A stretch of 64,000 nucleotides of DNA from an uncultured Croceitalea sp. Lineage in GTDB: Bacteria; Bacteroidota; Bacteroidia; Flavobacteriales; Flavobacteriaceae. The notes under the pieces are model-generated. The model saw only the letters and a program-made list of their open reading frames with translations. It made no database searches and was not told the origin of the DNA. Where the stretch lies: contig CANMOV010000007.1 of the NCBI GenBank assembly GCA_947499565.1, forward strand, positions 21,104 to 85,103, given 5' to 3'. Below are positions 1-64,000 of the stretch, piece by piece (within the stretch, counting starts at the first letter, position 1; each line of letters begins with the position of its first letter). A program made the position numbers and the translations under genes.

Positions 1-411
1 CGTAATATTAGAAAAGAGAAGAATATTCCAAATAAAGATACTTTGGAGTTGAAGGAATTGAATGCTGGGGCAGTTTCATCGCAAATGAATCCTGTTATTA
101 TCAAATTGAGCAATCTTTCTACAATTGCAACGGTAACCGAGACTGTAGATGGAGCATTAAGTTTCCGCGTTAAGAGCAATGAGTATTTTATTCCTATAAG
201 TGGAGCAATAGATGTAGAAGTTGAAATAGCAAAGCTAGAAGAAGAACTAAAGTATACAAAAGGCTTTTTACAGTCTGTTCAAAAGAAATTAGCTAACGAA
301 CGCTTTGTAAATAACGCACCTGCGCAAGTAGTAGAGATAGAACGTAAAAAAGTCTCAGATGCAGAAGCTAAGATTGAAACCTTGGAAAAGAGTTTGGCTA
401 GTCTGTCTTAA
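1..411 (+). CDS. valS: Valine-tRNA ligase, C-terminal end (partial, 5' end outside window)
   Basis: The frame is open from the first base to a TAA at 409-411, so this is the last 136 residues of a longer protein. It begins with an IRKEKNIP-like stretch typical of the anticodon-binding domain of class I Val/Ile/Leu-tRNA synthetases. It ends in a charged helical segment (about residues 65-135) matching the C-terminal coiled-coil arm that ValRS uses to hold tRNA-Val. The catalytic HIGH and KMSKS motifs lie upstream of the window. The identification rests on this tail, which is distinctive of ValRS. A new small gene starts 14 bases after the stop on the same strand. Confidence 0.85.
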   Translation, partial: RNIRKEKNIPNKDTLELKELNAGAVSSQMNPVIIKLSNLSTIATVTETVDGALSFRVKSNEYFIPISGAIDVEVEIAKLEEELKYTKGFLQSVQKKLANERFVNNAPAQVVEIERKKVSDAEAKIETLEKSLASLS

Positions 412-425
412 ATAAACACTTTATT

Positions 426-737
426 ATGCCTGAAGAACTTAAAAACAAGTTGAAGAATTTCAATAATTTTTCTTGGGCAATTCTTGTATTTGGTGTTTTA
501 TCATTTACAGCTGGACTATACCAACTTTTTTTTACACAAATCCAATTTGGGACTAATCTAAGGTATTTGCAACCAGATGTAGTTGGTCCAGTTAAGTTAA
601 TTTTAGGTTTCCTTTGTATAATAGCCACTTTATTTAGGTTTCGAAATAGAAAAAAATGGGTTAAAGATTTAATTGAGCAGGAAAAAGAAGATAGAAGATG
701 GCAAAGACGTTATTGGCAATCAAAAAAGAAAAACTAA
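426..737 (+). CDS. Small two-helix membrane protein, unknown function
   Basis: A 103-residue protein with two hydrophobic segments (about residues 14-36 and 52-71) and a highly charged C-terminal tail rich in Lys, Arg, Glu and Trp, which should face the cytoplasm. I do not recognise a named family. It follows valS by 14 bases and is probably co-transcribed with it. Its stop overlaps the end of the convergent EamA gene by four bases, so there is no room for a separate terminator. Function is not predicted. Confidence 0.7.
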   Translation: MPEELKNKLKNFNNFSWAILVFGVLSFTAGLYQLFFTQIQFGTNLRYLQPDVVGPVKLILGFLCIIATLFRFRNRKKWVKDLIEQEKEDRRWQRRYWQSKKKN

Positions 738-1564
738 TTCTTTTTCACCAAAGTATTCGCCACTAATCCTCCAATAATTAATAAGAGGCCAAGAAAACTC
801 CAAAAGGTATAATTGTCATCAAACCAAAAGACACCAATAGCTATGGTAAAGATGACTTCCGTGTATTTTATAGGTGCAACTACATTTGTTGGCGCTGCTT
901 GGAATGCTTTTGTCATATATACCTGTCCAAAATATCCAAAAACGCCTAAACTACCCAATAAAACCCAATCCCAACCTTGAGGTTGAATCCAATTAAAAAT
1001 ACATATAAGACCTCCTATTACAGTAGCATAAAACATAAAGTAATTCACCACTACTACTGGATGGTCACCTTTGCCAATCTTTCGTATTAAAATATAAACT
1101 AGGCCCGTAAAAAGCGAAGCGGTAATTACTAATGCCATACCGGTATTGCTCACATTACCATCAAAGCCTTTTAGAATAATAACACCAGCAAAAGCCATTA
1201 AGAAAAATAGAAACTGAATGGGTTTTAGTTTTTCTTTTAATAAAAAAACAGCGAAGATTGCGGCAAAAATTGGAGCAATATAGCGCAATGAAACTGCGGT
1301 TCCTATGGGTAGATGTTTAAAAGAAAGAAAAAACAGACTCATAGAAATAAGTCCGGCTATAGCTCTTAAAGACAGTAACTTTCTTTGGTTTCCTAAAATT
1401 GGAATTTTATGATGTATAAGATATGTTGTTGCAAAAACAAAGGAGGTAATAGACCTAAAAAACACCAACTGGAATCCGGGAATATGGTCCAGATATTTTA
1501 TAAAAGCATTCATTAGCGAAAATGATGCTGTACTTAATAGCATATAAAAAAGTGCTTTTTTCAC
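734..1564 (-). CDS. EamA/DMT family transporter
   Basis: About 276 residues, almost entirely hydrophobic, with the repeated five-helix layout of the drug/metabolite transporter (EamA) family. Recognisable stretches are an early SLMNAFIKYL helix, GTAVSLRYIAPIFAAIF in the first repeat and a second repeat ending VKYTE-like then a WSFLGLLLIIGG helix. EamA proteins export small metabolites; the substrate cannot be read from sequence. I choose the GTG at 1564 (protein begins MKKALFYML). A longer frame from GTG 1582 exists, but a TAGCTTTG element that fits the -7 promoter box occupies 1582-1589, so that start would lie upstream of the transcript. Confidence 0.85.
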   Translation of the reverse strand: MKKALFYMLLSTASFSLMNAFIKYLDHIPGFQLVFFRSITSFVFATTYLIHHKIPILGNQRKLLSLRAIAGLISMSLFFLSFKHLPIGTAVSLRYIAPIFAAIFAVFLLKEKLKPIQFLFFLMAFAGVIILKGFDGNVSNTGMALVITASLFTGLVYILIRKIGKGDHPVVVVNYFMFYATVIGGLICIFNWIQPQGWDWVLLGSLGVFGYFGQVYMTKAFQAAPTNVVAPIKYTEVIFTIAIGVFWFDDNYTFWSFLGLLLIIGGLVANTLVKKN

Positions 1565-1581
1565 AGGAATAAATAAGGGCA

Positions 1582-1589
1582 CAAAGCTA
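1582..1589 (-). promoter_or_regulatory. Candidate -7 promoter box for the EamA gene
   Basis: The minus strand reads TAGCTTTG, a full match to the Bacteroidota TAnnTTTG box. No good upstream TTG box is present, so support is limited to this one element. It would place the 5' end near 1576, just ahead of the GTG at 1564. Confidence 0.4.
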
Positions 1590-1668
1590 AACTATTGAGC
1601 AGGAATTCTCATTTTCTCTTGCGTATATATAACAAAAGAGTTTTCTTTGTTTAAAATCATTCTAAATA

Positions 1669-2184
1669 ATGTCAAGACAGCGAGAAGCATCCAATAAAAT
1701 GAGAATCTACCACCGTTACTTAGGCTTCTTTTTAGCTGGAATAATGGGAGTTTACGCAATAAGCGGTATTATTTTAATTTTTAGAAATACAGATTTTCTA
1801 AAAGTTGAAACTACCAATGAAAAGCAAGTTGCAGTAAACTTAAATGCAGAAGAATTAGGCAAAGAAATAAGAATTAAGCGTTTAGCTTTTACTGCATTGG
1901 AAGGTGATTTAGCAATTTTTAAGGAAGGCTCTTATAATAGGAAAAGTGGAGAAGTAACCTATATAACAAAGAAGCTTCCGTTGGTACTCGATAAAATGAC
2001 GCATATGCATAAGGCCACGTCTAAAGATCCTTTGTTTTTCCTTAATATATTCTTTGGTGTCGCACTATTATTTTTTGTTATTTCTGCATTTTGGATGTTC
2101 TTACCTGGGAGCACTATATTTAAGAAAGGTCTTTATTTTGCAGCTGGGGGAATTGTTTTAACCCTTATTATGCTCCTAGTGTAA
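1669..2184 (+). CDS. PepSY-associated transmembrane protein
   Basis: A 171-residue membrane protein. It has an N-terminal helix (about residues 14-38) beginning with the RIYHRYLGFF motif common in PepSY-TM proteins, a periplasmic segment of about 85 residues with a THMHKA motif, then two further helices (about 123-145 and 152-171). PepSY-TM proteins are often linked to iron uptake or ferric reductases, but no such gene is adjacent here. The next gene, an MBL-fold enzyme, starts 50 bases downstream on the same strand. The exact role is unknown. Confidence 0.7.
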   Translation: MSRQREASNKMRIYHRYLGFFLAGIMGVYAISGIILIFRNTDFLKVETTNEKQVAVNLNAEELGKEIRIKRLAFTALEGDLAIFKEGSYNRKSGEVTYITKKLPLVLDKMTHMHKATSKDPLFFLNIFFGVALLFFVISAFWMFLPGSTIFKKGLYFAAGGIVLTLIMLLV

Positions 2185-2234
2185 GGTTTTAACAAAATAT
2201 GTAACTTACCAGAGTAGAACCTTTAAACTTAAAG

Positions 2235-3119
2235 ATGAAAAAAGTTACCCTAATAGTATCCATATTAGTTTGTATTATTTCCTACGGACAAAGAGATTGG
2301 AGCAGTGTAAATATTACTTCAGAAAAATTATCAGAGAATATTTATGTTTTGTTTGGTTCGGGTGGTAATATTGGTTTAGCAATTGGCGAAGACAACGCTT
2401 ATTTAATAGATGACCAGTTTAGCCCTTTGTCTGATAAAATACTAGCACATGTTAAGACTATTACAGATAAGCCAGTAAAATGGGTTTTAAACACGCATTG
2501 GCATGGGGACCACACGGGGGGGAATGAAAACATGGCTAACCAAGGAGCAATAATAGTTGCTCATGAAAACGTTAGAAAAAGAATGTCCACTAAGCAAGAT
2601 AGAGGTGGAGGTCGTGTTGCTGAACCTTCTCCTGATTCAGCACTTCCAATAATTACATTTAATGATAAGATGACTCTTTACTTGGGGAACGGGAATAGTA
2701 TGCATGCCATGCATGTAAATGATGCACATACAGACGGAGACTCCTATTATTACTTTCCAGAAGATAATGTGTTGCACATGGGGGACAACTTTTTTGTTGG
2801 CCGTTATCCTTACATAGATTTAAATTCTGGAGGAGACATCGATGGTTTAGTGAGTAATGTGACCATGGTATTAGGTATAATAGATGATGAAACTAAAATT
2901 ATTCCGGGTCACGGTAAAGTTGCTGCCAAAAGTGACTTACTAAGTTATAAAGAGGTGATTTCTGAGTTGCGAGAACGCGTAGTAACAGCAAGAGCAGCTG
3001 GCAACTCCTTGGAACAAACACAAAAATTAGGATTGTCCAAAGAATGGGACGAAACCCATGGACAAGGATTTATTAATGCTGAACGTATTATAGAGTTTAT
3101 TTACAAATCTGCAGATTAG
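2235..3119 (+). CDS. Secreted metallo-beta-lactamase fold hydrolase
   Basis: A 294-residue protein with an N-terminal signal peptide (about residues 1-18, ending ISYGQ). The metal site motif HWHGDHTGG is at about residues 88-96 (H88, H90, D92, H93), followed by further ligand candidates in HTDGD, HMGDNFF and PGHGK. This is the binuclear zinc site of the MBL superfamily. The layout resembles periplasmic class B-like hydrolases and quinoprotein-relay zinc hydrolases. Whether it is a beta-lactamase cannot be decided from sequence. It precedes the GH109-like gene by 46 bases on the same strand. Confidence 0.85.
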   Translation: MKKVTLIVSILVCIISYGQRDWSSVNITSEKLSENIYVLFGSGGNIGLAIGEDNAYLIDDQFSPLSDKILAHVKTITDKPVKWVLNTHWHGDHTGGNENMANQGAIIVAHENVRKRMSTKQDRGGGRVAEPSPDSALPIITFNDKMTLYLGNGNSMHAMHVNDAHTDGDSYYYFPEDNVLHMGDNFFVGRYPYIDLNSGGDIDGLVSNVTMVLGIIDDETKIIPGHGKVAAKSDLLSYKEVISELRERVVTARAAGNSLEQTQKLGLSKEWDETHGQGFINAERIIEFIYKSAD

Positions 3120-3165
3120 GTTTCAATTTTATTACCTTGTTTTCTGAACAAAATGATTTGTAAAG

Positions 3166-4554
3166 ATGAAAAATTTAGATAGGCGCCATTTCTTAAAGAA
3201 AACTTCACTTTCTGCCGCTGCCTTAGCTGTATTACCTAATTATCTTTCTGCACAATCCGAACGTCCTTTAAATGCTGTTTATATGGGGGATTATGCAGCA
3301 CCAAAGCTGGAAACGGTAAGAGCTGCGTTTATAGGGGTTGGAGCTCGTGGAGGAGACCATTTAAAGTTTTTTGCGGCTTTACCAAACACAGAAGTAGTTG
3401 CCATTTGCGATGTTTACCAAGACTTAGTAAAAGAAAAGATTGGCAGGGTCCGGGAAGTTACGGATGAAAGTAGGCACCAAAAAATAGCGGAATATTCTGG
3501 TGATGAAAATCAATGGAAAGTAATGTTGGAAGCAGTAAAGCCAGATGTGGTTTTTATTGCTACCAACTGGCAGAATCATGCGCCTATGGCTATCGAAGCG
3601 ATGAATAAAGGAGCACATGCTTTTGTAGAAGTTCCTATAGCGGTAACTATCCAAGAAATGTGGGATATCGTTGATACTTCGGAACGTACCCACAAGCATT
3701 GCATGATGCTAGAGAATGTAAACTATAGTAGAGATGAGCTTATGTTTCTTAACATGTGCAGAAAGGGTGCTATTGGAGAGGTAATGCATGGTGAAGCAGC
3801 ATATATTCACGAGTTAAGATGGCAAATGAATGAGGTTGACCGCGGAACTGGTTCCTGGCGAACACATCATTATTCAAAAAGAAATGGAAACTTATATCCA
3901 ACCCATGGTTTAGGTCCAGTGGCACAATATATGAATTTAGGTAGGGGAGAGGATACATTTAAAAGCTTGGTTTCTTTCTCAACTCCTGCTAGAGGAAGAC
4001 AACAGTATGCCAAAAATAACTACCCAGAAAATCACAAGTGGAATCAACTAGAATTTAAAGGGGGAGATTTAAATACATCAATAGTTAAAACTAAAATGGG
4101 TAAAACCATTATGGTGCAATGGGATGAAACTAGCCCAAGACCTTATTCTAGGTTAAACTTAATCCAAGGAACTAAAGGGACTTTAGCAGGTTTCCCTACT
4201 AGAGTTGCTCTAGAGGGCGGTGTTGAAGGTGTAACAAAAGACCATCACTCATGGGTTCAGGGAGAGCAATTAGAAGTACTTTATGAAAAATATGACCATC
4301 CACTGTATAAAAGACTTAATCAGGCTGCTAAAGGTAGCGGTCATGGAGGAATGGATGGAATTATGGTATATCGTATTGTAGAATGCCTACAAAAAGGTCT
4401 ACCATTAGATCAAAATGTTTATGAAGGTTGTTTTTGGAGTGCGGTTGCACCATTAAGTGAACGTTCTGTAGCCAGTGATGGGTCTCCCCAACCGTTTCCG
4501 GATTTTACAAGGGAGAATTGGAAAGACACAAAACCACTTGCGATTATAAATTAA
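3166..4554 (+). CDS. GH109-like Gfo/Idh/MocA family protein with Tat signal (possible alpha-N-acetylgalactosaminidase)
   Basis: A 462-residue protein. The N-terminus carries a twin-arginine signal (RRHFLKK, then a hydrophobic stretch to about residue 30), so it is exported folded. An NAD-binding Rossmann segment follows (GVGARGGDHLKFF at about residues 58-70). The C-terminal two-thirds has runs shared with family 109 glycosidases: RTHHYSKRNGNLYPTHG, the DHP...K...GHGGMD region and a closing PDFT segment. GH109 enzymes cleave alpha-GalNAc by a transient NAD oxidation of the sugar. A kinase and a nucleotidyltransferase follow directly, suggesting amino-sugar or galactose-type sugar use. Family is well supported; sugar specificity is inferred. 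Confidence 0.8.
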   Translation: MKNLDRRHFLKKTSLSAAALAVLPNYLSAQSERPLNAVYMGDYAAPKLETVRAAFIGVGARGGDHLKFFAALPNTEVVAICDVYQDLVKEKIGRVREVTDESRHQKIAEYSGDENQWKVMLEAVKPDVVFIATNWQNHAPMAIEAMNKGAHAFVEVPIAVTIQEMWDIVDTSERTHKHCMMLENVNYSRDELMFLNMCRKGAIGEVMHGEAAYIHELRWQMNEVDRGTGSWRTHHYSKRNGNLYPTHGLGPVAQYMNLGRGEDTFKSLVSFSTPARGRQQYAKNNYPENHKWNQLEFKGGDLNTSIVKTKMGKTIMVQWDETSPRPYSRLNLIQGTKGTLAGFPTRVALEGGVEGVTKDHHSWVQGEQLEVLYEKYDHPLYKRLNQAAKGSGHGGMDGIMVYRIVECLQKGLPLDQNVYEGCFWSAVAPLSERSVASDGSPQPFPDFTRENWKDTKPLAIIN

Positions 4555-4562
4555 AAATTTCA

Positions 4563-5612
4563 ATGGTTAATATAAAAGTCCCTGCTAGGATTTGTTTTTA
4601 TGGAGACCATCAAGATTATTTGGGTCTGCCTGTAATTGCTGGTACTATCAATAGATTTATAGAATTGCGAGCAGTAAAAAATTCTACTAACAGTTTTGTA
4701 ATTAAACTTCTTGATTTAGATAAAAAAATTTCAATTTTAGTGGATGACGCTTTGGACGATATAAAAGACGGGGATTATTTTCGTTCTTGTATGGCAGTTC
4801 TTAAGGAAAATGGTTTCGTATTTGACCAGGGATATAATATAGAAATATCTGGGAACATTCCAGTAAATGCCGGTTTATCAAGTTCCTCAGCTTTAGTAGT
4901 TTGTTGGCTTCGTTTTTTGATTGCCATTCAAGAAAAATCAATTTCAGTAAGTGATGAAGAAATTGGCCAATTGGCCTATAAGGCCGAAACGGTTTATTTT
5001 AAACAACCCGGTGGTATAATGGACCAGTATACAATTGCGCAAGGAGGAATGTTGTTTATTGATACAGAAACAGGAGAAAGTAGTGTCTTACATACGTATA
5101 TAGGAACATTAGTTATTGCAGAATCTGGTATTGCCAAACAAACCTTAGAAGTGCTGCAAAATGCTAGGGTTTATGCCCAGAATGCTATTGCTTCGGTACA
5201 AAAGAGTATTCCTGATTTTAAAGTAACAGATGCTACCATAGCTGATTATGAAAAGTATAAAGTATTAGTTCCGGATGAATTTCAAAATCATTGGTATGCA
5301 ACGATTCATAACTATGTTATTACTAGAAAAGCACAACAGGAACTTCAAAAATCAAAACCAGACACAACTGTTTTGGGAAATTTGATGAACCAACATCAAC
5401 AAATCTTGCAGGATCAAATTCAAAATACCCCAATTGAAATGATTAAAATGTTAGAGTCAGCAAAAGAAGCGGGAGCATTAGGTGCTAAAATTATTGGATC
5501 CGGTGGTGGCGGTTGCATGGTTGCTATTACAGATAATGAAACCAAAAATAAAGTAATTAATGCGTTTTTGGCTTCAAATGCTTTAAATGCCTACGAAGTC
5601 AAATTAGTATAA
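4563..5612 (+). CDS. GHMP-family sugar kinase, galactokinase-like
   Basis: A 349-residue cytoplasmic kinase. The N-terminus has FYGDHQDYLG, a variant of the galactokinase signature. The ATP-binding GHMP motif GLSSSSAL lies at about residues 104-111, followed by GGIMDQY and a C-terminal glycine-rich GSGGGGC loop, all expected for GHMP kinases. It should phosphorylate a sugar at C1. I choose the ATG at 4563 because homology to the family begins there; an upstream in-frame ATG at 4518 would add 15 unrelated residues inside the previous gene. It lies 8 bases after the GH109-like gene and 8 before the nucleotidyltransferase, so the three are one operon. Confidence 0.8.
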   Translation: MVNIKVPARICFYGDHQDYLGLPVIAGTINRFIELRAVKNSTNSFVIKLLDLDKKISILVDDALDDIKDGDYFRSCMAVLKENGFVFDQGYNIEISGNIPVNAGLSSSSALVVCWLRFLIAIQEKSISVSDEEIGQLAYKAETVYFKQPGGIMDQYTIAQGGMLFIDTETGESSVLHTYIGTLVIAESGIAKQTLEVLQNARVYAQNAIASVQKSIPDFKVTDATIADYEKYKVLVPDEFQNHWYATIHNYVITRKAQQELQKSKPDTTVLGNLMNQHQQILQDQIQNTPIEMIKMLESAKEAGALGAKIIGSGGGGCMVAITDNETKNKVINAFLASNALNAYEVKLV

Positions 5613-5620
5613 CCTATACT

Positions 5621-6463
5621 ATGAAAAATGAAAGTTTAATAATTATGGCAGGAGGCGCTTCGTCTAGGATGAAACGTAGTTTGGCTTCATCTGGTTTGGA
5701 TGATGAAACTATAACAATAGCTAAAAATTTACATAAGACACTAATTCCGCTTGGAAAAGCTCAAAAACCATTGTTGTTTTATTTGCTAAAAAATGCTATT
5801 GATGCGAATGTTAAGGATGTTTATGTAATTACATCGCCCGAGAATAAAGCATTTATAGAATTTGCAGAGGATTTTTTCAAGGATGAGGAACATAGAAAGA
5901 TAAAACTGAATTTTGCTATTCAAAATGTGCCTCAAGATAGGGAAAAACCATTAGGCACTGCAGATGCATTGCAACAGTGTATGGACCAATATCCTAAATT
6001 ATTAGAAGAGCGATTCACAGTTTGTAACGGTGATAATCTCTACTCTACCAATGCTCTTAAGGATTTAAAGAAAGAGCGAGTAGCTCCAAATGCTCTTATA
6101 AGTTATAGTAGTTCTGGCTTAAACTTTTCCGATGAGCGAATATCCAAATTTGCGCTTATGGATATTGATAATAATGGTTTTTTAAAAGGTATTGTTGAAA
6201 AGCCTAAGCCCGAAGAGGTAAATCAGTATAGAGATGATGAAGGAATATTACGTGTTAGTATGAATATTTTTAATTTTTCGGGGAATGTAGTTTACCCATA
6301 TCTTGAAAATTGTATGCTAGACCCAATTCGTAATGAAAAAGAACTACCCCAAGCCGTTAGAAAAATGGTAATCGAAGTTGATAATAGCGTTTTATGTTAC
6401 CCAAGATCTGAAGGTATCCCCGATTTGACTGATGCAAATGACCTTAAACGATTTTTAGAGTAG
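5621..6463 (+). CDS. Sugar-1-phosphate nucleotidyltransferase family protein
   Basis: A 280-residue protein of the NTP-transferase fold. It starts with a nucleotide-binding loop (IMAGGASSRMK, residues 8-18), has a GTADALQQ segment that contacts the base and sugar, an NGDN metal-binding segment, and a later GIVEKPKP motif common to glucose-1-phosphate thymidylyl/uridylyltransferases. It would activate a sugar-1-phosphate to a nucleotide sugar. Position just after a galactokinase-like kinase suggests it acts on that product. An insertion of about 20 residues separates the GG loop from the conserved Lys, which is unusual for RmlA-type enzymes, so the substrate may be atypical. Confidence 0.75.
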   Translation: MKNESLIIMAGGASSRMKRSLASSGLDDETITIAKNLHKTLIPLGKAQKPLLFYLLKNAIDANVKDVYVITSPENKAFIEFAEDFFKDEEHRKIKLNFAIQNVPQDREKPLGTADALQQCMDQYPKLLEERFTVCNGDNLYSTNALKDLKKERVAPNALISYSSSGLNFSDERISKFALMDIDNNGFLKGIVEKPKPEEVNQYRDDEGILRVSMNIFNFSGNVVYPYLENCMLDPIRNEKELPQAVRKMVIEVDNSVLCYPRSEGIPDLTDANDLKRFLE

Positions 6464-6506
6464 TTTTATAAAATTAAAATATAAATCGATTTTCTATCTT
6501 TAGAGA

Positions 6507-7763
6507 ATGGAGACTTATGCTAATGCACTTCTTTATGCTATCCCTTTCTTTACTGGTTTAGTGCTTGTTGAAGTACTTTATGGTGCTTTTGTGAAGCAAC
6601 AAAAGCATAACGTAATGGATACGGTTAGTAGTTTAAGTTCTGGTCTTACCAATATTATCAAGGATTCTTTAGGATTAGTCTTAGTATTAGTTAGCTATCC
6701 TTTTCTTGTAGAAAACTTGGCGCTTTTTGAAATAAAAATTACTTTGGTAGTATGGTTAATTGCCTTTATTGCAATTGATTTTGCCGGATATTGGAATCAC
6801 CGATTAAGTCATCATATTAATATTTTTTGGAATCAACACGTAATCCATCACAGTAGTGAAGAATTTAATTTGGCATGTGCATTACGCCAATCAATTTCGA
6901 ATCTTGTTGGTTATTTCGCCCTTCTTTTGATACCAGCTGCAATATTAGGAGTACCCAATAAGGTTATCGCAATTTTAGCCCCAATACACTTATTTGCACA
7001 ATTTTGGTATCATACCCAGCACATTGGTAAATTGGGATGGTTGGAGTATCTTATAGTTACTCCTTCCCAACATAGAGTACACCATGCCATTAATCCAGAA
7101 TATATAGATAAGAATTTAGGGCAAATTTTGAGTATTTGGGATAGAATGTTTGGAACTTTCCAAGAGGAACTTAAAGATGTGCCTCCACAATATGGAGTTT
7201 TAAAACCTGCCGCTACTTGGAATCCTATATTAATAAATTTTCAACATTTTTGGCGATTGACAAAAGATGCTTGGAGAGCAAAAAACTTATGGGATAAATT
7301 ACGGATTTGGTTTATGCCCACTGGTTGGAGACCTATGGACGTAAAAGAAAAATATCCTATTCCAATAATTGATGATGTCTATAATTTTAAGCGGTACAAA
7401 CCTAAAAGTTCAATTAAACTTAAAGCTTATGCCATTTTTCAACTACTAGCAAACACTGCTTTGTTACTCTTTATGCTATATAATTATACTGAAATTGGTT
7501 TTAATGGACTATTGTTTTTTAGTGCCTTTGTTTTTGTAGGAATCTTTGGGTATACAAGTTTAATGGATAGAAAGTTATATGCGGTTTGGATAGAAACTAT
7601 AAGAGGCTTATGTGGCCTTGCAGTAGTATTTTATACAGGAGATTGGTTTGGGTTGAACTCCTTTTTACCTTTTGGTAGCTACTATATTGCAATTTACTTT
7701 ATAGCTAGTATAGCATGTAGTTTTTATTTTACTTTTTCTAAAAAAGAAAAGAGAGACGTTTGA
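6507..7763 (+). CDS. Sterol desaturase / fatty acid hydroxylase family membrane enzyme
   Basis: A 418-residue integral membrane protein. Helices at about residues 5-30, 55-75 and 85-100 are followed by the three histidine clusters of the family: HRLSH, HVIHHS and HRVHH, which bind the di-iron centre. The N-terminal half is the hydroxylase domain; the C-terminal part (from about residue 305) adds four more hydrophobic segments. Members hydroxylate or desaturate lipid chains with O2. It ends 4 bases from the convergent ACBP gene, which may be coincidental. A weak TATCTTTA box lies just upstream of the start. Confidence 0.85.
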   Translation: METYANALLYAIPFFTGLVLVEVLYGAFVKQQKHNVMDTVSSLSSGLTNIIKDSLGLVLVLVSYPFLVENLALFEIKITLVVWLIAFIAIDFAGYWNHRLSHHINIFWNQHVIHHSSEEFNLACALRQSISNLVGYFALLLIPAAILGVPNKVIAILAPIHLFAQFWYHTQHIGKLGWLEYLIVTPSQHRVHHAINPEYIDKNLGQILSIWDRMFGTFQEELKDVPPQYGVLKPAATWNPILINFQHFWRLTKDAWRAKNLWDKLRIWFMPTGWRPMDVKEKYPIPIIDDVYNFKRYKPKSSIKLKAYAIFQLLANTALLLFMLYNYTEIGFNGLLFFSAFVFVGIFGYTSLMDRKLYAVWIETIRGLCGLAVVFYTGDWFGLNSFLPFGSYYIAIYFIASIACSFYFTFSKKEKRDV

Positions 7764-7767
7764 GGTG

Positions 7768-8031
7768 TTAAGCTTTTCGCAATAAGCCATCTACTAATGC
7801 TATATACTTTTTCATTGCCTCTTTTCGACTAATATTTTTTGCCTGAATAAGTGCATTTGCTTTAAAAGCGTTGATAAGGGGTGTTTTACTGCCTGGGTTA
7901 TCAAAATTTTTCTTGGCAATTTTATAGTAGGCATATAATTTGAGAAGCAAATCCGCCGGTATAGGTTCCGAATAGTTATTTACAAATGCAACGGCTTCCT
8001 CAAACTTACTATGTATTTTCTCATTACCCAT
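7768..8031 (-). CDS. Acyl-CoA-binding protein
   Basis: An 87-residue protein with the ACBP four-helix signature: LLKLYAYYKIAKKNFD (pocket tyrosines), NAFKANALIQA and the closing SRKEAMKKYIALVD helix. ACBPs bind long-chain acyl-CoA thioesters. I choose the ATG at 8031, which overlaps the psd stop by 8 bases; an alternative ATG at 8037 would add two residues. ACBP is mainly eukaryotic but occurs in many Flavobacteriia. Its place at the end of the cdsA-psd lipid gene string suggests a role in supplying acyl chains for phospholipid synthesis. Confidence 0.85.
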   Translation of the reverse strand: MGNEKIHSKFEEAVAFVNNYSEPIPADLLLKLYAYYKIAKKNFDNPGSKTPLINAFKANALIQAKNISRKEAMKKYIALVDGLLRKA

Positions 8032-8689
8032 CTTCATTTTTAAGGGTTGCAATACAAGTTTTAGCTCCAACTACTTTTTGATTTAAATCAACCGTAATCT
8101 TTGCATCTAAAGGGAGAAATAAGTCTACTCTAGACCCAAATTTTATAAACCCAGCGTCTTCACCTTGTGTAACCTGTTCTCCTTCTTCAGCATAATTTAC
8201 GATGCGTCTAGCTAAAGCACCAGCAATTTGACGGTACAAAATTTCGCCAAATTTTGGAGTGCGAATAACAACAGTAGTCCGTTCATTTTCAGTACTAGAT
8301 TTAGGATGCCAAGCTACTAAATACTTTCCTGGATGGTACTTGGAATAGGTAATTGTTCCACTTGAAGCGTATCTTGTGACATGAACATTTAAAGGCGACA
8401 TAAAAATAGACACTTGCTTCTTTTTTTCTTTAAAATATTCAGTTTCTTCAACCTCCTCAATTACAACAACTTTACCATCAACAGGGGCTAAAATTTCATC
8501 AAAATCTGGCGTAACTAAACGTTTTGGGTTTCGGAAGAATTGAAGAATTAAAACAAGGATTACCAATGCGGCCAATTGCAGTAAAATTCGCAACCAATAA
8601 ATATCAATAAGGAACTGGGAGGCGATAACAATACCCACGGTGATAAAAAATGTTATAAGGATGATGGTTTGTCCTTCTTTATGAAACAT
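8024..8689 (-). CDS. psd: Phosphatidylserine decarboxylase family protein
   Basis: A 221-residue short-form decarboxylase. Two hydrophobic helices at the N-terminus (about residues 8-28 and 30-50) anchor it to the inner membrane. The body includes LAPVDGKVV, PLNVHVTRY and a C-terminal FGSR in which the Gly-Ser bond is the expected self-cleavage site forming the pyruvoyl group. It makes phosphatidylethanolamine, the main phospholipid in this group. It overlaps cdsA by 11 bases upstream and the ACBP gene by 8 downstream, so translation is probably coupled. No phosphatidylserine synthase gene is in the window. Confidence 0.9.
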   Translation of the reverse strand: MFHKEGQTIILITFFITVGIVIASQFLIDIYWLRILLQLAALVILVLILQFFRNPKRLVTPDFDEILAPVDGKVVVIEEVEETEYFKEKKKQVSIFMSPLNVHVTRYASSGTITYSKYHPGKYLVAWHPKSSTENERTTVVIRTPKFGEILYRQIAGALARRIVNYAEEGEQVTQGEDAGFIKFGSRVDLFLPLDAKITVDLNQKVVGAKTCIATLKNEDG

Positions 8690-9482
8690 AAGAAAATAAG
8701 TTTAATGTCAAATACGCAAATGGTGCTGCAAAAACTAAACTATCCAATCTATCTAAAATCCCTCCATGACCTGGTAAAATAGCACCACTGTCTTTTACTC
8801 CGGCCATACGTTTAAATTTAGACTCCAATAAATCCCCTAGACCACCTGCTATAACTATTACTGTTGCTAAAATAAACCATTGATTTAGGCTTAAAGTGGT
8901 TTCATATTTAGATAAAAAGTAAGCGGCTATCAAAGCAAAAATAAGACCACCTAAAGAACCTTCTACAGTTTTTTTAGGAGAAACAGCCGGATATAGTTTG
9001 GTTCTGCCTAAGGTTTTACCTACTAGATATGCAAAAGTATCACTTACCCAGATTAAAATAAAGATACCCATGATTAAAAATTTGGCAAACTGGTCTTCCT
9101 TATATGGAATCATTGTTAAAAAGATACAACCTCCCCCTATATAAAATAAGGCGATAACAAACTTTTGGATGGATGTAAAAGATTTTTCTTTTTTTGAAAA
9201 TAAGAAGCTTAATAAGGCTAGATTAATGGTTATCGTAAAAAGCATTAATAATGTTATTAAGGCTTTGTCAGTTACCAAGTAAATGTATGCCCACCATAAG
9301 GCTAAATATGCAATAAAAATATAATACCCTTTAAGTCGTGTAAGCCTTTTAAATTCATATAAACAGGCCAATCCAAAAACCATAAATAAAAAGTCGAAGG
9401 CATCTGAATTTAAAAAAATTGCTGATAGTAGTAAAATAACGTAGAGAATGCCTGTTAGAGCTCTTCTTAAAATTTCCTTCAT
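8679..9482 (-). CDS. cdsA: Phosphatidate cytidylyltransferase
   Basis: A 267-residue polytopic membrane protein that makes CDP-diacylglycerol from phosphatidate and CTP. About eight hydrophobic segments are visible. The family signature is at the C-terminus: VSPKKTVEGSLGG, then GDLLESKFKR and GVKDSGAILPGHGG, ending DRLDSL. It starts 3 bases after the LUD gene stop and overlaps psd, so the lipid genes form one transcript. CDP-diacylglycerol is the precursor of phosphatidylserine and thus of the psd product next door. Confidence 0.93.
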   Translation of the reverse strand: MKEILRRALTGILYVILLLSAIFLNSDAFDFLFMVFGLACLYEFKRLTRLKGYYIFIAYLALWWAYIYLVTDKALITLLMLFTITINLALLSFLFSKKEKSFTSIQKFVIALFYIGGGCIFLTMIPYKEDQFAKFLIMGIFILIWVSDTFAYLVGKTLGRTKLYPAVSPKKTVEGSLGGLIFALIAAYFLSKYETTLSLNQWFILATVIVIAGGLGDLLESKFKRMAGVKDSGAILPGHGGILDRLDSLVFAAPFAYLTLNLFSYVS

Positions 9483-9485
9483 TTA

Positions 9486-10094
9486 TTAGTAATCTTCTAA
9501 AAGTAAAAGATATACATTTTTTGAGGCACTACCGTAAGAAAGAAAATCATTTTTATTTTCGGCGGTCAATTGAAAGTGTTTTAAAGTAGTAATGTTGTCG
9601 GGAATTTTCTTGGCGTATTTCTTTTTTATAATTTTTAGTGCTTCACTTATGGAGTCTACTAATTGACTTGTAGTAGCAAATACAATGAGGTTAGATGGGA
9701 GTTCGTTTAGTTTTTTCTCCTCTATCTGATTAGAACAAACCAGAATGGAACCATTATGAGCTATTAGATGCTCACAAGTTGTAAAGAACACATCACTATC
9801 TTTTCTAGTATTGGTGAACAGTATCTTTTCCTTTGAAAAACGGTTCTCTAATCTTTTATCAATACAATAAAAGAATTTGTTTTTCCAATCGTTTTCAGAA
9901 ACAATATTGGCCAGTGCACCCTGAATTTCAGAGAAGTTTTCACAATAAATAAACTTACCACCATTCTTTTTAAAATAAATAGTAAACTTTTCGTCTACGG
10001 GGATTTTAAGGTCAGGCATATGCTCCCCTCTGGTTTCTGTAGTTTCTTTAGAAACCTTTTTTCCTCCTCCAAAAAGTTTGCCAAATACACCCAT
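9486..10094 (-). CDS. LUD-domain (LutC-like) protein
   Basis: A 202-residue protein with a glycine- and lysine-rich N-terminus (GVFGKLFGGGKKV) and a C-terminal LUD domain. Visible family features are a TTCEHLIAHNGSILVCS strand and an ATTSQLVDSI segment. LutC acts in lactate oxidation elsewhere, but here no LutA or LutB iron-sulfur partner is nearby. It is placed between ftsH and cdsA on the same strand, 36 bases after ftsH and 3 before cdsA. Function in this setting is unknown; a link to the membrane operon is inferred only from position. Confidence 0.75.
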   Translation of the reverse strand: MGVFGKLFGGGKKVSKETTETRGEHMPDLKIPVDEKFTIYFKKNGGKFIYCENFSEIQGALANIVSENDWKNKFFYCIDKRLENRFSKEKILFTNTRKDSDVFFTTCEHLIAHNGSILVCSNQIEEKKLNELPSNLIVFATTSQLVDSISEALKIIKKKYAKKIPDNITTLKHFQLTAENKNDFLSYGSASKNVYLLLLEDY

Positions 10095-10130
10095 TAGTTT
10101 GGTGAGAACAAATTATTCTTTACTATAAGT

Positions 10131-12104
10131 TTACTTACTTTCGTCATCAGTAGCAGCTACTTTAACGTCTTCTGCTACTAAGGCTTCTTTTTCAAAAGGT
10201 CTTTTTCCAAAGATTTTTTCTAAGTCATCCTTAAAAATAACTTCTTTTTCTAAAAGTCTATCAGCAAGTGCTGTTAATTTATCTTTGTTTTTCTTAAGTA
10301 AATCTATAGCTCGTTTATACTGCTCTTCTATAATCTTAGAAATTTCTTCATCGATTTTTTGAGCTGTTTCTTCACTATATGGTTTACTGAATCCATACTC
10401 ATTTTGACCAGAAGAGTCATAATACGTGACATTTCCTAGCTCCTCATTAAGACCATAAATAGTCACCATAGCTCGAGCTTGTTTGGTAACCTTTTCAAGG
10501 TCACTTAAAGCACCTGTAGAAATTTTATTAAATATCACTTTCTCTGCGGCACGACCACCCATTGTAGCACACATTTCGTCTAGCATCTGATCAGGTCTCA
10601 CAATTAAACGCTCTTCTGGCAAATACCAAGCTGCGCCCAGTGATTGTCCACGTGGCACTATGGTTACTTTTACTAAAGGAGCTGCATGTTCTAACATCCA
10701 ACTTACCGTTGCATGACCAGCCTCGTGAAAAGCGATTGTTTTTTTCTCTTCTTGAGTGATGATTTTATTTTTCTTTTCAAGTCCGCCGACAATTCTATCA
10801 ACAGCATCTAAAAAGTCTTGTTTGTTTACCGCTTTTTTCTCTTTTCTAGCTGCAATTAATGCAGCCTCGTTGCAAACATTTGCAATGTCGGCACCAGAGA
10901 ATCCTGGGGTTTGTTTAGCTAGAAAATCTAAATCTAAAGTTTCTGATGTTTTTATTGGACGTAGATGTACTTCAAAAATCTCTTTTCTTTCCCTAATGTC
11001 TGGTAAGTCCACATAAATTTGACGGTCAAAACGACCCGCACGCATTAGCGCTTTATCTAAAACATCTGCACGGTTAGTAGCGGCTAAAACAATAACATTT
11101 GTATTGGTGCCAAAACCATCCATCTCTGTTAGCAACTGATTTAATGTGTTTTCACGTTCATCATTAGAACCGGTGAAGTTGTTTTTACCTCTGGCACGTC
11201 CTATTGCATCAATTTCATCTATAAAAATGATTGCGGGAGATTTGTCTTTTGCTTGTTTAAATAAATCACGTACTCTAGAAGCGCCTACACCAACAAACAT
11301 TTCAACAAAGTCTGAACCAGATAAAGAGAAAAAAGGAACTTTAGCTTCGCCAGCGACAGCTTTTGCTAAAAGAGTTTTACCAGTTCCCGGAGGGCCTACT
11401 AAAAGAGCTCCTTTAGGAATCTTACCTCCTAATGAGGTGTATTTATCAGGATTTTTTAGGAACTCCACAATCTCTTGAATTTCTTCTTTTGCCCCCTCTA
11501 ATCCTGCAACATCTTTAAAAGAAGTTCTGGTATCTGTTTTTTCATCAAAAAGCTTAGCTTTTGATTTTCCTATATTAAATATTTGTCCACCTGCACCACC
11601 ACCAGCGCCACCAGACATTCTTCTCATTAAATATATCCATATTCCAATAATGAGAATAAAGGGTAATACAAATGATATAACATCACCAAAATAGTTATGT
11701 TCAGTATCAAACTCAACAATAGTTTCAAGGCTATTCTCGGCTTTAATTTCGTCAATTTCATTCTGAAAAATCTGTAAATCGCCATATTCCAATATGTATT
11801 GCGGTACAATACCGGTGTAAGGAATTAAAGGCTTTTCATTGACCTTTGTATGAACTTTTTTGTCAAGCGCAGCTTCAGTTAAGAAAACCTTTGCTTGCCC
11901 TAAATTCTTAATAACAATGATTTTTTTAATATCACCGTTTCGCAGATACTCTTGTAATTCAGATGTAGTCGTTTTTTCTGTACTTGAAAAAGCGCTGCTA
12001 CCTAAGAATTGAAAACCAATAATAAGTGCTAGTACTATGCCGTAAATCCACCAAGAACTAAAACGAGGTTTTTTCGGGGTATTCGTATTGTTGTCTTTTG
12101 CCAT
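10131..12104 (-). CDS. ftsH: ATP-dependent zinc metalloprotease FtsH
   Basis: A 657-residue membrane protease that degrades misassembled membrane proteins and short-lived regulators. Transmembrane helices lie at about residues 18-38 and 142-161 with a periplasmic domain between. The AAA+ domain has Walker A GPPGTGKT (237-244), Walker B IIFIDEID and the second region of homology around NRADVLD...RAGRFDR. The zinc site HEAGH is at 460-464. Length is usual for the family. A glycine-rich linker (GGAGGGAGG) follows the second helix. It is 5 bases after rsfS. Confidence 0.97.
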
Positions 12105-12109
12105 TTTTT

Positions 12110-12487
12110 CTATTGATTATAGCTACTCTCTACAAGGGTTACTTTTGCGTCTCCCCAGAGGCCTTCAATGTCGTAGAAGTCCCTAATTTGTTTTTGAAAT
12201 ACATGTACTACTACATTAACGTAATCCATTAAAACCCATTCAGCATTTTCTGAACCTTCAACATGCCATGGTTTGTCTTTAATTGCTTTGCTTACAGTCT
12301 TTTGTATTGAGGATACGATTGCGTTTACGTGTGTATTAGATGTACCGTTACAGATAATAAAGTAGTCGCAAACAGTATTTTCTATTTCCCTTAAATCAAG
12401 TAGGTTTATATCAACCCCTTTAACTTCTTCTATACCATGTAATATTAAGGATATTAGTTCATCTGCGCTAGCTTTGTTTTTCTGCAT
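12110..12487 (-). CDS. rsfS: Ribosomal silencing factor RsfS
   Basis: A 125-residue member of the RsfS/Iojap family. The conserved run from the DYFIICNGTSN strand through HVEG and WVLMDYVNVVVHVF matches the family core. RsfS binds ribosomal protein L14 and blocks subunit joining when nutrients are low. It is the first gene of the rsfS-ftsH-LUD-cdsA-psd-ACBP string on the minus strand, diverging from birA. A TAACTTTG promoter box lies upstream. Confidence 0.93.
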   Translation of the reverse strand: MQKNKASADELISLILHGIEEVKGVDINLLDLREIENTVCDYFIICNGTSNTHVNAIVSSIQKTVSKAIKDKPWHVEGSENAEWVLMDYVNVVVHVFQKQIRDFYDIEGLWGDAKVTLVESSYNQ

Positions 12488-12507
12488 TCAATAATTTTAG
12501 GTTTCTA

Positions 12508-12515
12508 CAAAGTTA
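12508..12515 (-). promoter_or_regulatory. Candidate -7 promoter box for the rsfS-ftsH operon
   Basis: Minus strand TAACTTTG matches TAnnTTTG and sits about 20 bases before the rsfS ATG, giving a 5' leader of about 16 bases. No clear upstream TTG box is visible, so confidence is moderate. Confidence 0.45.
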
Positions 12516-12582
12516 TTGTTTTTTTGTTTTGTCGCACTGCGATTTTAACATTACATTCAACATTAAGTTTTCATGTGTTACT

Positions 12583-13302
12583 ATGTCAATAATCAAACTT
12601 AATGCCACGGACTCTACTAATGCCTATTTAAAAGAATTAGCGCTATCACAGCCACTTGAAGATTTTACGATTGTATCTACTGAATTACAGCTTAGAGGTA
12701 GGGGCCAAATGGGTTCGGATTGGATTTCTGAAAAGGGTAAAAACTTAACGATCAGTGTTTTAAAAAACCTTGAACAATTTCCAGCTAGAAATCAGTTTGA
12801 CCTAAACTGTGTTGTGTCCTTAGCTATATATAGTGTTTTAACCGAATTGTCAGTGCCAAATTTAAGTGTAAAATGGCCTAACGACATTCTGTCAGGAAAC
12901 CAGAAAATATGTGGAATTTTAATTGAAAACATTTTAAAAGGGAAATTTATTCAAATGGCTATTCTAGGAATAGGCCTTAATGTAAATCAAATGGATTTTA
13001 GTGACATAGAAAGAGCAAGCTCATTAAAACTGATATTAGGTTCAGATTTAAACTTGGATGAACTTATAGAGGAAATCTTAACTAAACTGAAATTATATTT
13101 TAAGACCCCTCAAAAAGATTTAAGAGCAGAATACGAAAAAGTGCTTTTTAGAAAAGATAAACCATCTACCTTTGAGAACCCAACAAACGAAAAATTCTTA
13201 GGCCTTATTAGAGGTGTAAATGAAGCTGGTAAGCTAGTTGTTGAATTGGAAGATTCTGTTATAAAGAAGTTTGACCTAAAAGAAGTGAAACTACTTTATT
13301 AA
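12583..13302 (+). CDS. birA: Biotin-[acetyl-CoA-carboxylase] ligase
   Basis: A 239-residue protein with the catalytic core only and no DNA-binding domain, so it should not act as a repressor. It begins IKLNATDSTN, has the biotinyl-AMP site GRGQMGSDW and the VKWPNDI motif, then GILIEN and a GIGLNVNQ strand. It attaches biotin to acetyl-CoA carboxylase. I choose ATG 12583, where homology begins; an in-frame ATG at 12529 would add 18 residues without the family pattern. It faces rsfS across a short divergent gap and ends one base from the convergent SRPBCC gene. Confidence 0.92.
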   Translation: MSIIKLNATDSTNAYLKELALSQPLEDFTIVSTELQLRGRGQMGSDWISEKGKNLTISVLKNLEQFPARNQFDLNCVVSLAIYSVLTELSVPNLSVKWPNDILSGNQKICGILIENILKGKFIQMAILGIGLNVNQMDFSDIERASSLKLILGSDLNLDELIEEILTKLKLYFKTPQKDLRAEYEKVLFRKDKPSTFENPTNEKFLGLIRGVNEAGKLVVELEDSVIKKFDLKEVKLLY

Positions 13303-13695
13303 CTAAATCTTATCCATATTAGTAGACAAAGTCTCCATGAATTTTGTAATCGGGCTTTTTATCATCATCGCCATCATGGCATTAAATTCACCCTCAAAAC
13401 TCAAGCCAACTTCACTTTCGTTTTCTGCTAAAGATTTTATGTCTGCAGTAAGTGTAAATGGTAATTTATCACTAGCAGCACCCAGAATAACTTTTTCATT
13501 TGGATGTTGCTCTTTTAATCTTAATACTATTTCTGGCATACCGCTTAATGCAAAGCGAAAAGTATTTTCATCTAAAACTTCAAACTTGTCAATATTTTCA
13601 GGCATTAAAGTCTCAAAGTTTTTAATATCTACTAAAAAATTAAATACTTCTTTATCAGTTTTTTGAACGATTTTTTTATTTGCTTCTATATGCAT
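13303..13695 (-). CDS. SRPBCC-fold protein
   Basis: A 130-residue protein with the helix-grip pattern of the SRPBCC/polyketide cyclase-like superfamily: an opening strand ending in FNFLVDIKNFETLMPENI, several beta strands and a long C-terminal helix (FMETLSTNMDKI). Such proteins bind hydrophobic ligands; no ligand can be inferred. It starts 4 bases after pyrE and is probably co-transcribed with it, a pairing common in related bacteria. Confidence 0.7.
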   Translation of the reverse strand: MHIEANKKIVQKTDKEVFNFLVDIKNFETLMPENIDKFEVLDENTFRFALSGMPEIVLRLKEQHPNEKVILGAASDKLPFTLTADIKSLAENESEVGLSFEGEFNAMMAMMIKSPITKFMETLSTNMDKI

Positions 13696-13699
13696 TGGG

Positions 13700-14341
13700 T
13701 CATGGTTTCCATTGCGCAGGATTCGTTTTCCATTGCAATAAGGTTTGTGAATTTTCTTCTTTTATATAATCTGTTTCTGATGCTAATTGAATTAAATGCT
13801 CGTAATCACTTAAGGTGTTAAGAGCAACATTTTCTTTTTTAAAGTTTTCTGTAGCTATATCAAAACCATAAGTAAAAATGGCAACCATGCCTTTTACATT
13901 AGCTCCTGCATCTTTAAGAGCTCTTACAGCATTTAAGCTACTTTTGCCAGTACTTATTAAATCCTCTATAACAACAACATTTTGTCCAGATTCTAAGTGA
14001 CCTTCTACTTGGTTTTGTCTACCATGAGATTTAGCTTCTGGTCTAATATAGATAAAAGGGAGTCCAAGTGCTTCCGCAACCAAGATACCAATACCAATGG
14101 CGCCTGTTGCCACTCCAGCGATTACATCAGGTTTGCCATAAAGCGTTTCAACTTGTTTCGCCATTTCTTCACGAACAAAGTTTCTAATTTGTGGATAGGA
14201 GAGTATTATTCTATTATCGCAATAGATAGGAGATTGCCATCCAGAAGCCCATGTAAAAGGATTTTCTGGTTTCAACTTTATTGCATTAATTTGCAGTAAT
14301 AACTCAGCCGTTTTCTTAGCGCTGTTCTTGTCTAAAATCAT
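13700..14341 (-). CDS. pyrE: Orotate phosphoribosyltransferase
   Basis: A 213-residue enzyme of pyrimidine synthesis that joins orotate and PRPP to give OMP. It has FTWASGWQSPIYCDNR near the start, a GVATGAIGIG loop and the PRPP-binding motif VVVIEDLISTGKSS. I choose the ATG at 14341 (MILDKNSAKK), where the family begins. An upstream frame would add 35 residues reading into the divergent Nudix gene. The Nudix start lies only about 7 bases away on the other strand. Confidence 0.95.
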   Translation of the reverse strand: MILDKNSAKKTAELLLQINAIKLKPENPFTWASGWQSPIYCDNRIILSYPQIRNFVREEMAKQVETLYGKPDVIAGVATGAIGIGILVAEALGLPFIYIRPEAKSHGRQNQVEGHLESGQNVVVIEDLISTGKSSLNAVRALKDAGANVKGMVAIFTYGFDIATENFKKENVALNTLSDYEHLIQLASETDYIKEENSQTLLQWKTNPAQWKP

Positions 14342-14348
14342 TGCGCAA

Positions 14349-14948
14349 ATGTATAAAGTTTTTGTTAATGAATCTCCACTCATTTTAACAAATAAAAGAC
14401 CAGAGAATTCTACAGGAAATGTCTTCTTAATGGAAGATGACGACATTACCTACGCTATTACTGCTTTATCTAAAAAACTTTTGGATAGTGCATATATCTA
14501 TGACCCTACAGAAGATATTTTAGAAAAGTTTAGCATGAAAATTCCAATTGTTGTTGCTGCTGGTGGAATGGTAAGAAATGAAAAAGGAAAAGTGCTTTTT
14601 ATTTATAGAAATGATAAGTGGGATTTACCTAAAGGAAAACTAGATAAAGGTGAATCTATTGAAAAAGCTGCGATACGAGAAGTAGAAGAGGAAACGGGAG
14701 TAAAGAACTTAACTATAAAAAACTATCTAAAAACTACCTATCACATTTTTAAAAGGAATGGTGAATTCCGACTTAAAAAAGTGGTTTGGTTCGATATGAT
14801 TACATCTTACAAAGGGAAATTGTCTCCTCAGCAAAATGAAGGAATTACAAAAGTGAAATGGAAAGGTTCTAAAAAGATAGAAAAAGCCCTTAAAAATTCC
14901 TACTTGAATATTAAGTTACTTTTTAAAGACGACGAATTAATCCAGTGA
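14349..14948 (+). CDS. Nudix hydrolase
   Basis: About 199 residues with a C-terminal Nudix domain. The Nudix box reads G-x5-E-x7-REVEEETGV (from GKLDKGES), about residues 101-123, with all metal-binding glutamates present. The first 70 residues are a separate small domain of unknown role that begins MYKVFVNESP. The ATG at 14349 avoids overlap with the divergent pyrE start; an ATG at 14328 is possible. The substrate (a nucleoside diphosphate linked to X) cannot be told from sequence. Its end overlaps the convergent M14 gene by 12 bases. Confidence 0.85.
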   Translation: MYKVFVNESPLILTNKRPENSTGNVFLMEDDDITYAITALSKKLLDSAYIYDPTEDILEKFSMKIPIVVAAGGMVRNEKGKVLFIYRNDKWDLPKGKLDKGESIEKAAIREVEEETGVKNLTIKNYLKTTYHIFKRNGEFRLKKVVWFDMITSYKGKLSPQQNEGITKVKWKGSKKIEKALKNSYLNIKLLFKDDELIQ

Positions 14949-16712
14949 TAGTACTTTTTCTGATTTACTCCCCTTTATGATACGATAGATAGGGTATTGC
15001 ATGTGGGAATCTTCATAATATTTAGATTGTTTAAATACCCAATCTAATTGCGCGTACCAATTTTGAGCAAATTGCTCATCCGTTTCTTTTTTAGAAAGAA
15101 AGGAGTTTCGTAATTCCTCATTATTTTGGAGTAATCTTAATGCTTCATCTTCAAAGGCATAAGGAGAAAAACCTTCTTTTTGTTGTAACACGGTATCAAA
15201 GAAATTCCAATTAAAAAACGAGTCGGGAGCTTGCGGTTCCAAAGTTTCAAGAAGATAACGTATGCCATATTGGTTAGTAGGTACTACCAAATCACCTTTT
15301 AAAAAATTAATTTCTTTTTTAGAACTAAACACTTTTGTATTGTAATGTAAATAATGTCCTTCGTATGCACTTTTTCGGGTTTCATACTTTTGAATTCTAT
15401 AACTTTCTACTGTAAGGGAAGTATCTTTTTCAAGTTCAAAAAACTCAATTTCGTTAATTGATAATCTATCTACTATAGCACTCCATCCTTTCTTAAAAAT
15501 ATAGGCTGCAGGAATTTCAATGGTATCTGTAGGAGTAAAATAATTTTGATATCTTACTTCTTTAGTGAAAGGAATGTTTCTATTGTATTTGAGTCTAGGT
15601 AAACCTGTTACTTCACTCATCAAAGTATCTGCTTGAAATCCTTTAAAATTTAATGTGCTAGCTCTAGTTGTGTCTACTTTCCAATTAAGGTGATAATTTC
15701 TTGCACCCGCAATTTTTTCTACTTGTTTTGCTCTAAGCTTTTTTATTGTTTGTTTTTGTTCACTAGCAATGGAAATTACTTGTTCCATTAATTTATAAGT
15801 TCCTTCTACCCTTCTATTATAAGGCTTTAGCATGTGTGTTTCTACCATTAATCCTAAAGTATTCCATAAGGTGGTATAACCGGTAGAATATCTAGGAGAA
15901 TCTAAAAATTGAGAAAAGCCAGTTTCTGGGGGTCTGTTAAAAACGTTTACATAAGGTGTAATGTCCCAGCCTTTTTTTTCTAAGCCCTTTTCTAGTTTTG
16001 GCCGAAAGCTCTTATTTAAATAATTTCCTAATTCACCTCCAAGTTTATTATGTTGTGTAAAGAGATGCGTAAGTGTATATTGATAATCCGCTCCATTGCT
16101 TACATGATTATCAATAAAAATATCTGGTTTTATAAGATGAAAGATTTGAGCAAATGATTTCGCATTTTTAGTATCTGCTTTAATAAAATCTCTATTCAAA
16201 TCATAGTTTTGAGCATTTCCTCTAAACCCATATGAAATAGGTCCATTTTGATTAGCTCGCGTAGAAGAGTTTCGATTTAAAGAACCACCAACGTTATAAA
16301 TAGGAATTGTTGCTATTACTACATCTTTTGGGTTTTCTATAGTCCTATCAGCTAAATCACGAAACAAAAGCATTGTAGCATCTATGCCATCGCTTTCGCC
16401 TGGGTGAATTCCATTATTAATAAGAACTAGAATTTTATCTTCTCTGATTCTTTCGAAATTAAAATTACCATCAAGGTTAAATGTAACAATGTGTAGTGGA
16501 TATCCACTATCTGTTTCCCCAATGGATTGTATATTAATCTCTGGGTACTCTTTTGCTAAATTGCGATAGAATGTTATTGTTTCTAGATAAGTAGCGGTCT
16601 CTTTGCCTTCTGATTTTTCAAAAATGGTGATGAAAGAGGCTTTTTTTTCTTCTACTGTTTTTTCACAGGAAAAGAGGATAAAAAGTAATACGAGAAAAAA
16701 GATTTTTTTCAT
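14937..16712 (-). CDS. M14 family zinc carboxypeptidase lipoprotein
   Basis: A 591-residue protein with a lipoprotein signal (ILFSC, cysteine at residue 16). The zinc motif HxxE is in NNGIHPGES, the third ligand His in DNHVSNGAD, and the catalytic Glu region in VETHMLKPYN, which together give the M14 carboxypeptidase site. The domain occupies about residues 35-320; the rest (320-591) is a long tail with no family that I recognise. It should sit in the outer or inner membrane envelope and trim peptides. A TATTTTTG box lies upstream on the minus strand at 16749-16756. Confidence 0.87.
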   Translation of the reverse strand: MKKIFFLVLLFILFSCEKTVEEKKASFITIFEKSEGKETATYLETITFYRNLAKEYPEINIQSIGETDSGYPLHIVTFNLDGNFNFERIREDKILVLINNGIHPGESDGIDATMLLFRDLADRTIENPKDVVIATIPIYNVGGSLNRNSSTRANQNGPISYGFRGNAQNYDLNRDFIKADTKNAKSFAQIFHLIKPDIFIDNHVSNGADYQYTLTHLFTQHNKLGGELGNYLNKSFRPKLEKGLEKKGWDITPYVNVFNRPPETGFSQFLDSPRYSTGYTTLWNTLGLMVETHMLKPYNRRVEGTYKLMEQVISIASEQKQTIKKLRAKQVEKIAGARNYHLNWKVDTTRASTLNFKGFQADTLMSEVTGLPRLKYNRNIPFTKEVRYQNYFTPTDTIEIPAAYIFKKGWSAIVDRLSINEIEFFELEKDTSLTVESYRIQKYETRKSAYEGHYLHYNTKVFSSKKEINFLKGDLVVPTNQYGIRYLLETLEPQAPDSFFNWNFFDTVLQQKEGFSPYAFEDEALRLLQNNEELRNSFLSKKETDEQFAQNWYAQLDWVFKQSKYYEDSHMQYPIYRIIKGSKSEKVLSLD

Positions 16713-16770
16713 GACCGCTTTTAATTTGAATAATTGAAAAATTCAAATCAAAAATAAGTAAAACAAATTT

Positions 16771-17187
16771 TTAAGAGGCCATATTCAGTTTTTGTAAATC
16801 CTTTATATCTATCTTATAAATTGGTTTATTAATATAATCAATATAGTGATGAGTCTGATCTCTATAAAATAACCATTGCTCCTGATCATATGGATCAATG
16901 GAAGATGTAATAATATTAATCAAAATTCTATTTTCAATCCTTAATTTAATAAATTCTCTTAAAAACCCCCAACCGTCTAAAATAGGCATATTAATGTCTA
17001 AAAAGATAACTTCTGGCAAAGGCAATCCTCGTTCCAGCTTGTTTTTGATATTATCTATTGCTAGTTGTCCATTTTTAAAATCAAAGACATTACTATTCTT
17101 AGTTATTTTAGAAAGCATTTTTCTCATTCCAAATAAAGTAATAGAATCATCATCAACAACATAAATGTTTTTAATATCTCTCATCAA
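16771..17187 (-). CDS. Response regulator (receiver domain only)
   Basis: A 138-residue single receiver domain. Acidic pocket residues are in YVVDDDS, the phospho-acceptor Asp in VIFLDINMPILDGW, and the conserved Lys in INKPIYK. No DNA-binding domain follows, as in CheY-like proteins of the group. It overlaps the 3' end of the histidine kinase gene by 17 bases on the same strand, so the two form a pair. Start could be either of two adjacent ATG codons. Confidence 0.88.
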   Translation of the reverse strand: MMRDIKNIYVVDDDSITLFGMRKMLSKITKNSNVFDFKNGQLAIDNIKNKLERGLPLPEVIFLDINMPILDGWGFLREFIKLRIENRILINIITSSIDPYDQEQWLFYRDQTHHYIDYINKPIYKIDIKDLQKLNMAS

Positions 17188-18751
17188 AATAAATTTTAAA
17201 GATTGTTCCTTTATTTAATTGGCTGCAGGCAATAATAGTGCCGCCCATAGCTTCAATTTGGCTTTTGGTAATATATAATCCTATGCCTCTTGCATCTTCG
17301 TTATTATGAAAAGTTTTATACATGCCAAAGAGTTGATCTCCATATTTACGTAAATTAATTCCAAGGCCATTGTCTTCTACACTAAATGCAATTTTACCTT
17401 GCTCTTTTTTTGCTCTAACCACTATTTTTGGATTTCTATTTGGATGTCTGTATTTAACTGCATTCGTAAGCAAATTCAATATTATATTTTCATAATATGA
17501 GGGTATTCCTTGCAGATTTAGATTTTCTGGAATTTTGTTTAAAAACGCTACTTTATTCTCTTTAAAGAGCTCAAATAAATTCTCATTAGCATTTACAAAA
17601 AATTGTTTGAGATTTATATTTTCTCTGGTAACATTAGTGTTAGAGTTAATTTTAACTACCTCATTTAAATTATCTAGAGTGTTTAATAAATTAGATGAAG
17701 ATTTTGATAGCATGTTTACTATTCTTTTTTTCTCTTCTTCATTACGTTCATTTTTTAGGAAACCAAGAAGCATGGAAAAGTTAGCAGAATGCGATCTTAG
17801 GTTATGGGAAACAATGTGCGCAAAGTTTACGAGTTTCTTGTTTTGTATGGAGGTAACATCAATTAAATGCCTTAACTCTTTTTCCTTGTTTTTTAAAGCT
17901 GAAATATCCATGCTAATTCCTAATAAAGCATAGGTTTCCTGTTGTTCGTTTTTTAAAGGGATTTTTGAAACTAATAAAGGGGTTTTTGTCCCGTCTTTTT
18001 TCTGAATAAACTCCTCCTTAGCTATTACAGGTGTTTTATTCTTAAATATTTTTAAATCCTGATTACGTAACATCTGAGCAGTTTTCTTGTCATAAAGATC
18101 AAAGTTATTTTTCCCAAGAAGTTCTTTCCGGTTTTTTACACCAAGAAATTCACACTCAGATTTATTTACTAGAATTTTTCTCGATTCTAAATCTTTTATG
18201 TAAACGTTTAAGGGAAGATAGTCTATTAGCGTATGCAATAACTTTTGACTCTCCTTAGCTTTGAGTTCTAAGTTTATTTGCTCACTTATATCCTGAAAAG
18301 TTCCAAGTAGTTTTATAATCTTTCCGTCCCTAAAAAGGGTTTTTCCAGTTGAAAGTACCCAGCGCTCATCACCTTTCTGTGTAATAATTTTTAATCGCTC
18401 TTGAAATTCATCGCCGCTTTGTATTGCGTTATGAATTAACATTGAAATTTTGTTTCTACTATGTCCCTGTTTATAAAACTCTATGGCGGTATCTAAGTTT
18501 GGTTTATACATTTCGGAAACGCCATGTATTAATTTTGTTTTCTTACACCAAAAAAGTTCTCCGCTTTCCAAATTGTACTCCCAAGTACCTATTTTGGAAA
18601 ATTCCGATTCTGTCTCTAGTAAGGACTGTAATTTTTTTATTTGATTTTCTTTTTTAACATTTTCACAGATTGGATGTGCAGTAATAATTGCCCCGGAAAC
18701 CATAGTATTAGTTTCATGGTATGGTTTAAAAACCCAATTAATATGTTTCAC
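17171..18751 (-). CDS. PAS-domain sensor histidine kinase (5' extension without standard start, see next entry)
   Basis: The frame from GTG 18751 gives 526 residues: the end of a first PAS domain, a second PAS (from about residue 45, WEYNLESGELFW), a third PAS (about 165-285, YLPLNVYIKDLES), a HisKA region with FAHIVSHNLRSH (phospho-acceptor His) and a HATPase domain with NLLTNAVKY, DNGLGINL and GIGLYITK. No membrane helix is seen, so it is cytoplasmic. The GTG lies inside the first PAS domain and is unlikely to be the true start. Its partner is the receiver protein just downstream. Confidence 0.8.
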   Translation of the reverse strand: MKHINWVFKPYHETNTMVSGAIITAHPICENVKKENQIKKLQSLLETESEFSKIGTWEYNLESGELFWCKKTKLIHGVSEMYKPNLDTAIEFYKQGHSRNKISMLIHNAIQSGDEFQERLKIITQKGDERWVLSTGKTLFRDGKIIKLLGTFQDISEQINLELKAKESQKLLHTLIDYLPLNVYIKDLESRKILVNKSECEFLGVKNRKELLGKNNFDLYDKKTAQMLRNQDLKIFKNKTPVIAKEEFIQKKDGTKTPLLVSKIPLKNEQQETYALLGISMDISALKNKEKELRHLIDVTSIQNKKLVNFAHIVSHNLRSHSANFSMLLGFLKNERNEEEKKRIVNMLSKSSSNLLNTLDNLNEVVKINSNTNVTRENINLKQFFVNANENLFELFKENKVAFLNKIPENLNLQGIPSYYENIILNLLTNAVKYRHPNRNPKIVVRAKKEQGKIAFSVEDNGLGINLRKYGDQLFGMYKTFHNNEDARGIGLYITKSQIEAMGGTIIACSQLNKGTIFKIYFDERY

Positions 18752-19039
18752 CGTATAGGTATCACTTACTTTACATTGATATGCTAGTTCTTTGTTTTCC
18801 TTTAGGCATTTTACTAGTAAATCGTACCATTCATAATTATTTTCTTTAAAAAAATCAATTGATTGTTTATCATGTAAAGAAGCATCGACAAAAGAAAATA
18901 AAGTATCCCAACCCTGTGAAGTGCATGTGAAATTGAATTTATCATCAATTACCGCAGTAGCATTAGGTAGCTGTTTAACAAAACTTTGGTAAGTATTTGT
19001 CTTTGGAATAGCCGTATTTTGGACAGGAATATTAATAAT
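18752..19039 (-). other. In-frame 5' extension of the histidine kinase gene encoding most of a PAS domain, with no ATG/GTG/TTG
   Basis: Reading the minus strand upstream of GTG 18751, the frame stays open for 96 codons to a TAA at 19040-19042. The translation has PAS character: FVKQLPNATAVIDDKFNFTC, then GWDTLF, then an NYEWYDLLVKCL helix running into the strand that contains the GTG. None of these codons is ATG, GTG or TTG, and no such start is seen nearby in other frames. The most likely starts are the ATT codons at 19039 and 19036 or, failing that, the gene has lost its start. Confidence 0.65.
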
Positions 19040-19161
19040 TTATAAGTATTTTCTTACTAAACTAGTAGTATTAGTAGCTAAAAAATAGATAATGTTGTGA
19101 ACTACACCTATTATGTGGTATATGTAAGAAAAAACTTAATAAATAAATACAGTATGCTTGA

Positions 19162-19620
19162 CTAAGGCTTAAAAACTACTGTTTCTGGCACAAGTACGGA
19201 ATAATCACCTCCATTTCTTATAACATCTCGGACAATGGAAGAACTAATGTATGATTTTCCAGATGAGGTCAGTAAAAAGACTGTTTCTATTTCTGAAAGA
19301 TGCCTATTGGTGTGAGCAATTGCTTTTTCAAACTCAAAATCACCTGGATTTCTTAGTCCTCTTAAAATAAAATTTGCTTTAATTTCTTTACAAAAATCAA
19401 TAGTTAACCCTTTATAGGTGACTACTTTTATCTTAGGTTCGTCTTTAAATGCTTCTTGGATAAACCTTTTGCGTTCTTCTAAAGAGAACATGTATTTTTT
19501 ATCGGCATTAATTCCAATTGCAATATAAAGTTCATCAAATAAGGTAATGCCTCTTTTGATAATATCTGAATGCCCAAGTGTAAGTGGATCAAAAGAACCA
19601 GGAAATATTGCTCGCCTCAT
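19162..19620 (-). CDS. coaD: Pantetheine-phosphate adenylyltransferase
   Basis: A 152-residue enzyme of coenzyme A synthesis that adds AMP to 4'-phosphopantetheine. It starts RRAIFPGSFDPLTLGH, where the TLGH is the T/HxGH nucleotidyltransferase motif. It also has an LRGLRNPGDFEFE segment and the ISSSIVRDV motif near the end. Length is typical. It lies 22 bases after ddl on the same strand and is likely co-transcribed with it. Confidence 0.96.
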   Translation of the reverse strand: MRRAIFPGSFDPLTLGHSDIIKRGITLFDELYIAIGINADKKYMFSLEERKRFIQEAFKDEPKIKVVTYKGLTIDFCKEIKANFILRGLRNPGDFEFEKAIAHTNRHLSEIETVFLLTSSGKSYISSSIVRDVIRNGGDYSVLVPETVVFKP

Positions 19621-19642
19621 TTATGAAAATGTTTGTTTAAAG

Positions 19643-20626
19643 TTACGTATTATTCTTAAGGGCTTCCTCAATTGCATTTTCGAAAAGCTGAGGCAAAGAA
19701 ATACCAAAAATTTGAGCCTGTTGAGGTAAAATACTTTCCTCTGTAAGACCTGGTGTTGTATTCACTTCTAGTAAATAGGGCTCATCTCCTTTAAAAATAA
19801 ACTCACTTCTAGTAAAGCCCTTTAACTTTAGAATGCTATAAATATTATGGGCTATTTTACTGATTTGGTTTTGTTTTTCTATTGTTATTCTTGCTGGAGT
19901 AATTTCTTGCGACTTTCCTTCATACTTAGCTTCATAGTCGAAAAAGTCATTTTCAGTAACTATTTCTGTAATTGGCAATACAGTAATTTCTCCTTTATAG
20001 GTAATTACGCCAACGGAAACTTCTGTGCCATCTAAAAATGATTCAATAATAATTTCATCATCTTCTTTAAAAGCTTTTGCTATAGCACTTTCCAATTCTT
20101 TTTCTTCATATACTTTGGATATGCCAAAACTGCTTCCTGCTCTATTTGCTTTTACAAAACAGGGTAAGCCCACTTTTTCTACGATTGCTAAACAATCTAT
20201 AGTATCTCCCAGATTTAGGAAATACGAGGTAGCAGATTTAATACCATAAGGCTTTAGGGTACTTAATAAATCTCTCTTATTAAAGGTAAGTGCAGCTTGG
20301 TAGGAATCGCACGATGTATGGGGAATATCCAGAAGTTCAAAATAGGATTGTAAAATACCATCTTCTCCTGGTGTACCATGAATGGCATTAAAAACAACAT
20401 CAAATTTAATTTTCTCATCATTTATCACAATGCTAAAATCATTCTTATTAATGTGATGCTCTATTTTCTTTTCATCTAAATAGTACCATGCATCTTTGTT
20501 AATGTGAATTCGATATGGATTATATTTTTCTGCATCTAAATGCTTATAAACTACCCCTGCACTTTTTATAGAGATGTCATGCTCACTAGAGAATCCTCCC
20601 ATTATAATAGCTACATTTTTTTTCAT
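19643..20626 (-). CDS. ddl: D-alanine-D-alanine ligase
   Basis: A 327-residue ATP-grasp ligase that makes the D-Ala-D-Ala dipeptide for peptidoglycan. It begins VAIIMGGFSSEHDISIKS, has an HGTPGEDG loop, the CFVKANRAGSS ATP-binding strand and the C-terminal LEVNTTPGLTEES metal and substrate site. Length fits the family. It is divergent from the PASTA gene across 151 bases. Confidence 0.95.
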   Translation of the reverse strand: MKKNVAIIMGGFSSEHDISIKSAGVVYKHLDAEKYNPYRIHINKDAWYYLDEKKIEHHINKNDFSIVINDEKIKFDVVFNAIHGTPGEDGILQSYFELLDIPHTSCDSYQAALTFNKRDLLSTLKPYGIKSATSYFLNLGDTIDCLAIVEKVGLPCFVKANRAGSSFGISKVYEEKELESAIAKAFKEDDEIIIESFLDGTEVSVGVITYKGEITVLPITEIVTENDFFDYEAKYEGKSQEITPARITIEKQNQISKIAHNIYSILKLKGFTRSEFIFKGDEPYLLEVNTTPGLTEESILPQQAQIFGISLPQLFENAIEEALKNNT

Positions 20627-20751
20627 CCAAGTGCTTTATATTTCTTTTTAGTTAACCATTAATCGTAATCACAACTAACCAATTTTTCTTATATATCTTA
20701 TAGGTACTTAAATAACCTAGGTCCAAAGTAAAGAAAAAAGGGCTGTTTTTC

Positions 20752-20759
20752 TATATTTG
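20752..20759 (+). promoter_or_regulatory. Candidate -7 promoter box for the PASTA-rluD genes
   Basis: TATATTTG matches TAnnTTTG exactly and lies 18 bases before the ATG at 20778. There is no strong TTG box about 19 bases upstream, so this rests on the -7 element and its position. Confidence 0.45.
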
Positions 20760-20777
20760 TTCGGTTAACAGTTTTTC

Positions 20778-21365
20778 ATGAAACATTTTTTTCAATTTTT
20801 AAAGAGTAAAACCTTTTTAATACAGCTAGGTCTTGCAATTCTTGCCATTGTTTTATTAGTCTTTTTTACCTTACAATGGCTAAAGAGTGAAACCAATCAC
20901 GGAGAATTTGTAGAAGTTCCAGATTTTTCAAAAATGTCTGTTCAAGAAATGCGAAAAGCAGCCGAAGATGTTGGACTTCGCTATGAAGTTCTAGATTCCA
21001 CCAATTATAATCCAGAATTCCCTAGGTTTTCTATTTTAGAACAAAACCCAGTTGCTGGGAGCAAAGTAAAAGATAATAGAAAAATATATTTTACGGTTAA
21101 TCCTTCCGGATATAAAAAAGTGACTGTGCCTAATATTATACAAGTAACTAAAAGAAATGCCACTTCGCGTTTACGAGCTGTTGGCTTGGAGGTGCAACGG
21201 GTAACTTATGTGGACGAATTGGGAAAGGATATGGTTTATAATATGAAATTTAAAGGCAAGTATATAAAGCCAGGTGATAAACTTCCTAAAACCTCTAAAG
21301 TGGAATTAATCTGCGGAAATGGTAAAATAACTTCGCAGGCACGCATTCAGGCAGATTCGCAATAA
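20778..21365 (+). CDS. PASTA-domain membrane protein
   Basis: A 195-residue protein with a short cytoplasmic N-terminus, one membrane helix (about residues 13-33) and two or three PASTA repeats in the periplasm. Each repeat has the typical pattern of a proline strand, then a helix with MRKAAEDVGLRYE or TSRLRAVGLEV, then a strand with a PG turn. PASTA domains bind peptidoglycan or muropeptides. No kinase or transpeptidase domain is attached, unlike the usual PASTA proteins. It is next to ddl and 1 base from the rluD-like gene, which supports a cell-wall link. Confidence 0.85.
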   Translation: MKHFFQFLKSKTFLIQLGLAILAIVLLVFFTLQWLKSETNHGEFVEVPDFSKMSVQEMRKAAEDVGLRYEVLDSTNYNPEFPRFSILEQNPVAGSKVKDNRKIYFTVNPSGYKKVTVPNIIQVTKRNATSRLRAVGLEVQRVTYVDELGKDMVYNMKFKGKYIKPGDKLPKTSKVELICGNGKITSQARIQADSQ

Positions 21366-21366
21366 G

Positions 21367-22392
21367 ATGGGAGCTAATCAAAATTTAGAAGAACCCCAAG
21401 AAGAACTTTACGAGCATCATAGATTTAAAGCTACTAAAGGACAAGAGCCACTTCGAGTAGATAAATTTTTAATGAATTTTATCGAAAATGCTACTCGAAA
21501 TAAGATTCAGAAAGCCGCAAAGGATGGTAACATTTGGGTGAATAATGCCGTTGTAAAACAGAATTATAAAGTAAAAGCTGGGGATGAGGTTAGAGTTTTG
21601 TTTGAACACCCTCCATATGAGTTTCTACTAACGCCGGAAAACATTCCATTAGATATCGTTTATGAAGATGAAGTGCTTTTAGTAGTAAATAAACCTGCAG
21701 GTATGGTGGTACACCCTGGTCATGGCAATTATTCTGGCACTTTAATTAATGCATTGGTCTATCATATCGAAAACCTGCCAAATAATAGTTCTGAAAGACC
21801 TGGTTTAGTGCATAGAATAGATAAAGATACCTCTGGATTGTTGGTTGTAGCCAAGACAGAAGTTGCAATGACATATTTATCCAAACAGTTTTTTGAGAAG
21901 ACGAGTGAGCGAGAATACATTGCATTAGTTTGGGGTAATGTTGAAGATGATGAAGGCACTATAGAAGGCAATTTAGCACGTAACCCTAAAAATAGACTGC
22001 AAATGACTGTCTTTCCTGAAGGGGATGAAGGTAAAGAAGCAGTAACCCATTATAAGGTTATAGAACGTTTAGGTTATGTTACTCTGGTCTCCTGTAAGTT
22101 AGAAACAGGGAGAACACACCAAATAAGAGTCCATATGAAATATATTGGACATACTTTATTTAATGATGAGCGCTACGGAGGTGATAAAATATTAAAGGGA
22201 ACAACCTTCACCAAGTATAAGCAGTTTGTAGAAAATGCTTTTAAAATTTTACCAAGGCAAGCATTACATGCTAAAACATTAGGTTTTAAACATCCCGTTA
22301 CTGGCAAAATGATGCAATTTAGTTCTGACCTTCCTGAAGATATGATCAATTGTATTGAAAAGTGGCGTAATTATGCCCAGCATTCTAATTAG
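21367..22392 (+). CDS. RluA-family rRNA pseudouridine synthase
   Basis: A 341-residue protein. An S4 RNA-binding domain is at about residues 25-75 (LRVDKFLMNFI). The catalytic domain follows, with the active-site Asp in HRIDKDTSGLLVV, then a long EYIALVWG region and the closing RTHQIRVHM motif. This is the RluC/RluD group that modifies large-subunit rRNA, most likely RluD. It begins 1 base after the PASTA gene. In the Flavobacteriaceae these two are commonly adjacent. Confidence 0.92.
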   Translation: MGANQNLEEPQEELYEHHRFKATKGQEPLRVDKFLMNFIENATRNKIQKAAKDGNIWVNNAVVKQNYKVKAGDEVRVLFEHPPYEFLLTPENIPLDIVYEDEVLLVVNKPAGMVVHPGHGNYSGTLINALVYHIENLPNNSSERPGLVHRIDKDTSGLLVVAKTEVAMTYLSKQFFEKTSEREYIALVWGNVEDDEGTIEGNLARNPKNRLQMTVFPEGDEGKEAVTHYKVIERLGYVTLVSCKLETGRTHQIRVHMKYIGHTLFNDERYGGDKILKGTTFTKYKQFVENAFKILPRQALHAKTLGFKHPVTGKMMQFSSDLPEDMINCIEKWRNYAQHSN

Positions 22393-22461
22393 TATAAATT
22401 CTTTCAATTCTTAAATCAATAAGTCCTTTTGTTAGCTATTCTTTATTAAAGAATTTGGTTT

Positions 22462-22469
22462 TACTTTTG
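22462..22469 (+). promoter_or_regulatory. Candidate -7 promoter box for yaaA
   Basis: TACTTTTG matches TAnnTTTG and lies 16 bases before the yaaA ATG. The gap from the preceding stop is 93 bases, so a separate promoter is plausible. No matching TTG box at the expected spacing. Confidence 0.4.
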
Positions 22470-22485
22470 ATAAAAATGCTATTTT

Positions 22486-23247
22486 ATGAAAATTGTTATT
22501 TCTCCAGCCAAGTCACTTGACTTTGAAACTAAATTACCTACAGATAAATATAGTACACCTCAGTTTATAGAACAATCTGTAAAATTGAATAAGGTTTTGG
22601 CAAAGAAGAAACCAAAAGCACTCTCTCAATTAATGTCTATTTCGGATAGTTTAGCACAATTGAACTGGGAGCGTAACCAGCAATTTTCTTCTCCTTTTAA
22701 TCCAGATAACGCTAGGCCGGCCGTTTTTGCTTTTAATGGGGATGTTTACCAGGGTTTAGATGCGTATACTATTCCAGAAGAGAAACTAGATATACTGCAA
22801 GATACTTTAAGGATTCTATCTGGACTTTACGGAATTTTAAAACCATTAGATTTAATGCAACCTTACCGATTGGAGATGGGTACAAAACTAAAAGTAGGAC
22901 GTAAGAAGAACTTATATGAATTTTGGAAAGAAGGACTAGCCAAACATATAAATTCAGAATTGGCTGACGATGAACTTTTTGTAAACCTAGCCAGCAACGA
23001 ATATTTTGGAGCTATTGATGAAAAGAAGCTTAAGACCCCTGTAATTACGCCAGTTTTTAAGGATTGGAAGAATGATAAATTAAAGGTGATTAGCTTTTTT
23101 GCCAAAAAGGCTAGAGGCTCTATGGTACGCTATATTCTTGATACAGATGCTCAAACTTTAGAAGATATTAAATCTTTTAATTATGATGACTATGAGTTTA
23201 GTAAAGCCCACACATTAAAAGAGAACCAACCGGTTTTTATTAGATAG
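22486..23247 (+). CDS. yaaA: YaaA family peroxide stress protein
   Basis: A 253-residue protein that starts [14 protein letters not shown], the family's opening motif. It contains [11 protein letters not shown] and [26 protein letters not shown] and a closing [13 protein letters not shown] segment. In E. coli YaaA lowers free iron during hydrogen peroxide stress. Length matches the family. Confidence 0.95.
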
Positions 23248-23292
23248 AATAAATTCTTTTTCTAAACGTTCTTTAAATAAAGAGCAATTAGT

Positions 23293-23658
23293 ATGAAAAA
23301 GATTCTTCTTTCAATTGGATTAACAGTTTTAATAGTATTTGCATGCGCAGATAGAGATGATGAGTTACTGGGAGCGAATATTAGAATAAATAACAAGAGC
23401 AGCATAAATTTTAATACTGTTCAAGTAAGGGTAGATACTTTACTTTTTGAGAATATCCCAAGTGATGGCTTTTCCAATTATTTAGCTTTTGAAACTGCAT
23501 TTGCGGCAGATACACTAACAATACAAACAGATTCCACAGAATACAGATTTATACCCGCGGATAGCATTATTGGAGATCCATTGCCAATTGGACTTTACAC
23601 CTATGAATTAAGCTTTGACGAAGAAGGTGAGATTCTCTTTAATTTTAGAGTTGACTAG
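23293..23658 (+). CDS. Small lipoprotein of unknown function
   Basis: A 121-residue protein with a lipoprotein signal (VFAC, Cys at residue 18) followed by DRDDE. The rest is predicted beta-rich with many Thr, Asp and Asn residues and no motif that I recognise. Acidic residues just after the cysteine favour surface exposure in Bacteroidota lipoproteins (inference). It follows yaaA by 45 bases on the same strand. Function unknown. Confidence 0.65.
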   Translation: MKKILLSIGLTVLIVFACADRDDELLGANIRINNKSSINFNTVQVRVDTLLFENIPSDGFSNYLAFETAFAADTLTIQTDSTEYRFIPADSIIGDPLPIGLYTYELSFDEEGEILFNFRVD

Positions 23659-23688
23659 CGGTTTAGTTTTAATGGCTCTTATTTCTAT

Positions 23689-23696
23689 TATATTTG
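23689..23696 (+). promoter_or_regulatory. Candidate -7 promoter box upstream of the TPR membrane protein
   Basis: TATATTTG matches TAnnTTTG. It lies 93 bases before the ATG at 23782. An imperfect hairpin with a T run (about 23718-23744) lies between them, which could end transcripts from the lipoprotein gene or act in this leader. Confidence 0.35.
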
Positions 23697-23717
23697 TGTT
23701 TATAGTAAAATAGCATT

Positions 23718-23744
23718 AAAAAAGCTCTTATGCGAGTTGTTTTT
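23718..23744. terminator. Weak terminator-like hairpin
   Basis: An AAAAAAGCTC arm can pair imperfectly with GAGTTGTTTTT, separated by the loop TTATGC, and is followed by a T run. Position after the lipoprotein gene fits a terminator, but the stem has mismatches. Confidence 0.3.
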
Positions 23745-23781
23745 ATAAACCAATTAGCGACTATTGTCTTACTTTTAGAGC

Positions 23782-24507
23782 ATGTATTATTACCTCATAA
23801 TTGTCCTTCAGGGGTTTTGTGTTTACCACTGCTACTCACATAAAAATAGCTACTATTGGATTTTTGCAATTATTTTTCTTCCAGTTATAGGGTCATTATT
23901 ATATCTATTTATGAATGTAATTCAAAAAAGAGATATAGAAAAGGCTCAAGAATCCATTGTTACTGCAATAAACCCTTCAAAAAGGATTAAGGATTTAGAA
24001 AAGCGACTAAAATTTTCCGAAACTTTTGAAAACAAAGTTGCACTTGCAGATGCCTATTTGGATGAAAAAATGTTCAATGAAGCAATTGAACATTATCAAG
24101 GATCATTAAAAGATGTTTTTAAGAATGATTTTTATGTACTTACAAAGCTTCAAGAGGCTTATTATTATACATCTAAATTTAAAGCTTCAATTGCCACGGC
24201 AGAACGAATAATAGACAATCCAAGTTTTAAAAAATCTAGGTCGTCCTTTTTATACGGAATGGCATTGGAAAAAAATGGCGATTTAAAGAAAGCTGAAGTT
24301 TTTCTAAGAAATTTTGATGCTCCTTACAATTACTTTATGGAAAGATTAGAGCTTGCTCGTTTTTTAGTTAGAATTTATAAAATTGAAGATGGAAAGGGTG
24401 TCTATCAGGAAATGGTTAATGAATCTGAAAATATGTCCAAACAAAACTTAAGGAACAATAGGCACTTGATTAAAAAAGCTAAAGAAGAACTAAACCAATT
24501 GAGTTAA
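23782..24507 (+). CDS. TPR-containing membrane protein
   Basis: A 241-residue protein. Two short N-terminal helices (about residues 3-20 and 25-45, with IFAIIFLPVIGSLLYLF) resemble the PLDc_N membrane domain. A cytoplasmic region follows with three or four helix pairs of TPR character (ALADAYLDEKMFNEAIEHY, then YTSKFKASIATAERII, then MALEKNGDLKKAEVFL). TPR repeats mediate protein contacts. No partner is obvious. The final base of its TAA stop is shared with the ATG of the next gene (24507), so translation is coupled. Confidence 0.75.
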   Translation: MYYYLIIVLQGFCVYHCYSHKNSYYWIFAIIFLPVIGSLLYLFMNVIQKRDIEKAQESIVTAINPSKRIKDLEKRLKFSETFENKVALADAYLDEKMFNEAIEHYQGSLKDVFKNDFYVLTKLQEAYYYTSKFKASIATAERIIDNPSFKKSRSSFLYGMALEKNGDLKKAEVFLRNFDAPYNYFMERLELARFLVRIYKIEDGKGVYQEMVNESENMSKQNLRNNRHLIKKAKEELNQLS

Positions 24508-25172
24508 TGTTTCAGCATAAACATCCTTACCCTCCTTTTCTTTTTCCTGGAGTTAAAAAATTAATTGTTGGAACGCTTCCACCTCCAAGATTTACTACTA
24601 GGGAATTTAAAGAAAGAGATGTCGATTTTTGTTATGGAAGTCGCGATGGACAACTATGGCCTATTTTAAATAAAATTTTCGCACTTAACTTAACTTTTGA
24701 AACTACAAAAGAAGCTGCTGACGAGAGAAAACAATTTCTCAAGGAAAAAAAAATTGGAATCTGTGATATTGTTGATAGTGCCGAACGAGAAAAAATTGAT
24801 GCTTCGGATTTAGGAATGCAAAATGCGAAGCTGAGGGATATTCTAGGTTACTTAGAAAAATATGAATCTGTAGATACGCTTTTGTTTACTGGTGGAAATA
24901 GTAAGAACGGTCCAGAATACTTTTTTAGAAAGCTATTGAAAAGGGATGCTATTAAATATGATGTGGTTTCTGATAATGTTCCAAGAATTCATCAATTTAC
25001 GCATCCTAGAACAAAAAAACTTATTAAAACAGTTTCGCTAACTGCACCTTCTGGAGCTGCTAACAGAGCAGTAGGTAGTCTTCAATTATACAAAGACTTA
25101 AAAGATCAGAACCCCAAGTTCAATACTTTTGATTTTAGAGTACTACAATACAAAGAACACTTTCTACGATAA
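24507..25172 (+). CDS. Uracil-DNA glycosylase family protein
   Basis: A 221-residue protein with a uracil-DNA glycosylase superfamily layout. It has an early VGTLPPPRF loop (water-activating loop position), CDIVDS, an LFTGGNSKNGPEYFF stretch and a closing LTAPSGAANRAVGS motif similar to the DNA-clamping loop. It does not carry the classic family 1 sequence GQDPYH, so substrate range is uncertain. It overlaps the TPR gene by one base. Superfamily assignment is fair; activity is inferred. Confidence 0.7.
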   Translation: MFQHKHPYPPFLFPGVKKLIVGTLPPPRFTTREFKERDVDFCYGSRDGQLWPILNKIFALNLTFETTKEAADERKQFLKEKKIGICDIVDSAEREKIDASDLGMQNAKLRDILGYLEKYESVDTLLFTGGNSKNGPEYFFRKLLKRDAIKYDVVSDNVPRIHQFTHPRTKKLIKTVSLTAPSGAANRAVGSLQLYKDLKDQNPKFNTFDFRVLQYKEHFLR

Positions 25173-25295
25173 CGGTTTCGTTTGTTAGAAATTAGCTTTT
25201 CACAGTGCCAATGTGTGATTTGGCTATAATTTAATGATGAATTTTAGCATTTATAACGATATTTGATATCACCCATTAACGAAAATAATAGGCAG

Positions 25296-27851
25296 ATGAG
25301 TCAAATGCAGCAGGCAAAAAGATTAGAAGAATTTAAAAAATCTGTTACTAATAAATTTAATATTTATAACAGTCTTTTTTTAAGCTTACCTTACCGTAAT
25401 ATAGAAAATGTGGGAATGCTTATTCCCCTGTTATTTGAACATTGTGAAAAAGGATTAAAAAATGGGGAGAAACCGCAGGAAATTTTAGAAACATTCTTTA
25501 CAAATTTTGCTGGGATTAAGGATGAAAAGGACAGATTAGATTTCATGTTTCGTATCATTCAGTATGTGGAAAGGCAAGTGGTTTTATATGATAGTGTAGA
25601 AGATTCTGCTTTTCCTAAACTCCAAGAATATACAAGTTCACTTTCTATAAAAGATTATTTTGAATTAGTAAATCGCAGCAAAAATTGGGATAAGATATCT
25701 AAAAAACTATCAACTTTTAGTGCCAGAATAGTATTAACGGCACACCCAACGCAATTTTATACTCCTTCGGTTTTAGATATTATTGCTGAGTTACGCTCGC
25801 TAATAGATAGTGACCAAATAAATGATATTGATGTTACGCTACAACAATTAGGATTAACTTCCTTAGTTAATGCAAAAAAGCCAACACCTTTAGATGAGGC
25901 AAAAAACATTATCTATATTCTTAGAAATACGTATTATGATGCTATTGGAGAGTTGTTCCAGTATGTAAAGAGTAATATTAGAAATGAAGGTTTTGATAAT
26001 TATGATATCATGAAGTTGGGCTTTTGGCCAGGAGGTGATCGTGATGGGAATCCATTTGTAACCGCTTCTATAACGAAACAGGTGTCTGATGAGTTGCGTG
26101 TTACTTTAATGAAGTGTTACTACAATGAACTTAAAACGCTTCGCAAAAAACTGACATTTAAAGGGCTGCAAGATGAGTTAAATCTGCTTAGTGATAAGCT
26201 GTATAAATCTATGTTTGATGTTAACATTGTACTTACTTATGAAGAAATTGTTAACTCTTTGCTTAAAATTAGAGAAAACCTAGATTTAAATTATCATGGA
26301 CTGTATTTAGATAAGTTAGACGAACTGATTGATAAAGTGCATATTTTCAAAACTCATTTTGCAACATTAGATATTCGACAGGACCATAGTAAGCATTATG
26401 TGGTAGTAGAATCCATTTTAAAAAAACAGGGTGTTATTAAAGAAACCTTAAATGAGCTTAAAGATAAAGAGTTGACAAAATTACTCTTGAAAGAAGATTT
26501 TAAATTAAAGCCAGGTGATTTTGATGAGGATATCGTAAAAGATACAATTACTAACATTCAACAACTAAAAGCTATTCAAGAGAGAAATGGAGAAGAAGGC
26601 TGTAACCGCTATATCATAAGTAATTCTGAAGATATTTTTGCCGTCCTTTTTGTTTTTGGCTTATTCCGTTGGTGTGGATGGTTAGAAAAAGACATCACTT
26701 TTGACATTATTCCGCTTTTTGAAACTATGAAGGGTATGGAGGCTTCTGAAGAAGTTATGCAAACTCTGTTTGATATTCCTAGCTATAGAAAGCATTTGGA
26801 ACGACGCAAAGATGCACATACAGTTATGTTAGGCTTTTCGGATGGGACTAAAGATGGGGGGTATCTAAAAGCAAACTGGTCCATATTAAAGACAAAGGAA
26901 ACCATAAGTAGGGTTTGTAAAAAGAATGGTATAAAAGTTATGTTTTTTGATGGTAGGGGAGGCCCACCGGCAAGAGGCGGAGGTAAAACGCACCGTTTTT
27001 ACGCTGCGCAGACTAAAGATGTTGCAAATCATGAAATACAATTGACCATACAAGGCCAAACGATTACAAGTACTTATGGCACAAAAGAGCAGTTTATGCA
27101 CAATTCTGAACAGTTGTTAACTGCTGGTTTGAGCAATAATCTTTTTGGAAAAGAGCATACGATTTCTGCTACTCAACGTAAGTTAATAGAAGAGCTATCT
27201 GAATTAAGTTTCGCAAAATATGATGCTTTAAAACAGCATGATAAATTCATCCCGTACTTGGAGCATCGAAGTACGCTAAAATATTATTCCAATGCGAATA
27301 TTGGAAGCCGCCCGGGTAAAAGAGGGAATAAAAAGCAATTGACACTTTCTGACCTTAGAGCAATTTCGTTCGTGGGTTCTTGGAGCCAGTTAAAACAAAA
27401 TGTTCCTGGTTATTTTGGCTTAGGCTCGGCCATAAAAGAATTTGCAGATCAAGGAAGATTAAAAGAAGTGAAAAAGTTGTATAAGGAAGTGCCATTTTTT
27501 AGAGCCTTAATGTCTAATAGTATGATGTCTTTGGCTAAAACCAATTTTAATTTAACTAGTTATTTAAAAGAGGATGCCGAATTTGGGGCGTTTTGGAATA
27601 TACTGCATGAAGAATGTCAGCTTTCTGAAAAAATGTTGCTCCAAATTTCTGAGCAGAAAATCTTAATGGAAAACGAAGCAGTTTCCCGCGAATCTGTGAA
27701 AATTAGGGAAAAGATTGTTTTGCCCTTACTAGTAATACAGCAAAACGCATTGTTTCATATAACCCAAAACTCCAAGTTTAAGGAACTTTACGAAAAGATT
27801 GTGACACGATCCCTTTATGGCAATATTAATGCAAGTCGGAATTCTGCTTAA
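25296..27851 (+). CDS. ppc: Phosphoenolpyruvate carboxylase
   Basis: An 851-residue enzyme that converts PEP and bicarbonate to oxaloacetate, refilling the TCA cycle. Motifs: TAHPTQ (catalytic His), FWPGGDRDGNPFVT, the FSDGTKDGGYLKANW region, GRGGPPARGGG and RPGKRG. The C-terminal signature is altered: it ends in RNSA, not the QNTG of plant and proteobacterial enzymes that binds allosteric effectors. I choose ATG 25296 over the TTG at 25263, since residues upstream look unrelated. Confidence 0.93.
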   Translation: MSQMQQAKRLEEFKKSVTNKFNIYNSLFLSLPYRNIENVGMLIPLLFEHCEKGLKNGEKPQEILETFFTNFAGIKDEKDRLDFMFRIIQYVERQVVLYDSVEDSAFPKLQEYTSSLSIKDYFELVNRSKNWDKISKKLSTFSARIVLTAHPTQFYTPSVLDIIAELRSLIDSDQINDIDVTLQQLGLTSLVNAKKPTPLDEAKNIIYILRNTYYDAIGELFQYVKSNIRNEGFDNYDIMKLGFWPGGDRDGNPFVTASITKQVSDELRVTLMKCYYNELKTLRKKLTFKGLQDELNLLSDKLYKSMFDVNIVLTYEEIVNSLLKIRENLDLNYHGLYLDKLDELIDKVHIFKTHFATLDIRQDHSKHYVVVESILKKQGVIKETLNELKDKELTKLLLKEDFKLKPGDFDEDIVKDTITNIQQLKAIQERNGEEGCNRYIISNSEDIFAVLFVFGLFRWCGWLEKDITFDIIPLFETMKGMEASEEVMQTLFDIPSYRKHLERRKDAHTVMLGFSDGTKDGGYLKANWSILKTKETISRVCKKNGIKVMFFDGRGGPPARGGGKTHRFYAAQTKDVANHEIQLTIQGQTITSTYGTKEQFMHNSEQLLTAGLSNNLFGKEHTISATQRKLIEELSELSFAKYDALKQHDKFIPYLEHRSTLKYYSNANIGSRPGKRGNKKQLTLSDLRAISFVGSWSQLKQNVPGYFGLGSAIKEFADQGRLKEVKKLYKEVPFFRALMSNSMMSLAKTNFNLTSYLKEDAEFGAFWNILHEECQLSEKMLLQISEQKILMENEAVSRESVKIREKIVLPLLVIQQNALFHITQNSKFKELYEKIVTRSLYGNINASRNSA

Positions 27852-27856
27852 TATTT

Positions 27857-29353
27857 TTATTTAATCGAATTACTTAGCATGCCATAAAACGCTTTAATTC
27901 CATAAGCCAACTGTCCAATTTTGATGTTTTCGTTAGGGCTATGTTGGTTGTTATCTGGGTTAACCATAGGTATAATAAATGCGGGAATCTTTAATTCATT
28001 AATAAATGGAGCTATTGGTACTGTGCCTCCCATAATGCGTATTTCTACTATTTCCTCATTAAAAGTATTTTGTAAGGTGTTTACCAAAAATTGTCCATAA
28101 CTATTATTAAAATCTGTTCTAAATGCATCAGTTACGGACCCTTCTAAAACGGTTACTATTTTATTATGAGATAAACGTTCCTGTTTGGTTGGAACATGGT
28201 CTAAAACATGGTATCCCTGCTTTTGAATATGGGTTTTAACTAGTTTTTTTAAGCGATTCCCATCGGATTCTGGTACTAGGCGTAAATCCAATTCTGCCGT
28301 TGCCGTTGCAGGGACAATGGTACGAGCTTTTTTACCAACCCAACCCGAGCCTAATCCACGAATATTTAGACTTGGATATTGCAAAGCCTCTTGATAAAAT
28401 TTACCTACTTTCTCAGCAGTATTAAATTGCAATTTTTCGGCTATTGCTTCATTGCTGTCGGGAACGCTCTTTAACACTTTCTGTTCTGCTTCACCCAAGG
28501 TTATACCGTCATAATAACCTGGAGTGGTTACTCGACCGTCAGTATCTTTCATTGTGGCTAATAGCTGTGCTAGTTGAAAACCGGGATTTGGAGCATAATT
28601 ACCATAATGACCACTATGCTGAGGTTTCACTGGTCCGTAAGTTGTTAAAGAAAGTGTGGTAATTCCTCTACATCCATAAACCACGGTTGGTTTTCCCGAT
28701 GTATGTACTGGACCATCAGCTATTACTAAAAAGTCGGCCTCTAATAATTCGCGATATTTTTTTACTGCAGCAGGCAAAGGTTTACTACTTTTTTCTTCTT
28801 CACCATCTAGAATCACCTTAACATTAAACGGAAGTTTTTTACCTTCTTTTTTTAGTAAATCAATAGCATTTAAAAGCATGACAATAGGACCTTTATCATC
28901 TGAAGTTGAGCGTCCAAACAACCGCCAATTATAATCAATAGTTTCATCTAATTCTGTAAACGGAATTGTTTTTAAACCATCTGGACTAGGTTTCTTTAGA
29001 ACCACCTTATAAGGACTTTCCTGATTCCATTTACTTGGGTCCACTGATTGCCCATCAAAATGCATATAAATCAACATAGTTGGCTTATCCTCTTCCATCG
29101 GCAATGCAGCAAAAAACAAAGGGAGGTTTTCGGTCTCTAGCTCCATGGTATTAAAACCTCTAGTGTTAAACTTTTTCTTTAACCAGAAGATATTATCATC
29201 AATGGCATCTGCATTTAAAGCATCATTTGGGATGGCAACAAAATCACGTAGCTCTGAAATCGCATTAGCCACTTTGGATTTTATTTCAGTTGAGTCTTGA
29301 GTATAAACTAAAGAGGTAAAAATAAGTGCAAGTAAAAAAAATCCTTTTTTCAT
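27857..29353 (-). CDS. Secreted M20 family metallopeptidase (dipeptidase-like)
   Basis: A 498-residue protein with a signal peptide (about residues 1-18). M20 metal-site residues are visible: YMHFDGQSVD (His-x-Asp), GRSTSDDKGP (bridging Asp), DGEEE (catalytic Glu) and a late NQHSPNEN (His). A dimerisation domain occupies roughly residues 225-395. It likely hydrolyses dipeptides in the periplasm. It sits after trpA on the same strand (27 bases), possibly read through from the trp operon. Confidence 0.87.
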   Translation of the reverse strand: MKKGFFLLALIFTSLVYTQDSTEIKSKVANAISELRDFVAIPNDALNADAIDDNIFWLKKKFNTRGFNTMELETENLPLFFAALPMEEDKPTMLIYMHFDGQSVDPSKWNQESPYKVVLKKPSPDGLKTIPFTELDETIDYNWRLFGRSTSDDKGPIVMLLNAIDLLKKEGKKLPFNVKVILDGEEEKSSKPLPAAVKKYRELLEADFLVIADGPVHTSGKPTVVYGCRGITTLSLTTYGPVKPQHSGHYGNYAPNPGFQLAQLLATMKDTDGRVTTPGYYDGITLGEAEQKVLKSVPDSNEAIAEKLQFNTAEKVGKFYQEALQYPSLNIRGLGSGWVGKKARTIVPATATAELDLRLVPESDGNRLKKLVKTHIQKQGYHVLDHVPTKQERLSHNKIVTVLEGSVTDAFRTDFNNSYGQFLVNTLQNTFNEEIVEIRIMGGTVPIAPFINELKIPAFIIPMVNPDNNQHSPNENIKIGQLAYGIKAFYGMLSNSIK

Positions 29354-29380
29354 AATATTTTAGGTGTATTTGACATGAAA

Positions 29381-30145
29381 TTAGCGAATTCCAGCGATAA
29401 AAGTACTTATGTTCTGAACTCCATTATTTGTCAAATGTTTTATAAAAGCAGAACCAATAATAGCACCCTTTGCATTTTTAGTTGCTGCTTTAAAAGTATC
29501 TGAATCTTTTATACCAAAACCAACAATCTGTGGATTCTTCAAATTCATTTTTGTAATACGGCTAAAATATTCAGTTTGTTTGCTTCCAAAACCAGATTTG
29601 GAACCTGTAACGCTTGCAGAACTTACCATATAAATAAAGCCGTCAGAGGCTTCATCAATTTGATGAATGCGTTCATCCCTAGTTTGTGGTGTAATTAAGA
29701 ATATATTTAGCAGATTATATTTTTTAAAAATCATCTCATAATCCGACTTATAAACATCTAAGGGCAAATCTGGCATGATTAGACCATCAATCCCAATCTC
29801 ATAACATTTTTTGCAAAATGCCTCTACACCATATTGAAGCATAGGGTTAAAATACCCCATAACGATTAATGGAATAGAAACTGATTTCCGAATATCCTTT
29901 AATTGTTCAAAAAGTTTTTCAGTGGTCATTCCGTTTTTCAATGCAGCGGTAGAACTGCCTTGTATGGTTGGCCCATCGGCTAATGGATCGCTAAAGGGTA
30001 AGCCGATTTCAATCATATCGACCCCATTTTTTTCTAAATCTCGAATAATTTCAACGGTATCATTTAAAGCTGGATAACCTGCTGTGAAATATATGGAGAG
30101 GAGTTTTTTGTCCTCTTGGAGTTTCTCAATAATTCTATTACGCAT
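29381..30145 (-). CDS. trpA: Tryptophan synthase alpha chain
   Basis: A 254-residue TIM-barrel subunit that cleaves indole-3-glycerol phosphate and passes indole to TrpB. It has FTAGYP near the start, the catalytic EIGLPFSDPLADGPTIQ motif, an AFCKKC helix, MPDLPLD and a closing IGSAFIK phosphate-binding region. Its start is adjacent to the trpB stop, sharing one base. It is the last biosynthetic gene in the operon. Confidence 0.97.
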   Translation of the reverse strand: MRNRIIEKLQEDKKLLSIYFTAGYPALNDTVEIIRDLEKNGVDMIEIGLPFSDPLADGPTIQGSSTAALKNGMTTEKLFEQLKDIRKSVSIPLIVMGYFNPMLQYGVEAFCKKCYEIGIDGLIMPDLPLDVYKSDYEMIFKKYNLLNIFLITPQTRDERIHQIDEASDGFIYMVSSASVTGSKSGFGSKQTEYFSRITKMNLKNPQIVGFGIKDSDTFKAATKNAKGAIIGSAFIKHLTNNGVQNISTFIAGIR

Positions 30146-31329
30146 TACGCTAACTTAAAGTAATCTATATATGTGTTTAAATCTTTATCGCCTCGGCCAG
30201 ATAGGCTTATAACCACGATATCATCTGGTTTAAATTTTCTATGCTCAAAGATTGCGAATGCATGCCCTGTCTCAATTGCAGGAATAATGCCTTCTAATTG
30301 TGAAAGTTCTAGTCCAGCAGTCATTGCTTCATCATCCGTTGCGGAGTAAAACTCGGCTCTTCCAGATTTGTGTAAGTGAGAATGCATTGGACCAACACCA
30401 GGATAGTCCAATCCCGCAGAGATGGAATAAGGTTCTGTTATTTGTCCATCAGTAGTTTGCATAAGCATGGTTTTACAACCGTGTATAATACCTATTTTCC
30501 CTAAAGCCGAAGTAGCTGCACTTTCCCCAGTTTCTATTCCTTTTCCTGCTGCTTCAACTGCAATGATACCCACATCTGGCTCATCTAAAAAATGATAATA
30601 GGTGCCTGCAGCATTACTACCTCCACCGATGCAGGCAACTACATAATCTGGATTTTCTCGACCTTCCTTTTCTTTTAGTTGCCATTTTATTTCTTCTGAA
30701 ATTACAGATTGAAAACGGGTAACCATATCAGGGTATGGGTGAGGTCCAATAGCTGAACCAATAATATAATGGGTATCCACAGGATTATTAATCCAATCAC
30801 GAATAGCCTCATTAGTAGCATCTTTTAGGGTTCTACTTCCGGATAAAGCCGGCCTAACCTCCGCTCCTAACATTTTCATGCGAGCAACATTTGGCGCCTG
30901 TCTTGCAATATCTATTTCGCCCATATAAACAATGCATTCCATACCCATTAATGCACATACAGTTGCAGTTGCAACGCCATGTTGACCAGCTCCAGTTTCT
31001 GCTATGATACGGGTTTTTCCTAATTTTTTGGCCATTAAAATTTGACCAATGGTATTGTTTACCTTATGCGCGCCGGTATGGTTTAAATCTTCTCGTTTTA
31101 GATAAATTTTGGTATTGTGTTTTTCCGAAAGACGTTTTGCAAAATATAGGGGAGAAGGCCTACCTACATAATCTTTTAGTAATTGGTGGAATTCTTTTTG
31201 GAAAGATTCCTCATACATAATGTCCAAATACTTTTGGCGTAGTTCTTCCACATTTGGATATAACATTTCTGGAATAAATGCCCCCCCAAACTCTCCATAA
31301 TATCCTTTTTTGTCGGCGTGATAACTCAT
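30145..31329 (-). CDS. trpB: Tryptophan synthase beta chain
   Basis: A 394-residue PLP enzyme that condenses indole with serine. The PLP lysine is in [15 protein letters not shown], the phosphate-binding loop in [12 protein letters not shown], and the GVGPMHS and GRGDKD motifs are present. It overlaps trpF by 4 bases at its start and trpA by one at its end, so all three are translated together. Length matches the family. Confidence 0.97.
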
Positions 31330-32009
31330 TCGATGTTAGTTAGTGATTTTTTAAATTCTTTTAATTTTTCAATATCCTTCAAGCCTGGCGCTAATTCGAA
31401 CTTACTATTTACATCTATAGCGTGGCAATATTGTGATTCGGGTCTTTTTGTAAATTCTTTTAATGTTGCTATCTCATCTAAACCGATTCCTCCACTTAAA
31501 AAATAGGGTTTGGTGGAGGGGTAGTTTTTTAAAACGGACCAATTAAAAGTATAGCCATTACCTCCAGGTAATTTTCCCTTTGTGTCAAACAAATAGAAAT
31601 CGCAAACATCCTCAAATTGCATTAATTGCTTAAAATCGAAGTTGTCTTTAATTGAAAAAACCTTAATGATTTTAAGATGAGGAACTTGTTTTTTTAGTTC
31701 ATCACAAAAGGCAGGGTTTTCATTTCCATGTAATTGAGCATAAAGTAGTTTAAACTGCTTTACTAAATGCTTGATTTCCTGTATTGATGCATCAACAAAA
31801 ACGCCAATCTTTTTAATACTATGGGGTACTGATGGCATATCACCTTTAAAATAGCGCTTAGAGGGTTCCCAAAAAATAAAGCCTAAATAATCTGGTTTTA
31901 GCGCTGCAACTTGAGATGTGTTGTTATTCATACCACAGACTTTCAACTTTAAAGAATCCTTTTCTTTAGTTGCCAGATTTTTGTCGTTATTGGTATAATA
32001 ATAATCCAT
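31326..32009 (-). CDS. trpF: Phosphoribosylanthranilate isomerase
   Basis: A 227-residue TIM barrel for the third step of tryptophan synthesis. The family opener [12 protein letters not shown] starts at about residue 22, preceded by a 20-residue N-terminal extension ([17 protein letters not shown]) that is unusual and could contain an alternative start. Also visible are ...AQLHGNE and [11 protein letters not shown] with the catalytic DVNS(K)FE at the end. It overlaps trpB. Separated from trpC by 83 bases that hold an inverted repeat. Confidence 0.92.
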
Positions 32010-32065
32010 CTTTTATAGTATATCCTTTATGTCAGGTCGAGTGTTTTGAAACTTGTTTTAAAATG

Positions 32066-32090
32066 TATCGAGACTTACTTCTTCTCGATA
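32066..32090. repeat. Inverted repeat in the trpC-trpF gap, REP-like
   Basis: A perfect 8-bp inverted repeat TATCGAGA / TCTCGATA encloses a 9-base loop. The surrounding bases (32020-32092) include TCGAGTG and TCTCGATA words that recall intergenic repeats of other Flavobacteriaceae (recollection, not tested). It breaks the tight spacing of the operon. Confidence 0.6.
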
Positions 32091-32092
32091 TG

Positions 32093-32878
32093 CTATTTTT
32101 TTAATTTATTAATAAATTCTGCTGCACTTTTACCGGGATTGTCGGTTTTCATAAAATTCTCACCAATTAGAAAACCTTGGTATCCAAATTGTTTTAAATC
32201 TTGAATTGCCTCAATAGTGCTAATTCCACTTTCTGATACTTTCACAAAGTCATCAGAGATAAGGTTCGATAGTTTTTTGCTTGTCTCTAGACTTACTTTA
32301 AAGGTTTTTAAATTTCGATTGTTGACTCCAACCATATCCAAACTAGGCATAATGGATTTTTGCAACTCCTCCTCATTATGCACTTCTAATAACACTTCTA
32401 ATCCAATACTTTTTGCAAGCTCAGATAGTGTTTTTATTTCTGTTCTTGTCAATACTGCGGCAATCAATAGAATTACATCTGCACCATGCGCTTTTGCTTC
32501 TAAAATTTGATATTCGCTAATTATAAATTCTTTTCTAAGTATAGGCATGGTAACAGAAGTTCTCGCTAAGAGTAAATCTTCCAAAGAACCTCCAAAATAT
32601 TTGATATCTGTTAAAACACTCATACCAGAAACACCTCCATTCTCATAGCCAATAGCTACTTGACCAACATTGGTATTCTGGTTTATAGTGCCTTTAGAAG
32701 GAGAGCGTCTTTTATGTTCTGCAATAATTCCAGTATTACTTTTTTGTAATGCACTTGTCAATGATTTTCCTTTGCGACCAAAAAGAACGGATTGTTCCAA
32801 TTGAGAATTGGGAATTAGTGATTTTTTTAAATCGACTTCCTTTCTTTTGTCAGCTACTATTTTATCTAGTATGTTCAT
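32093..32878 (-). CDS. trpC: Indole-3-glycerol phosphate synthase
   Basis: A 261-residue TIM barrel that closes the indole ring. Motifs include IIAEHKRRSPSKG (catalytic Lys and substrate loop), PILRKEFIISEYQ, VLLEVHNEEEL and GVNNRNLKTF followed by VSESGIS. Length fits the family. It starts 86 bases after trpD, with a second inverted repeat in the gap. Confidence 0.97.
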   Translation of the reverse strand: MNILDKIVADKRKEVDLKKSLIPNSQLEQSVLFGRKGKSLTSALQKSNTGIIAEHKRRSPSKGTINQNTNVGQVAIGYENGGVSGMSVLTDIKYFGGSLEDLLLARTSVTMPILRKEFIISEYQILEAKAHGADVILLIAAVLTRTEIKTLSELAKSIGLEVLLEVHNEEELQKSIMPSLDMVGVNNRNLKTFKVSLETSKKLSNLISDDFVKVSESGISTIEAIQDLKQFGYQGFLIGENFMKTDNPGKSAAEFINKLKK

Positions 32879-32889
32879 GTTCTATTCTT

Positions 32890-32964
32890 TGTCATTTTGG
32901 CCTAAGCTAAGCGATTGAAAAATCTTAATTTTCTTAAGAGTTCTTATATGCGTCCAACATGACA
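32890..32964. repeat. Palindromic intergenic element in the trpD-trpC gap
   Basis: An outer inverted repeat (TGTCATTTTGG at 32890-32900 and CCAACATGACA at 32954-32964, 10 of 11 paired) encloses an inner one (TCTTAA...TTAAGA). It fills almost the whole trpD-trpC gap. No protein is encoded. It looks like a small palindromic repeat or MITE-like element, not tested against other copies. Confidence 0.55.
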
Positions 32965-33960
32965 TTAGTTTTTACTTAATTCCTGCAATTTCTTTAATGC
33001 CAACAATCCATTTCCGCTAAGTAATGATTCCTTAGCTTTTTCGAACCCTTCTTTGGGGCTTATTTGTTTTACGGTTGCAATAGCAACTCCAGCATTGGCA
33101 CAAACCACATTATTTTGAGCTTCAGTTCCTTTTCCACTTAAAATGTCTGTAAATATTTGTGCTGAATCTGGCACATCATTACCACCAATAATTTCTGTCG
33201 CTTTAACTGTAGTTATTCCAAAATCTGAGGGTTTTATAATACTTTCCGAACCATTAGAAATTGTTTTGGTATCTCCGGTAAGACTAATTTCGTCATAGCC
33301 ATCCAAAGCATGTAAAATGGTAAAATTCTTATCTGTATTTTGATATAAATACCCGTACATCCTTGCCAATTCTAAATTAAAAACTCCAACCATTTGATTT
33401 TTTGGAAATGCAGGGTTAACCATGGGACCTAGCATATTAAAAAAGGTCTTTACAGCCAATTCTCTGCGTATTGGAGCTACATTCTTCATTGCCGGGTGAA
33501 ATAATGGTGCATGTAAAACACATATACCTGCCTCATCTATAGACTTTTTTAAGAAGTCAACGTCATTACTAAACTTAATGCCTAAGAACTCCATTACATT
33601 ACTACTACCACATTTTGAAGAAACACCGTAATTACCATGTTTGGTGACTTTTATACCAGCCCCTGCGGAAACAAAAGAAGATAGTGTAGAAATGTTAAAA
33701 GTGTCTTTACCATCACCACCGGTACCACATAAATCAATGGGGTTGTATTCAGATAAATCAATTGCTAAGCATAATTCTAGAAGTGCATCGCGGAAACCTT
33801 CTAACTCTTCAATGGTGATGCTACGCATCATATATACCGTTAAAAATGCAGTTATCTGACTTGTGTTATAATCTCCCTTAGCAATATTTACCAAAATTTG
33901 CTTGGCATAATCTTTTTCAAGGATTTCGTGATTAATAAGTCTATTTAGTGTCTCTTTCAT
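32965..33960 (-). CDS. trpD: Anthranilate phosphoribosyltransferase
   Basis: A 331-residue enzyme that joins anthranilate with PRPP. It has LCGTGGDGKDTFNIST, the PRPP and Mg site, and KHGNYGVSSKCGSS, followed by the FHPAMKNVAPIRREL region. I choose the ATG at 33960: it overlaps the trpG stop as ATGA, the standard coupled arrangement. A TTG upstream would add four residues. Confidence 0.96.
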   Translation of the reverse strand: MKETLNRLINHEILEKDYAKQILVNIAKGDYNTSQITAFLTVYMMRSITIEELEGFRDALLELCLAIDLSEYNPIDLCGTGGDGKDTFNISTLSSFVSAGAGIKVTKHGNYGVSSKCGSSNVMEFLGIKFSNDVDFLKKSIDEAGICVLHAPLFHPAMKNVAPIRRELAVKTFFNMLGPMVNPAFPKNQMVGVFNLELARMYGYLYQNTDKNFTILHALDGYDEISLTGDTKTISNGSESIIKPSDFGITTVKATEIIGGNDVPDSAQIFTDILSGKGTEAQNNVVCANAGVAIATVKQISPKEGFEKAKESLLSGNGLLALKKLQELSKN

Positions 33961-34523
33961 TTTTGTAACCAATTTTTCAATATTTGTTTCCCTTGCGGTG
34001 TTAAAACCGACTCTGGATGAAACTGTACTGCTCTAATATCAAATTCTTTATGTCTTAAAGACATTACTTGTCCATTTTCATCAAAAGAAGTAGCTTCTAA
34101 ACTATTCGGTAGGTTTGAATTTACCACCCAGGAATGATAACGACCGACTTCGATTTGGTTTGGTAGACCATTAAAAATATAATCGTCTTTTGTAATTTTT
34201 ATTGTCGTAGCAACACCGTGATATACTTTGTCTAGATTTAGTAAACTACCTCCAAAAACTTCTCCGATAGCTTGTTGCCCAAGGCATACACCAAGTATTC
34301 TTTTTTTACCTGCATAAGTGCCTATTATTTCTTTTAAAAGCCCAGCTTCATCTGGAATGCCTGGACCAGGAGAAAGCACAATTTCTTGGAAATCATCCAC
34401 TTCTTCTATTGTTAATTGGTCATTACGTTTTACAATTACCTTGCAATCCAAATCTTCTAGATAGTGCACCAAATTATAGGTGAAACTATCGTAATTATCT
34501 ATCATTAATATCTTTCTTTCCAT
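33957..34523 (-). CDS. trpG: Anthranilate synthase glutamine amidotransferase subunit
   Basis: A 188-residue class I glutaminase. The nucleophile Cys is in GVCLGQQAIGEVFGG, and the catalytic His-Glu pair in QFHPESVLTPQG. It begins NYDSFTYNLVHYLEDL, the typical N-terminus. It supplies ammonia to TrpE. It directly follows trpE (stop at 34524) and overlaps trpD by four bases. Confidence 0.96.
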   Translation of the reverse strand: MERKILMIDNYDSFTYNLVHYLEDLDCKVIVKRNDQLTIEEVDDFQEIVLSPGPGIPDEAGLLKEIIGTYAGKKRILGVCLGQQAIGEVFGGSLLNLDKVYHGVATTIKITKDDYIFNGLPNQIEVGRYHSWVVNSNLPNSLEATSFDENGQVMSLRHKEFDIRAVQFHPESVLTPQGKQILKNWLQK

Positions 34524-35921
34524 CTAGATAGTTTCAGCAATTTCTAGTGCTTTGTTCAAAGCGCCAAGTTTATTATAGGTTTCCTGTAATTCATCTTCAG
34601 CATTTGAAGCCGCCACTAATCCTGCACCAGCTTGAAAATGAAGTTCATGGTTTTTGCTAAGGAATGTTCTAATCATAATGGCATGGTTAAAGTTTCCATT
34701 AAAATCCATAAAACCAATTGCTCCACCATAATAACCTCTACTGGTTTTTTCATACTTTTCTATAAGCTGCATGGCCATATGTTTGGGAGCGCCGCTTAAG
34801 GTGCCCGCGGGAAATGTATCTGCTACAATTTTTAGTGTAGAAATATCTGACTTTTTCATCCCGGTAACTTTAGAAACTAAATGAATTACATGCGAAAAAT
34901 ACTGTACCTCACGATAGGTTTCTACATTCACAAGATTCCCATTTCTACTTAGGTCGTTTCGAGCTAAGTCCACTAACATTACATGTTCACTATTTTCTTT
35001 ATCGTCCTGAGCTAATTGCTTTGCGAGTTCTGCATCCTTTTCATCATTGCCAGTACGTTTGTATGTTCCTGCAATAGGGTGAATTTCTGCTTTCCCATCT
35101 TTTACAATCAATTGTGCTTCTGGAGAGCTACCAAAAATTTTGAAATCTCCATAGTCAAAAAAGAAAAGATATGGTGAGGGGTTTATAGAGCGTAATGCAC
35201 GATACACGTTAAACTCATCACCTTTAAATCCTTGCGAAAACCTGCGAGACAGTACCAATTGAAAAACATCTCCACGTTGACAATGCTTTTTAGCTAATGC
35301 TACATGATTTTTGAAAGCTTCATCTTCTAAATTAGTTTTTACTTCCCCGTCTTTAGAAAAATTATAGGAGGCAAAACTTCTTACTTTAAGTACTTGCTCT
35401 AACTGCGGAATATTGTTTTCAGTTTCAAAACAATGCGCAAAAAGATAGGCTTCGTTTTTAAAGTGATTAATTGCTATGATGTTTTGATAAACGGCATAAT
35501 AGATATCAGGAATTGCAACTGAATTATTTTTTTTTGAAATTTCAACATCCTCAAAATAGCGAACAGCATCATAGGCCATAAAGCCGAAAAGACCGTTTGT
35601 TATAAATTTAAAATTTTGATTGTCTACTTCAAATTTCTTGCTAAATGCGTCGATTTCTTGAGTAACTTCAATAGAATCAGTAATTCTAATCTCTTCCTTT
35701 AAACTATCCGGAAATTCTTTTACAATAACTTCATTTTCAACTTTAATAGAAGCTATAGGGTTGCAACAGATGTAAGAAAAGCTATTGTCATTGGCATGAT
35801 AATCACTACTCTCCAAAAGAATACTATTAGGGAATTTGTCCCTAATTTTTAAATAAACACTAACAGGGGTAATCGTATCCGCAAGTATTTTTTTATGATA
35901 TGTTTTTAGTTTGTAAGACAT
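34524..35921 (-). CDS. trpE: Anthranilate synthase component I
   Basis: A 465-residue protein that makes anthranilate from chorismate. The N-terminal LLESSDYH motif forms the tryptophan feedback site. The C-terminal domain has GDVFQLVLSRR, SGAPKHMA and RGYYGGAIG. I choose ATG 35921 (MSYKLKTYHKK). It is the first structural gene of the trp operon (trpEGDCFBA) and is preceded by a terminator hairpin and a leader peptide. Confidence 0.95.
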   Translation of the reverse strand: MSYKLKTYHKKILADTITPVSVYLKIRDKFPNSILLESSDYHANDNSFSYICCNPIASIKVENEVIVKEFPDSLKEEIRITDSIEVTQEIDAFSKKFEVDNQNFKFITNGLFGFMAYDAVRYFEDVEISKKNNSVAIPDIYYAVYQNIIAINHFKNEAYLFAHCFETENNIPQLEQVLKVRSFASYNFSKDGEVKTNLEDEAFKNHVALAKKHCQRGDVFQLVLSRRFSQGFKGDEFNVYRALRSINPSPYLFFFDYGDFKIFGSSPEAQLIVKDGKAEIHPIAGTYKRTGNDEKDAELAKQLAQDDKENSEHVMLVDLARNDLSRNGNLVNVETYREVQYFSHVIHLVSKVTGMKKSDISTLKIVADTFPAGTLSGAPKHMAMQLIEKYEKTSRGYYGGAIGFMDFNGNFNHAIMIRTFLSKNHELHFQAGAGLVAASNAEDELQETYNKLGALNKALEIAETI

Positions 35922-35942
35922 AATTAGTAACACTATAAATTG

Positions 35943-35971
35943 AAAAAGGCTTGTCGTGATGACAAGCCTTT
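35943..35971 (-). terminator. Attenuator terminator upstream of trpE
   Basis: On the minus strand an 11-bp perfect stem (AAAGGCTTGTC with GACAAGCCTTT), loop ATCAC, runs straight into TTTTT. It lies 22 bases before the trpE start and 25 bases after the leader peptide stop, where an attenuator should be. The segment TCACGA in its loop and 3' arm (35954-35959) can pair with TCGTGA at the leader stop (35996-36001), a possible antiterminator. Confidence 0.85.
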
Positions 35972-35995
35972 ATATATTATTCAATAGGGACTAGT

Positions 35996-36049
35996 TCACG
36001 AATGTTGTCGTAAATTATTCCACCACCAAGTTTTGTTTATTATTTTCAT
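35996..36049 (-). CDS. trpL: trp operon leader peptide
   Basis: A 17-residue ORF reading MKIINKTWWWNNLRQHS, with three adjacent Trp codons (TGG at 36028-36020) and a TGA stop at 35998-35996. It lies between a strong promoter and a terminator hairpin, ahead of trpE. This is the classical ribosome-stalling attenuation layout: low charged tRNA-Trp stalls the ribosome on the Trp codons and lets the operon be read. The ATG falls within about 6 bases of the -7 box, so the transcript may be leaderless. Confidence 0.85.
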   Translation of the reverse strand: MKIINKTWWWNNLRQHS

Positions 36050-36054
36050 TGGTT

Positions 36055-36085
36055 CAAATATAGAGAATGCATTTTAACTATCAAA
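36055..36085 (-). promoter_or_regulatory. trp operon promoter (TTTG - 19 bp - TATATTTG)
   Basis: Minus strand TTTG at 36085-36082, 19 bases, then TATATTTG at 36062-36055. This is a complete match to the Bacteroidota promoter. Transcription would start near 36049-36050, at or next to the leader peptide ATG. Confidence 0.85.
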
Positions 36086-36104
36086 CAAAGATGTGTTATA
36101 AAAA

Positions 36105-36132
36105 AACATCCTACCGTAAAAGCAGGATGTTT
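36105..36132 (-). terminator. Terminator after the YceI gene
   Basis: On the minus strand AACATCCTGC, loop TTTTAC, GGTAGGATGTT, then a T run. The stem has about 8 perfect pairs. It separates YceI from the trp promoter. Confidence 0.75.
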
Positions 36133-36157
36133 TCATTTCCTTTTTCAAATAGCTTGG

Positions 36158-36730
36158 TTAAAATTCTAAATCCACAACCAAATCAAATTCATCATAGATT
36201 AGCTTATCTTTTGCTGTTCCAATGATTCCTGAGCCATACTCAACCTTGTAATTTGTTCTATCCACCTTTAATGTAGCTGTTGCTTTACTGCCATAAACAG
36301 AAACGTCAAAAGTCACTGGTTTAGTAATACCCTTAATAGTCAAGTCTCCAGTTACTTTATAAGAATTTTTTCCAGAGGCGGTAACTTCTGTAAAAACTAA
36401 TGCAGAAGTTGGGTTAGAGGCTGTCGCAAAGAAATCGTCTGAGTTTAAATGACCGTCTAATTTTCCTTTATATTCCCCTTCTAAATCGGTTGTATTTATA
36501 GTTGTCATATCAACTACAAATTCACCTCCAGTTAATTTATCTCCATCAAATTCTAATGCGCCAGATTTAAGGGCAATGGTACCTGTATGAGAACCAGTTA
36601 CTTTGTATGCTTTCCAAGTTACGGTACTAGCATCTGTTTTTACTTCTTTTTTCTCGCCATCAATTGGGTCCGCAGATACTGTTGCACCAATTACTAAGGC
36701 TAGGGCTAAACTTAAAATGTTCTTTTTCAT
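36158..36730 (-). CDS. YceI family periplasmic protein
   Basis: A 190-residue protein with an N-terminal signal peptide (about residues 1-20, ending in VSADP). YceI-family features follow: strands TVTWKAYKVTGSHTGTIAL, LEFDGDKLTGGEFVVDM, DDFF, then YKVTGDLTIKGITKPV and a closing strand ending FDLVVDLEF. YceI proteins are lipocalin-like barrels that bind isoprenoid-type lipids. It lies 40 bases after the nitroreductase gene on the same strand, so it may be the last gene of the MarR-nitroreductase unit. Confidence 0.92.
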   Translation of the reverse strand: MKKNILSLALALVIGATVSADPIDGEKKEVKTDASTVTWKAYKVTGSHTGTIALKSGALEFDGDKLTGGEFVVDMTTINTTDLEGEYKGKLDGHLNSDDFFATASNPTSALVFTEVTASGKNSYKVTGDLTIKGITKPVTFDVSVYGSKATATLKVDRTNYKVEYGSGIIGTAKDKLIYDEFDLVVDLEF

Positions 36731-36769
36731 GATTTTTAAATTAATTTTTGTTGAAATTTATTTTAGGGT

Positions 36770-37417
36770 TTATATATATGTAAAAAAATCTTCCTTTGAT
36801 TTACGAACTTTTGCATAATGTTGAGTCTCGTCTTCTTCAGATCTATACCCTATAGGTAGTACAACGGCAGCAGACAATCCTTTTTCCCTAAGCCCAAGGA
36901 TTTCATCATACTTTTCTGCGTCAAAACCTTCCATAGGACAAGTATCTATTTTTAATTCAGCTGCAGCTTGCATTAAGTTACCAAGGGCAATATAGGCTTG
37001 TTTTGAAGTCCAAATTGCTTTATGCTCTGCTGGTAAGTCTATCAATTTTGATTTCATAAAATCACCATACTGTTGTAATCCATCCAATGGGATGTTTCGA
37101 GTTTCGGCTACATTTGAAATATAATCGTCAACTAATTCGGAACCAAAATCAATTTGATTAGCCAAAACAATCAAATGAGATGCATCGGTTATTTGAGATT
37201 GCCCCCATGACACTGGTTTTAGGTTTTCTCTTATTTCTTTATTGGATATCACCAAAACCTTATAGGGTTGAAGACCGTATGAAGATGCACTCAATCGTAC
37301 CGATTCCATTAATAACTTAAAGTCTTCTTCAGATACCTTTTTGGTGCTATCAAATTTTTTAGTTGCGTATCGCCAAGTTCTGTTTTGTAATATACTTTTT
37401 TCTAGGATGCTGTTCAT
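36770..37417 (-). CDS. NAD(P)H-dependent nitroreductase family oxidoreductase
   Basis: A 215-residue FMN protein of the nitroreductase family, with RTWRYATKKFDSTKKVSEED and ESVRLSASSYGLQPYKVLV near the start, an HLIVLANQ strand and a late CPMEGFDAEKYDEILG motif as in NfsB/dihydropteridine reductases. It follows marR by one base and is probably regulated by it. The physiological substrate cannot be told. Confidence 0.9.
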   Translation of the reverse strand: MNSILEKSILQNRTWRYATKKFDSTKKVSEEDFKLLMESVRLSASSYGLQPYKVLVISNKEIRENLKPVSWGQSQITDASHLIVLANQIDFGSELVDDYISNVAETRNIPLDGLQQYGDFMKSKLIDLPAEHKAIWTSKQAYIALGNLMQAAAELKIDTCPMEGFDAEKYDEILGLREKGLSAAVVLPIGYRSEEDETQHYAKVRKSKEDFFTYI

Positions 37418-37418
37418 T

Positions 37419-37865
37419 TTAAAATTTATCTAATAAATTATTTAATTCTTCTAAATCTTGATGTGAGAACCCTGCTAAAACCTCCACTTCGGCCAATTCT
37501 ACAGCCTTATCCATTTCTAGCAATGATTCTTCTCCATTTGCAGTAATACAAATTTCTATTTTACGCCTGTTAGTTGGGCAAATTTTTCTGTCCACAAAAC
37601 CTTTGAGCAAAAGTTTGTCTACCAGCCTAGTAGTGTTACTCATTTTAGTAACCATACGTTCATTTAAAGTAGACAAGTTAGCTGGAGAACCATTTTGTCC
37701 TCTTAAAATCCGTAATACATTAAACTGCTGCAACGAAACATCAAAAGGTTTTAATGCATTTGTCATTGCTTCATTAAGCCTAGAATTAACTAGTGATAAA
37801 TGAATTATCGTTCTAGTTTCAATAGACATTTCCTTATTTGTCTTTATAATTTCTTCTACATTCAT
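37419..37865 (-). CDS. MarR family transcriptional regulator
   Basis: A 148-residue winged-helix regulator. After a dimerisation helix (LSLVNSRLNEAMTNAL), the DNA-binding domain reads VSLQQFNVLRILRG, then the recognition region LNERMVTKMSNTTRLVDKL and a KGFVDRKICPTNRRKIEI wing. I choose ATG 37865 since upstream residues are Cys/Asn-rich and cross the promoter. A perfect palindrome overlapping its own promoter suggests self-repression, and the nitroreductase just downstream would be co-regulated. Confidence 0.92.
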   Translation of the reverse strand: MNVEEIIKTNKEMSIETRTIIHLSLVNSRLNEAMTNALKPFDVSLQQFNVLRILRGQNGSPANLSTLNERMVTKMSNTTRLVDKLLLKGFVDRKICPTNRRKIEICITANGEESLLEMDKAVELAEVEVLAGFSHQDLEELNNLLDKF

Positions 37866-37878
37866 GTTATTACAACAA

Positions 37879-37890
37879 TTGTATATACAA
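37879..37890. promoter_or_regulatory. Candidate MarR operator (perfect palindrome)
   Basis: TTGTATATACAA is a perfect 12-bp palindrome of the kind bound by MarR dimers. It overlaps the last bases of the -7 box of the marR gene and covers the expected start of transcription, so binding would block initiation. Specificity is inferred. Confidence 0.6.
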
Positions 37891-37920
37891 ATATAATTAC
37901 ATTTTGAAGAATACTCCAAA
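37888..37920 (-). promoter_or_regulatory. Promoter of the marR-nitroreductase genes
   Basis: Minus strand TATATTTG at 37895-37888 with TTTG at 37920-37917, 21 bases apart, within the tolerated range. The 5' leader would be about 17 bases. Confidence 0.65.
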
Positions 37921-37999
37921 CTTCGCAAAGCTAATTTTATGTTAAACGTTTAAGTGAAGGTCTCCCGAATGGTTAATTTTAAAATATAAATTTCATTTA

Positions 38000-38536
38000 A
38001 TGAAGCAGTTAACATTATTCTTTGTGTTACCTATTTTTTTGACGCAAAGTTGCAAGTTTGAAGAGAAAAAGACAGTTGTTCAAGAAGAATCTAAACAAAC
38101 CGAGGAATCTAATATTGATTTTCCTATTTATGATTTTGATGGTTTGGAGCCATTTTTGAATAAAGAAGATGATAAAACCTATATCGTAAATTTTTGGGCC
38201 ACTTGGTGTAAACCTTGTATTGAAGAACTTCCTGATTTTGAAAGGACTTTTGCAGAACAAAAGGATAATAATGTTGAAATGCTTTTAGTGAGTTTAGATA
38301 TGCCATCCATGTGGGAGAAAAGATTAGTTCCTTTTGTAAAAGAAAAGGGGTTAAAAGGGGAGGTAGTTATTTTGGATGATCCAAAGATGAATGAATGGAT
38401 ACCAAAGATAGCTGCAAACTGGGAAGGTGGAATCCCAGCTACCATAATATATAATAAAGATAAGCGGACCTTTTATCCTCATGGTTTTACTTATGAGGAA
38501 TTGAATACTGAACTAGATAAATTTTTAAGTGAATAG
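38000..38536 (+). CDS. TlpA-like thioredoxin-fold lipoprotein
   Basis: A 178-residue protein with a lipoprotein signal (TQSC, Cys at residue 18). The thioredoxin domain has a WCKPC active site at residues 69-73 and the cis-Pro region GIPATIIYN. It should reduce or transfer disulphides in the envelope. The next gene, another thioredoxin-fold protein, starts two bases after its stop, so the two act together or are co-transcribed. Confidence 0.88.
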   Translation: MKQLTLFFVLPIFLTQSCKFEEKKTVVQEESKQTEESNIDFPIYDFDGLEPFLNKEDDKTYIVNFWATWCKPCIEELPDFERTFAEQKDNNVEMLLVSLDMPSMWEKRLVPFVKEKGLKGEVVILDDPKMNEWIPKIAANWEGGIPATIIYNKDKRTFYPHGFTYEELNTELDKFLSE

Positions 38537-38538
38537 AA

Positions 38539-39153
38539 ATGAAAACATTTAAGACAATAGGATTACTTGCTTTAGTTGTTATTATAATGTCATTCGTTAA
38601 GAATGATAAACTTGCATCAGGTTATGATATTGGGGATTTAGCTACTGATTTCTCATTGAAAAATGTAGATGGCGAAATGGTCTCTCTTTCGAACTACGCT
38701 GATTCAAAGGGCTTTTTAGTAATTTTTACCTGTAATACTTGCCCTTATGCGGTTGCTTATGAGGATAGAATACTAGCATTGGATAAAAAGTATAAGGAAA
38801 AAGGAGTTCCTGTGATTGCTATTAATCCAAACAATCCTGCGGTAAAACCTGGCGATAGTTTTGATAAAATGAAGATTAGGGCAAAAGAAAAAGGATTTAC
38901 TTTTCCATACGTATTAGACGAAGGTCAAAAAATTTACCCTCAGTATGGTGCCAGTAAAACACCACACGTTTACCTTTTAGAAAAAACTCAAAAGGGTAAT
39001 GTGGTAAAATACATTGGAGCAATTGATGATAACTACCAAGATGCACGTAAAGTTGAAGATAAATATGTAGAGAATGCTGTTGATGCAATGTTGGCTGGCA
39101 AGAAAATTGAGGTAACAAAAACGTGGGCGATAGGATGCTCTATAAAAGTATAA
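38539..39153 (+). CDS. Secreted thioredoxin/peroxiredoxin-like protein
   Basis: A 204-residue protein with an N-terminal signal or anchor helix (about residues 5-20) and a redoxin domain. The active site reads TCNTCPYA (Cys 65 and 68) where the family usually has a CxxC. It has an AINPNNPAV segment typical of thioredoxin-family proteins often annotated as AhpC/TSA-like. It follows the TlpA-like gene by two bases. A terminator hairpin lies 20 bases after its stop. Confidence 0.8.
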   Translation: MKTFKTIGLLALVVIIMSFVKNDKLASGYDIGDLATDFSLKNVDGEMVSLSNYADSKGFLVIFTCNTCPYAVAYEDRILALDKKYKEKGVPVIAINPNNPAVKPGDSFDKMKIRAKEKGFTFPYVLDEGQKIYPQYGASKTPHVYLLEKTQKGNVVKYIGAIDDNYQDARKVEDKYVENAVDAMLAGKKIEVTKTWAIGCSIKV

Positions 39154-39173
39154 TAAGAAAAATAATTAGTTTT

Positions 39174-39206
39174 AAGTCCGGAGTTATGCTTCGGACTTTT
39201 ATTTTT
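39174..39206 (+). terminator. Terminator after the redoxin gene
   Basis: AAGTCCG and CGGACTT form a 7-bp stem around GAGTTATGCTT, followed by a T-rich tail. The tail also contains TATTTTTG (39200-39207), a -7 box match that could serve the following rhodanese gene. Confidence 0.65.
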
Positions 39207-39207
39207 G
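39200..39207 (+). promoter_or_regulatory. Candidate -7 promoter box for the rhodanese gene
   Basis: TATTTTTG matches TAnnTTTG and lies 23 bases before the ATG at 39231. No clear TTG box upstream because that region is the terminator stem. Confidence 0.35.
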
Positions 39208-39230
39208 CAAAACTTAATTTAATTGAAAAA

Positions 39231-39539
39231 ATGGATTTAACACAAGAAGAGTGGGCAGAACAACTTAAGAATGATGAAAATGCTTTTTTGTTGGATGTTC
39301 GCACACCTGAAGAAGTTGAAGAAGGTTATATACCTAATTCTACTAATATCGATATTTATCTTGGACAGGAATTTTTAGATGAAGTAGAAAAGCTGGATAA
39401 AGACAAAAACTTCTATGTGTATTGTCGTTCTGGGAACAGAAGTGGGCAAGCTTGTGCAATACTAAAAAGCGTAGGAATTGATAATGCCTACAATTTAGAA
39501 GGTGGTTTTATGAACTGGGAGGGCGAAGTTGCCGAGTAA
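39231..39539 (+). CDS. Rhodanese-like domain protein
   Basis: A 102-residue single rhodanese domain with LLDVRTPEEVEEGYI near the start and the active-site loop VYCRSGNRSG (Cys 65). It moves sulfur or handles persulphides. I choose ATG 39231 because the reading frame upstream (from 39123) runs through the terminator hairpin of the previous gene and has no family match. The frame upstream overlaps that gene by 31 bases and looks accidental. Confidence 0.9.
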   Translation: MDLTQEEWAEQLKNDENAFLLDVRTPEEVEEGYIPNSTNIDIYLGQEFLDEVEKLDKDKNFYVYCRSGNRSGQACAILKSVGIDNAYNLEGGFMNWEGEVAE

Positions 39540-39559
39540 AACTTATTTACCTTTAAGGA

Positions 39560-40843
39560 ATGCGTGAAGATTTGCTCCATTTTATATGGAAGACCAATAA
39601 ACTACATTCCCAACAACTAGCAACCACCAAAAAAGAACAACTTGTAATTCGTAACACTGGACAATACAATCTAAATTCTGGTCCAGATTTCTTTAATAGC
39701 AAGATTGAGATTGCTAATCAGTTATGGGCCGGTAATGTTGAAATACATTTAAAATCTTCGGATTGGTATGCTCATGGTCACGAAACTGATGATAATTACG
39801 ACAATGTAATTCTCCATGTGGTTTGGGAAGATGATATTGCTGTTTTTAGAAAAGATAAAACGGAAATACCTACCCTCGAGCTAAAAGATATAGTTCCAGA
39901 AAAACTTCTATTAGGTTATAAAAAACTGCTCCAAAACTCAAAGAAAAAATTCATTAACTGTGAACATGATTTAGAAACAATTGATGGTTTTTTAATAGAC
40001 AATTGGTTGGAACGACTATATATAGAGCGTTTAGAGGAAAAATCAAGACTGATTTTTGAGTTGCTTAACACTTCCAATAATGATTGGGAAAAGCTGCTCT
40101 TTTCAATGTTACTTAAGAATTTTGGTTCAAAAGTTAATGGCAAAGCATTTTTGAGTCTTTCAGAATCCATAGATTTTTCAATTGTAAGAAAACTTCAAAA
40201 TAATTATGTCTCCTTAGAGAGTGTGCTTTTTGGTATGTCTGGTTTATTGGAAAAAGAAGAATGCTATGATGTGTATCACAAGCAACTTAAAAAAGAATAT
40301 GCTTTTCAAAAAACTAAGTTTAAATTAAACGATTTAGGAGTAGAGAGGCCAGATTTTTTTGGATTACGCCCAAATAATTTTCCAACTATAAGGCTTTCAC
40401 AGTTTGCAGTCTTATATGCTAAAAACAAGAATTTATTTGGCAAGTTAATAGCATATTCGGAAGCTAAAGATTATTATGATTTATTTGATATAACAGCAGG
40501 CGACTATTGGAAAAACCACTTTACGTTTGGCAAAGAATCAAAGTCATCCAGTAAAAGGCTAACAAAGAATACTATAGATTTGATTCTTATAAATACCATT
40601 GTTCCTCTAAAGTTCTCATATGCTAAAAGTCTGGGTAAAGATATAAGCGGAGATTTAATAAGCTTGATGAGGAATTTAGGTGCTGAAAAAAATAGTATTA
40701 TAAAGGGGTTTGATGAAATTGGAAGGAAAACCAAAAGTGCTTTTTCAAGTCAGGCAAAATTGCAACTTTATAACAACTATTGTAGCACAAACCAGTGCCT
40801 CAAATGTGCGGTGGGAAGTTTTCTTTTAAGGGGAAATCACTAA
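39560..40843 (+). CDS. DUF2851 family protein
   Basis: A 427-residue protein matching the DUF2851 family: it opens MREDLLHFIWKTNKL, then IRNTGQYNLNSGPDFFNSKI and WAGNVEIHLKSSDWY, a pattern shared across Bacteroidota. The C-terminal end has a Cys-rich NQCLKC motif. It is probably cytoplasmic. The function of the family is not known to me. The PspC-like gene follows 5 bases after its stop. Confidence 0.85.
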   Translation: MREDLLHFIWKTNKLHSQQLATTKKEQLVIRNTGQYNLNSGPDFFNSKIEIANQLWAGNVEIHLKSSDWYAHGHETDDNYDNVILHVVWEDDIAVFRKDKTEIPTLELKDIVPEKLLLGYKKLLQNSKKKFINCEHDLETIDGFLIDNWLERLYIERLEEKSRLIFELLNTSNNDWEKLLFSMLLKNFGSKVNGKAFLSLSESIDFSIVRKLQNNYVSLESVLFGMSGLLEKEECYDVYHKQLKKEYAFQKTKFKLNDLGVERPDFFGLRPNNFPTIRLSQFAVLYAKNKNLFGKLIAYSEAKDYYDLFDITAGDYWKNHFTFGKESKSSSKRLTKNTIDLILINTIVPLKFSYAKSLGKDISGDLISLMRNLGAEKNSIIKGFDEIGRKTKSAFSSQAKLQLYNNYCSTNQCLKCAVGSFLLRGNH

Positions 40844-40848
40844 ATTTG

Positions 40849-41079
40849 ATGATGCGTTGGATTTATGATTTACTCTACTATTTTCAGAAAAGAGGGTTTG
40901 AAGTTTGCCGTCGTATAGCCGAACGATGGGGTATAAGAGCAAGAGTAGTGCGTACTACCTTTATATATTTAACCTTTGCGACCTTAGGTTTTGGCTTCGC
41001 GCTATATCTTTTTATAGCTTTTTGGTTAAAAATAAAAGATTTGGTCTACACCAAACGCACTTCAGTTTTTGACTTATAA
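40849..41079 (+). CDS. PspC-like small membrane protein
   Basis: A 76-residue protein of PspC-domain type: RRIAERWGIRARVVRTTFIYLTF is the usual PspC pattern, with one membrane helix (about residues 40-63). It may relate to envelope stress. I choose the first of two adjacent ATGs at 40849; a longer frame from 40795 would overlap DUF2851. It is 2 bases before the potassium channel gene. Confidence 0.7.
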   Translation: MMRWIYDLLYYFQKRGFEVCRRIAERWGIRARVVRTTFIYLTFATLGFGFALYLFIAFWLKIKDLVYTKRTSVFDL

Positions 41080-41081
41080 GC

Positions 41082-42089
41082 ATGATTAAACTTTTTAAAT
41101 CACGGATAGCTTGGGCATTAATTTTAATGACCTCAATACTATTTTTAGGTGTTTTTGGATACCATTACTTTTATGGCTTTACTTGGGTTAATGCCTTCTA
41201 TATGACAGTAATTACTGTTACTACAGTTGGTTTTTCAGAAGTAAGACCTTTAGATGCCGATGCTAAAATTTTTACTGTATTTTTAATCGTATCGAGCGTT
41301 TTTATTTTTGGTTTCGCTATTTCGGTGATAACAGAATATATTTTAAGTAGAAACTCATTACAACTTTTAAAGAAAAAGCGTGTGAAAAATAAAATAAACC
41401 GTCTATCCAATCATGTTATTGTTTGTGGTTATGGGCGAAATGGTAGACAGGCTGCAGAAAAGCTTAGAGCTTACAATAAGCCTTTTGTAATTATAGAAAA
41501 GGATAAAGGAATTATAGAAGCAAATGAAGATGAAGTGCTTTTTGTAGAAGGTGATGTTAATGAAGATGAGGTTTTATTAGAAGCAGGGATTGATAGGGCA
41601 CAGTTTTTAGTTACAGCATTACCTGATGATGCGATAAATCTTTTTGTTGTTCTTTCTGCACGTCAAATGAATGAAGATTTATTTATAATAAGCAGGGCTT
41701 CTCAAGTTACTTCAATCAAAAAACTAGAATTTGCAGGTGCTAACAAAGTCATTATGCCAGATAAAATTGGCGGAGACCATATGGCGTCTTTGGTTGTAAT
41801 GCCAGATTTAATAACCTTTATGGATAAACTCTCGATAGAAGGGGAACACACTACAAACCTAGAAGAAGTTGAAATTGAGGATTTTCAGGATCAATTGGAT
41901 TGTAAATCCATAAAAGATTTGGACTTAAGGCGAAAAACTGGATGTACGATAATCGGATATATCACTCCTGATGGGCGCTACATAATTAATCCCGAGGCTG
42001 ATTTGGAGCTCGAACCTAAAGGCAAAGTAATTGTTCTAGGCAGACCGGAACAAATAAACAACCTCAATCAAATGTTCCGATTGGGATAG
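41082..42089 (+). CDS. Potassium channel family protein with TrkA domains
   Basis: A 335-residue protein. Two membrane helices (about residues 9-28 and 64-85) flank a pore loop with the filter TVGFSE at 48-53, where canonical channels read TVGYGD. A RCK/TrkA-N domain follows with VIVCGYGRNGRQ (about 113-124, NAD-binding) and a TrkA-C domain at the end. It would control potassium flux in response to a bound nucleotide. It lies 2 bases after the PspC-like gene. Confidence 0.88.
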   Translation: MIKLFKSRIAWALILMTSILFLGVFGYHYFYGFTWVNAFYMTVITVTTVGFSEVRPLDADAKIFTVFLIVSSVFIFGFAISVITEYILSRNSLQLLKKKRVKNKINRLSNHVIVCGYGRNGRQAAEKLRAYNKPFVIIEKDKGIIEANEDEVLFVEGDVNEDEVLLEAGIDRAQFLVTALPDDAINLFVVLSARQMNEDLFIISRASQVTSIKKLEFAGANKVIMPDKIGGDHMASLVVMPDLITFMDKLSIEGEHTTNLEEVEIEDFQDQLDCKSIKDLDLRRKTGCTIIGYITPDGRYIINPEADLELEPKGKVIVLGRPEQINNLNQMFRLG

Positions 42090-42175
42090 TTTAACAACAG
42101 TTAAATTTGATTCCATTGATTTTTTTTAGGATATTGTCGCCTTTACATCAAATTAACATAACCAAAATATAAATT

Positions 42176-43804
42176 ATGAAGTATAGACTTCTTTCTATTA
42201 TTTTATTATTTACACCGTTATTTACAATTGCACAAGAAGCCGCTGAAAAAGGTCTTGATGAAAAAGTAAATGATGCTTTTATGCCTTTTGCTTCCTGGTG
42301 GGAAGGATTTGTTTTAACAACAATTCCTGTAGGGGAATATAATATTCCAATAGTTCTTATTTTACTTGTTATAGGAGCCACTTTTTTTACAATTTATTTT
42401 AAGTTCCCTAACATTTTAAAATTTCCTTTGGCTATTAATGTTGTTAGAGGAAAATATGATGATGTTGAAGGTAGTACTGGACATGGAGTCGAGAAAGCAG
42501 AGGTTAACATAGTTGATGGAGATTTACCTGATACCATAAAAGATGAAAGTGAAGAAGGAGAGGTTAGTCATTTCCAAGCTTTAGCAACAGCTGTATCTGG
42601 TACTGTTGGTTTGGGTAATATTGCTGGGGTAGCAGTAGCTATTGCAATTGGTGGACCTGGAGCAACTTTTTGGATGATTGTTTGTGGTCTTATTGGGATG
42701 TCAACAAAGTTTGTTGAATGTACTCTTGGAGTAAAGTATAGGGACGTTGGAGAAGACGGTACTGTTTATGGTGGTCCAATGTATTATTTATCTAGAGGGC
42801 TAAAAGCTAAAGGACTTGCTGGTCTTGGCAAAGTTTTAGGTATAATTTTTGCCATTTTATGTGTTGGAGCTTCTTTTGGAGGAGGTAATGCTTTTCAATC
42901 AAATCAGGCAGCTGTGCAATTAACCACCATGTTTAATCTTGAAGGTGGAGCAATAGGTGTAGTCATAGGTGTGATATTAGCTATTTTAGTTGGTATTGTA
43001 ATCATTGGTGGTATAAAGAAGATTGCAAGTGTTACAGAAAAAATTGTTCCGTTTATGGCAATAATTTATGTGATAGCTTCTCTAATAATAATCTTTGCAA
43101 ATATTAAATACATTGGCGATGCCTTTGGTATGATTTTTAGTGGTGCATTTTCTCCCGAAGCTGGTTTAGGCGGTATTTTAGGTGTAATTATTGTTGGTTT
43201 TCAAAGAGCGGCATTTTCGAACGAGGCTGGTGCAGGTTCAGCGGCAATTGCTCATTCGGCAGTAAAAACTAAATATCCAGCAAGTGAAGGTATTGTTGCA
43301 TTATTAGAACCATTTATTGATACTGTGGTTATTTGTACAATGACAGCTCTTGTAATTATTTTCTTTAATATGGATGCTGGCGCATTTGATTATGGGAATG
43401 CAGTTGGTAGTACAGTATTATTAAATGATTCGGGAGCTTATATAGGAGGTGTGGATTTAACTTCTATGGCTTATGATTCTGTTATTCCTGGATTTAGATA
43501 TGTATTGACAATAGCAATTGTTCTTTTTGCTTTTTCAACTATGATTTCTTGGTCTTATTACGGGCTTCAATCATGGAAATTTCTTTTTGGACGAGGTAGA
43601 ACAGCAGATGTCATATATAAAGTGCTATTCTTATTATTTGTTGTAATTGGGGCGGCGGCAACTTTGGACGCAGTAATTAAGTTTTCAGATGCTATGATTT
43701 TGGCTTTAGTATTTCCAAATATGATAGGACTGCTTATATTATTTCCAAAGGTTAAAGAGGAACTCAATAAATATATTGCTGCTATCAGAAAATCAAATAC
43801 GTAA
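42176..43804 (+). CDS. Alanine/sodium symporter of the AGCS family
   Basis: A 542-residue protein with an N-terminal signal-like helix and about ten further membrane helices. Family motifs: ALATAVSGTVGLGNIAGVAVAI, an EC-type transport loop in KFVECTLGVKYRDV, and a C-terminal RAAFSNEAGAGSAAIAH segment, which is the AGCS hallmark. It imports alanine or glycine with sodium. No partner gene is visible. The HhH protein begins 9 bases after its stop. Confidence 0.92.
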   Translation: MKYRLLSIILLFTPLFTIAQEAAEKGLDEKVNDAFMPFASWWEGFVLTTIPVGEYNIPIVLILLVIGATFFTIYFKFPNILKFPLAINVVRGKYDDVEGSTGHGVEKAEVNIVDGDLPDTIKDESEEGEVSHFQALATAVSGTVGLGNIAGVAVAIAIGGPGATFWMIVCGLIGMSTKFVECTLGVKYRDVGEDGTVYGGPMYYLSRGLKAKGLAGLGKVLGIIFAILCVGASFGGGNAFQSNQAAVQLTTMFNLEGGAIGVVIGVILAILVGIVIIGGIKKIASVTEKIVPFMAIIYVIASLIIIFANIKYIGDAFGMIFSGAFSPEAGLGGILGVIIVGFQRAAFSNEAGAGSAAIAHSAVKTKYPASEGIVALLEPFIDTVVICTMTALVIIFFNMDAGAFDYGNAVGSTVLLNDSGAYIGGVDLTSMAYDSVIPGFRYVLTIAIVLFAFSTMISWSYYGLQSWKFLFGRGRTADVIYKVLFLLFVVIGAAATLDAVIKFSDAMILALVFPNMIGLLILFPKVKEELNKYIAAIRKSNT

Positions 43805-43813
43805 GAGTTTAGG

Positions 43814-44689
43814 TTGAAAGATTTCAAATCCCACTTTAAGTTCAATACACAAGAACGGAGTGGGATTTTCTTTTTATTATCAATTATACTAATTCTTCAG
43901 GGGGTGTATTTCTATGTAAAAACCCAACCATTTGATAGAGCTAATGCTAAAATTGTTATAGATGAGATAGAACAGTTAAGAGTTGATAGTCTAAAACAAG
44001 TTTCTCAATTAAAAGATACATCTAGGATTTACCCTTTTAATCCAAATTTCATAACTGATTACAAAGGTTATACGTTAGGAATGTCAGTTGAAGAAATAGA
44101 TAGACTAAAAGCTTTTAGAAGTTTAAATAAGTATATAAATTCTAAAGAAGAATTTCAAAGCGTTACCTCGGTTAATGATTCATTGTTAAAAGTAATCTCT
44201 CCTTATTTTAAATTCCCAGATTGGACAAAGTCCAACAAGAAAGAATATAGTAAAGCTCTTTCTCAGAAAACTAGTAAAGTAACCGTAGTTAAAATTCGTG
44301 ATATAAATTTAGTGACTGCCAAGGATTTAAAAATAATTAGAGGAATTGGAGATAAACTCTCCGAACGAATTATAAAATTTCGTGATAGACTTGGCGGTTT
44401 TTTGGTTAATGAGCAATTGTATGATGTGTATGGTTTAGATGCTGAAGTTGTAGATAATACCTTAAAACAATTTCAGGTTTTTAATCCTCCAGAAATAGAG
44501 AGCATTAATATAAATTCTGCTACTATAGAAGAAATAGCAGCACTAGTATATATTTCTTACCCAGTTGCAAATGAAATTGTCAGATTTAGGGAACTTAACG
44601 GAGGTATTAATTCCTTTGACGAATTAACTAATCTTGATGGTTTTCCTGCAGAAAAACTAGATAGAATAGCATTATATTTGTCACTCTAA
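43814..44689 (+). CDS. Helix-hairpin-helix membrane protein (ComEA-like)
   Basis: A 291-residue protein with one N-terminal helix (about residues 18-37) and two HhH motifs in the C-terminal half: LKIIRGIGDKLSERIIKFR, about residues 171-189, and VYISYPVANEIVRFR, near 238-252. ComEA-type proteins bind double-stranded DNA in the periplasm during uptake. It uses TTG as its start codon at 43814; no ATG lies near. It is likely translated after the AGCS gene. Confidence 0.8.
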   Translation: MKDFKSHFKFNTQERSGIFFLLSIILILQGVYFYVKTQPFDRANAKIVIDEIEQLRVDSLKQVSQLKDTSRIYPFNPNFITDYKGYTLGMSVEEIDRLKAFRSLNKYINSKEEFQSVTSVNDSLLKVISPYFKFPDWTKSNKKEYSKALSQKTSKVTVVKIRDINLVTAKDLKIIRGIGDKLSERIIKFRDRLGGFLVNEQLYDVYGLDAEVVDNTLKQFQVFNPPEIESININSATIEEIAALVYISYPVANEIVRFRELNGGINSFDELTNLDGFPAEKLDRIALYLSL

Positions 44690-44699
44690 AAGATTATGC

Positions 44700-45869
44700 A
44701 TGAATAGTATGTACTTCACCGAAGAACATCAACTTTTTAGGGAGAGCCTAAAAGATTTTTTAAAAAAAGAAGTAGTCCCCCATATAGATAAGTGGGAAGA
44801 AACTGGAACCATCGAACGTTTTATTTGGAAGAAATTTGGCGAGATGGGCTATTTTGGTTTGGCCACTCCTGAAAGCGAAGAAGGTTTGGGTCTAGACCTT
44901 TTTTACACCGTTATTTTACTGGAAGAACTTCAGAAGATAAATTCTGGTGGTTTTGCGGCAGCTATTTGGGCACATGCTTATTTAGCGATGACGCACTTAA
45001 ACAAGAACGCAAGTGATGCGCAAAAGAAAGACTATTTAATCCCTAGTGTGAATGGTGATAAAATAGGCTGTTTGGGAGTTACAGAACCTTTTGGAGGAAG
45101 TGATGTTGCAGGAATGCGAACAACTGCTGAAAAAAAAGGGGATGTTTATATCGTTAATGGCTCAAAAACTTTTATTACGAATGGAGTATATGGTGATTAT
45201 ATTGTTTTAGCTGCTAAAACTGATCCGACGGCAGGTAATAAGGGGATAAGTATTTTTATAGTTGATAGAAATAGTCCTGGGGTTTCTGCCAATAAATTAA
45301 ACAAGTTAGGTTGGAGAGCGTCCGATACTGCAGAGTTGGCTTTTGATAATGTAGAAGTGCCAGCAGCTAATTTAATGGGTGAAGAAGGGAAAGGCTTTAC
45401 ATTTATTATGGAAGCTTTTGCTTTAGAGCGTTTGGTTATGGGTGTAAATGCTCATGCACGAGCGGAGTATACCTTAAATTATGCATTGCAATATATGTCT
45501 GAACGAGAAGCTTTTGGACAGGCTATAAATAAATTTCAGGCTTTACGCCATCGTTTTGTAGAATTACATGCAGATATGGAAGTATGCAAGCACTACAATT
45601 ATGGAGTAGTTGCTATGTTGGATAAAGGGCAATACGCAGTGAAAGAAGCAACCATATCAAAATTGAAATCCACTAAAATGGCTGATGAGGTTGCTTACGA
45701 CTGTCTTCAGTTTTTGGGCGGATATGGATATGTAGAAGATTATCCAATGGCGCGTATGCTTAGAGATAGCAGATTAGGTCCAATTGGAGGAGGTACTTCT
45801 GAGATATTAAAAGAGATAATCGCTAAAATTGTGATAGACAAAAAGGAATACCGCAGTCCTGGAAAATAA
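44700..45869 (+). CDS. Acyl-CoA dehydrogenase family protein
   Basis: A 389-residue flavoprotein. The N-terminal helical domain opens YFTEEHQLFRESLKDFL, the middle strand region has GCLGVTEPFGGSDVAGM (FAD and substrate), and the C-terminal domain has QAINKFQALRHRFV and GGYGYVEDYP ending in RDSRLGPIGGGTSEILK. It oxidises an acyl-CoA at C2-C3, with FAD. The substrate class cannot be set from sequence. It begins 10 bases after the HhH gene. Confidence 0.92.
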   Translation: MNSMYFTEEHQLFRESLKDFLKKEVVPHIDKWEETGTIERFIWKKFGEMGYFGLATPESEEGLGLDLFYTVILLEELQKINSGGFAAAIWAHAYLAMTHLNKNASDAQKKDYLIPSVNGDKIGCLGVTEPFGGSDVAGMRTTAEKKGDVYIVNGSKTFITNGVYGDYIVLAAKTDPTAGNKGISIFIVDRNSPGVSANKLNKLGWRASDTAELAFDNVEVPAANLMGEEGKGFTFIMEAFALERLVMGVNAHARAEYTLNYALQYMSEREAFGQAINKFQALRHRFVELHADMEVCKHYNYGVVAMLDKGQYAVKEATISKLKSTKMADEVAYDCLQFLGGYGYVEDYPMARMLRDSRLGPIGGGTSEILKEIIAKIVIDKKEYRSPGK

Positions 45870-45927
45870 TAGGTATCTATTTTTAAAATTTATTTAGGAA
45901 AAATCTTTTTAAGATAAATTTCATTTG

Positions 45928-45935
45928 TATATTTG
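45928..45935 (+). promoter_or_regulatory. rpsU promoter -7 box
   Basis: TATATTTG is an exact match to TAnnTTTG. A T-rich stretch (45906-45910) sits where the -33 box is expected but is not a clean TTG. Transcription would start at about 45940. Confidence 0.6.
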
Positions 45936-45939
45936 CATC

Positions 45940-45955
45940 CCCGTTTAAGAACGGG
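45940..45955 (+). other. Short hairpin at the 5' end of the rpsU transcript
   Basis: CCCG and CGGG pair around TTTAAGAA, right where transcription should begin. A similar hairpin begins at the same distance after the promoter of the tRNA-tuf operon. Confidence 0.45.
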
Positions 45956-45969
45956 TATCATTTAAAGAG

Positions 45970-45975
45970 AGGAGG
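45970..45975 (+). promoter_or_regulatory. Perfect Shine-Dalgarno sequence for rpsU
   Basis: AGGAGG lies 9 bases before the rpsU ATG. Strong Shine-Dalgarno sites are rare in Bacteroidota because bS21 and neighbours hide the 16S tail; work in Flavobacterium links this rpsU site to autoregulation by ribosomes lacking bS21. Confidence 0.85.
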
Positions 45976-45984
45976 TTGTAGCCA

Positions 45985-46179
45985 ATGTTAATTATACCAG
46001 TAAAAGAAGGAGAAAATATCGATAGGGCTTTAAAGCGTTTCAAGCGAAAGTTTGATAAAACAGGCACTATGCGTCAATTACGTAAGCGTCAACAATTTAC
46101 TAAACCTTCGGTTAAGCGTAGAGCAGAAATTCAAAAGGCACAATATATTCAAGGCCTAAGAGATCAAGAGGAAATTTAA
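45985..46179 (+). CDS. rpsU: Small ribosomal subunit protein bS21
   Basis: A 64-residue protein with the bS21 opener PVKEGENIDRALKRFKRKFD and the basic MRQLRKRQQFTKPSVKRR segment. In Bacteroidota, bS21 helps cover the 3' tail of 16S rRNA on the ribosome. The gene stands alone between a promoter and a terminator. A strong Shine-Dalgarno lies upstream, in contrast to nearly all neighbours. Confidence 0.97.
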   Translation: MLIIPVKEGENIDRALKRFKRKFDKTGTMRQLRKRQQFTKPSVKRRAEIQKAQYIQGLRDQEEI

Positions 46180-46205
46180 AGTCCTAAAAGATTCTACATA
46201 AAACA

Positions 46206-46236
46206 AAACCCATTCATTAATGAATGGGTTTTTTTA
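46206..46236 (+). terminator. rpsU terminator
   Basis: A perfect 11-bp stem (AAACCCATTCA with TGAATGGGTTT), loop TTAA, followed by a T run. It begins 26 bases after the rpsU stop. Confidence 0.9.
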
Positions 46237-46289
46237 GTTTACACCAATTTGATTATAGGATTGATATAAAGACTTCAAAAGGTAAATCG

Positions 46290-46297
46290 TAACTTTG
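46290..46297 (+). promoter_or_regulatory. Candidate -7 box just before the xerC-like gene
   Basis: TAACTTTG matches TAnnTTTG and ends 4 bases before the ATG at 46302. Transcription would then begin at or beside the start codon, a leaderless message. No clear TTG box upstream. Confidence 0.4.
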
Positions 46298-46301
46298 AGA
46301 T

Positions 46302-47192
46302 ATGTCACTTGAAGCTTTTGTTTCCTACCTCTCTTTGGAGAAAAATTATTCTAAGCACACTATTGCTGCCTATCAGAAAGATATCCAAGAATTTACCTCC
46401 TTTACTACTACAGAATATCAAACAGCTGAAATTAGTGAAGTTGACTATATTACTATTAGGGCTTGGGTTGTTAAGCTAGTTAATACAGGTATTTCAAATA
46501 GGACTGTTAACAGAAAAATAGCTTCACTCAAGTCATATTATAGGTTTCTTCAAAAAATAGAAGCTATTACTAAAAACCCACTTTCTAAGCATAAGACCCT
46601 AAAAACTAAGAAGAATTTAGAGGTTCCTTTTTCGGAATTGGAGATGGATAAGATTTTAAAACAAATTCCTTTTGAAAATGATTTTGAAGGTATTCGTGAT
46701 AAACTATTAATAGAGCTTTTATATTCAACGGGAATACGAAGAGCTGAGTTAATTAATTTGAAGGTGAGCGATTTTGATACTGCAAAAACAACGCTTAAGG
46801 TGCTGGGTAAGCGCAATAAAGAAAGAATTGTGCCTTTATTACCAGGACTGATTCCTTTGTTAACTACATATTTATCACTTCGCTTAAAGCTTAAAATCAT
46901 CTCTGATAAAGAAGCGTTAATATTAACAAAATCAGGTGATAAAATATACGAAACCCTTGTTTATAGGGTTATAAATAAGTACCTTAGTATGGTTAGCCCT
47001 AAGGTTAAAAAGAGTCCGCATATTCTTAGGCATACTTTTGCAACCCATCTATTAAATAAAGGGGCTGATTTAAATGCTGTAAAAGAACTATTAGGCCATT
47101 CAAGTTTGGCATCGACGCAAGTATATACTCATAATAGTATTGCGGAGCTAAAAAAAGTATATGCTAACGCCCACCCTAGAAACAGAGATTAA
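46302..47192 (+). CDS. Tyrosine recombinase XerC/XerD-like
   Basis: A 296-residue recombinase. The N-terminal SAM-like DNA-binding domain starts FVSYLSLEKNYSKHTI. The catalytic domain has the Arg in YSTGIRRAELINL, Lys in VLGKRNKERIVPL, HILRHTFATHLLNKG with His and Arg, and the late GHSSLASTQVYTH ending in the Tyr. This is complete. Bacteroidota need a XerC/D pair for chromosome resolution; no second copy or integrative element surrounds it, so it is likely a housekeeping Xer enzyme. Confidence 0.9.
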   Translation: MSLEAFVSYLSLEKNYSKHTIAAYQKDIQEFTSFTTTEYQTAEISEVDYITIRAWVVKLVNTGISNRTVNRKIASLKSYYRFLQKIEAITKNPLSKHKTLKTKKNLEVPFSELEMDKILKQIPFENDFEGIRDKLLIELLYSTGIRRAELINLKVSDFDTAKTTLKVLGKRNKERIVPLLPGLIPLLTTYLSLRLKLKIISDKEALILTKSGDKIYETLVYRVINKYLSMVSPKVKKSPHILRHTFATHLLNKGADLNAVKELLGHSSLASTQVYTHNSIAELKKVYANAHPRNRD

Positions 47193-47214
47193 ATTCTTTG
47201 TAATTGTTTAACCT

Positions 47215-47231
47215 GTCTGTCTCATACAGAC
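47215..47231 (+). other. Hairpin in the hpf leader
   Basis: GTCTGT and ACAGAC pair perfectly around CTCAT, 16 bases before the hpf ATG. Could mark the end of the xer transcript or regulate hpf; no T run follows. Confidence 0.35.
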
Positions 47232-47246
47232 CTAAAAACTCATCTT

Positions 47247-47549
47247 ATGAAGGTAAATGTGCAATCTGTTAATTTTGTAGCCGATGGAAAACTTATCGAT
47301 TTTGTTCAAGAACGTATGGATAAGCTAGAATTATTTTATGATAAAGTAATTAGTTCAGACGTATATCTTAAGGTCGAAAACACTAGTGCGAAGGAAAATA
47401 AGATTGTTGAAATTAAAATAAATGTTCCTCGTGATAAGTTTGTTGTGAAGAAGCAATGTAAATCATTTGAAGAGGCTATTGACTCAGCTTGCAATTCAAT
47501 CGAAAGAAAGTTGGTTAAAAAGAAGGAAAAAATGAGAGCATATGTTTAA
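47247..47549 (+). CDS. hpf: Ribosome hibernation promoting factor, short form
   Basis: A 100-residue HPF/RaiA-type protein: VNFVADGKLIDFVQERMDKLE opens, followed by EIKINVPRDKFVVKKQCKSFEEAIDSA and an RKLVKKKEK tail. It binds the small subunit in stationary phase. It lacks the long C-terminal dimerisation domain, so it is the short form. It follows the xer gene by 54 bases, ahead of the tRNA-tuf promoter. Confidence 0.92.
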   Translation: MKVNVQSVNFVADGKLIDFVQERMDKLELFYDKVISSDVYLKVENTSAKENKIVEIKINVPRDKFVVKKQCKSFEEAIDSACNSIERKLVKKKEKMRAYV

Positions 47550-47570
47550 TTAAAATTTTTCATAATTTGT

Positions 47571-47600
47571 TTTGATTAAATAAAAATATATATACATTTG
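47571..47600 (+). promoter_or_regulatory. Promoter of the tRNA-tuf-secE-nusG operon
   Basis: TTTG at 47571-47574, 18 bases, then TACATTTG at 47593-47600, a complete match to the Bacteroidota promoter. Transcription would start near 47604-47606, immediately followed by a terminator-like hairpin. Confidence 0.8.
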
Positions 47601-47602
47601 CA

Positions 47603-47629
47603 GTCCGTTAGAAATAGCGGGCTTTTTTT
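47603..47629 (+). terminator. Terminator-like hairpin between promoter and first tRNA
   Basis: GTCCGTT pairs with AGCGGGC (7 pairs, two of them G-T) around AGAAAT, then seven Ts follow. It has the form of an intrinsic terminator but lies just inside the transcript of the tRNA-tuf operon, so it may attenuate it or cap its 5' end. It could also end hpf. Confidence 0.5.
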
Positions 47630-47650
47630 GTGTTAAAAAGGCTCTAAAAA

Positions 47651-47724
47651 GCCGATGTAGCTCAGCTGGCTAGAGCAGCTGATTTGTAATCAGCAGGTCG
47701 TGGGTTCGAGTCCCTCCATCGGCT
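47651..47724 (+). tRNA. tRNA-Thr (anticodon TGT)
   Basis: The acceptor arm GCCGATG pairs with CATCGGC. The anticodon stem GCTGA/TCAGC encloses loop TTTGTAA with anticodon TGT (Thr, ACA). D and T arms (GTTCGAGTC) are normal. CCA is not encoded, as usual here. First of four tRNAs before tuf. Confidence 0.95.
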
Positions 47725-47748
47725 CTTAAGATACTAAAAACAAAGGAA

Positions 47749-47830
<82 letters not shown>

Positions 47831-47906
47831 CACAAGAAAAAAAGGATTGAGGTTTGGATAGTAGTATTTAAGCTTTAAAATTTGAAATATTGATTTAATA
47901 AAAATT

Positions 47907-47979
47907 GCGGGAGTAGCTCAGTTGGTAGAGCGTCAGCCTTCCAAGCTGAATGTCGCCGGTTCGAACCCGGTCTCCCGCT
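47907..47979 (+). tRNA. tRNA-Gly (anticodon TCC)
   Basis: Acceptor GCGGGAG pairs with CTCCCGC. Anticodon stem TCAGC/GCTGA with loop CTTCCAA gives TCC (Gly, GGA). 73 bases. Confidence 0.95.
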
Positions 47980-48056
47980 CTAAAGTCATTCTTGTGAACG
48001 CAGGAATTTCTTCCTTTTAGGAGGAACTATTTAAAGTAGTTGATTCAACACTTTAC

Positions 48057-48128
48057 GCCGGTGTAGCTCAGGGGTAGAGCGTTTCCTTGGTAAGGAAGAG
48101 GTCACGAGTTCAAATCTCGTCATTGGCT
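48057..48128 (+). tRNA. tRNA-Thr (anticodon GGT)
   Basis: Acceptor GCCGGTG pairs with CATTGGC using two G-T pairs. Loop TTGGTAA gives anticodon GGT (Thr, ACC). 72 bases. It lies 48 bases before the tuf ATG. Confidence 0.93.
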
Positions 48129-48176
48129 CAAAACGATTTGTACACTAATATAAACTAAGATTAAAATCATTTAAAA

Positions 48177-49364
48177 ATGGCAAAGGAAACTTTTGATCGT
48201 TCCAAACCGCACTTAAATATTGGTACCATTGGACACGTAGATCACGGTAAAACTACATTAACTGCAGCTATCACTACTGTTTTAGCCAATGCAGGTTTGT
48301 CTGAGCTTCGAAGCTTTGACTCAATTGATAATGCTCCTGAAGAAAAAGAAAGAGGTATTACAATTAACACATCTCACGTAGAGTATGCTACGGCTAACCG
48401 TCACTACGCTCACGTTGACTGTCCAGGTCACGCGGATTACGTTAAGAACATGGTAACTGGTGCTGCTCAAATGGATGGTGCTATTCTTGTTGTTGCTGCA
48501 ACTGATGGTCCTATGCCACAAACTCGTGAACATATCCTTTTAGGTCGCCAGGTTGGTATTCCTAGAATTGTTGTTTTCATGAACAAAGTTGACATGGTTG
48601 ACGATGAAGAGCTTCTTGAGCTTGTTGAAATGGAAATTAGAGAATTACTTTCTTTCTACGAGTATGATGGTGATAATGGACCTGTAATTGCTGGTTCTGC
48701 ACTTGGCGCTTTAAATGGTGAGCAAAAATGGGTGGACACTGTAATGGAGTTAATGGCTGCTGTTGATGATTGGATTGAGCTTCCTAAAAGAGATGTTGAT
48801 AAAGATTTCTTAATGCCTGTTGAAGATGTATTCACGATTACTGGTCGTGGTACTGTTGCAACTGGTCGTATAGAGACAGGTGTTGCTAATACTGGTGATG
48901 CTGTTGATATTATTGGAATGGGTGCTGAGAAATTAGCTTCTACAGTTACTGGTGTTGAGATGTTCCGTAAAATCTTGGATAGAGGTGAAGCTGGTGACAA
49001 TGTAGGTATTCTTTTAAGAGGTATTGAAAAAACTGATATCAAAAGAGGTATGGTTATTTGTAAGCCAGGCTCTGTTAAACCACACGCTAAATTTAAAGCT
49101 GAGGTTTATATCTTGAAAAAAGAAGAAGGTGGTCGTCATACACCATTCCATAACAACTATCGTCCTCAGTTCTATGTTAGAACTACAGACGTAACTGGTA
49201 ACATTGGTTTACCTAGTGGAGTTGAAATGGTAATGCCAGGTGATAACTTAACTATCAATGTTGATTTGATTCAGCCAATCGCATTAAGCGTAGGTCTTCG
49301 TTTTGCTATCCGTGAAGGTGGTAGAACAGTAGGTGCTGGTCAGGTTACTGAGATTTTAGATTAA
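48177..49364 (+). CDS. tuf: Elongation factor Tu
   Basis: A 395-residue GTPase that brings aminoacyl-tRNA to the ribosome. G motifs: GHVDHGKT (19-26), the effector region [24 protein letters not shown] and SALGALNG. Domains II and III follow with [12 protein letters not shown] and a closing [21 protein letters not shown]-like stretch. Full length. It is embedded in the tRNA-tuf-tRNA-Trp-secE-nusG-rpl-rpo transcript, a gene order typical of bacteria. Confidence 0.98.
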
Positions 49365-49388
49365 TCATTTTATAATCATAGTTTACAC

Positions 49389-49420
49389 AAAGGGGTGTCC
49401 GTCGTTTGGCGGATACCTTT
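49389..49420 (+). other. Hairpin after tuf
   Basis: GGTGTCCG pairs with CGGATACC around TCGTTTGG, about 30 bases after the tuf stop. No T run follows, so it looks like a processing or stability hairpin before tRNA-Trp rather than a terminator. Confidence 0.5.
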
Positions 49421-49480
49421 CAGTGTAATATAAATGGGTGTAGTTCGCTTCAGGTTTTTGGAGTGTTAGAATGCCAAAAT

Positions 49481-49553
49481 ACGGGCGTAGCTCAGTTGGT
49501 AGAGCACTGGTCTCCAAAACCAGGTGTCGGGAGTTCGAGTCTCTCCGCCCGTG
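49481..49553 (+). tRNA. tRNA-Trp (anticodon CCA)
   Basis: Acceptor ACGGGCG pairs with CGCCCGT. Anticodon loop CTCCAAA gives CCA (Trp). 73 bases, between tuf and secE. The last 17 bases are repeated almost exactly 75 bases downstream. Confidence 0.95.
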
Positions 49554-49630
49554 CAAGTTGAAATAATGAAAGCCACTGAGGCGAGAAGTTTATCCTGAGC
49601 GAAGTCGAAGGGAGTGTCTCCGCCCGTGCA
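49537..49630 (+). repeat. 19-bp direct repeat of the tRNA-Trp 3' end flanking a REP-like insert
   Basis: GAGTCTCTCCGCCCGTGCA at 49537-49555 recurs as GAGTGTCTCCGCCCGTGCA at 49612-49630 with one mismatch. The 56 bases between contain CCTGAGCGAAGTCGAAGG (49594-49611), a word common in intergenic repeats of many bacteria. The layout resembles a target duplication or an attachment site left by an excised element. Confidence 0.7.
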
Positions 49631-49647
49631 GAATAAAATTTGTTTTT

Positions 49648-49836
49648 ATGTTGACATACGTTAAAGAATCTTGGGAAGAACTAAAAAATAATGTTACCTG
49701 GTTAAACAGGGAACAGGCTTCTAACTACATGGTAGTGGTAGCTGTTTTCTCAATCCTTTTTGCGTTAGCAACATGGGGAGTTGATAGTCTTTTTAGTGAG
49801 TTGATTCAATTGTACTTTGAAAAATTAATAGGATAA
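49648..49836 (+). CDS. secE: Preprotein translocase subunit SecE
   Basis: A 62-residue protein with the typical amphipathic N-terminal segment (YVKESWEELKNNVTWL) and one membrane helix (about residues 27-50). It stabilises SecY in the translocon. It sits 17 bases after the tRNA-Trp 3' end copy and 4 before nusG. Confidence 0.93.
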   Translation: MLTYVKESWEELKNNVTWLNREQASNYMVVVAVFSILFALATWGVDSLFSELIQLYFEKLIG

Positions 49837-49840
49837 TCGC

Positions 49841-50392
49841 ATGTCTGAGGTATTAGAGAAAAAATGGTATGTAGTTAGAGCGGTTAGCGGCCAAGAGAAC
49901 AAAATCAAAGGGTATATTGAAAGTGAGGTTGAAAGACATGGCTTTGGAGATTATTTAGAAGATGTTCTTGTTCCCACGGAAAAAGTTGTTCAAATCCGAA
50001 ATGGTAAAAAAATTAATAAGGAAAGAACTTATTTTCCAGGATACATAATGATAAAAGCCAATTTAGGTGGAGAAATGGTTCATATTATTCGCTCCATTAC
50101 AAACGTAATAGGCTTTTTAGGAGAAACTAAAGGTGGTGACCCGGTACCATTGCGTAAGGCAGAGGTAAATAGAATGTTAGGTAAAGTTGATGAGTTAGCT
50201 GTTAATACAGATAATGTGGCAATACCTTTTATTCTGGGTGAAACTGTAAAGGTAATTGATGGACCTTTCAATGGATTCAATGGAACTGTTGAAAAAATCA
50301 ATGAAGAAAAGCGTAAGCTTGAGGTAATGGTTAAGATTTTCGGAAGAAAGACGCCATTAGAGTTGAGTTATATGCAAGTAGAAAAAGTTTAA
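49841..50392 (+). CDS. nusG: Transcription termination/antitermination factor NusG
   Basis: A 183-residue factor. The NGN domain has KWYVVRAVSGQE at the start and an FPGYIMIKA strand; the KOW domain is at the end (VKVIDGPFNGFNGTVEKI). It binds RNA polymerase and couples it to the ribosome. It follows secE by 4 bases. Confidence 0.97.
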   Translation: MSEVLEKKWYVVRAVSGQENKIKGYIESEVERHGFGDYLEDVLVPTEKVVQIRNGKKINKERTYFPGYIMIKANLGGEMVHIIRSITNVIGFLGETKGGDPVPLRKAEVNRMLGKVDELAVNTDNVAIPFILGETVKVIDGPFNGFNGTVEKINEEKRKLEVMVKIFGRKTPLELSYMQVEKV

Positions 50393-50460
50393 GTAAGAGC
50401 TGTTACATATATAGAAATTGTGTTGCTTCCAATAGCACATTTTCAATTTAATTAAAAACA

Positions 50461-50898
50461 ATGGCAAAAGAAGTAGATAAGGTAGTTAAATTACAAGTTA
50501 GGGGAGGTGCAGCGAATCCGTCGCCACCGGTTGGACCCGCCTTAGGTGCTGCCGGCGTTAACATCATGGAGTTCTGTAAGCAATTTAATGCGCGTACACA
50601 GGATAAGCCAGGTAAAGTTTTACCAGTTGTTATCACGGTATATAAAGACAAATCTTTCGAGTTTGTCGTAAAAACACCACCAGCGGCAGTTCAATTGTTG
50701 GAAGCAGCAAAGATTAAAAAAGGATCAGGTGAGCCTAACAGAGTGAAATCAGGATCGGTATCTTGGGATCAAGTAAAGCAAATCGCAGAAGATAAAATGG
50801 TCGATTTAAATGCTTTTACAGTAGAATCAGCAATGAGTATGGTTGCAGGTACTGCTAGATCAATGGGATTAAAGGTAGCTGGAAAAAGACCTTTTTAA
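50461..50898 (+). CDS. rplK: Large ribosomal subunit protein uL11
   Basis: A 145-residue protein with the uL11 hallmarks: [36 protein letters not shown] and the C-terminal rRNA-binding [14 protein letters not shown]. It forms the GTPase-associated stalk base. It is followed by rplA in 20 bases. Confidence 0.97.
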
Positions 50899-50918
50899 AA
50901 ATCTAAAAGCAATTTCTA

Positions 50919-51608
50919 ATGGCAAGATTGACTAAAAAGCAAAAAGAAGCACAAGCTAAAATTGATAGAAACAAATTGTATTCTGTAGATGAGGCTTCTG
51001 CTTTAGTAAAAGAGATAACCACTGTAAAATTTGATGCATCAATTGATTTAGCGGTTCGTTTGGGTGTTGACCCAAGAAAAGCTAATCAAATGGTTCGTGG
51101 GGTTGTAACATTACCACACGGAACAGGTAAAGATGTAAAAGTTTTAGCATTGGTGACCCCAGACAAGGAGGCAGAAGCTAAAGAAGCTGGCGCTGATTTT
51201 GTCGGGTTGGATGAATATTTGGATAAAATAAAAGGCGGTTGGACAGATGTTGATGTTATCATCACTATGCCAAGCGTAATGGGTAAGTTAGGTCCTTTGG
51301 GTAGAGTTCTTGGTCCAAGAGGTTTAATGCCTAATCCAAAAACTGGTACAGTTACAATGGATGTTGCCAAAGCGGTATCTGATGTAAAAGCTGGTAAAAT
51401 TGATTTTAAGGTTGATAAAACTGGAATCGTACACGCGGCAATAGGTAAATCATCATTTTCAGCAGATAAGATTGCAGGTAATGCAAAGGAATTGTTGGAT
51501 ACGTTGATGAAGCTAAAACCTGCATCAGCTAAAGGTGTATACATGAAAAGTGTATACATGTCTAGCACTATGAGTCCTAGTGTTCAACTAGATCCTAAAG
51601 CAGTTTAA
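50919..51608 (+). CDS. rplA: Large ribosomal subunit protein uL1
   Basis: A 229-residue protein with [34 protein letters not shown] and a closing [16 protein letters not shown]. It makes the L1 stalk. In many bacteria it also binds its own operon message; no obvious target was checked. Confidence 0.97.
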
Positions 51609-51632
51609 TACTGGTAGTCTAAAATTATAACA

Positions 51633-52151
51633 ATGACAAGAGAAGAAAAAGCAACCGTAATTGAAGATTTGACTGCACAGTTAGCCGATAACTCTAATAT
51701 ATATCTTGCTGATATTTCTGGGTTAGATGCATTGACGACTTCTAATTTAAGAAGAGCATGTTTTAAGGCTAATATTAAACTTGCAGTTGTTAAGAATACT
51801 TTGCTTGCAAAAGCAATGGAAGCTTCTGATAAGGAGTTTGGAGAACTTCCTGAAGTATTAAAGGGTAATACATCTTTAATGTTTTCAGAAACAGGAAATG
51901 CTCCTGCTAAACTTATCAAAAACTTCAGAAAGAAATCAGATAAGCCATTATTAAAGGGTGCTTTTATAGAAGAGGCAGTCTATATTGGGGATGAGAACTT
52001 AGATTCTTTGGTTACAATAAAATCAAAAGAAGAAGTTATCGGAGATATTATCGGATTGTTACAATCACCAGCCAAGAATGTTATTTCTGGTCTTAAATCA
52101 GGTGGTGGTAAACTAGCCGGAATTATCAAAACATTATCTGAAAGAGAATAA
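51633..52151 (+). CDS. rplJ: Large ribosomal subunit protein uL10
   Basis: A 172-residue protein beginning MTREEKATVIEDLTAQL and containing the rRNA-binding FKANIKLAVVKNTL segment, with a helix at the end that holds bL12 dimers. It starts 24 bases after rplA, leaving no room for a long leader, so the L10 autoregulatory leader seen elsewhere is not apparent. Confidence 0.95.
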   Translation: MTREEKATVIEDLTAQLADNSNIYLADISGLDALTTSNLRRACFKANIKLAVVKNTLLAKAMEASDKEFGELPEVLKGNTSLMFSETGNAPAKLIKNFRKKSDKPLLKGAFIEEAVYIGDENLDSLVTIKSKEEVIGDIIGLLQSPAKNVISGLKSGGGKLAGIIKTLSERE

Positions 52152-52202
52152 GCACGCACTAAAACAATTATATTTTAAAAATTTTATTTAAACGATAGAA
52201 AA

Positions 52203-52586
52203 ATGGCAGATTTAAAAGATTTTGCAGAACAGTTGGTTAACCTTACCGTAAAAGAGGTAAATGAATTAGCTGATATTTTAAAAGAAGAGTATGGTATTGA
52301 GCCTGCTGCTGCAGCTGTTGCAGTTGCTGCTGGTGGTGGAGCTGCTGGTGGTGGCGGAGAAGCTGCTGAAGAGCAATCAGAATTTGATGTAATTCTTAAA
52401 GCAGCTGGTGCTTCTAAGTTAGCGGTAGTTAAATTGGTTAAAGAATTAACAGGTCTTGGTTTGAAAGATGCTAAGGACATTGTTGATAGCGCGCCAAAAG
52501 CTGTTAAAGAAGCTGTTTCTAAAGATGAAGCAGAAGGTATTAAAAAATCTTTGGAAGAAGCAGGAGCAGAAGTTGAGCTTAAATAG
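52203..52586 (+). CDS. rplL: Large ribosomal subunit protein bL12
   Basis: A 127-residue acidic stalk protein: N-terminal dimerisation domain ([19 protein letters not shown]), an alanine/glycine-rich hinge (residues about 37-58) and the conserved C-terminal factor-binding domain ([20 protein letters not shown]). It recruits translational GTPases. Confidence 0.97.
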
Positions 52587-52611
52587 TAGCTTCCAAATAG
52601 CATAATATGGT

Positions 52612-52643
52612 TAAGGTCTTTCCGTAAAAACGGTCAGACCTTA
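52612..52643 (+). other. Strong hairpin in the rplL-rpoB gap
   Basis: TAAGGTCT pairs with AGACCTTA (8 bp), with an inner CCGT/ACGG stem and AAAA loop. It is followed by a T-rich CTGTTTTTA. It may be an attenuator or an RNase processing site separating ribosomal protein from polymerase genes, as known in other bacteria. Confidence 0.6.
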
Positions 52644-52660
52644 GCCTGTTTTTATAGCAG

Positions 52661-52676
52661 CATGTGATGGCACATG
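52661..52676 (+). other. Second hairpin in the rplL-rpoB gap
   Basis: CATGTG and CACATG pair around ATGG, 18 bases after the first hairpin. It adds to the impression of a structured control region. Confidence 0.45.
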
Positions 52677-52715
52677 TAACCCTTTAGAGAATTCACTATC
52701 AAAATTTGTCCATAG

Positions 52716-55700
52716 ATGTTCACAAATCAGACTGAAAGAGTAAATTTTGCATCCGCTAAGAACATACCGGAATACCCGGATTTCTTGGACATTCAGATAA
52801 AATCATTTCAAGATTTTTTTCAACTTGAAACGAAATCTGACGAAAGAGGCAACGAAGGTTTGTACAATACCTTCATGGAAAACTTTCCAATAACAGATAC
52901 CAGAAACCAGTTTGTACTTGAGTTTTTGGATTATTTTATAGATCCACCTAGATATTCTATACAAGAATGTATAGAACGTGGACTTACCTATAGCGTACCC
53001 TTAAAGGCTCGTTTAAAATTATACTGTACAGATCCCGAGCATGAAGATTTTGAAACAATTGTTCAAGATGTGTATTTAGGTACAATACCGTACATGACTC
53101 CAAGTGGTACTTTTGTTATCAATGGAGCAGAACGTGTTGTAGTATCTCAATTGCATAGATCACCAGGGGTATTCTTTGGACAGTCTTTTCATGCAAACGG
53201 AACTAAGCTATATTCTGCAAGGGTAATTCCTTTTAAAGGTTCTTGGATTGAGTTTGCTACAGATATCAACAGCGTTATGTACGCTTATATTGATAGAAAG
53301 AAAAAGTTACCAGTAACTACATTATTCCGTGCAATTGGATTTGAAAGGGATAAGGATATTTTAGAAATTTTTGACCTATCAGAAGAGGTTAAAGTTTCTA
53401 AAGCTGGTCTTAAAAAAGTATTAGGACGCAAATTAGCTGCAAGAGTTTTAAATACTTGGCATGAAGATTTTGTGGATGAGGATACAGGAGAAGTTGTTTC
53501 TATTGAAAGAAACGAAATTGTGCTAGACCGTGATACAATTCTTGAAAAAGAGCATATTGATGAGATAGTTGATGCAGATGTAAAAACTATCCTATTACAT
53601 AAAGAAAATAATACGCAGTCGGATTATGCCATTATCCATAATACCCTGCAAAAAGACCCTACAAACTCTGAAAAAGAAGCTGTAGAGCACATTTATCGTC
53701 AACTTCGTAATGCAGAGCCGCCAGATGAGGAAACTGCAAGAGGAATTATCGATAAATTATTCTTCTCTGATCAACGTTACAATTTAGGTGAAGTAGGTCG
53801 TTATAGAATGAATAAGAAGTTAGGTCTTGATATTGGAATGGACAAACAAGTCTTGACTAAGGAAGATATTATTACTATAATTAAATACCTTATTGAGTTA
53901 ATTAACTCTAAAGCAGAGATTGATGATATTGATCACTTATCTAATCGTCGTGTACGTACAGTAGGTGAGCAGTTATCTTCTCAGTTCGGTGTTGGTTTAG
54001 CACGTATGGCTAGAACCATTCGTGAGCGAATGAATGTTCGTGATAACGAAGTATTTACACCAATAGATTTGATTAATGCAAAGACATTGTCTTCAGTAAT
54101 CAACTCATTCTTTGGAACAAATCAGTTATCTCAGTTTATGGATCAAACAAATCCATTAGCAGAGATTACACATAAAAGAAGATTATCAGCTCTTGGACCA
54201 GGCGGTCTTTCTCGTGAAAGAGCAGGTTTCGAGGTTCGTGATGTTCACTATACACATTATGGTCGTTTATGTCCAATTGAAACTCCTGAAGGTCCAAATA
54301 TTGGTTTGATTTCTTCACTTTCAGTTTTCGCCAAAGTAAACCCAATGGGCTTTTTAGAAACTCCATATCGTAAGGTTGAAAATGGTAAGGTTGATACTAA
54401 GAAGTTTGCATACTTAAGTGCGGAAGAAGAAGAAGGAATGAAAATTTCTCAAGCCAATATTCCGCTTAAAGAAGATGGAACTATAAATATAGAAAAGGTA
54501 ATTGCTCGTGAAGAAGGTGATTTCCCAGTTGTAGATCCATCAGAAGTAAACTATACAGATGTTGCTCCAAATCAGATTGCTTCAATTTCAGCTTCGTTAA
54601 TTCCTTTCTTGGAACATGATGATGCGAACAGGGCATTGATGGGGTCAAACATGATGCGCCAGGCGGTTCCGTTATTGAGACCACAATCTCCAATTGTAGG
54701 TACAGGCCTGGAAAGACAAGTTGCTACAGATTCTAGAGTGTTGATTAATGCAGAAGAGAATGGAGTTATTGATTATGTTGATGCTCAGAAAATCACTGTA
54801 AAATACACCAGATCTGAAGATGAGAAACTTGTAAGTTTTGAAGAAGATTATAAAACATACAACCTAATTAAGTTCCGTAAAACGAACCAAGGTACCAGTA
54901 TTAACTTAAAGCCTATTGTTAAAAAAGGTGATAAGGTTAAGAAAGGCGAAGTACTTTGTGAAGGATACGCTACTGAAAAAGGGGAACTGGCTTTAGGTAG
55001 AAATATGAAGGTGGCCTTTATGCCTTGGAAAGGGTATAATTTTGAGGATGCAATTGTTATTTCTGAAAAAGTTGTTCGTGAAGATATCTTTACTTCAATA
55101 CATATTGATGAATACGCTCTAGAAGTTCGTGATACTAAGTTAGGAGCTGAAGAATTAACTAATGATATTCCTAATGTTTCTGAAGAGGCTACAAAAGACT
55201 TAGATGAACATGGAATGATTCGTATAGGTGCTGAAGTTAAGCCTGGTGATATTTTAATTGGTAAGATTACTCCAAAAGGAGAATCTGATCCAACACCAGA
55301 AGAAAAATTACTTCGTGCAATCTTTGGTGATAAAGCAGGTGATGTAAAAGATGCTTCATTGAAAGCTTCGCCATCATTAAGAGGTGTTGTAATAGATAAG
55401 AAGTTATTTTCGCGATCTATTAAAGACAAGAGAAAACGTTCAGAAGATAAAGAGGCTATTTCTAAATTAGAGATGGACTACGAAGTGAAATTTGAACAAT
55501 TAAAGGACATTCTAGTTGAGAAGTTATTCACTCTAATTAGTGGAAAAACTTCACAAGGAGTTATGAACGATTTGGGAGAAGAAGTGCTTCCAAAGGGTAA
55601 AAAGTATACTATTAAAATGTTGAATTCAGTCGATGACTTCGCTCACTTAATTGGAGGAAGTTGGACTACTGATGATAAAACAAATACACAAGTTGCTGAT

Positions 55701-56525
55701 TTACTTCATAACTATAAGATTAAGTTGAATGACCTTCAAGGTAATCTAAGAAGAGATAAGTTTACAATTTCTGTTGGTGATGAGTTACCAGCTGGAATTA
55801 TGAAACTAGCTAAAGTTTATATTGCCAAAAAACGTAAACTTAAAGTTGGTGATAAAATGGCAGGACGTCATGGTAACAAGGGTATTGTTGCTAGAATCGT
55901 TCGTCAAGAAGACATGCCTTTCTTAGAAGATGGAACTCCAGTTGATATTGTATTAAATCCGCTAGGGGTACCTTCTCGTATGAATATTGGTCAGATTTAT
56001 GAAACAGTTCTTGGTTGGGCAGGTGAAAAGCTTGGTAGAAAATATGGAACGCCAATTTTTGATGGTGCAACATTAGAGCAAATCAATGCTTTAACTGATG
56101 AGGCTGGTGTACCAAGATTTGGACATACACATTTATATGATGGTGGAACAGGAGAACGTTTTGATCAGGCTGCAACAGTAGGTATTATTTACATGTTGAA
56201 GTTAGGTCACATGGTTGATGATAAGATGCACGCACGTTCTATTGGGCCATACTCGTTGATTACACAGCAGCCACTTGGTGGTAAAGCTCAATTTGGTGGT
56301 CAGCGTTTTGGTGAGATGGAAGTTTGGGCGCTTGAAGCTTATGGAGCTTCAGCTACCCTACGTGAAATCTTAACAGTAAAATCTGATGATGTAATTGGTA
56401 GAGCAAAAACCTATGAGTCAATCGTAAAAGGTGAAACTATGCCAGAACCTGGATTACCAGAATCTTTCAATGTATTAATGCACGAACTTAAAGGTTTAGG
56501 CTTAGACATTAGATTGGAGGAATAG
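52716..56525 (+). CDS. rpoB: DNA-directed RNA polymerase subunit beta
   Basis: A 1269-residue beta subunit. Recognisable landmarks: [24 protein letters not shown] near the start, the rifampicin region [54 protein letters not shown] and a closing [17 protein letters not shown]. Full length; no insertion or break seen. The start ATG at 52716 follows a double hairpin. Confidence 0.98.
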
Positions 56526-56587
56526 TAGTATAGTTGAAAAACTATTAGAAAGAGAACATTTTTTAACATTTTCATCTTTATAGCATT

Positions 56588-59500
56588 ATGGCTAGAATAA
56601 AAGATAATAACGCACCAAAGAGGTTTAATAAAATTTCAATCGGATTGGCATCTCCAGAATCAATTTTGGCAGAGTCAAGAGGTGAGGTTTTAAAACCAGA
56701 AACTATTAACTATAGAACGCACAAACCAGAGCGTGACGGATTGTTCTGTGAGCGTATTTTTGGTCCTGTAAAGGATTATGAATGTGCCTGCGGAAAATAC
56801 AAGCGTATTCGATACCGCGGTATTGTGTGTGACCGTTGTGGTGTAGAAGTAACAGAGAAAAAAGTACGTCGTGATAGGGTAGGACATATTAATTTGGTTG
56901 TACCTGTTGCTCATATTTGGTATTTCCGTTCACTTCCTAACAAAATAGGATATTTACTTGGTCTACCATCTAAGAAGTTAGATATGATTATTTACTACGA
57001 ACGTTACGTAGTAATTCAGCCAGGTATAGCCAAGGGACCAGAAGGAGAAGAAATCAATAAAATGGATTTCTTAACAGAAGAGGAGTACCTTAATATTTTG
57101 GAAACAATTCCTGCTGAAAATCAATATTTAGAAGATTCAGACCCAAATAAGTTTATTGCTAAAATGGGAGCTGAATGTTTAATTGATTTATTAGGTAGAA
57201 TTGATTTAGAGCAATTGTCCTACGAGTTAAGACATAAAGCAAATACAGAAACTTCTAAACAACGTAAAACAGAAGCATTAAAAAGGCTTCAAGTTGTGGA
57301 GGCTTTGCGTGAATCTCAGGATAATCGTGAAAATAATCCGGAGTGGATGATTATGAAAGTAGTTCCGGTGATTCCACCAGAATTACGTCCATTAGTTCCC
57401 TTAGACGGTGGCCGTTTTGCTACTTCAGATTTAAATGATTTATACCGTAGAGTAATTATCAGAAACAATCGTTTAAAACGATTAATGGAGATTAAAGCTC
57501 CAGAAGTTATCCTTCGTAATGAGAAGAGGATGCTTCAAGAATCTGTAGATTCTTTATTTGATAATACAAGAAAAGCTTCGGCGGTTAAGACAGAATCAAA
57601 TAGACCATTGAAATCCCTTTCGGATTCTTTAAAAGGTAAACAAGGTCGTTTTCGTCAAAACTTATTGGGTAAGCGTGTTGATTATTCTGCACGTTCTGTA
57701 ATTGTTGTAGGTCCAGAATTAAACTTATACGAATGCGGACTTCCTAAAGATATGGCTGCTGAGTTATACAAGCCTTTTGTCATTAGAAAACTGATTGAAA
57801 GAGGTATTGTTAAGACGGTAAAATCAGCTAAGAAGATTATAGACAAGAAAGAACCTGTTGTTTGGGATATTCTTGAAAATGTATTAAAAGGTCACCCTGT
57901 ATTATTGAACAGGGCTCCAACATTACACCGTCTAGGTATTCAGGCTTTCCAACCTAAACTTATAGAAGGTAAGGCAATTCGTCTGCATCCATTAGCTTGT
58001 ACTGCATTTAATGCGGATTTTGATGGGGATCAAATGGCAGTTCACTTACCATTAGGACCAGAAGCTATTTTAGAAGCACAATTGTTAATGTTGGCTTCTC
58101 AGAATATATTGAACCCTGCAAATGGTTCACCAATTACGGTACCTTCTCAGGATATGGTACTTGGTCTTTATTATATGACCAAGCATCGTAAGTCTACAAA
58201 AGAATTACCTATTAAAGGTGAGGGATTAACTTTTTATTCTGCAGAAGAAGTTGAGATTGCTTTCAATGAAAAGAAAGTTGATTTGAATGCAGGTATTAAA
58301 GTGCGTGCAAAAGACTTTAATGCAGAAGGAGAGTTGGTTAATCAAATTATTGAAACTACTGTAGGTAGAGTTTTATTTAATACTCATGTTCCAGTTGAGG
58401 CAGGTTTTATCAATCAAGTATTGAATAAGAAAGCACTTAGAAATATCATTGGTGATATTTTAGCCGTAACTGATGTTCCTAGAACAGCAGAGTTTTTAGA
58501 TAAGATTAAGACCATGGGATATCAATTCGCCTTTAAAGGTGGATTATCATTCAGTTTAGGAGATATTATTATTCCTAAGGAAAAAATTGAAATGATTGAT
58601 GATGCTAATGGTCAAGTTGATGGTATTATGGCTAACTATAATATGGGGCTTATTACCAATAACGAACGTTACAATCAGGTAATTGATGTTTGGACATCTA
58701 CTAACGCTATGCTAACAGAGTTAGCTATGAAACGTATTAGAGAAGATAATCAAGGTTTCAATTCTGTATATATGATGCTTGATTCTGGTGCGAGGGGTTC
58801 TAAAGAACAAATTCGCCAGTTGACAGGTATGCGTGGTTTGATGGCTAAACCTAAAAAATCTACTGCTGGTGGTGGTGAGATTATTGAAAATCCTATTCTT
58901 TCTAATTTTAAGGAAGGTCTTTCAATTCTTGAATATTTTATCTCTACACACGGTGCACGTAAAGGTCTAGCGGATACGGCTTTAAAAACTGCAGATGCGG
59001 GATACTTAACACGTCGTTTGGTAGATGTTTCTCAGGATGTAATCATCAATATTGAAGACTGTGGAACACTAAGAGGTATAGAAGTTAAAGCATTAAAGAA
59101 AAATGAGGAAGTTGTTGAAACTTTAGGTGCTCGTATTTTAGGCCGTGTTTCATTACATGATTTATATGATCCAATTACTCAGGAAGAATTATTGAGTGCT
59201 GGTCAAATTATTAATGAGTCAGATGCAGCTAAAATAGAAGCTTCTCCAATCGAAAAGGTTGAAGTTCGTTCACCATTAACTTGTGAAGCACCAAAAGGTA
59301 TTTGCGCTCAATGTTATGGTCGTAACCTAGCTACCAATAAAATGGTACAAAGAGGTGAAGCTGTAGGTGTAGTTGCGGCTCAATCAATTGGAGAACCTGG
59401 TACACAATTAACATTACGTACTTTCCACGTAGGTGGTATTGCAGGTAACATTTCTGAGGATAATAAACTTGAAGCCAAGTTTGATGGCGTTGCTGAGATT

Positions 59501-60886
59501 GAAGATTTACGCACAGTAGAAGGAGATAATGGTGAGGGAGGAAAATCTACAATTGTAATTTCTAGGACATCTGAAATTAAAATAGTTGATAGCAAAACTG
59601 GAATTGTACTAAGTACAAATAATATTCCTTACGGTTCTATACTTGCTATTAAGAATGGAACTAAAATCAAGAAAGGTGATGTTATTTGTTCTTGGGATCC
59701 ATATAATGGTGTAATTGTTTCTGAGTTTACTGGAAAAATCGCTTACGAAAACATCGAACAAGGTGTTACTTATCAAGTAGAGATAGATGAGCAAACTGGC
59801 TTCCAGGAGAAGGTAATCTCTGAATCTAGAAATAAGAAGTTGATACCAACTTTGTTAATTCAAGATGCAAAAGGAGAAACGTTACGTTCTTATAACTTGC
59901 CTGTTGGTTCGCATATAATGGTGGATGATGGTGAAAAGGTTCAAGAAGGAAAAACCTTAGTTAAGATTCCACGTAAATCTGCAAAAGCAGGTGATATTAC
60001 TGGTGGTCTTCCTAGAGTTACAGAGTTGTTTGAAGCTCGTAACCCTTCTAATCCGGCTGTAGTTTCTGAGATTGATGGTGTTGTTTCTTTTGGTAAAATC
60101 AAAAGAGGTAACCGTGAGATTATTATAGAGTCTAAACTAGGTGAAATCAAGAAATACTTAGTAAAACTTTCAAATCAAATCTTGGTTCAAGAGAACGATT
60201 ATGTTCGTGCTGGCATGCCACTTTCAGATGGTTCTATTACTCCAGAAGATATCTTAAAAATTAAGGGCCCATCTGCTGTACAACAATACTTGGTGAATGA
60301 GGTTCAAGAAGTATATAGACTCCAAGGTGTAAAGATTAATGATAAGCACTTTGAAGTTGTTGTAAGACAAATGATGCGTAAGGTCCGTATTGAGGATGCA
60401 GGAGATACAATTTTCTTAGAGAATCAATTGGTTCATAAAAAGGACTTTATTCGCGAGAATGATGAAATTTTTGGTAAGAAAGTTGTGGAAGATGCAGGAG
60501 AATCTGAAAACTTAAAAGCAGGTCAAATAATTACTGCAAGAGAGTTAAGAGATGAAAACTCATTATTGAAAAGAGCAGATAAAGCATTAGTTTCTGCCAG
60601 AGATGCAGTTGCTGCTACAGCAACACCAATACTGCAAGGTATTACAAGAGCGTCTCTACAGACTAAATCCTTTATTTCTGCGGCATCTTTCCAAGAGACC
60701 ACCAAAGTACTAAATGAAGCTGCAGTAAGCGGTAAAGTTGATACTTTAGAAGGTCTTAAGGAGAATGTAATTGTAGGGCATAAAATTCCTGCAGGTACAG
60801 GCATGAGAGATTATGAGAACATCATCGTAGGTTCTAAGGAAGAATATGATGAAATAATGGCTCGAAAAGAGGAATTTAAATTCTAA
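56588..60886 (+). CDS. rpoC: DNA-directed RNA polymerase subunit beta'
   Basis: A 1432-residue beta' subunit. The zinc-ribbon CACGKYKR...CDRCGVEV is near the N-terminus, the catalytic [12 protein letters not shown] motif binds Mg, and the trigger-loop/bridge helix region follows ([16 protein letters not shown]). Length is typical for the phylum. It follows rpoB by 62 bases and ends at a terminator. Confidence 0.98.
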
Positions 60887-60897
60887 ATAAACAGAGA

Positions 60898-60926
60898 CCC
60901 TGACTTAATCGTCAGGGTTTTCTTTT
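60898..60926 (+). terminator. rpoC terminator
   Basis: CCCTGAC and GTCAGGG pair around TTAATC, followed by TTTTCTTTTT. It begins 12 bases after the rpoC stop and just before the DUF3467 gene. Confidence 0.85.
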
Positions 60927-60942
60927 TAATACAAAAAATATC

Positions 60943-61254
60943 ATGGCTGAAAAAAATCAAAACCAAAAACAAATTAATATAGAATTAGATGAAAAAACCG
61001 CTGAAGGTATATATTCTAATTTGGCTATTATTAATCATTCAGTTTCAGAGTTTGTGGTAGACTTTATTAGCATGATGCCAGGTGCTCCAAAAGCTAAGGT
61101 TAAAAGTAGAATTGTTTTAACACCACAGCATGCAAAGAAATTTTTAAAGGCATTAAATGATAATGTACAACGTTTTGAAAAGGCTCATGGTACAATTAAA
61201 GACTATGAGCAACCTCCAATACCATTAAATTTTGGACCTACGGGAGAAGCATAA
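60943..61254 (+). CDS. DUF3467 family protein
   Basis: A 103-residue protein of the DUF3467 family, recognised by IELDEKTAEGIYSNLAIINHSVSEFVVDF and MMPGAPKAKVKSRI, and ending in a Pro-rich tail. Family function is not known to me. It lies directly after the rpoC terminator. A second terminator with the same 7-base stem follows, so it may have its own promoter or depend on read-through. Confidence 0.85.
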   Translation: MAEKNQNQKQINIELDEKTAEGIYSNLAIINHSVSEFVVDFISMMPGAPKAKVKSRIVLTPQHAKKFLKALNDNVQRFEKAHGTIKDYEQPPIPLNFGPTGEA

Positions 61255-61284
61255 AAAAAGCCCTGACATTTGTCAGGGCTTTTT
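61254..61284. terminator. Two-way terminator between DUF3467 and the membrane protein gene
   Basis: AAAAAGCCCTGAC pairs with GTCAGGGCTTTTT around ATTT, with A and T runs on both sides. It can end transcripts from either strand. Confidence 0.9.
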
Positions 61285-61304
61285 AATTAAATTTAAATTA
61301 TAGT

Positions 61305-61742
61305 TTATTTAAGCCAACCTTTTGTAATTCCTTGTTTAGAGAAAAATATAAGATAGAGACCAAAACCTAAAATAAGTATGGGGAATATTATGGCTTGTGT
61401 ACCCATAACTTCAATCGTATTAGTCATAAAAGTATTGTATACAAATTGAGCTAAAGCCGCGATTAAAGAAACGATTAATACAGGTTTTGCCCATTTTTTC
61501 CGGATAAGTAATGCGATACTCCCAAGAGCTCCTGCAAATACTGCAATAGCAAATGCTGCTGTTACCCAAGCTGGCCTTCCCTCGAATAGCTCTCTTTGTT
61601 CCTGAGTCATCTGTTCCAATTGTTCTATTGTGGTATAAGCATCGGCTAGATAAGCAGAGACTCCCATTAGATTCCACAATAATGCGATAACGGACACCAC
61701 CCAAAACCATGTTGGCGGTTTTTTAATTGCATCGGTAGTCAT
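61305..61742 (-). CDS. Four-helix membrane protein, unknown function
   Basis: A 145-residue hydrophobic protein with four predicted helices (about residues 12-32, 57-80, 88-108, 115-135). No motif beyond membrane segments is visible. It starts with a cytoplasmic MTTDAIKKPP segment. It lies between a two-way terminator and prfC, 75 bases from the prfC stop. Function unknown. Confidence 0.75.
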   Translation of the reverse strand: MTTDAIKKPPTWFWVVSVIALLWNLMGVSAYLADAYTTIEQLEQMTQEQRELFEGRPAWVTAAFAIAVFAGALGSIALLIRKKWAKPVLIVSLIAALAQFVYNTFMTNTIEVMGTQAIIFPILILGFGLYLIFFSKQGITKGWLK

Positions 61743-61817
61743 AAAAGGTATGTTTATTGGTTAATAACCAGTAATATACAAAAAATGACTCAACCACTTT
61801 TTCGTTAGAGTTGGCTA

Positions 61818-63407
61818 TTAAACATCAAATTCGGAAGTAAAATGAAGTTTTACTGTAGGGTATTTCTGTTGTGTCATTTGTAATGAAAATTGCGAATCTG
61901 CCAAAAATACCAACTGTCCTCTTTTATCTTTAGCTAGAAATTTCTGCTTTACCCTTTTAAATTCTTTAAACTCATCATTATCACTTTCTGGTTCTACCCA
62001 GCATGCTTTATGAACAGGAAAATTTTCATAAGTGCATTTTGCACCATATTCATGTTCTAGACGATATTGAATTACTTCGTATTGCAACGCTCCAACAGTA
62101 CCTATTACTTTTCTTCCATTTAACTCCAGTGTAAATAATTGCGCAACACCTTCATCCATTAATTGATCGATTCCCTTAAATAGCTGTTTTGATTTCATTG
62201 GGTCAGCGTTGTTAATATAACGGAAATGCTCTGGAGAAAAACTTGGAATTCCTTTGTAATTTAATTTTTCCCCATTTGTAAGGGTATCCCCAATTTTAAA
62301 ATTTCCAGTATCATGTAAACCCACAATATCACCAGGATACGAAATATCCACAATTTCTTTTTTCTCTGCAAAAAAGGCATTGGGACTCGAAAATTTAAGG
62401 TTTTTTCCATGCCTTACATGTAGGTAAGGTTTGTTGCGTTCAAAAGTTCCCGATACTATTTTGATAAAAGCCAGTCTGTCTCTGTGCTTTGGGTCCATAT
62501 TGGCATGTATTTTAAATACAAATCCAGAAAAATCTTTCTCATTAGCATTTACAATTCGCTCTTCTGCTCGTTTTGGTCTGGGTGTTGGTGCAATTTGAAC
62601 AAAACAGTCTAACAATTCTCTAACCCCAAAATTATTTAACGCTGAACCAAAAAATACTGGTTGTTGTTTTCCATCTAAATAAGCCTCTTTATCAAATTTA
62701 GGATATACTCCAGTAACTAGTTCTAGATTATCCCTTAAGTCAATTGCTGCATTTTCACCAATTATTTTTTCAAGTTCTGGACTGTCAATATTGTTGAAAG
62801 CAATAGTTTCTTCAATATTAGATTTGCTATTTCCACTAAAAAGATTAATATTCTTTTCATAAATATTATAAATCCCTTTAAAGTCGTATCCCATTCCTAT
62901 AGGAAAACTTAATGGCGTAACCGATAATCCTAACTTTTGTTCTACTTCATCAAGTAAATCAAAAGCGTCTTTTCCTTCTCTGTCCAATTTATTTATAAAA
63001 ACTAGCATAGGTATGTTTCGCATTCTACATACTTCTACTAATTTTTCGGTCTGTTCCTCAACGCCTTTAGCAACATCTATAACAACAATTACACTATCTA
63101 CAGCTGTTAATGTTCTAAAGGTGTCCTCTGCAAAATCCTTGTGACCAGGAGTGTCTAAAATATTAATTTTCTTATCCTTATAAATGAAGGCAAGAACAGA
63201 AGTTGCCACGGAAATACCACGTTGCCTTTCAATTTCCATGAAATCACTCGTAGCAGTTTTTTTGATTTTATTATTCTTTACTGCTCCAGCTTCCTGAATT
63301 GCTCCACCAAATAGTAATAGCTTTTCAGTTAATGTTGTTTTTCCAGCATCTGGATGAGATATAATCCCAAAAGTTCGTCTCCTTGCTATTTCTCTTTCAA
63401 AACTCAT
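61818..63407 (-). CDS. prfC: Peptide chain release factor 3
   Basis: A 529-residue GTPase that recycles RF1/RF2 from the ribosome. G motifs: SHPDAGKTTLTEK, DTPGHKDFAED, NKLDREG and the switch region GISVATSV, with RF3-specific stretches such as FSPEHFRYINNADPMKSKQ. Full length, so the factor is intact. It stands alone; a TAGTTTTG box lies upstream on the minus strand. Confidence 0.96.
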   Translation of the reverse strand: MSFEREIARRRTFGIISHPDAGKTTLTEKLLLFGGAIQEAGAVKNNKIKKTATSDFMEIERQRGISVATSVLAFIYKDKKINILDTPGHKDFAEDTFRTLTAVDSVIVVIDVAKGVEEQTEKLVEVCRMRNIPMLVFINKLDREGKDAFDLLDEVEQKLGLSVTPLSFPIGMGYDFKGIYNIYEKNINLFSGNSKSNIEETIAFNNIDSPELEKIIGENAAIDLRDNLELVTGVYPKFDKEAYLDGKQQPVFFGSALNNFGVRELLDCFVQIAPTPRPKRAEERIVNANEKDFSGFVFKIHANMDPKHRDRLAFIKIVSGTFERNKPYLHVRHGKNLKFSSPNAFFAEKKEIVDISYPGDIVGLHDTGNFKIGDTLTNGEKLNYKGIPSFSPEHFRYINNADPMKSKQLFKGIDQLMDEGVAQLFTLELNGRKVIGTVGALQYEVIQYRLEHEYGAKCTYENFPVHKACWVEPESDNDEFKEFKRVKQKFLAKDKRGQLVFLADSQFSLQMTQQKYPTVKLHFTSEFDV

Positions 63408-63785
63408 TTAAAAAATTTGGAGCAAAACTATCAATTTATAGCGACTTGGTACTATGATAATGGGTTAGAAAATTATGATGACAAAATATTAAAGTGACTT
63501 AATCATCCCCACTGTTTCTAATTTATATTGAGATATGTTAATAAGTTCTAAAAGAGAAAAATCTATTCTCGTGATATTACCGTATCTCTTATAACTGCAT
63601 ATGATGTTGTACTAACTGTATTTTATCGAAAAAAATAGGAGTTTTAGTTGATAAAAACTATTTATGCACATGATATCTGCGAGTATTTTTTGAATATCTT
63701 GCAGTATCAGATTTGTCCCTAAAATCTTACATATTAAACCTGCGTGATGTCATGGTGCTTAGTTTAAAAGAGAAAACTAACACTT
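63408..63785. other. Intergenic region between prfC and the TSP3 protein
   Basis: This 378-base stretch shows no convincing ORF, tRNA or terminator. It holds the prfC promoter box at its left end and an AGTTTT/AAAACT hairpin near 63630-63655. No clean promoter for the gene on its right was seen. Confidence 0.5.
63423..63430 (-). promoter_or_regulatory. Candidate -7 box for prfC
   Basis: Minus strand TAGTTTTG matches TAnnTTTG and lies 16 bases before the prfC ATG. No good upstream TTG box. Confidence 0.4.
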
Positions 63786-64000
63786 ATGAAAAAAATTACG
63801 CTACTAGTAATAGAATATAGAATTTTCCTATCATATAGGTTAATACTCTCGATTTTAATATTCAGCTTGTTTTCCTCGTTTATAGCCACTTCTTCGATTA
63901 GGGATAATATATCCATATATACGGATACAGATGGAGACGGAGTTCCAGATGTAGTAGATATCGATGATGACAATGATGGTATCTTAGATACTGTTGAGTG
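63786..64000 (+). CDS. Secreted calcium-binding protein with thrombospondin type 3 repeats (partial, 3' end outside window)
   Basis: Open from ATG 63786 to the window end (71 codons). It has a basic N-terminus, a hydrophobic signal segment (about residues 18-35), then [20 protein letters not shown], the Asp-rich DxDxDG calcium-binding pattern of TSP3 repeats, continuing DGILD. Such repeats occur in large secreted or surface proteins of Flavobacteriaceae, often exported by the type IX system (knowledge of the group). The rest is beyond the window. Confidence 0.75.

Follow-up and report, generated by a model that had tools for sequence, protein, structure and literature searches.

In the usual picture of attenuation, the antiterminator takes the early (5') arm of the terminator. 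The trpL attenuator of Escherichia coli follows the same logic as the locus described here, and its leader ORF is preceded by a longer 5' region. Bacteroidota rarely use Shine-Dalgarno sequences. The Bacteroid-trp RNA family is entered in a table of Weinberg et al. 2010 (PMC2864571), and a 2019 paper on Flavobacterium psychrophilum likens it to the E. coli trp leader (PMC6414381). A transcriptome study of F. psychrophilum sees 'strong clues' that operons for amino acids are attenuated by leader peptides (PMC9723704), and Bacteroidetes go unmentioned in the available text of a 2010 attenuator survey (PMC2965389). In Sinorhizobium meliloti, the transcript is described as beginning at the trpL AUG, which gives a leaderless leader peptide (PMC7298713).

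The present locus belongs to an uncultured Croceitalea sp. and lies within a stretch of 64,000 nucleotides that was analysed as a whole and is called the window. The original prediction had placed a trp attenuator in this Bacteroidota operon. The attenuator is present but does not represent a new kind, as its Rfam family was published in 2010 and taken up in the F. psychrophilum paper; the observation and the attenuator reading were right and largely known. A description of the RF01692-type element as a new family was rejected on the Rfam match and these earlier publications. The new and testable parts are the geometry of the antiterminator and a predicted leaderless start.

Leader and trp operon in the window

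The operon trpEGDCFBA spans positions 29381-35921, with the downstream order trpE, trpG, trpD, trpC, trpF, trpB and trpA. The NCBIfam models trpG_papA, trpD, trpC, trpB and trpA were matched over their cut-offs and the best trpF match stayed below. Judged from the sequence, trpE probably starts at the ATG at 35921, not at the mechanically assigned GTG at 35933. An M20-family peptidase gene (27857-29353, minus strand; Pfam/NCBIfam-type match) with, by eye, a signal-peptide-like start follows 27 nt after trpA and probably shares the operon with it. The trp transcript of F. psychrophilum is described as including an elastase (PMC6414381). On the promoter side, a hairpin, AAACATCCT...AGGATGTTT followed by Ts, was seen by eye at 36101-36132 (minus strand) and was absent from the terminator scan output. 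It sits between a YceI-family gene (36158-36730) and the trp promoter and is likely the terminator of this upstream gene. The features of the leader region are:

36082..36085, minus strand: TTTG, candidate -33 element read from the sequence, 19 nt upstream of the -7 box
36055..36062, minus strand: TATATTTG, Bacteroidota -7 promoter box (TAnnTTTG), separated from the leader AUG by 5 nt
36049..36050, minus strand: predicted start of transcription, on the first base of the leader AUG or one base earlier, placed by the 5-nt spacing
ATG 36049 to TGA 35996, minus strand: trpL leader peptide ORF MKIINKTWWWNNLRQHS, 17 codons with stop TGA at 35998-35996, recurring in relatives
36028-36020, minus strand: three tandem Trp codons inside the leader ORF, presumed ribosome stall sites
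36008..36014, minus strand: core of region 1, UUUACGA, partner of region 2 by folding and pair counts
35995..36001, minus strand: region 2, UCGUGA(A), containing the leader stop codon; pairs with region 1 or, as putative antiterminator, with 35954-35959
35945..35971, minus strand: intrinsic terminator AAAGGCTTGTC-ATCAC-GACAAGCCTTT, loop at 35956-35960, T run at its end
35954..35959, minus strand: UCACGA, putative antiterminator target, made of terminator loop and first 3'-arm bases
34524..35921, minus strand: trpE, first gene of trpEGDCFBA; best match NCBIfam trpE_most with 427.4 bits, below the cut-off of 517.7

The Rfam family RF01692 (Bacteroid-trp) was matched at 36069-35961 with 54.4 bits, above its gathering cut-off of 49, and the leader is therefore beyond chance. 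The structure that Rfam draws for the family fits the window with many non-standard pairs. The terminator has an 11-bp stem of -15.6 kcal/mol (z -7.1 against shuffles), the terminator scan reports the same hairpin, and leader and terminator folded together reach z -4.9. As in an E. coli-type attenuator, a short ORF with tandem Trp codons is followed by an intrinsic terminator, and an alternative 1:2 hairpin forms at or directly behind the Trp codons. Much of this anatomy had been read correctly beforehand: the 17-codon ORF, the three adjacent Trp codons, the 11-bp terminator and the promoter all stand. The gap between the leader ORF and the terminator stem measures 24 nt. The two complementary hexamers are likewise placed correctly when read on the minus strand, TCGTGA at 36001-35996 containing the leader TGA and TCACGA lying at 35959-35954.

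Distribution among Bacteroidota

Counts are given by family labels (f1, f11, f12 and f3), and we infer that f1 is Flavobacteriaceae because of the genomes named in its nearest TrpE matches. With RF01692 at E<=0.001, the genus gave matches in 6 of 8 genomes and the family in 189 of 249, and a phylum sample of 392 genomes gave them in 46; three other families gave matches in 29/101, 54/98 and 12/101 genomes. Searches over more than 40 genomes used strict filters under which weak matches are lost. A leader ORF containing two or more Trp codons in a row was present in 214 of 219 loci (three codons in 195, two in 19) and missing from five, in a set that is biased by having been picked with an Rfam model that itself includes the Trp codons. 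A second set was collected by TrpE similarity in named genomes and holds close relatives, because only the best 80 of 579 confirmed loci were taken; L224, whose upstream sequence is cut off, was excluded. All 79 remaining trpE loci carry a Trp-run leader, 69 as WWW within 300 nt of trpE and 10 at 490-578 nt upstream. Both sets bear out the earlier expectation that Trp codons are conserved in the trpE leaders of relatives.

In the 10 loci with the distant leader (L229, L230, L249, L250, L251, L254, L258, L259, L269 and L289; Flagellimonas, Allomuricauda and relatives), an intact attenuator is separated from trpE by other coding DNA. The intervening ORF of L229 encodes a 94-aa GIY-YIG-domain protein (Pfam); ORFs similar to it were found by script in 7 of the 10 loci, and the DNA of L249, L250 and L254 is alike by eye. 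This GIY-YIG-type ORF is possibly a mobile gene expressed by way of the trp leader. A TrpE match was found downstream in 96 of the 114 Rfam-found loci with long flanks, adjoining the leader in f1 and about 1.4 kb further on in f11/f12. By eye, the first downstream ORF is trpB in the five f11/f12 loci viewed, and in 11 loci of f3 (L108-L119) the same Rfam family stands before a trpD-like first gene.

Tryptophan might also be sensed in another way, by a T-box, a TRAP-like protein or a repressor, with the ORF being incidental. Bacteroid-trp is, however, the sole Trp-sensing RNA of the window at Rfam cut-offs, no T-box riboswitch was matched there at the gathering score, and Trp runs recur in both locus sets. 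Nothing was found in favour of this explanation, and judged on the RNA elements and leader ORFs it is scarcely credible. Ribosome-mediated tryptophan attenuation, as originally proposed, is the best reading, with Trp codons, terminator and trp genes recurring across many Bacteroidota genomes.

Complementarity of the leader and its terminator

A duplex test was applied to 210 leaders, in which the stretch from the Trp codons to the terminator was matched either to the terminator 5' arm or to the loop plus six 3'-arm bases and compared with 100 shuffles. Four of the 214 Trp-run loci were left out, L135 and L168 with a start too far from the Trp run and L173 and L199 with no automatic terminator. 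Loop and 3' arm were matched at q<=0.05 by 97% of 153 f1, 91% of 22 f11, 88% of 24 f12 and 0% of 11 f3 leaders. The 5' arm was matched at this level by 0% of f1, f11 and f12 (0/199 together) and by 55% of the 11 f3 leaders. With 500 shuffles, the window gave q 0.01 for loop plus 3' arm and q 0.618 for the 5' arm, while the E. coli K-12 trp leader, included as control, gave q 0.998 and q 0.012, respectively. On these shuffle tests, a single geometry is common to f1, f11, f12 and the window, and the other is seen in E. coli and in roughly half of the small f3 sample.

Exchanging terminators between f1 and f11/f12 weakens the leader match: f1 leaders reach -9.87 with their own terminators and -7.25 with those of f12, and f12 leaders -11.38 with their own and -6.88 with those of f1. 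Swaps inside f1 (-9.64) or between f11 and f12 (f11 leaders -10.93 with f12 terminators, -10.96 with their own) cost little or nothing because the loops there hardly vary. In f3, the leaders fit the 5' arms of f12 and those of their own terminators equally well (-9.61 and -9.55, respectively), so that the geometry of f3 rests solely on the shuffle test with 11 sequences.

The motifs on both sides of the pairing are conserved in f1. CAC ends the terminator loop in 144 of 153 f1 terminators and, as a small control, does so in this hairpin alone among the nine terminator-like hairpins of the window. Of the 153 f1 sequences, 146 contain UCGUGA, and its register against the stop codon varies: it is read as Ser-stop in 89, starts 8 bases before the stop codon in 29, starts 6 bases past the first base of the stop in 22 and is placed otherwise in 6. 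To judge from these registers, UCGUGA is conserved as RNA, not as a stop codon. Among the seven f1 sequences that lack it, four match their own loop by 7 or 8 pairs by eye (L176 and L213 as GUCGCAAU with AUUGCGAC, L208 and L209 with wobble) and three keep about 5 pairs (L186, L187 and L207). By eye, L173, L187 and L207 have AAGUGAG in place of UCGUGA and a terminator loop CUCAC, possibly a further variant of the same pairing.

These data bear on a textbook E. coli-type attenuator, in which the true antiterminator would pair with the terminator 5' arm GGCUUGUC and the UCGUGA:UCACGA match would be incidental. Even though f11 and f12 leaders can match the 5' arm (mean -7.9 and -8.7 kcal/mol), and E. 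coli and 55% of the 11 f3 leaders do so beyond shuffles, none of the 199 f1, f11 and f12 leaders passes the test that loop plus 3' arm passes, the window shows the same imbalance, and a 5'-arm antiterminator gives no reason for the CAC loop end. Such an arrangement is considered improbable. For the window it was rejected, its q of 0.618 not being beyond shuffles; CAG..CCU partial matches to the 5' arm, first seen by eye in f12 leaders, were also dropped, the shuffle test giving them no support. Pairing of region 2 with the terminator loop and 3' arm is preferred.

Compensatory changes were counted in an alignment of 92 of the 199 sequences, consisting of all 46 f11/f12 sequences and 46 f1 rows, of which 39 were hand-picked for spread and 7 were chosen as lacking UCGUGA. 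The antiterminator pairing is formed in 90.8% of cells, and sliding the partner by 1-3 columns reduces this to 20-50%. Changes on both sides occur in five of its eight pairs, a number reached by 15 of 500 shuffles. They amount to 59 cells against a shuffle mean of 17.7 (0/500 shuffles), although relatedness inflates such tests and the independent events are far fewer than 59 because most cells represent one between-family change. This main change separates f1 from f11/f12 at columns 42/133, with G-C in 46 rows and A-U in 39. The terminator stem is paired in 95.2% of cells and region 1:2 in 73.1%, compared with 31-50% when slid.

Covariation, put forward earlier as a check in relatives, is seen in the antiterminator pairing, and the proposed TCGTGA:TCACGA pairing is backed by shuffle tests and compensatory changes alike. 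The smaller ACGA:TCGT pairing is also recovered, as the region 1 core pairs with region 2 in folds. What holds of the term 'textbook' is the ribosome-mediated reading of Trp codons; the 5'-arm geometry that it implies does not hold, the putative antiterminator taking loop and 3' arm instead and losing to the terminator in full-length folds.

Predicted start, proposed mechanism and relation to known systems

In Flavobacterium johnsoniae, many transcripts are described as starting 4 or 5 nt after the promoter box, and leaders longer than 10 nt make up 87% (PMC6847099). When this rule is applied to the 5-nt spacer between box and AUG in the window, a 5' UTR of 0-1 nt is predicted, that is, the box places the start at or beside the AUG and the leader peptide message would be leaderless. 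Leaderless mRNAs are put at 5.5% in F. psychrophilum (PMC9723704) and 5' UTRs below 10 nt at about 3.7% in Bacteroides thetaiotaomicron (PMC7366714). Of 157 f1 leaders, 152 have a TAnnTTTG box no more than 60 nt from the leader start, where shuffles yield 9.3 on average. The spacing of the box is bimodal: it measures exactly 5 nt in 30 leaders and at most 9 nt in 46, and among the 106 long-spacer leaders it falls at 17-19 nt in 65 and at 16-20 nt in 78. The 46 include L032, whose box is probably there by chance, a likelier one standing 18 nt from the AUG. As a raw count, TTG precedes the -7 box by 17-21 nt in 38 of the 46 short-spacer and 87 of the 106 long-spacer f1 leaders with a box. Spacing is at least 20 nt in f11 and f12, and an exact TAnnTTTG box occurs in 1 of 11 f3 leaders.

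Among the named relatives, spacing is 4-8 nt in 77 of 79 (67 of 69 with the near leader and 10 of 10 with the distant one), including Maribacter, Croceitalea, Allomuricauda/Flagellimonas, Arenibacter, Zobellia and Cellulophaga. When 57 f1 sequences are arranged in a TrpE tree, 4 changes suffice for the short-spacer state (18 rows, with L032 among them), against a shuffled mean of 15.4. The short-spacer clade that holds the genus of the window shows this state in 13 of 14 rows, the other row having no exact box, with support of 100/97. General leaderlessness of this genome (G000) was rejected, TAT[AC]TTTG-N5-ATG occurring 5 times in 3.88 Mb against 8 times in a reversed control; with N16-20 before ATG, the same, narrower pattern occurs genome-wide 74 times against 42 in the control.

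Partial transcripts of 197 sequences (2 of the 199 were dropped) were folded from the leading edge of the ribosome onward. This edge was assumed to lie 13 nt from where the A-site codon begins, and the highest single pair probability served as measure. When three 3'-arm bases were out, a ribosome on the first, second or third Trp codon took the antiterminator above 0.5 in 94%, 97% and 97% of sequences, a ribosome on the stop did so in 1%, and without a ribosome the share was 28%. With six bases out, the corresponding values were 88%, 97%, 97%, 1% and 9%, and the window itself reached an antiterminator probability of 0.14, 0.83 and 1.00 on the first, second and third Trp codon. Once the full hairpin was out, the terminator had a mean probability of 0.95-1.00 and the antiterminator exceeded 0.5 in 0-4% of the 197 sequences. 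As the terminator nearly always wins in full-transcript folds, the antiterminator could act only kinetically. Region 2 was located by the duplex test itself, so that the partial folds show consistency, not proof. Its first base comes 24-28 nt after that of the first Trp codon (5th-95th percentile). By these positions a terminating ribosome would cover region 2 in the common registers, and would cover it only partly in the few leaders whose UCGUGA starts 7-11 bases after the start of the stop.

The match between leader and terminator could instead reflect a pseudoknot, or a contact with the loop, that forms alongside the terminator and modulates it or brings in a factor. Its UCAC part does sit in the loop, and the terminator is conserved beyond the need of a plain terminator, the mean majority base over the 46 f1 alignment rows being 0.98 for the 5' arm and 0.97 for the 3' arm, compared with 0.57 for the linker. 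Nevertheless, the match extends into the stem (GA, often GAC), whose bases cannot pair twice, and the ribosome positions separate two states in the partial folds, which by their nature exclude pseudoknots. A coexisting contact is regarded as very improbable, and an antiterminator that competes with the hairpin is retained.

The sequence of events would then be as follows. Transcription would probably start at the leader AUG or one base before it, and a ribosome would load onto the leaderless message. With sufficient charged tRNA-Trp, it would reach the stop inside region 2 and cover this region, the terminator would form and transcription would stop; if there is no translation, region 1 would hold region 2 and the outcome would again be termination. 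A stall on the Trp codons would disable region 1 wholly or partly. The freed region 2 could pair with UCACGA, in the terminator loop and first 3'-arm bases, while this emerges, and the terminator would lack the base pairs that nucleate it until RNA polymerase has cleared the T run. We hold with good confidence that the window contains a ribosome-mediated tryptophan attenuator (Rfam Bacteroid-trp) that controls trpEGDCFBA. Its anatomy and conservation, and the complementarity with its compensatory changes, are shown by the data, and stalling, start site, kinetic competition and the response to tryptophan are the parts that we infer.

The wider proposal is favoured by a modest degree, tempered by the small f3 sample: the Bacteroidota trp antiterminator would seize the terminator loop and the first 3'-arm bases and act solely kinetically, blocking nucleation of the hairpin as the loop leaves RNA polymerase; this geometry would alternate with the textbook 5'-arm one within one RNA family; and the Maribacter-Muricauda leader peptide would be made from a leaderless message. 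If this is true, targeting of loop and late arm across several Bacteroidota families provides a natural experiment on the speed of terminator nucleation behind RNA polymerase, the two geometries in one RNA family can be compared directly, and the leaderless leader peptide is a compact reporter of ribosome start on a bare AUG.

Among the open-licence literature matches listed, supplements aside, neither a loop-directed antiterminator nor a leaderless Bacteroidota trp leader was described, which is weak evidence. The leader belongs to RF01692 by its score over the cut-off, its Trp-codon leader ORF and its location before trp genes, and the RF01692 model (131 positions) stops at the terminator 5' arm, without the closing half of the terminator and without the antiterminator pairing found here. 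F. psychrophilum, also one of the Flavobacteriaceae, likewise has Bacteroid-Trp before its trp operon (PMC6414381), and the relevant passages of its two accounts (PMC9723704, PMC6414381) give no antiterminator geometry and no leaderless trp leader. The trpL of S. meliloti, an Alphaproteobacterium, resembles the window in its leaderless start, which in the window is predicted; the comparison covers this start (PMC7298713). With E. coli trpL the window shares tandem Trp codons and an intrinsic terminator ahead of trpE. In contrast to E. coli, where the leader matches the terminator 5' arm, the leader of the window matches loop and 3' arm, and a stop codon inside region 2 and an AUG predicted to be leaderless are features of the window.
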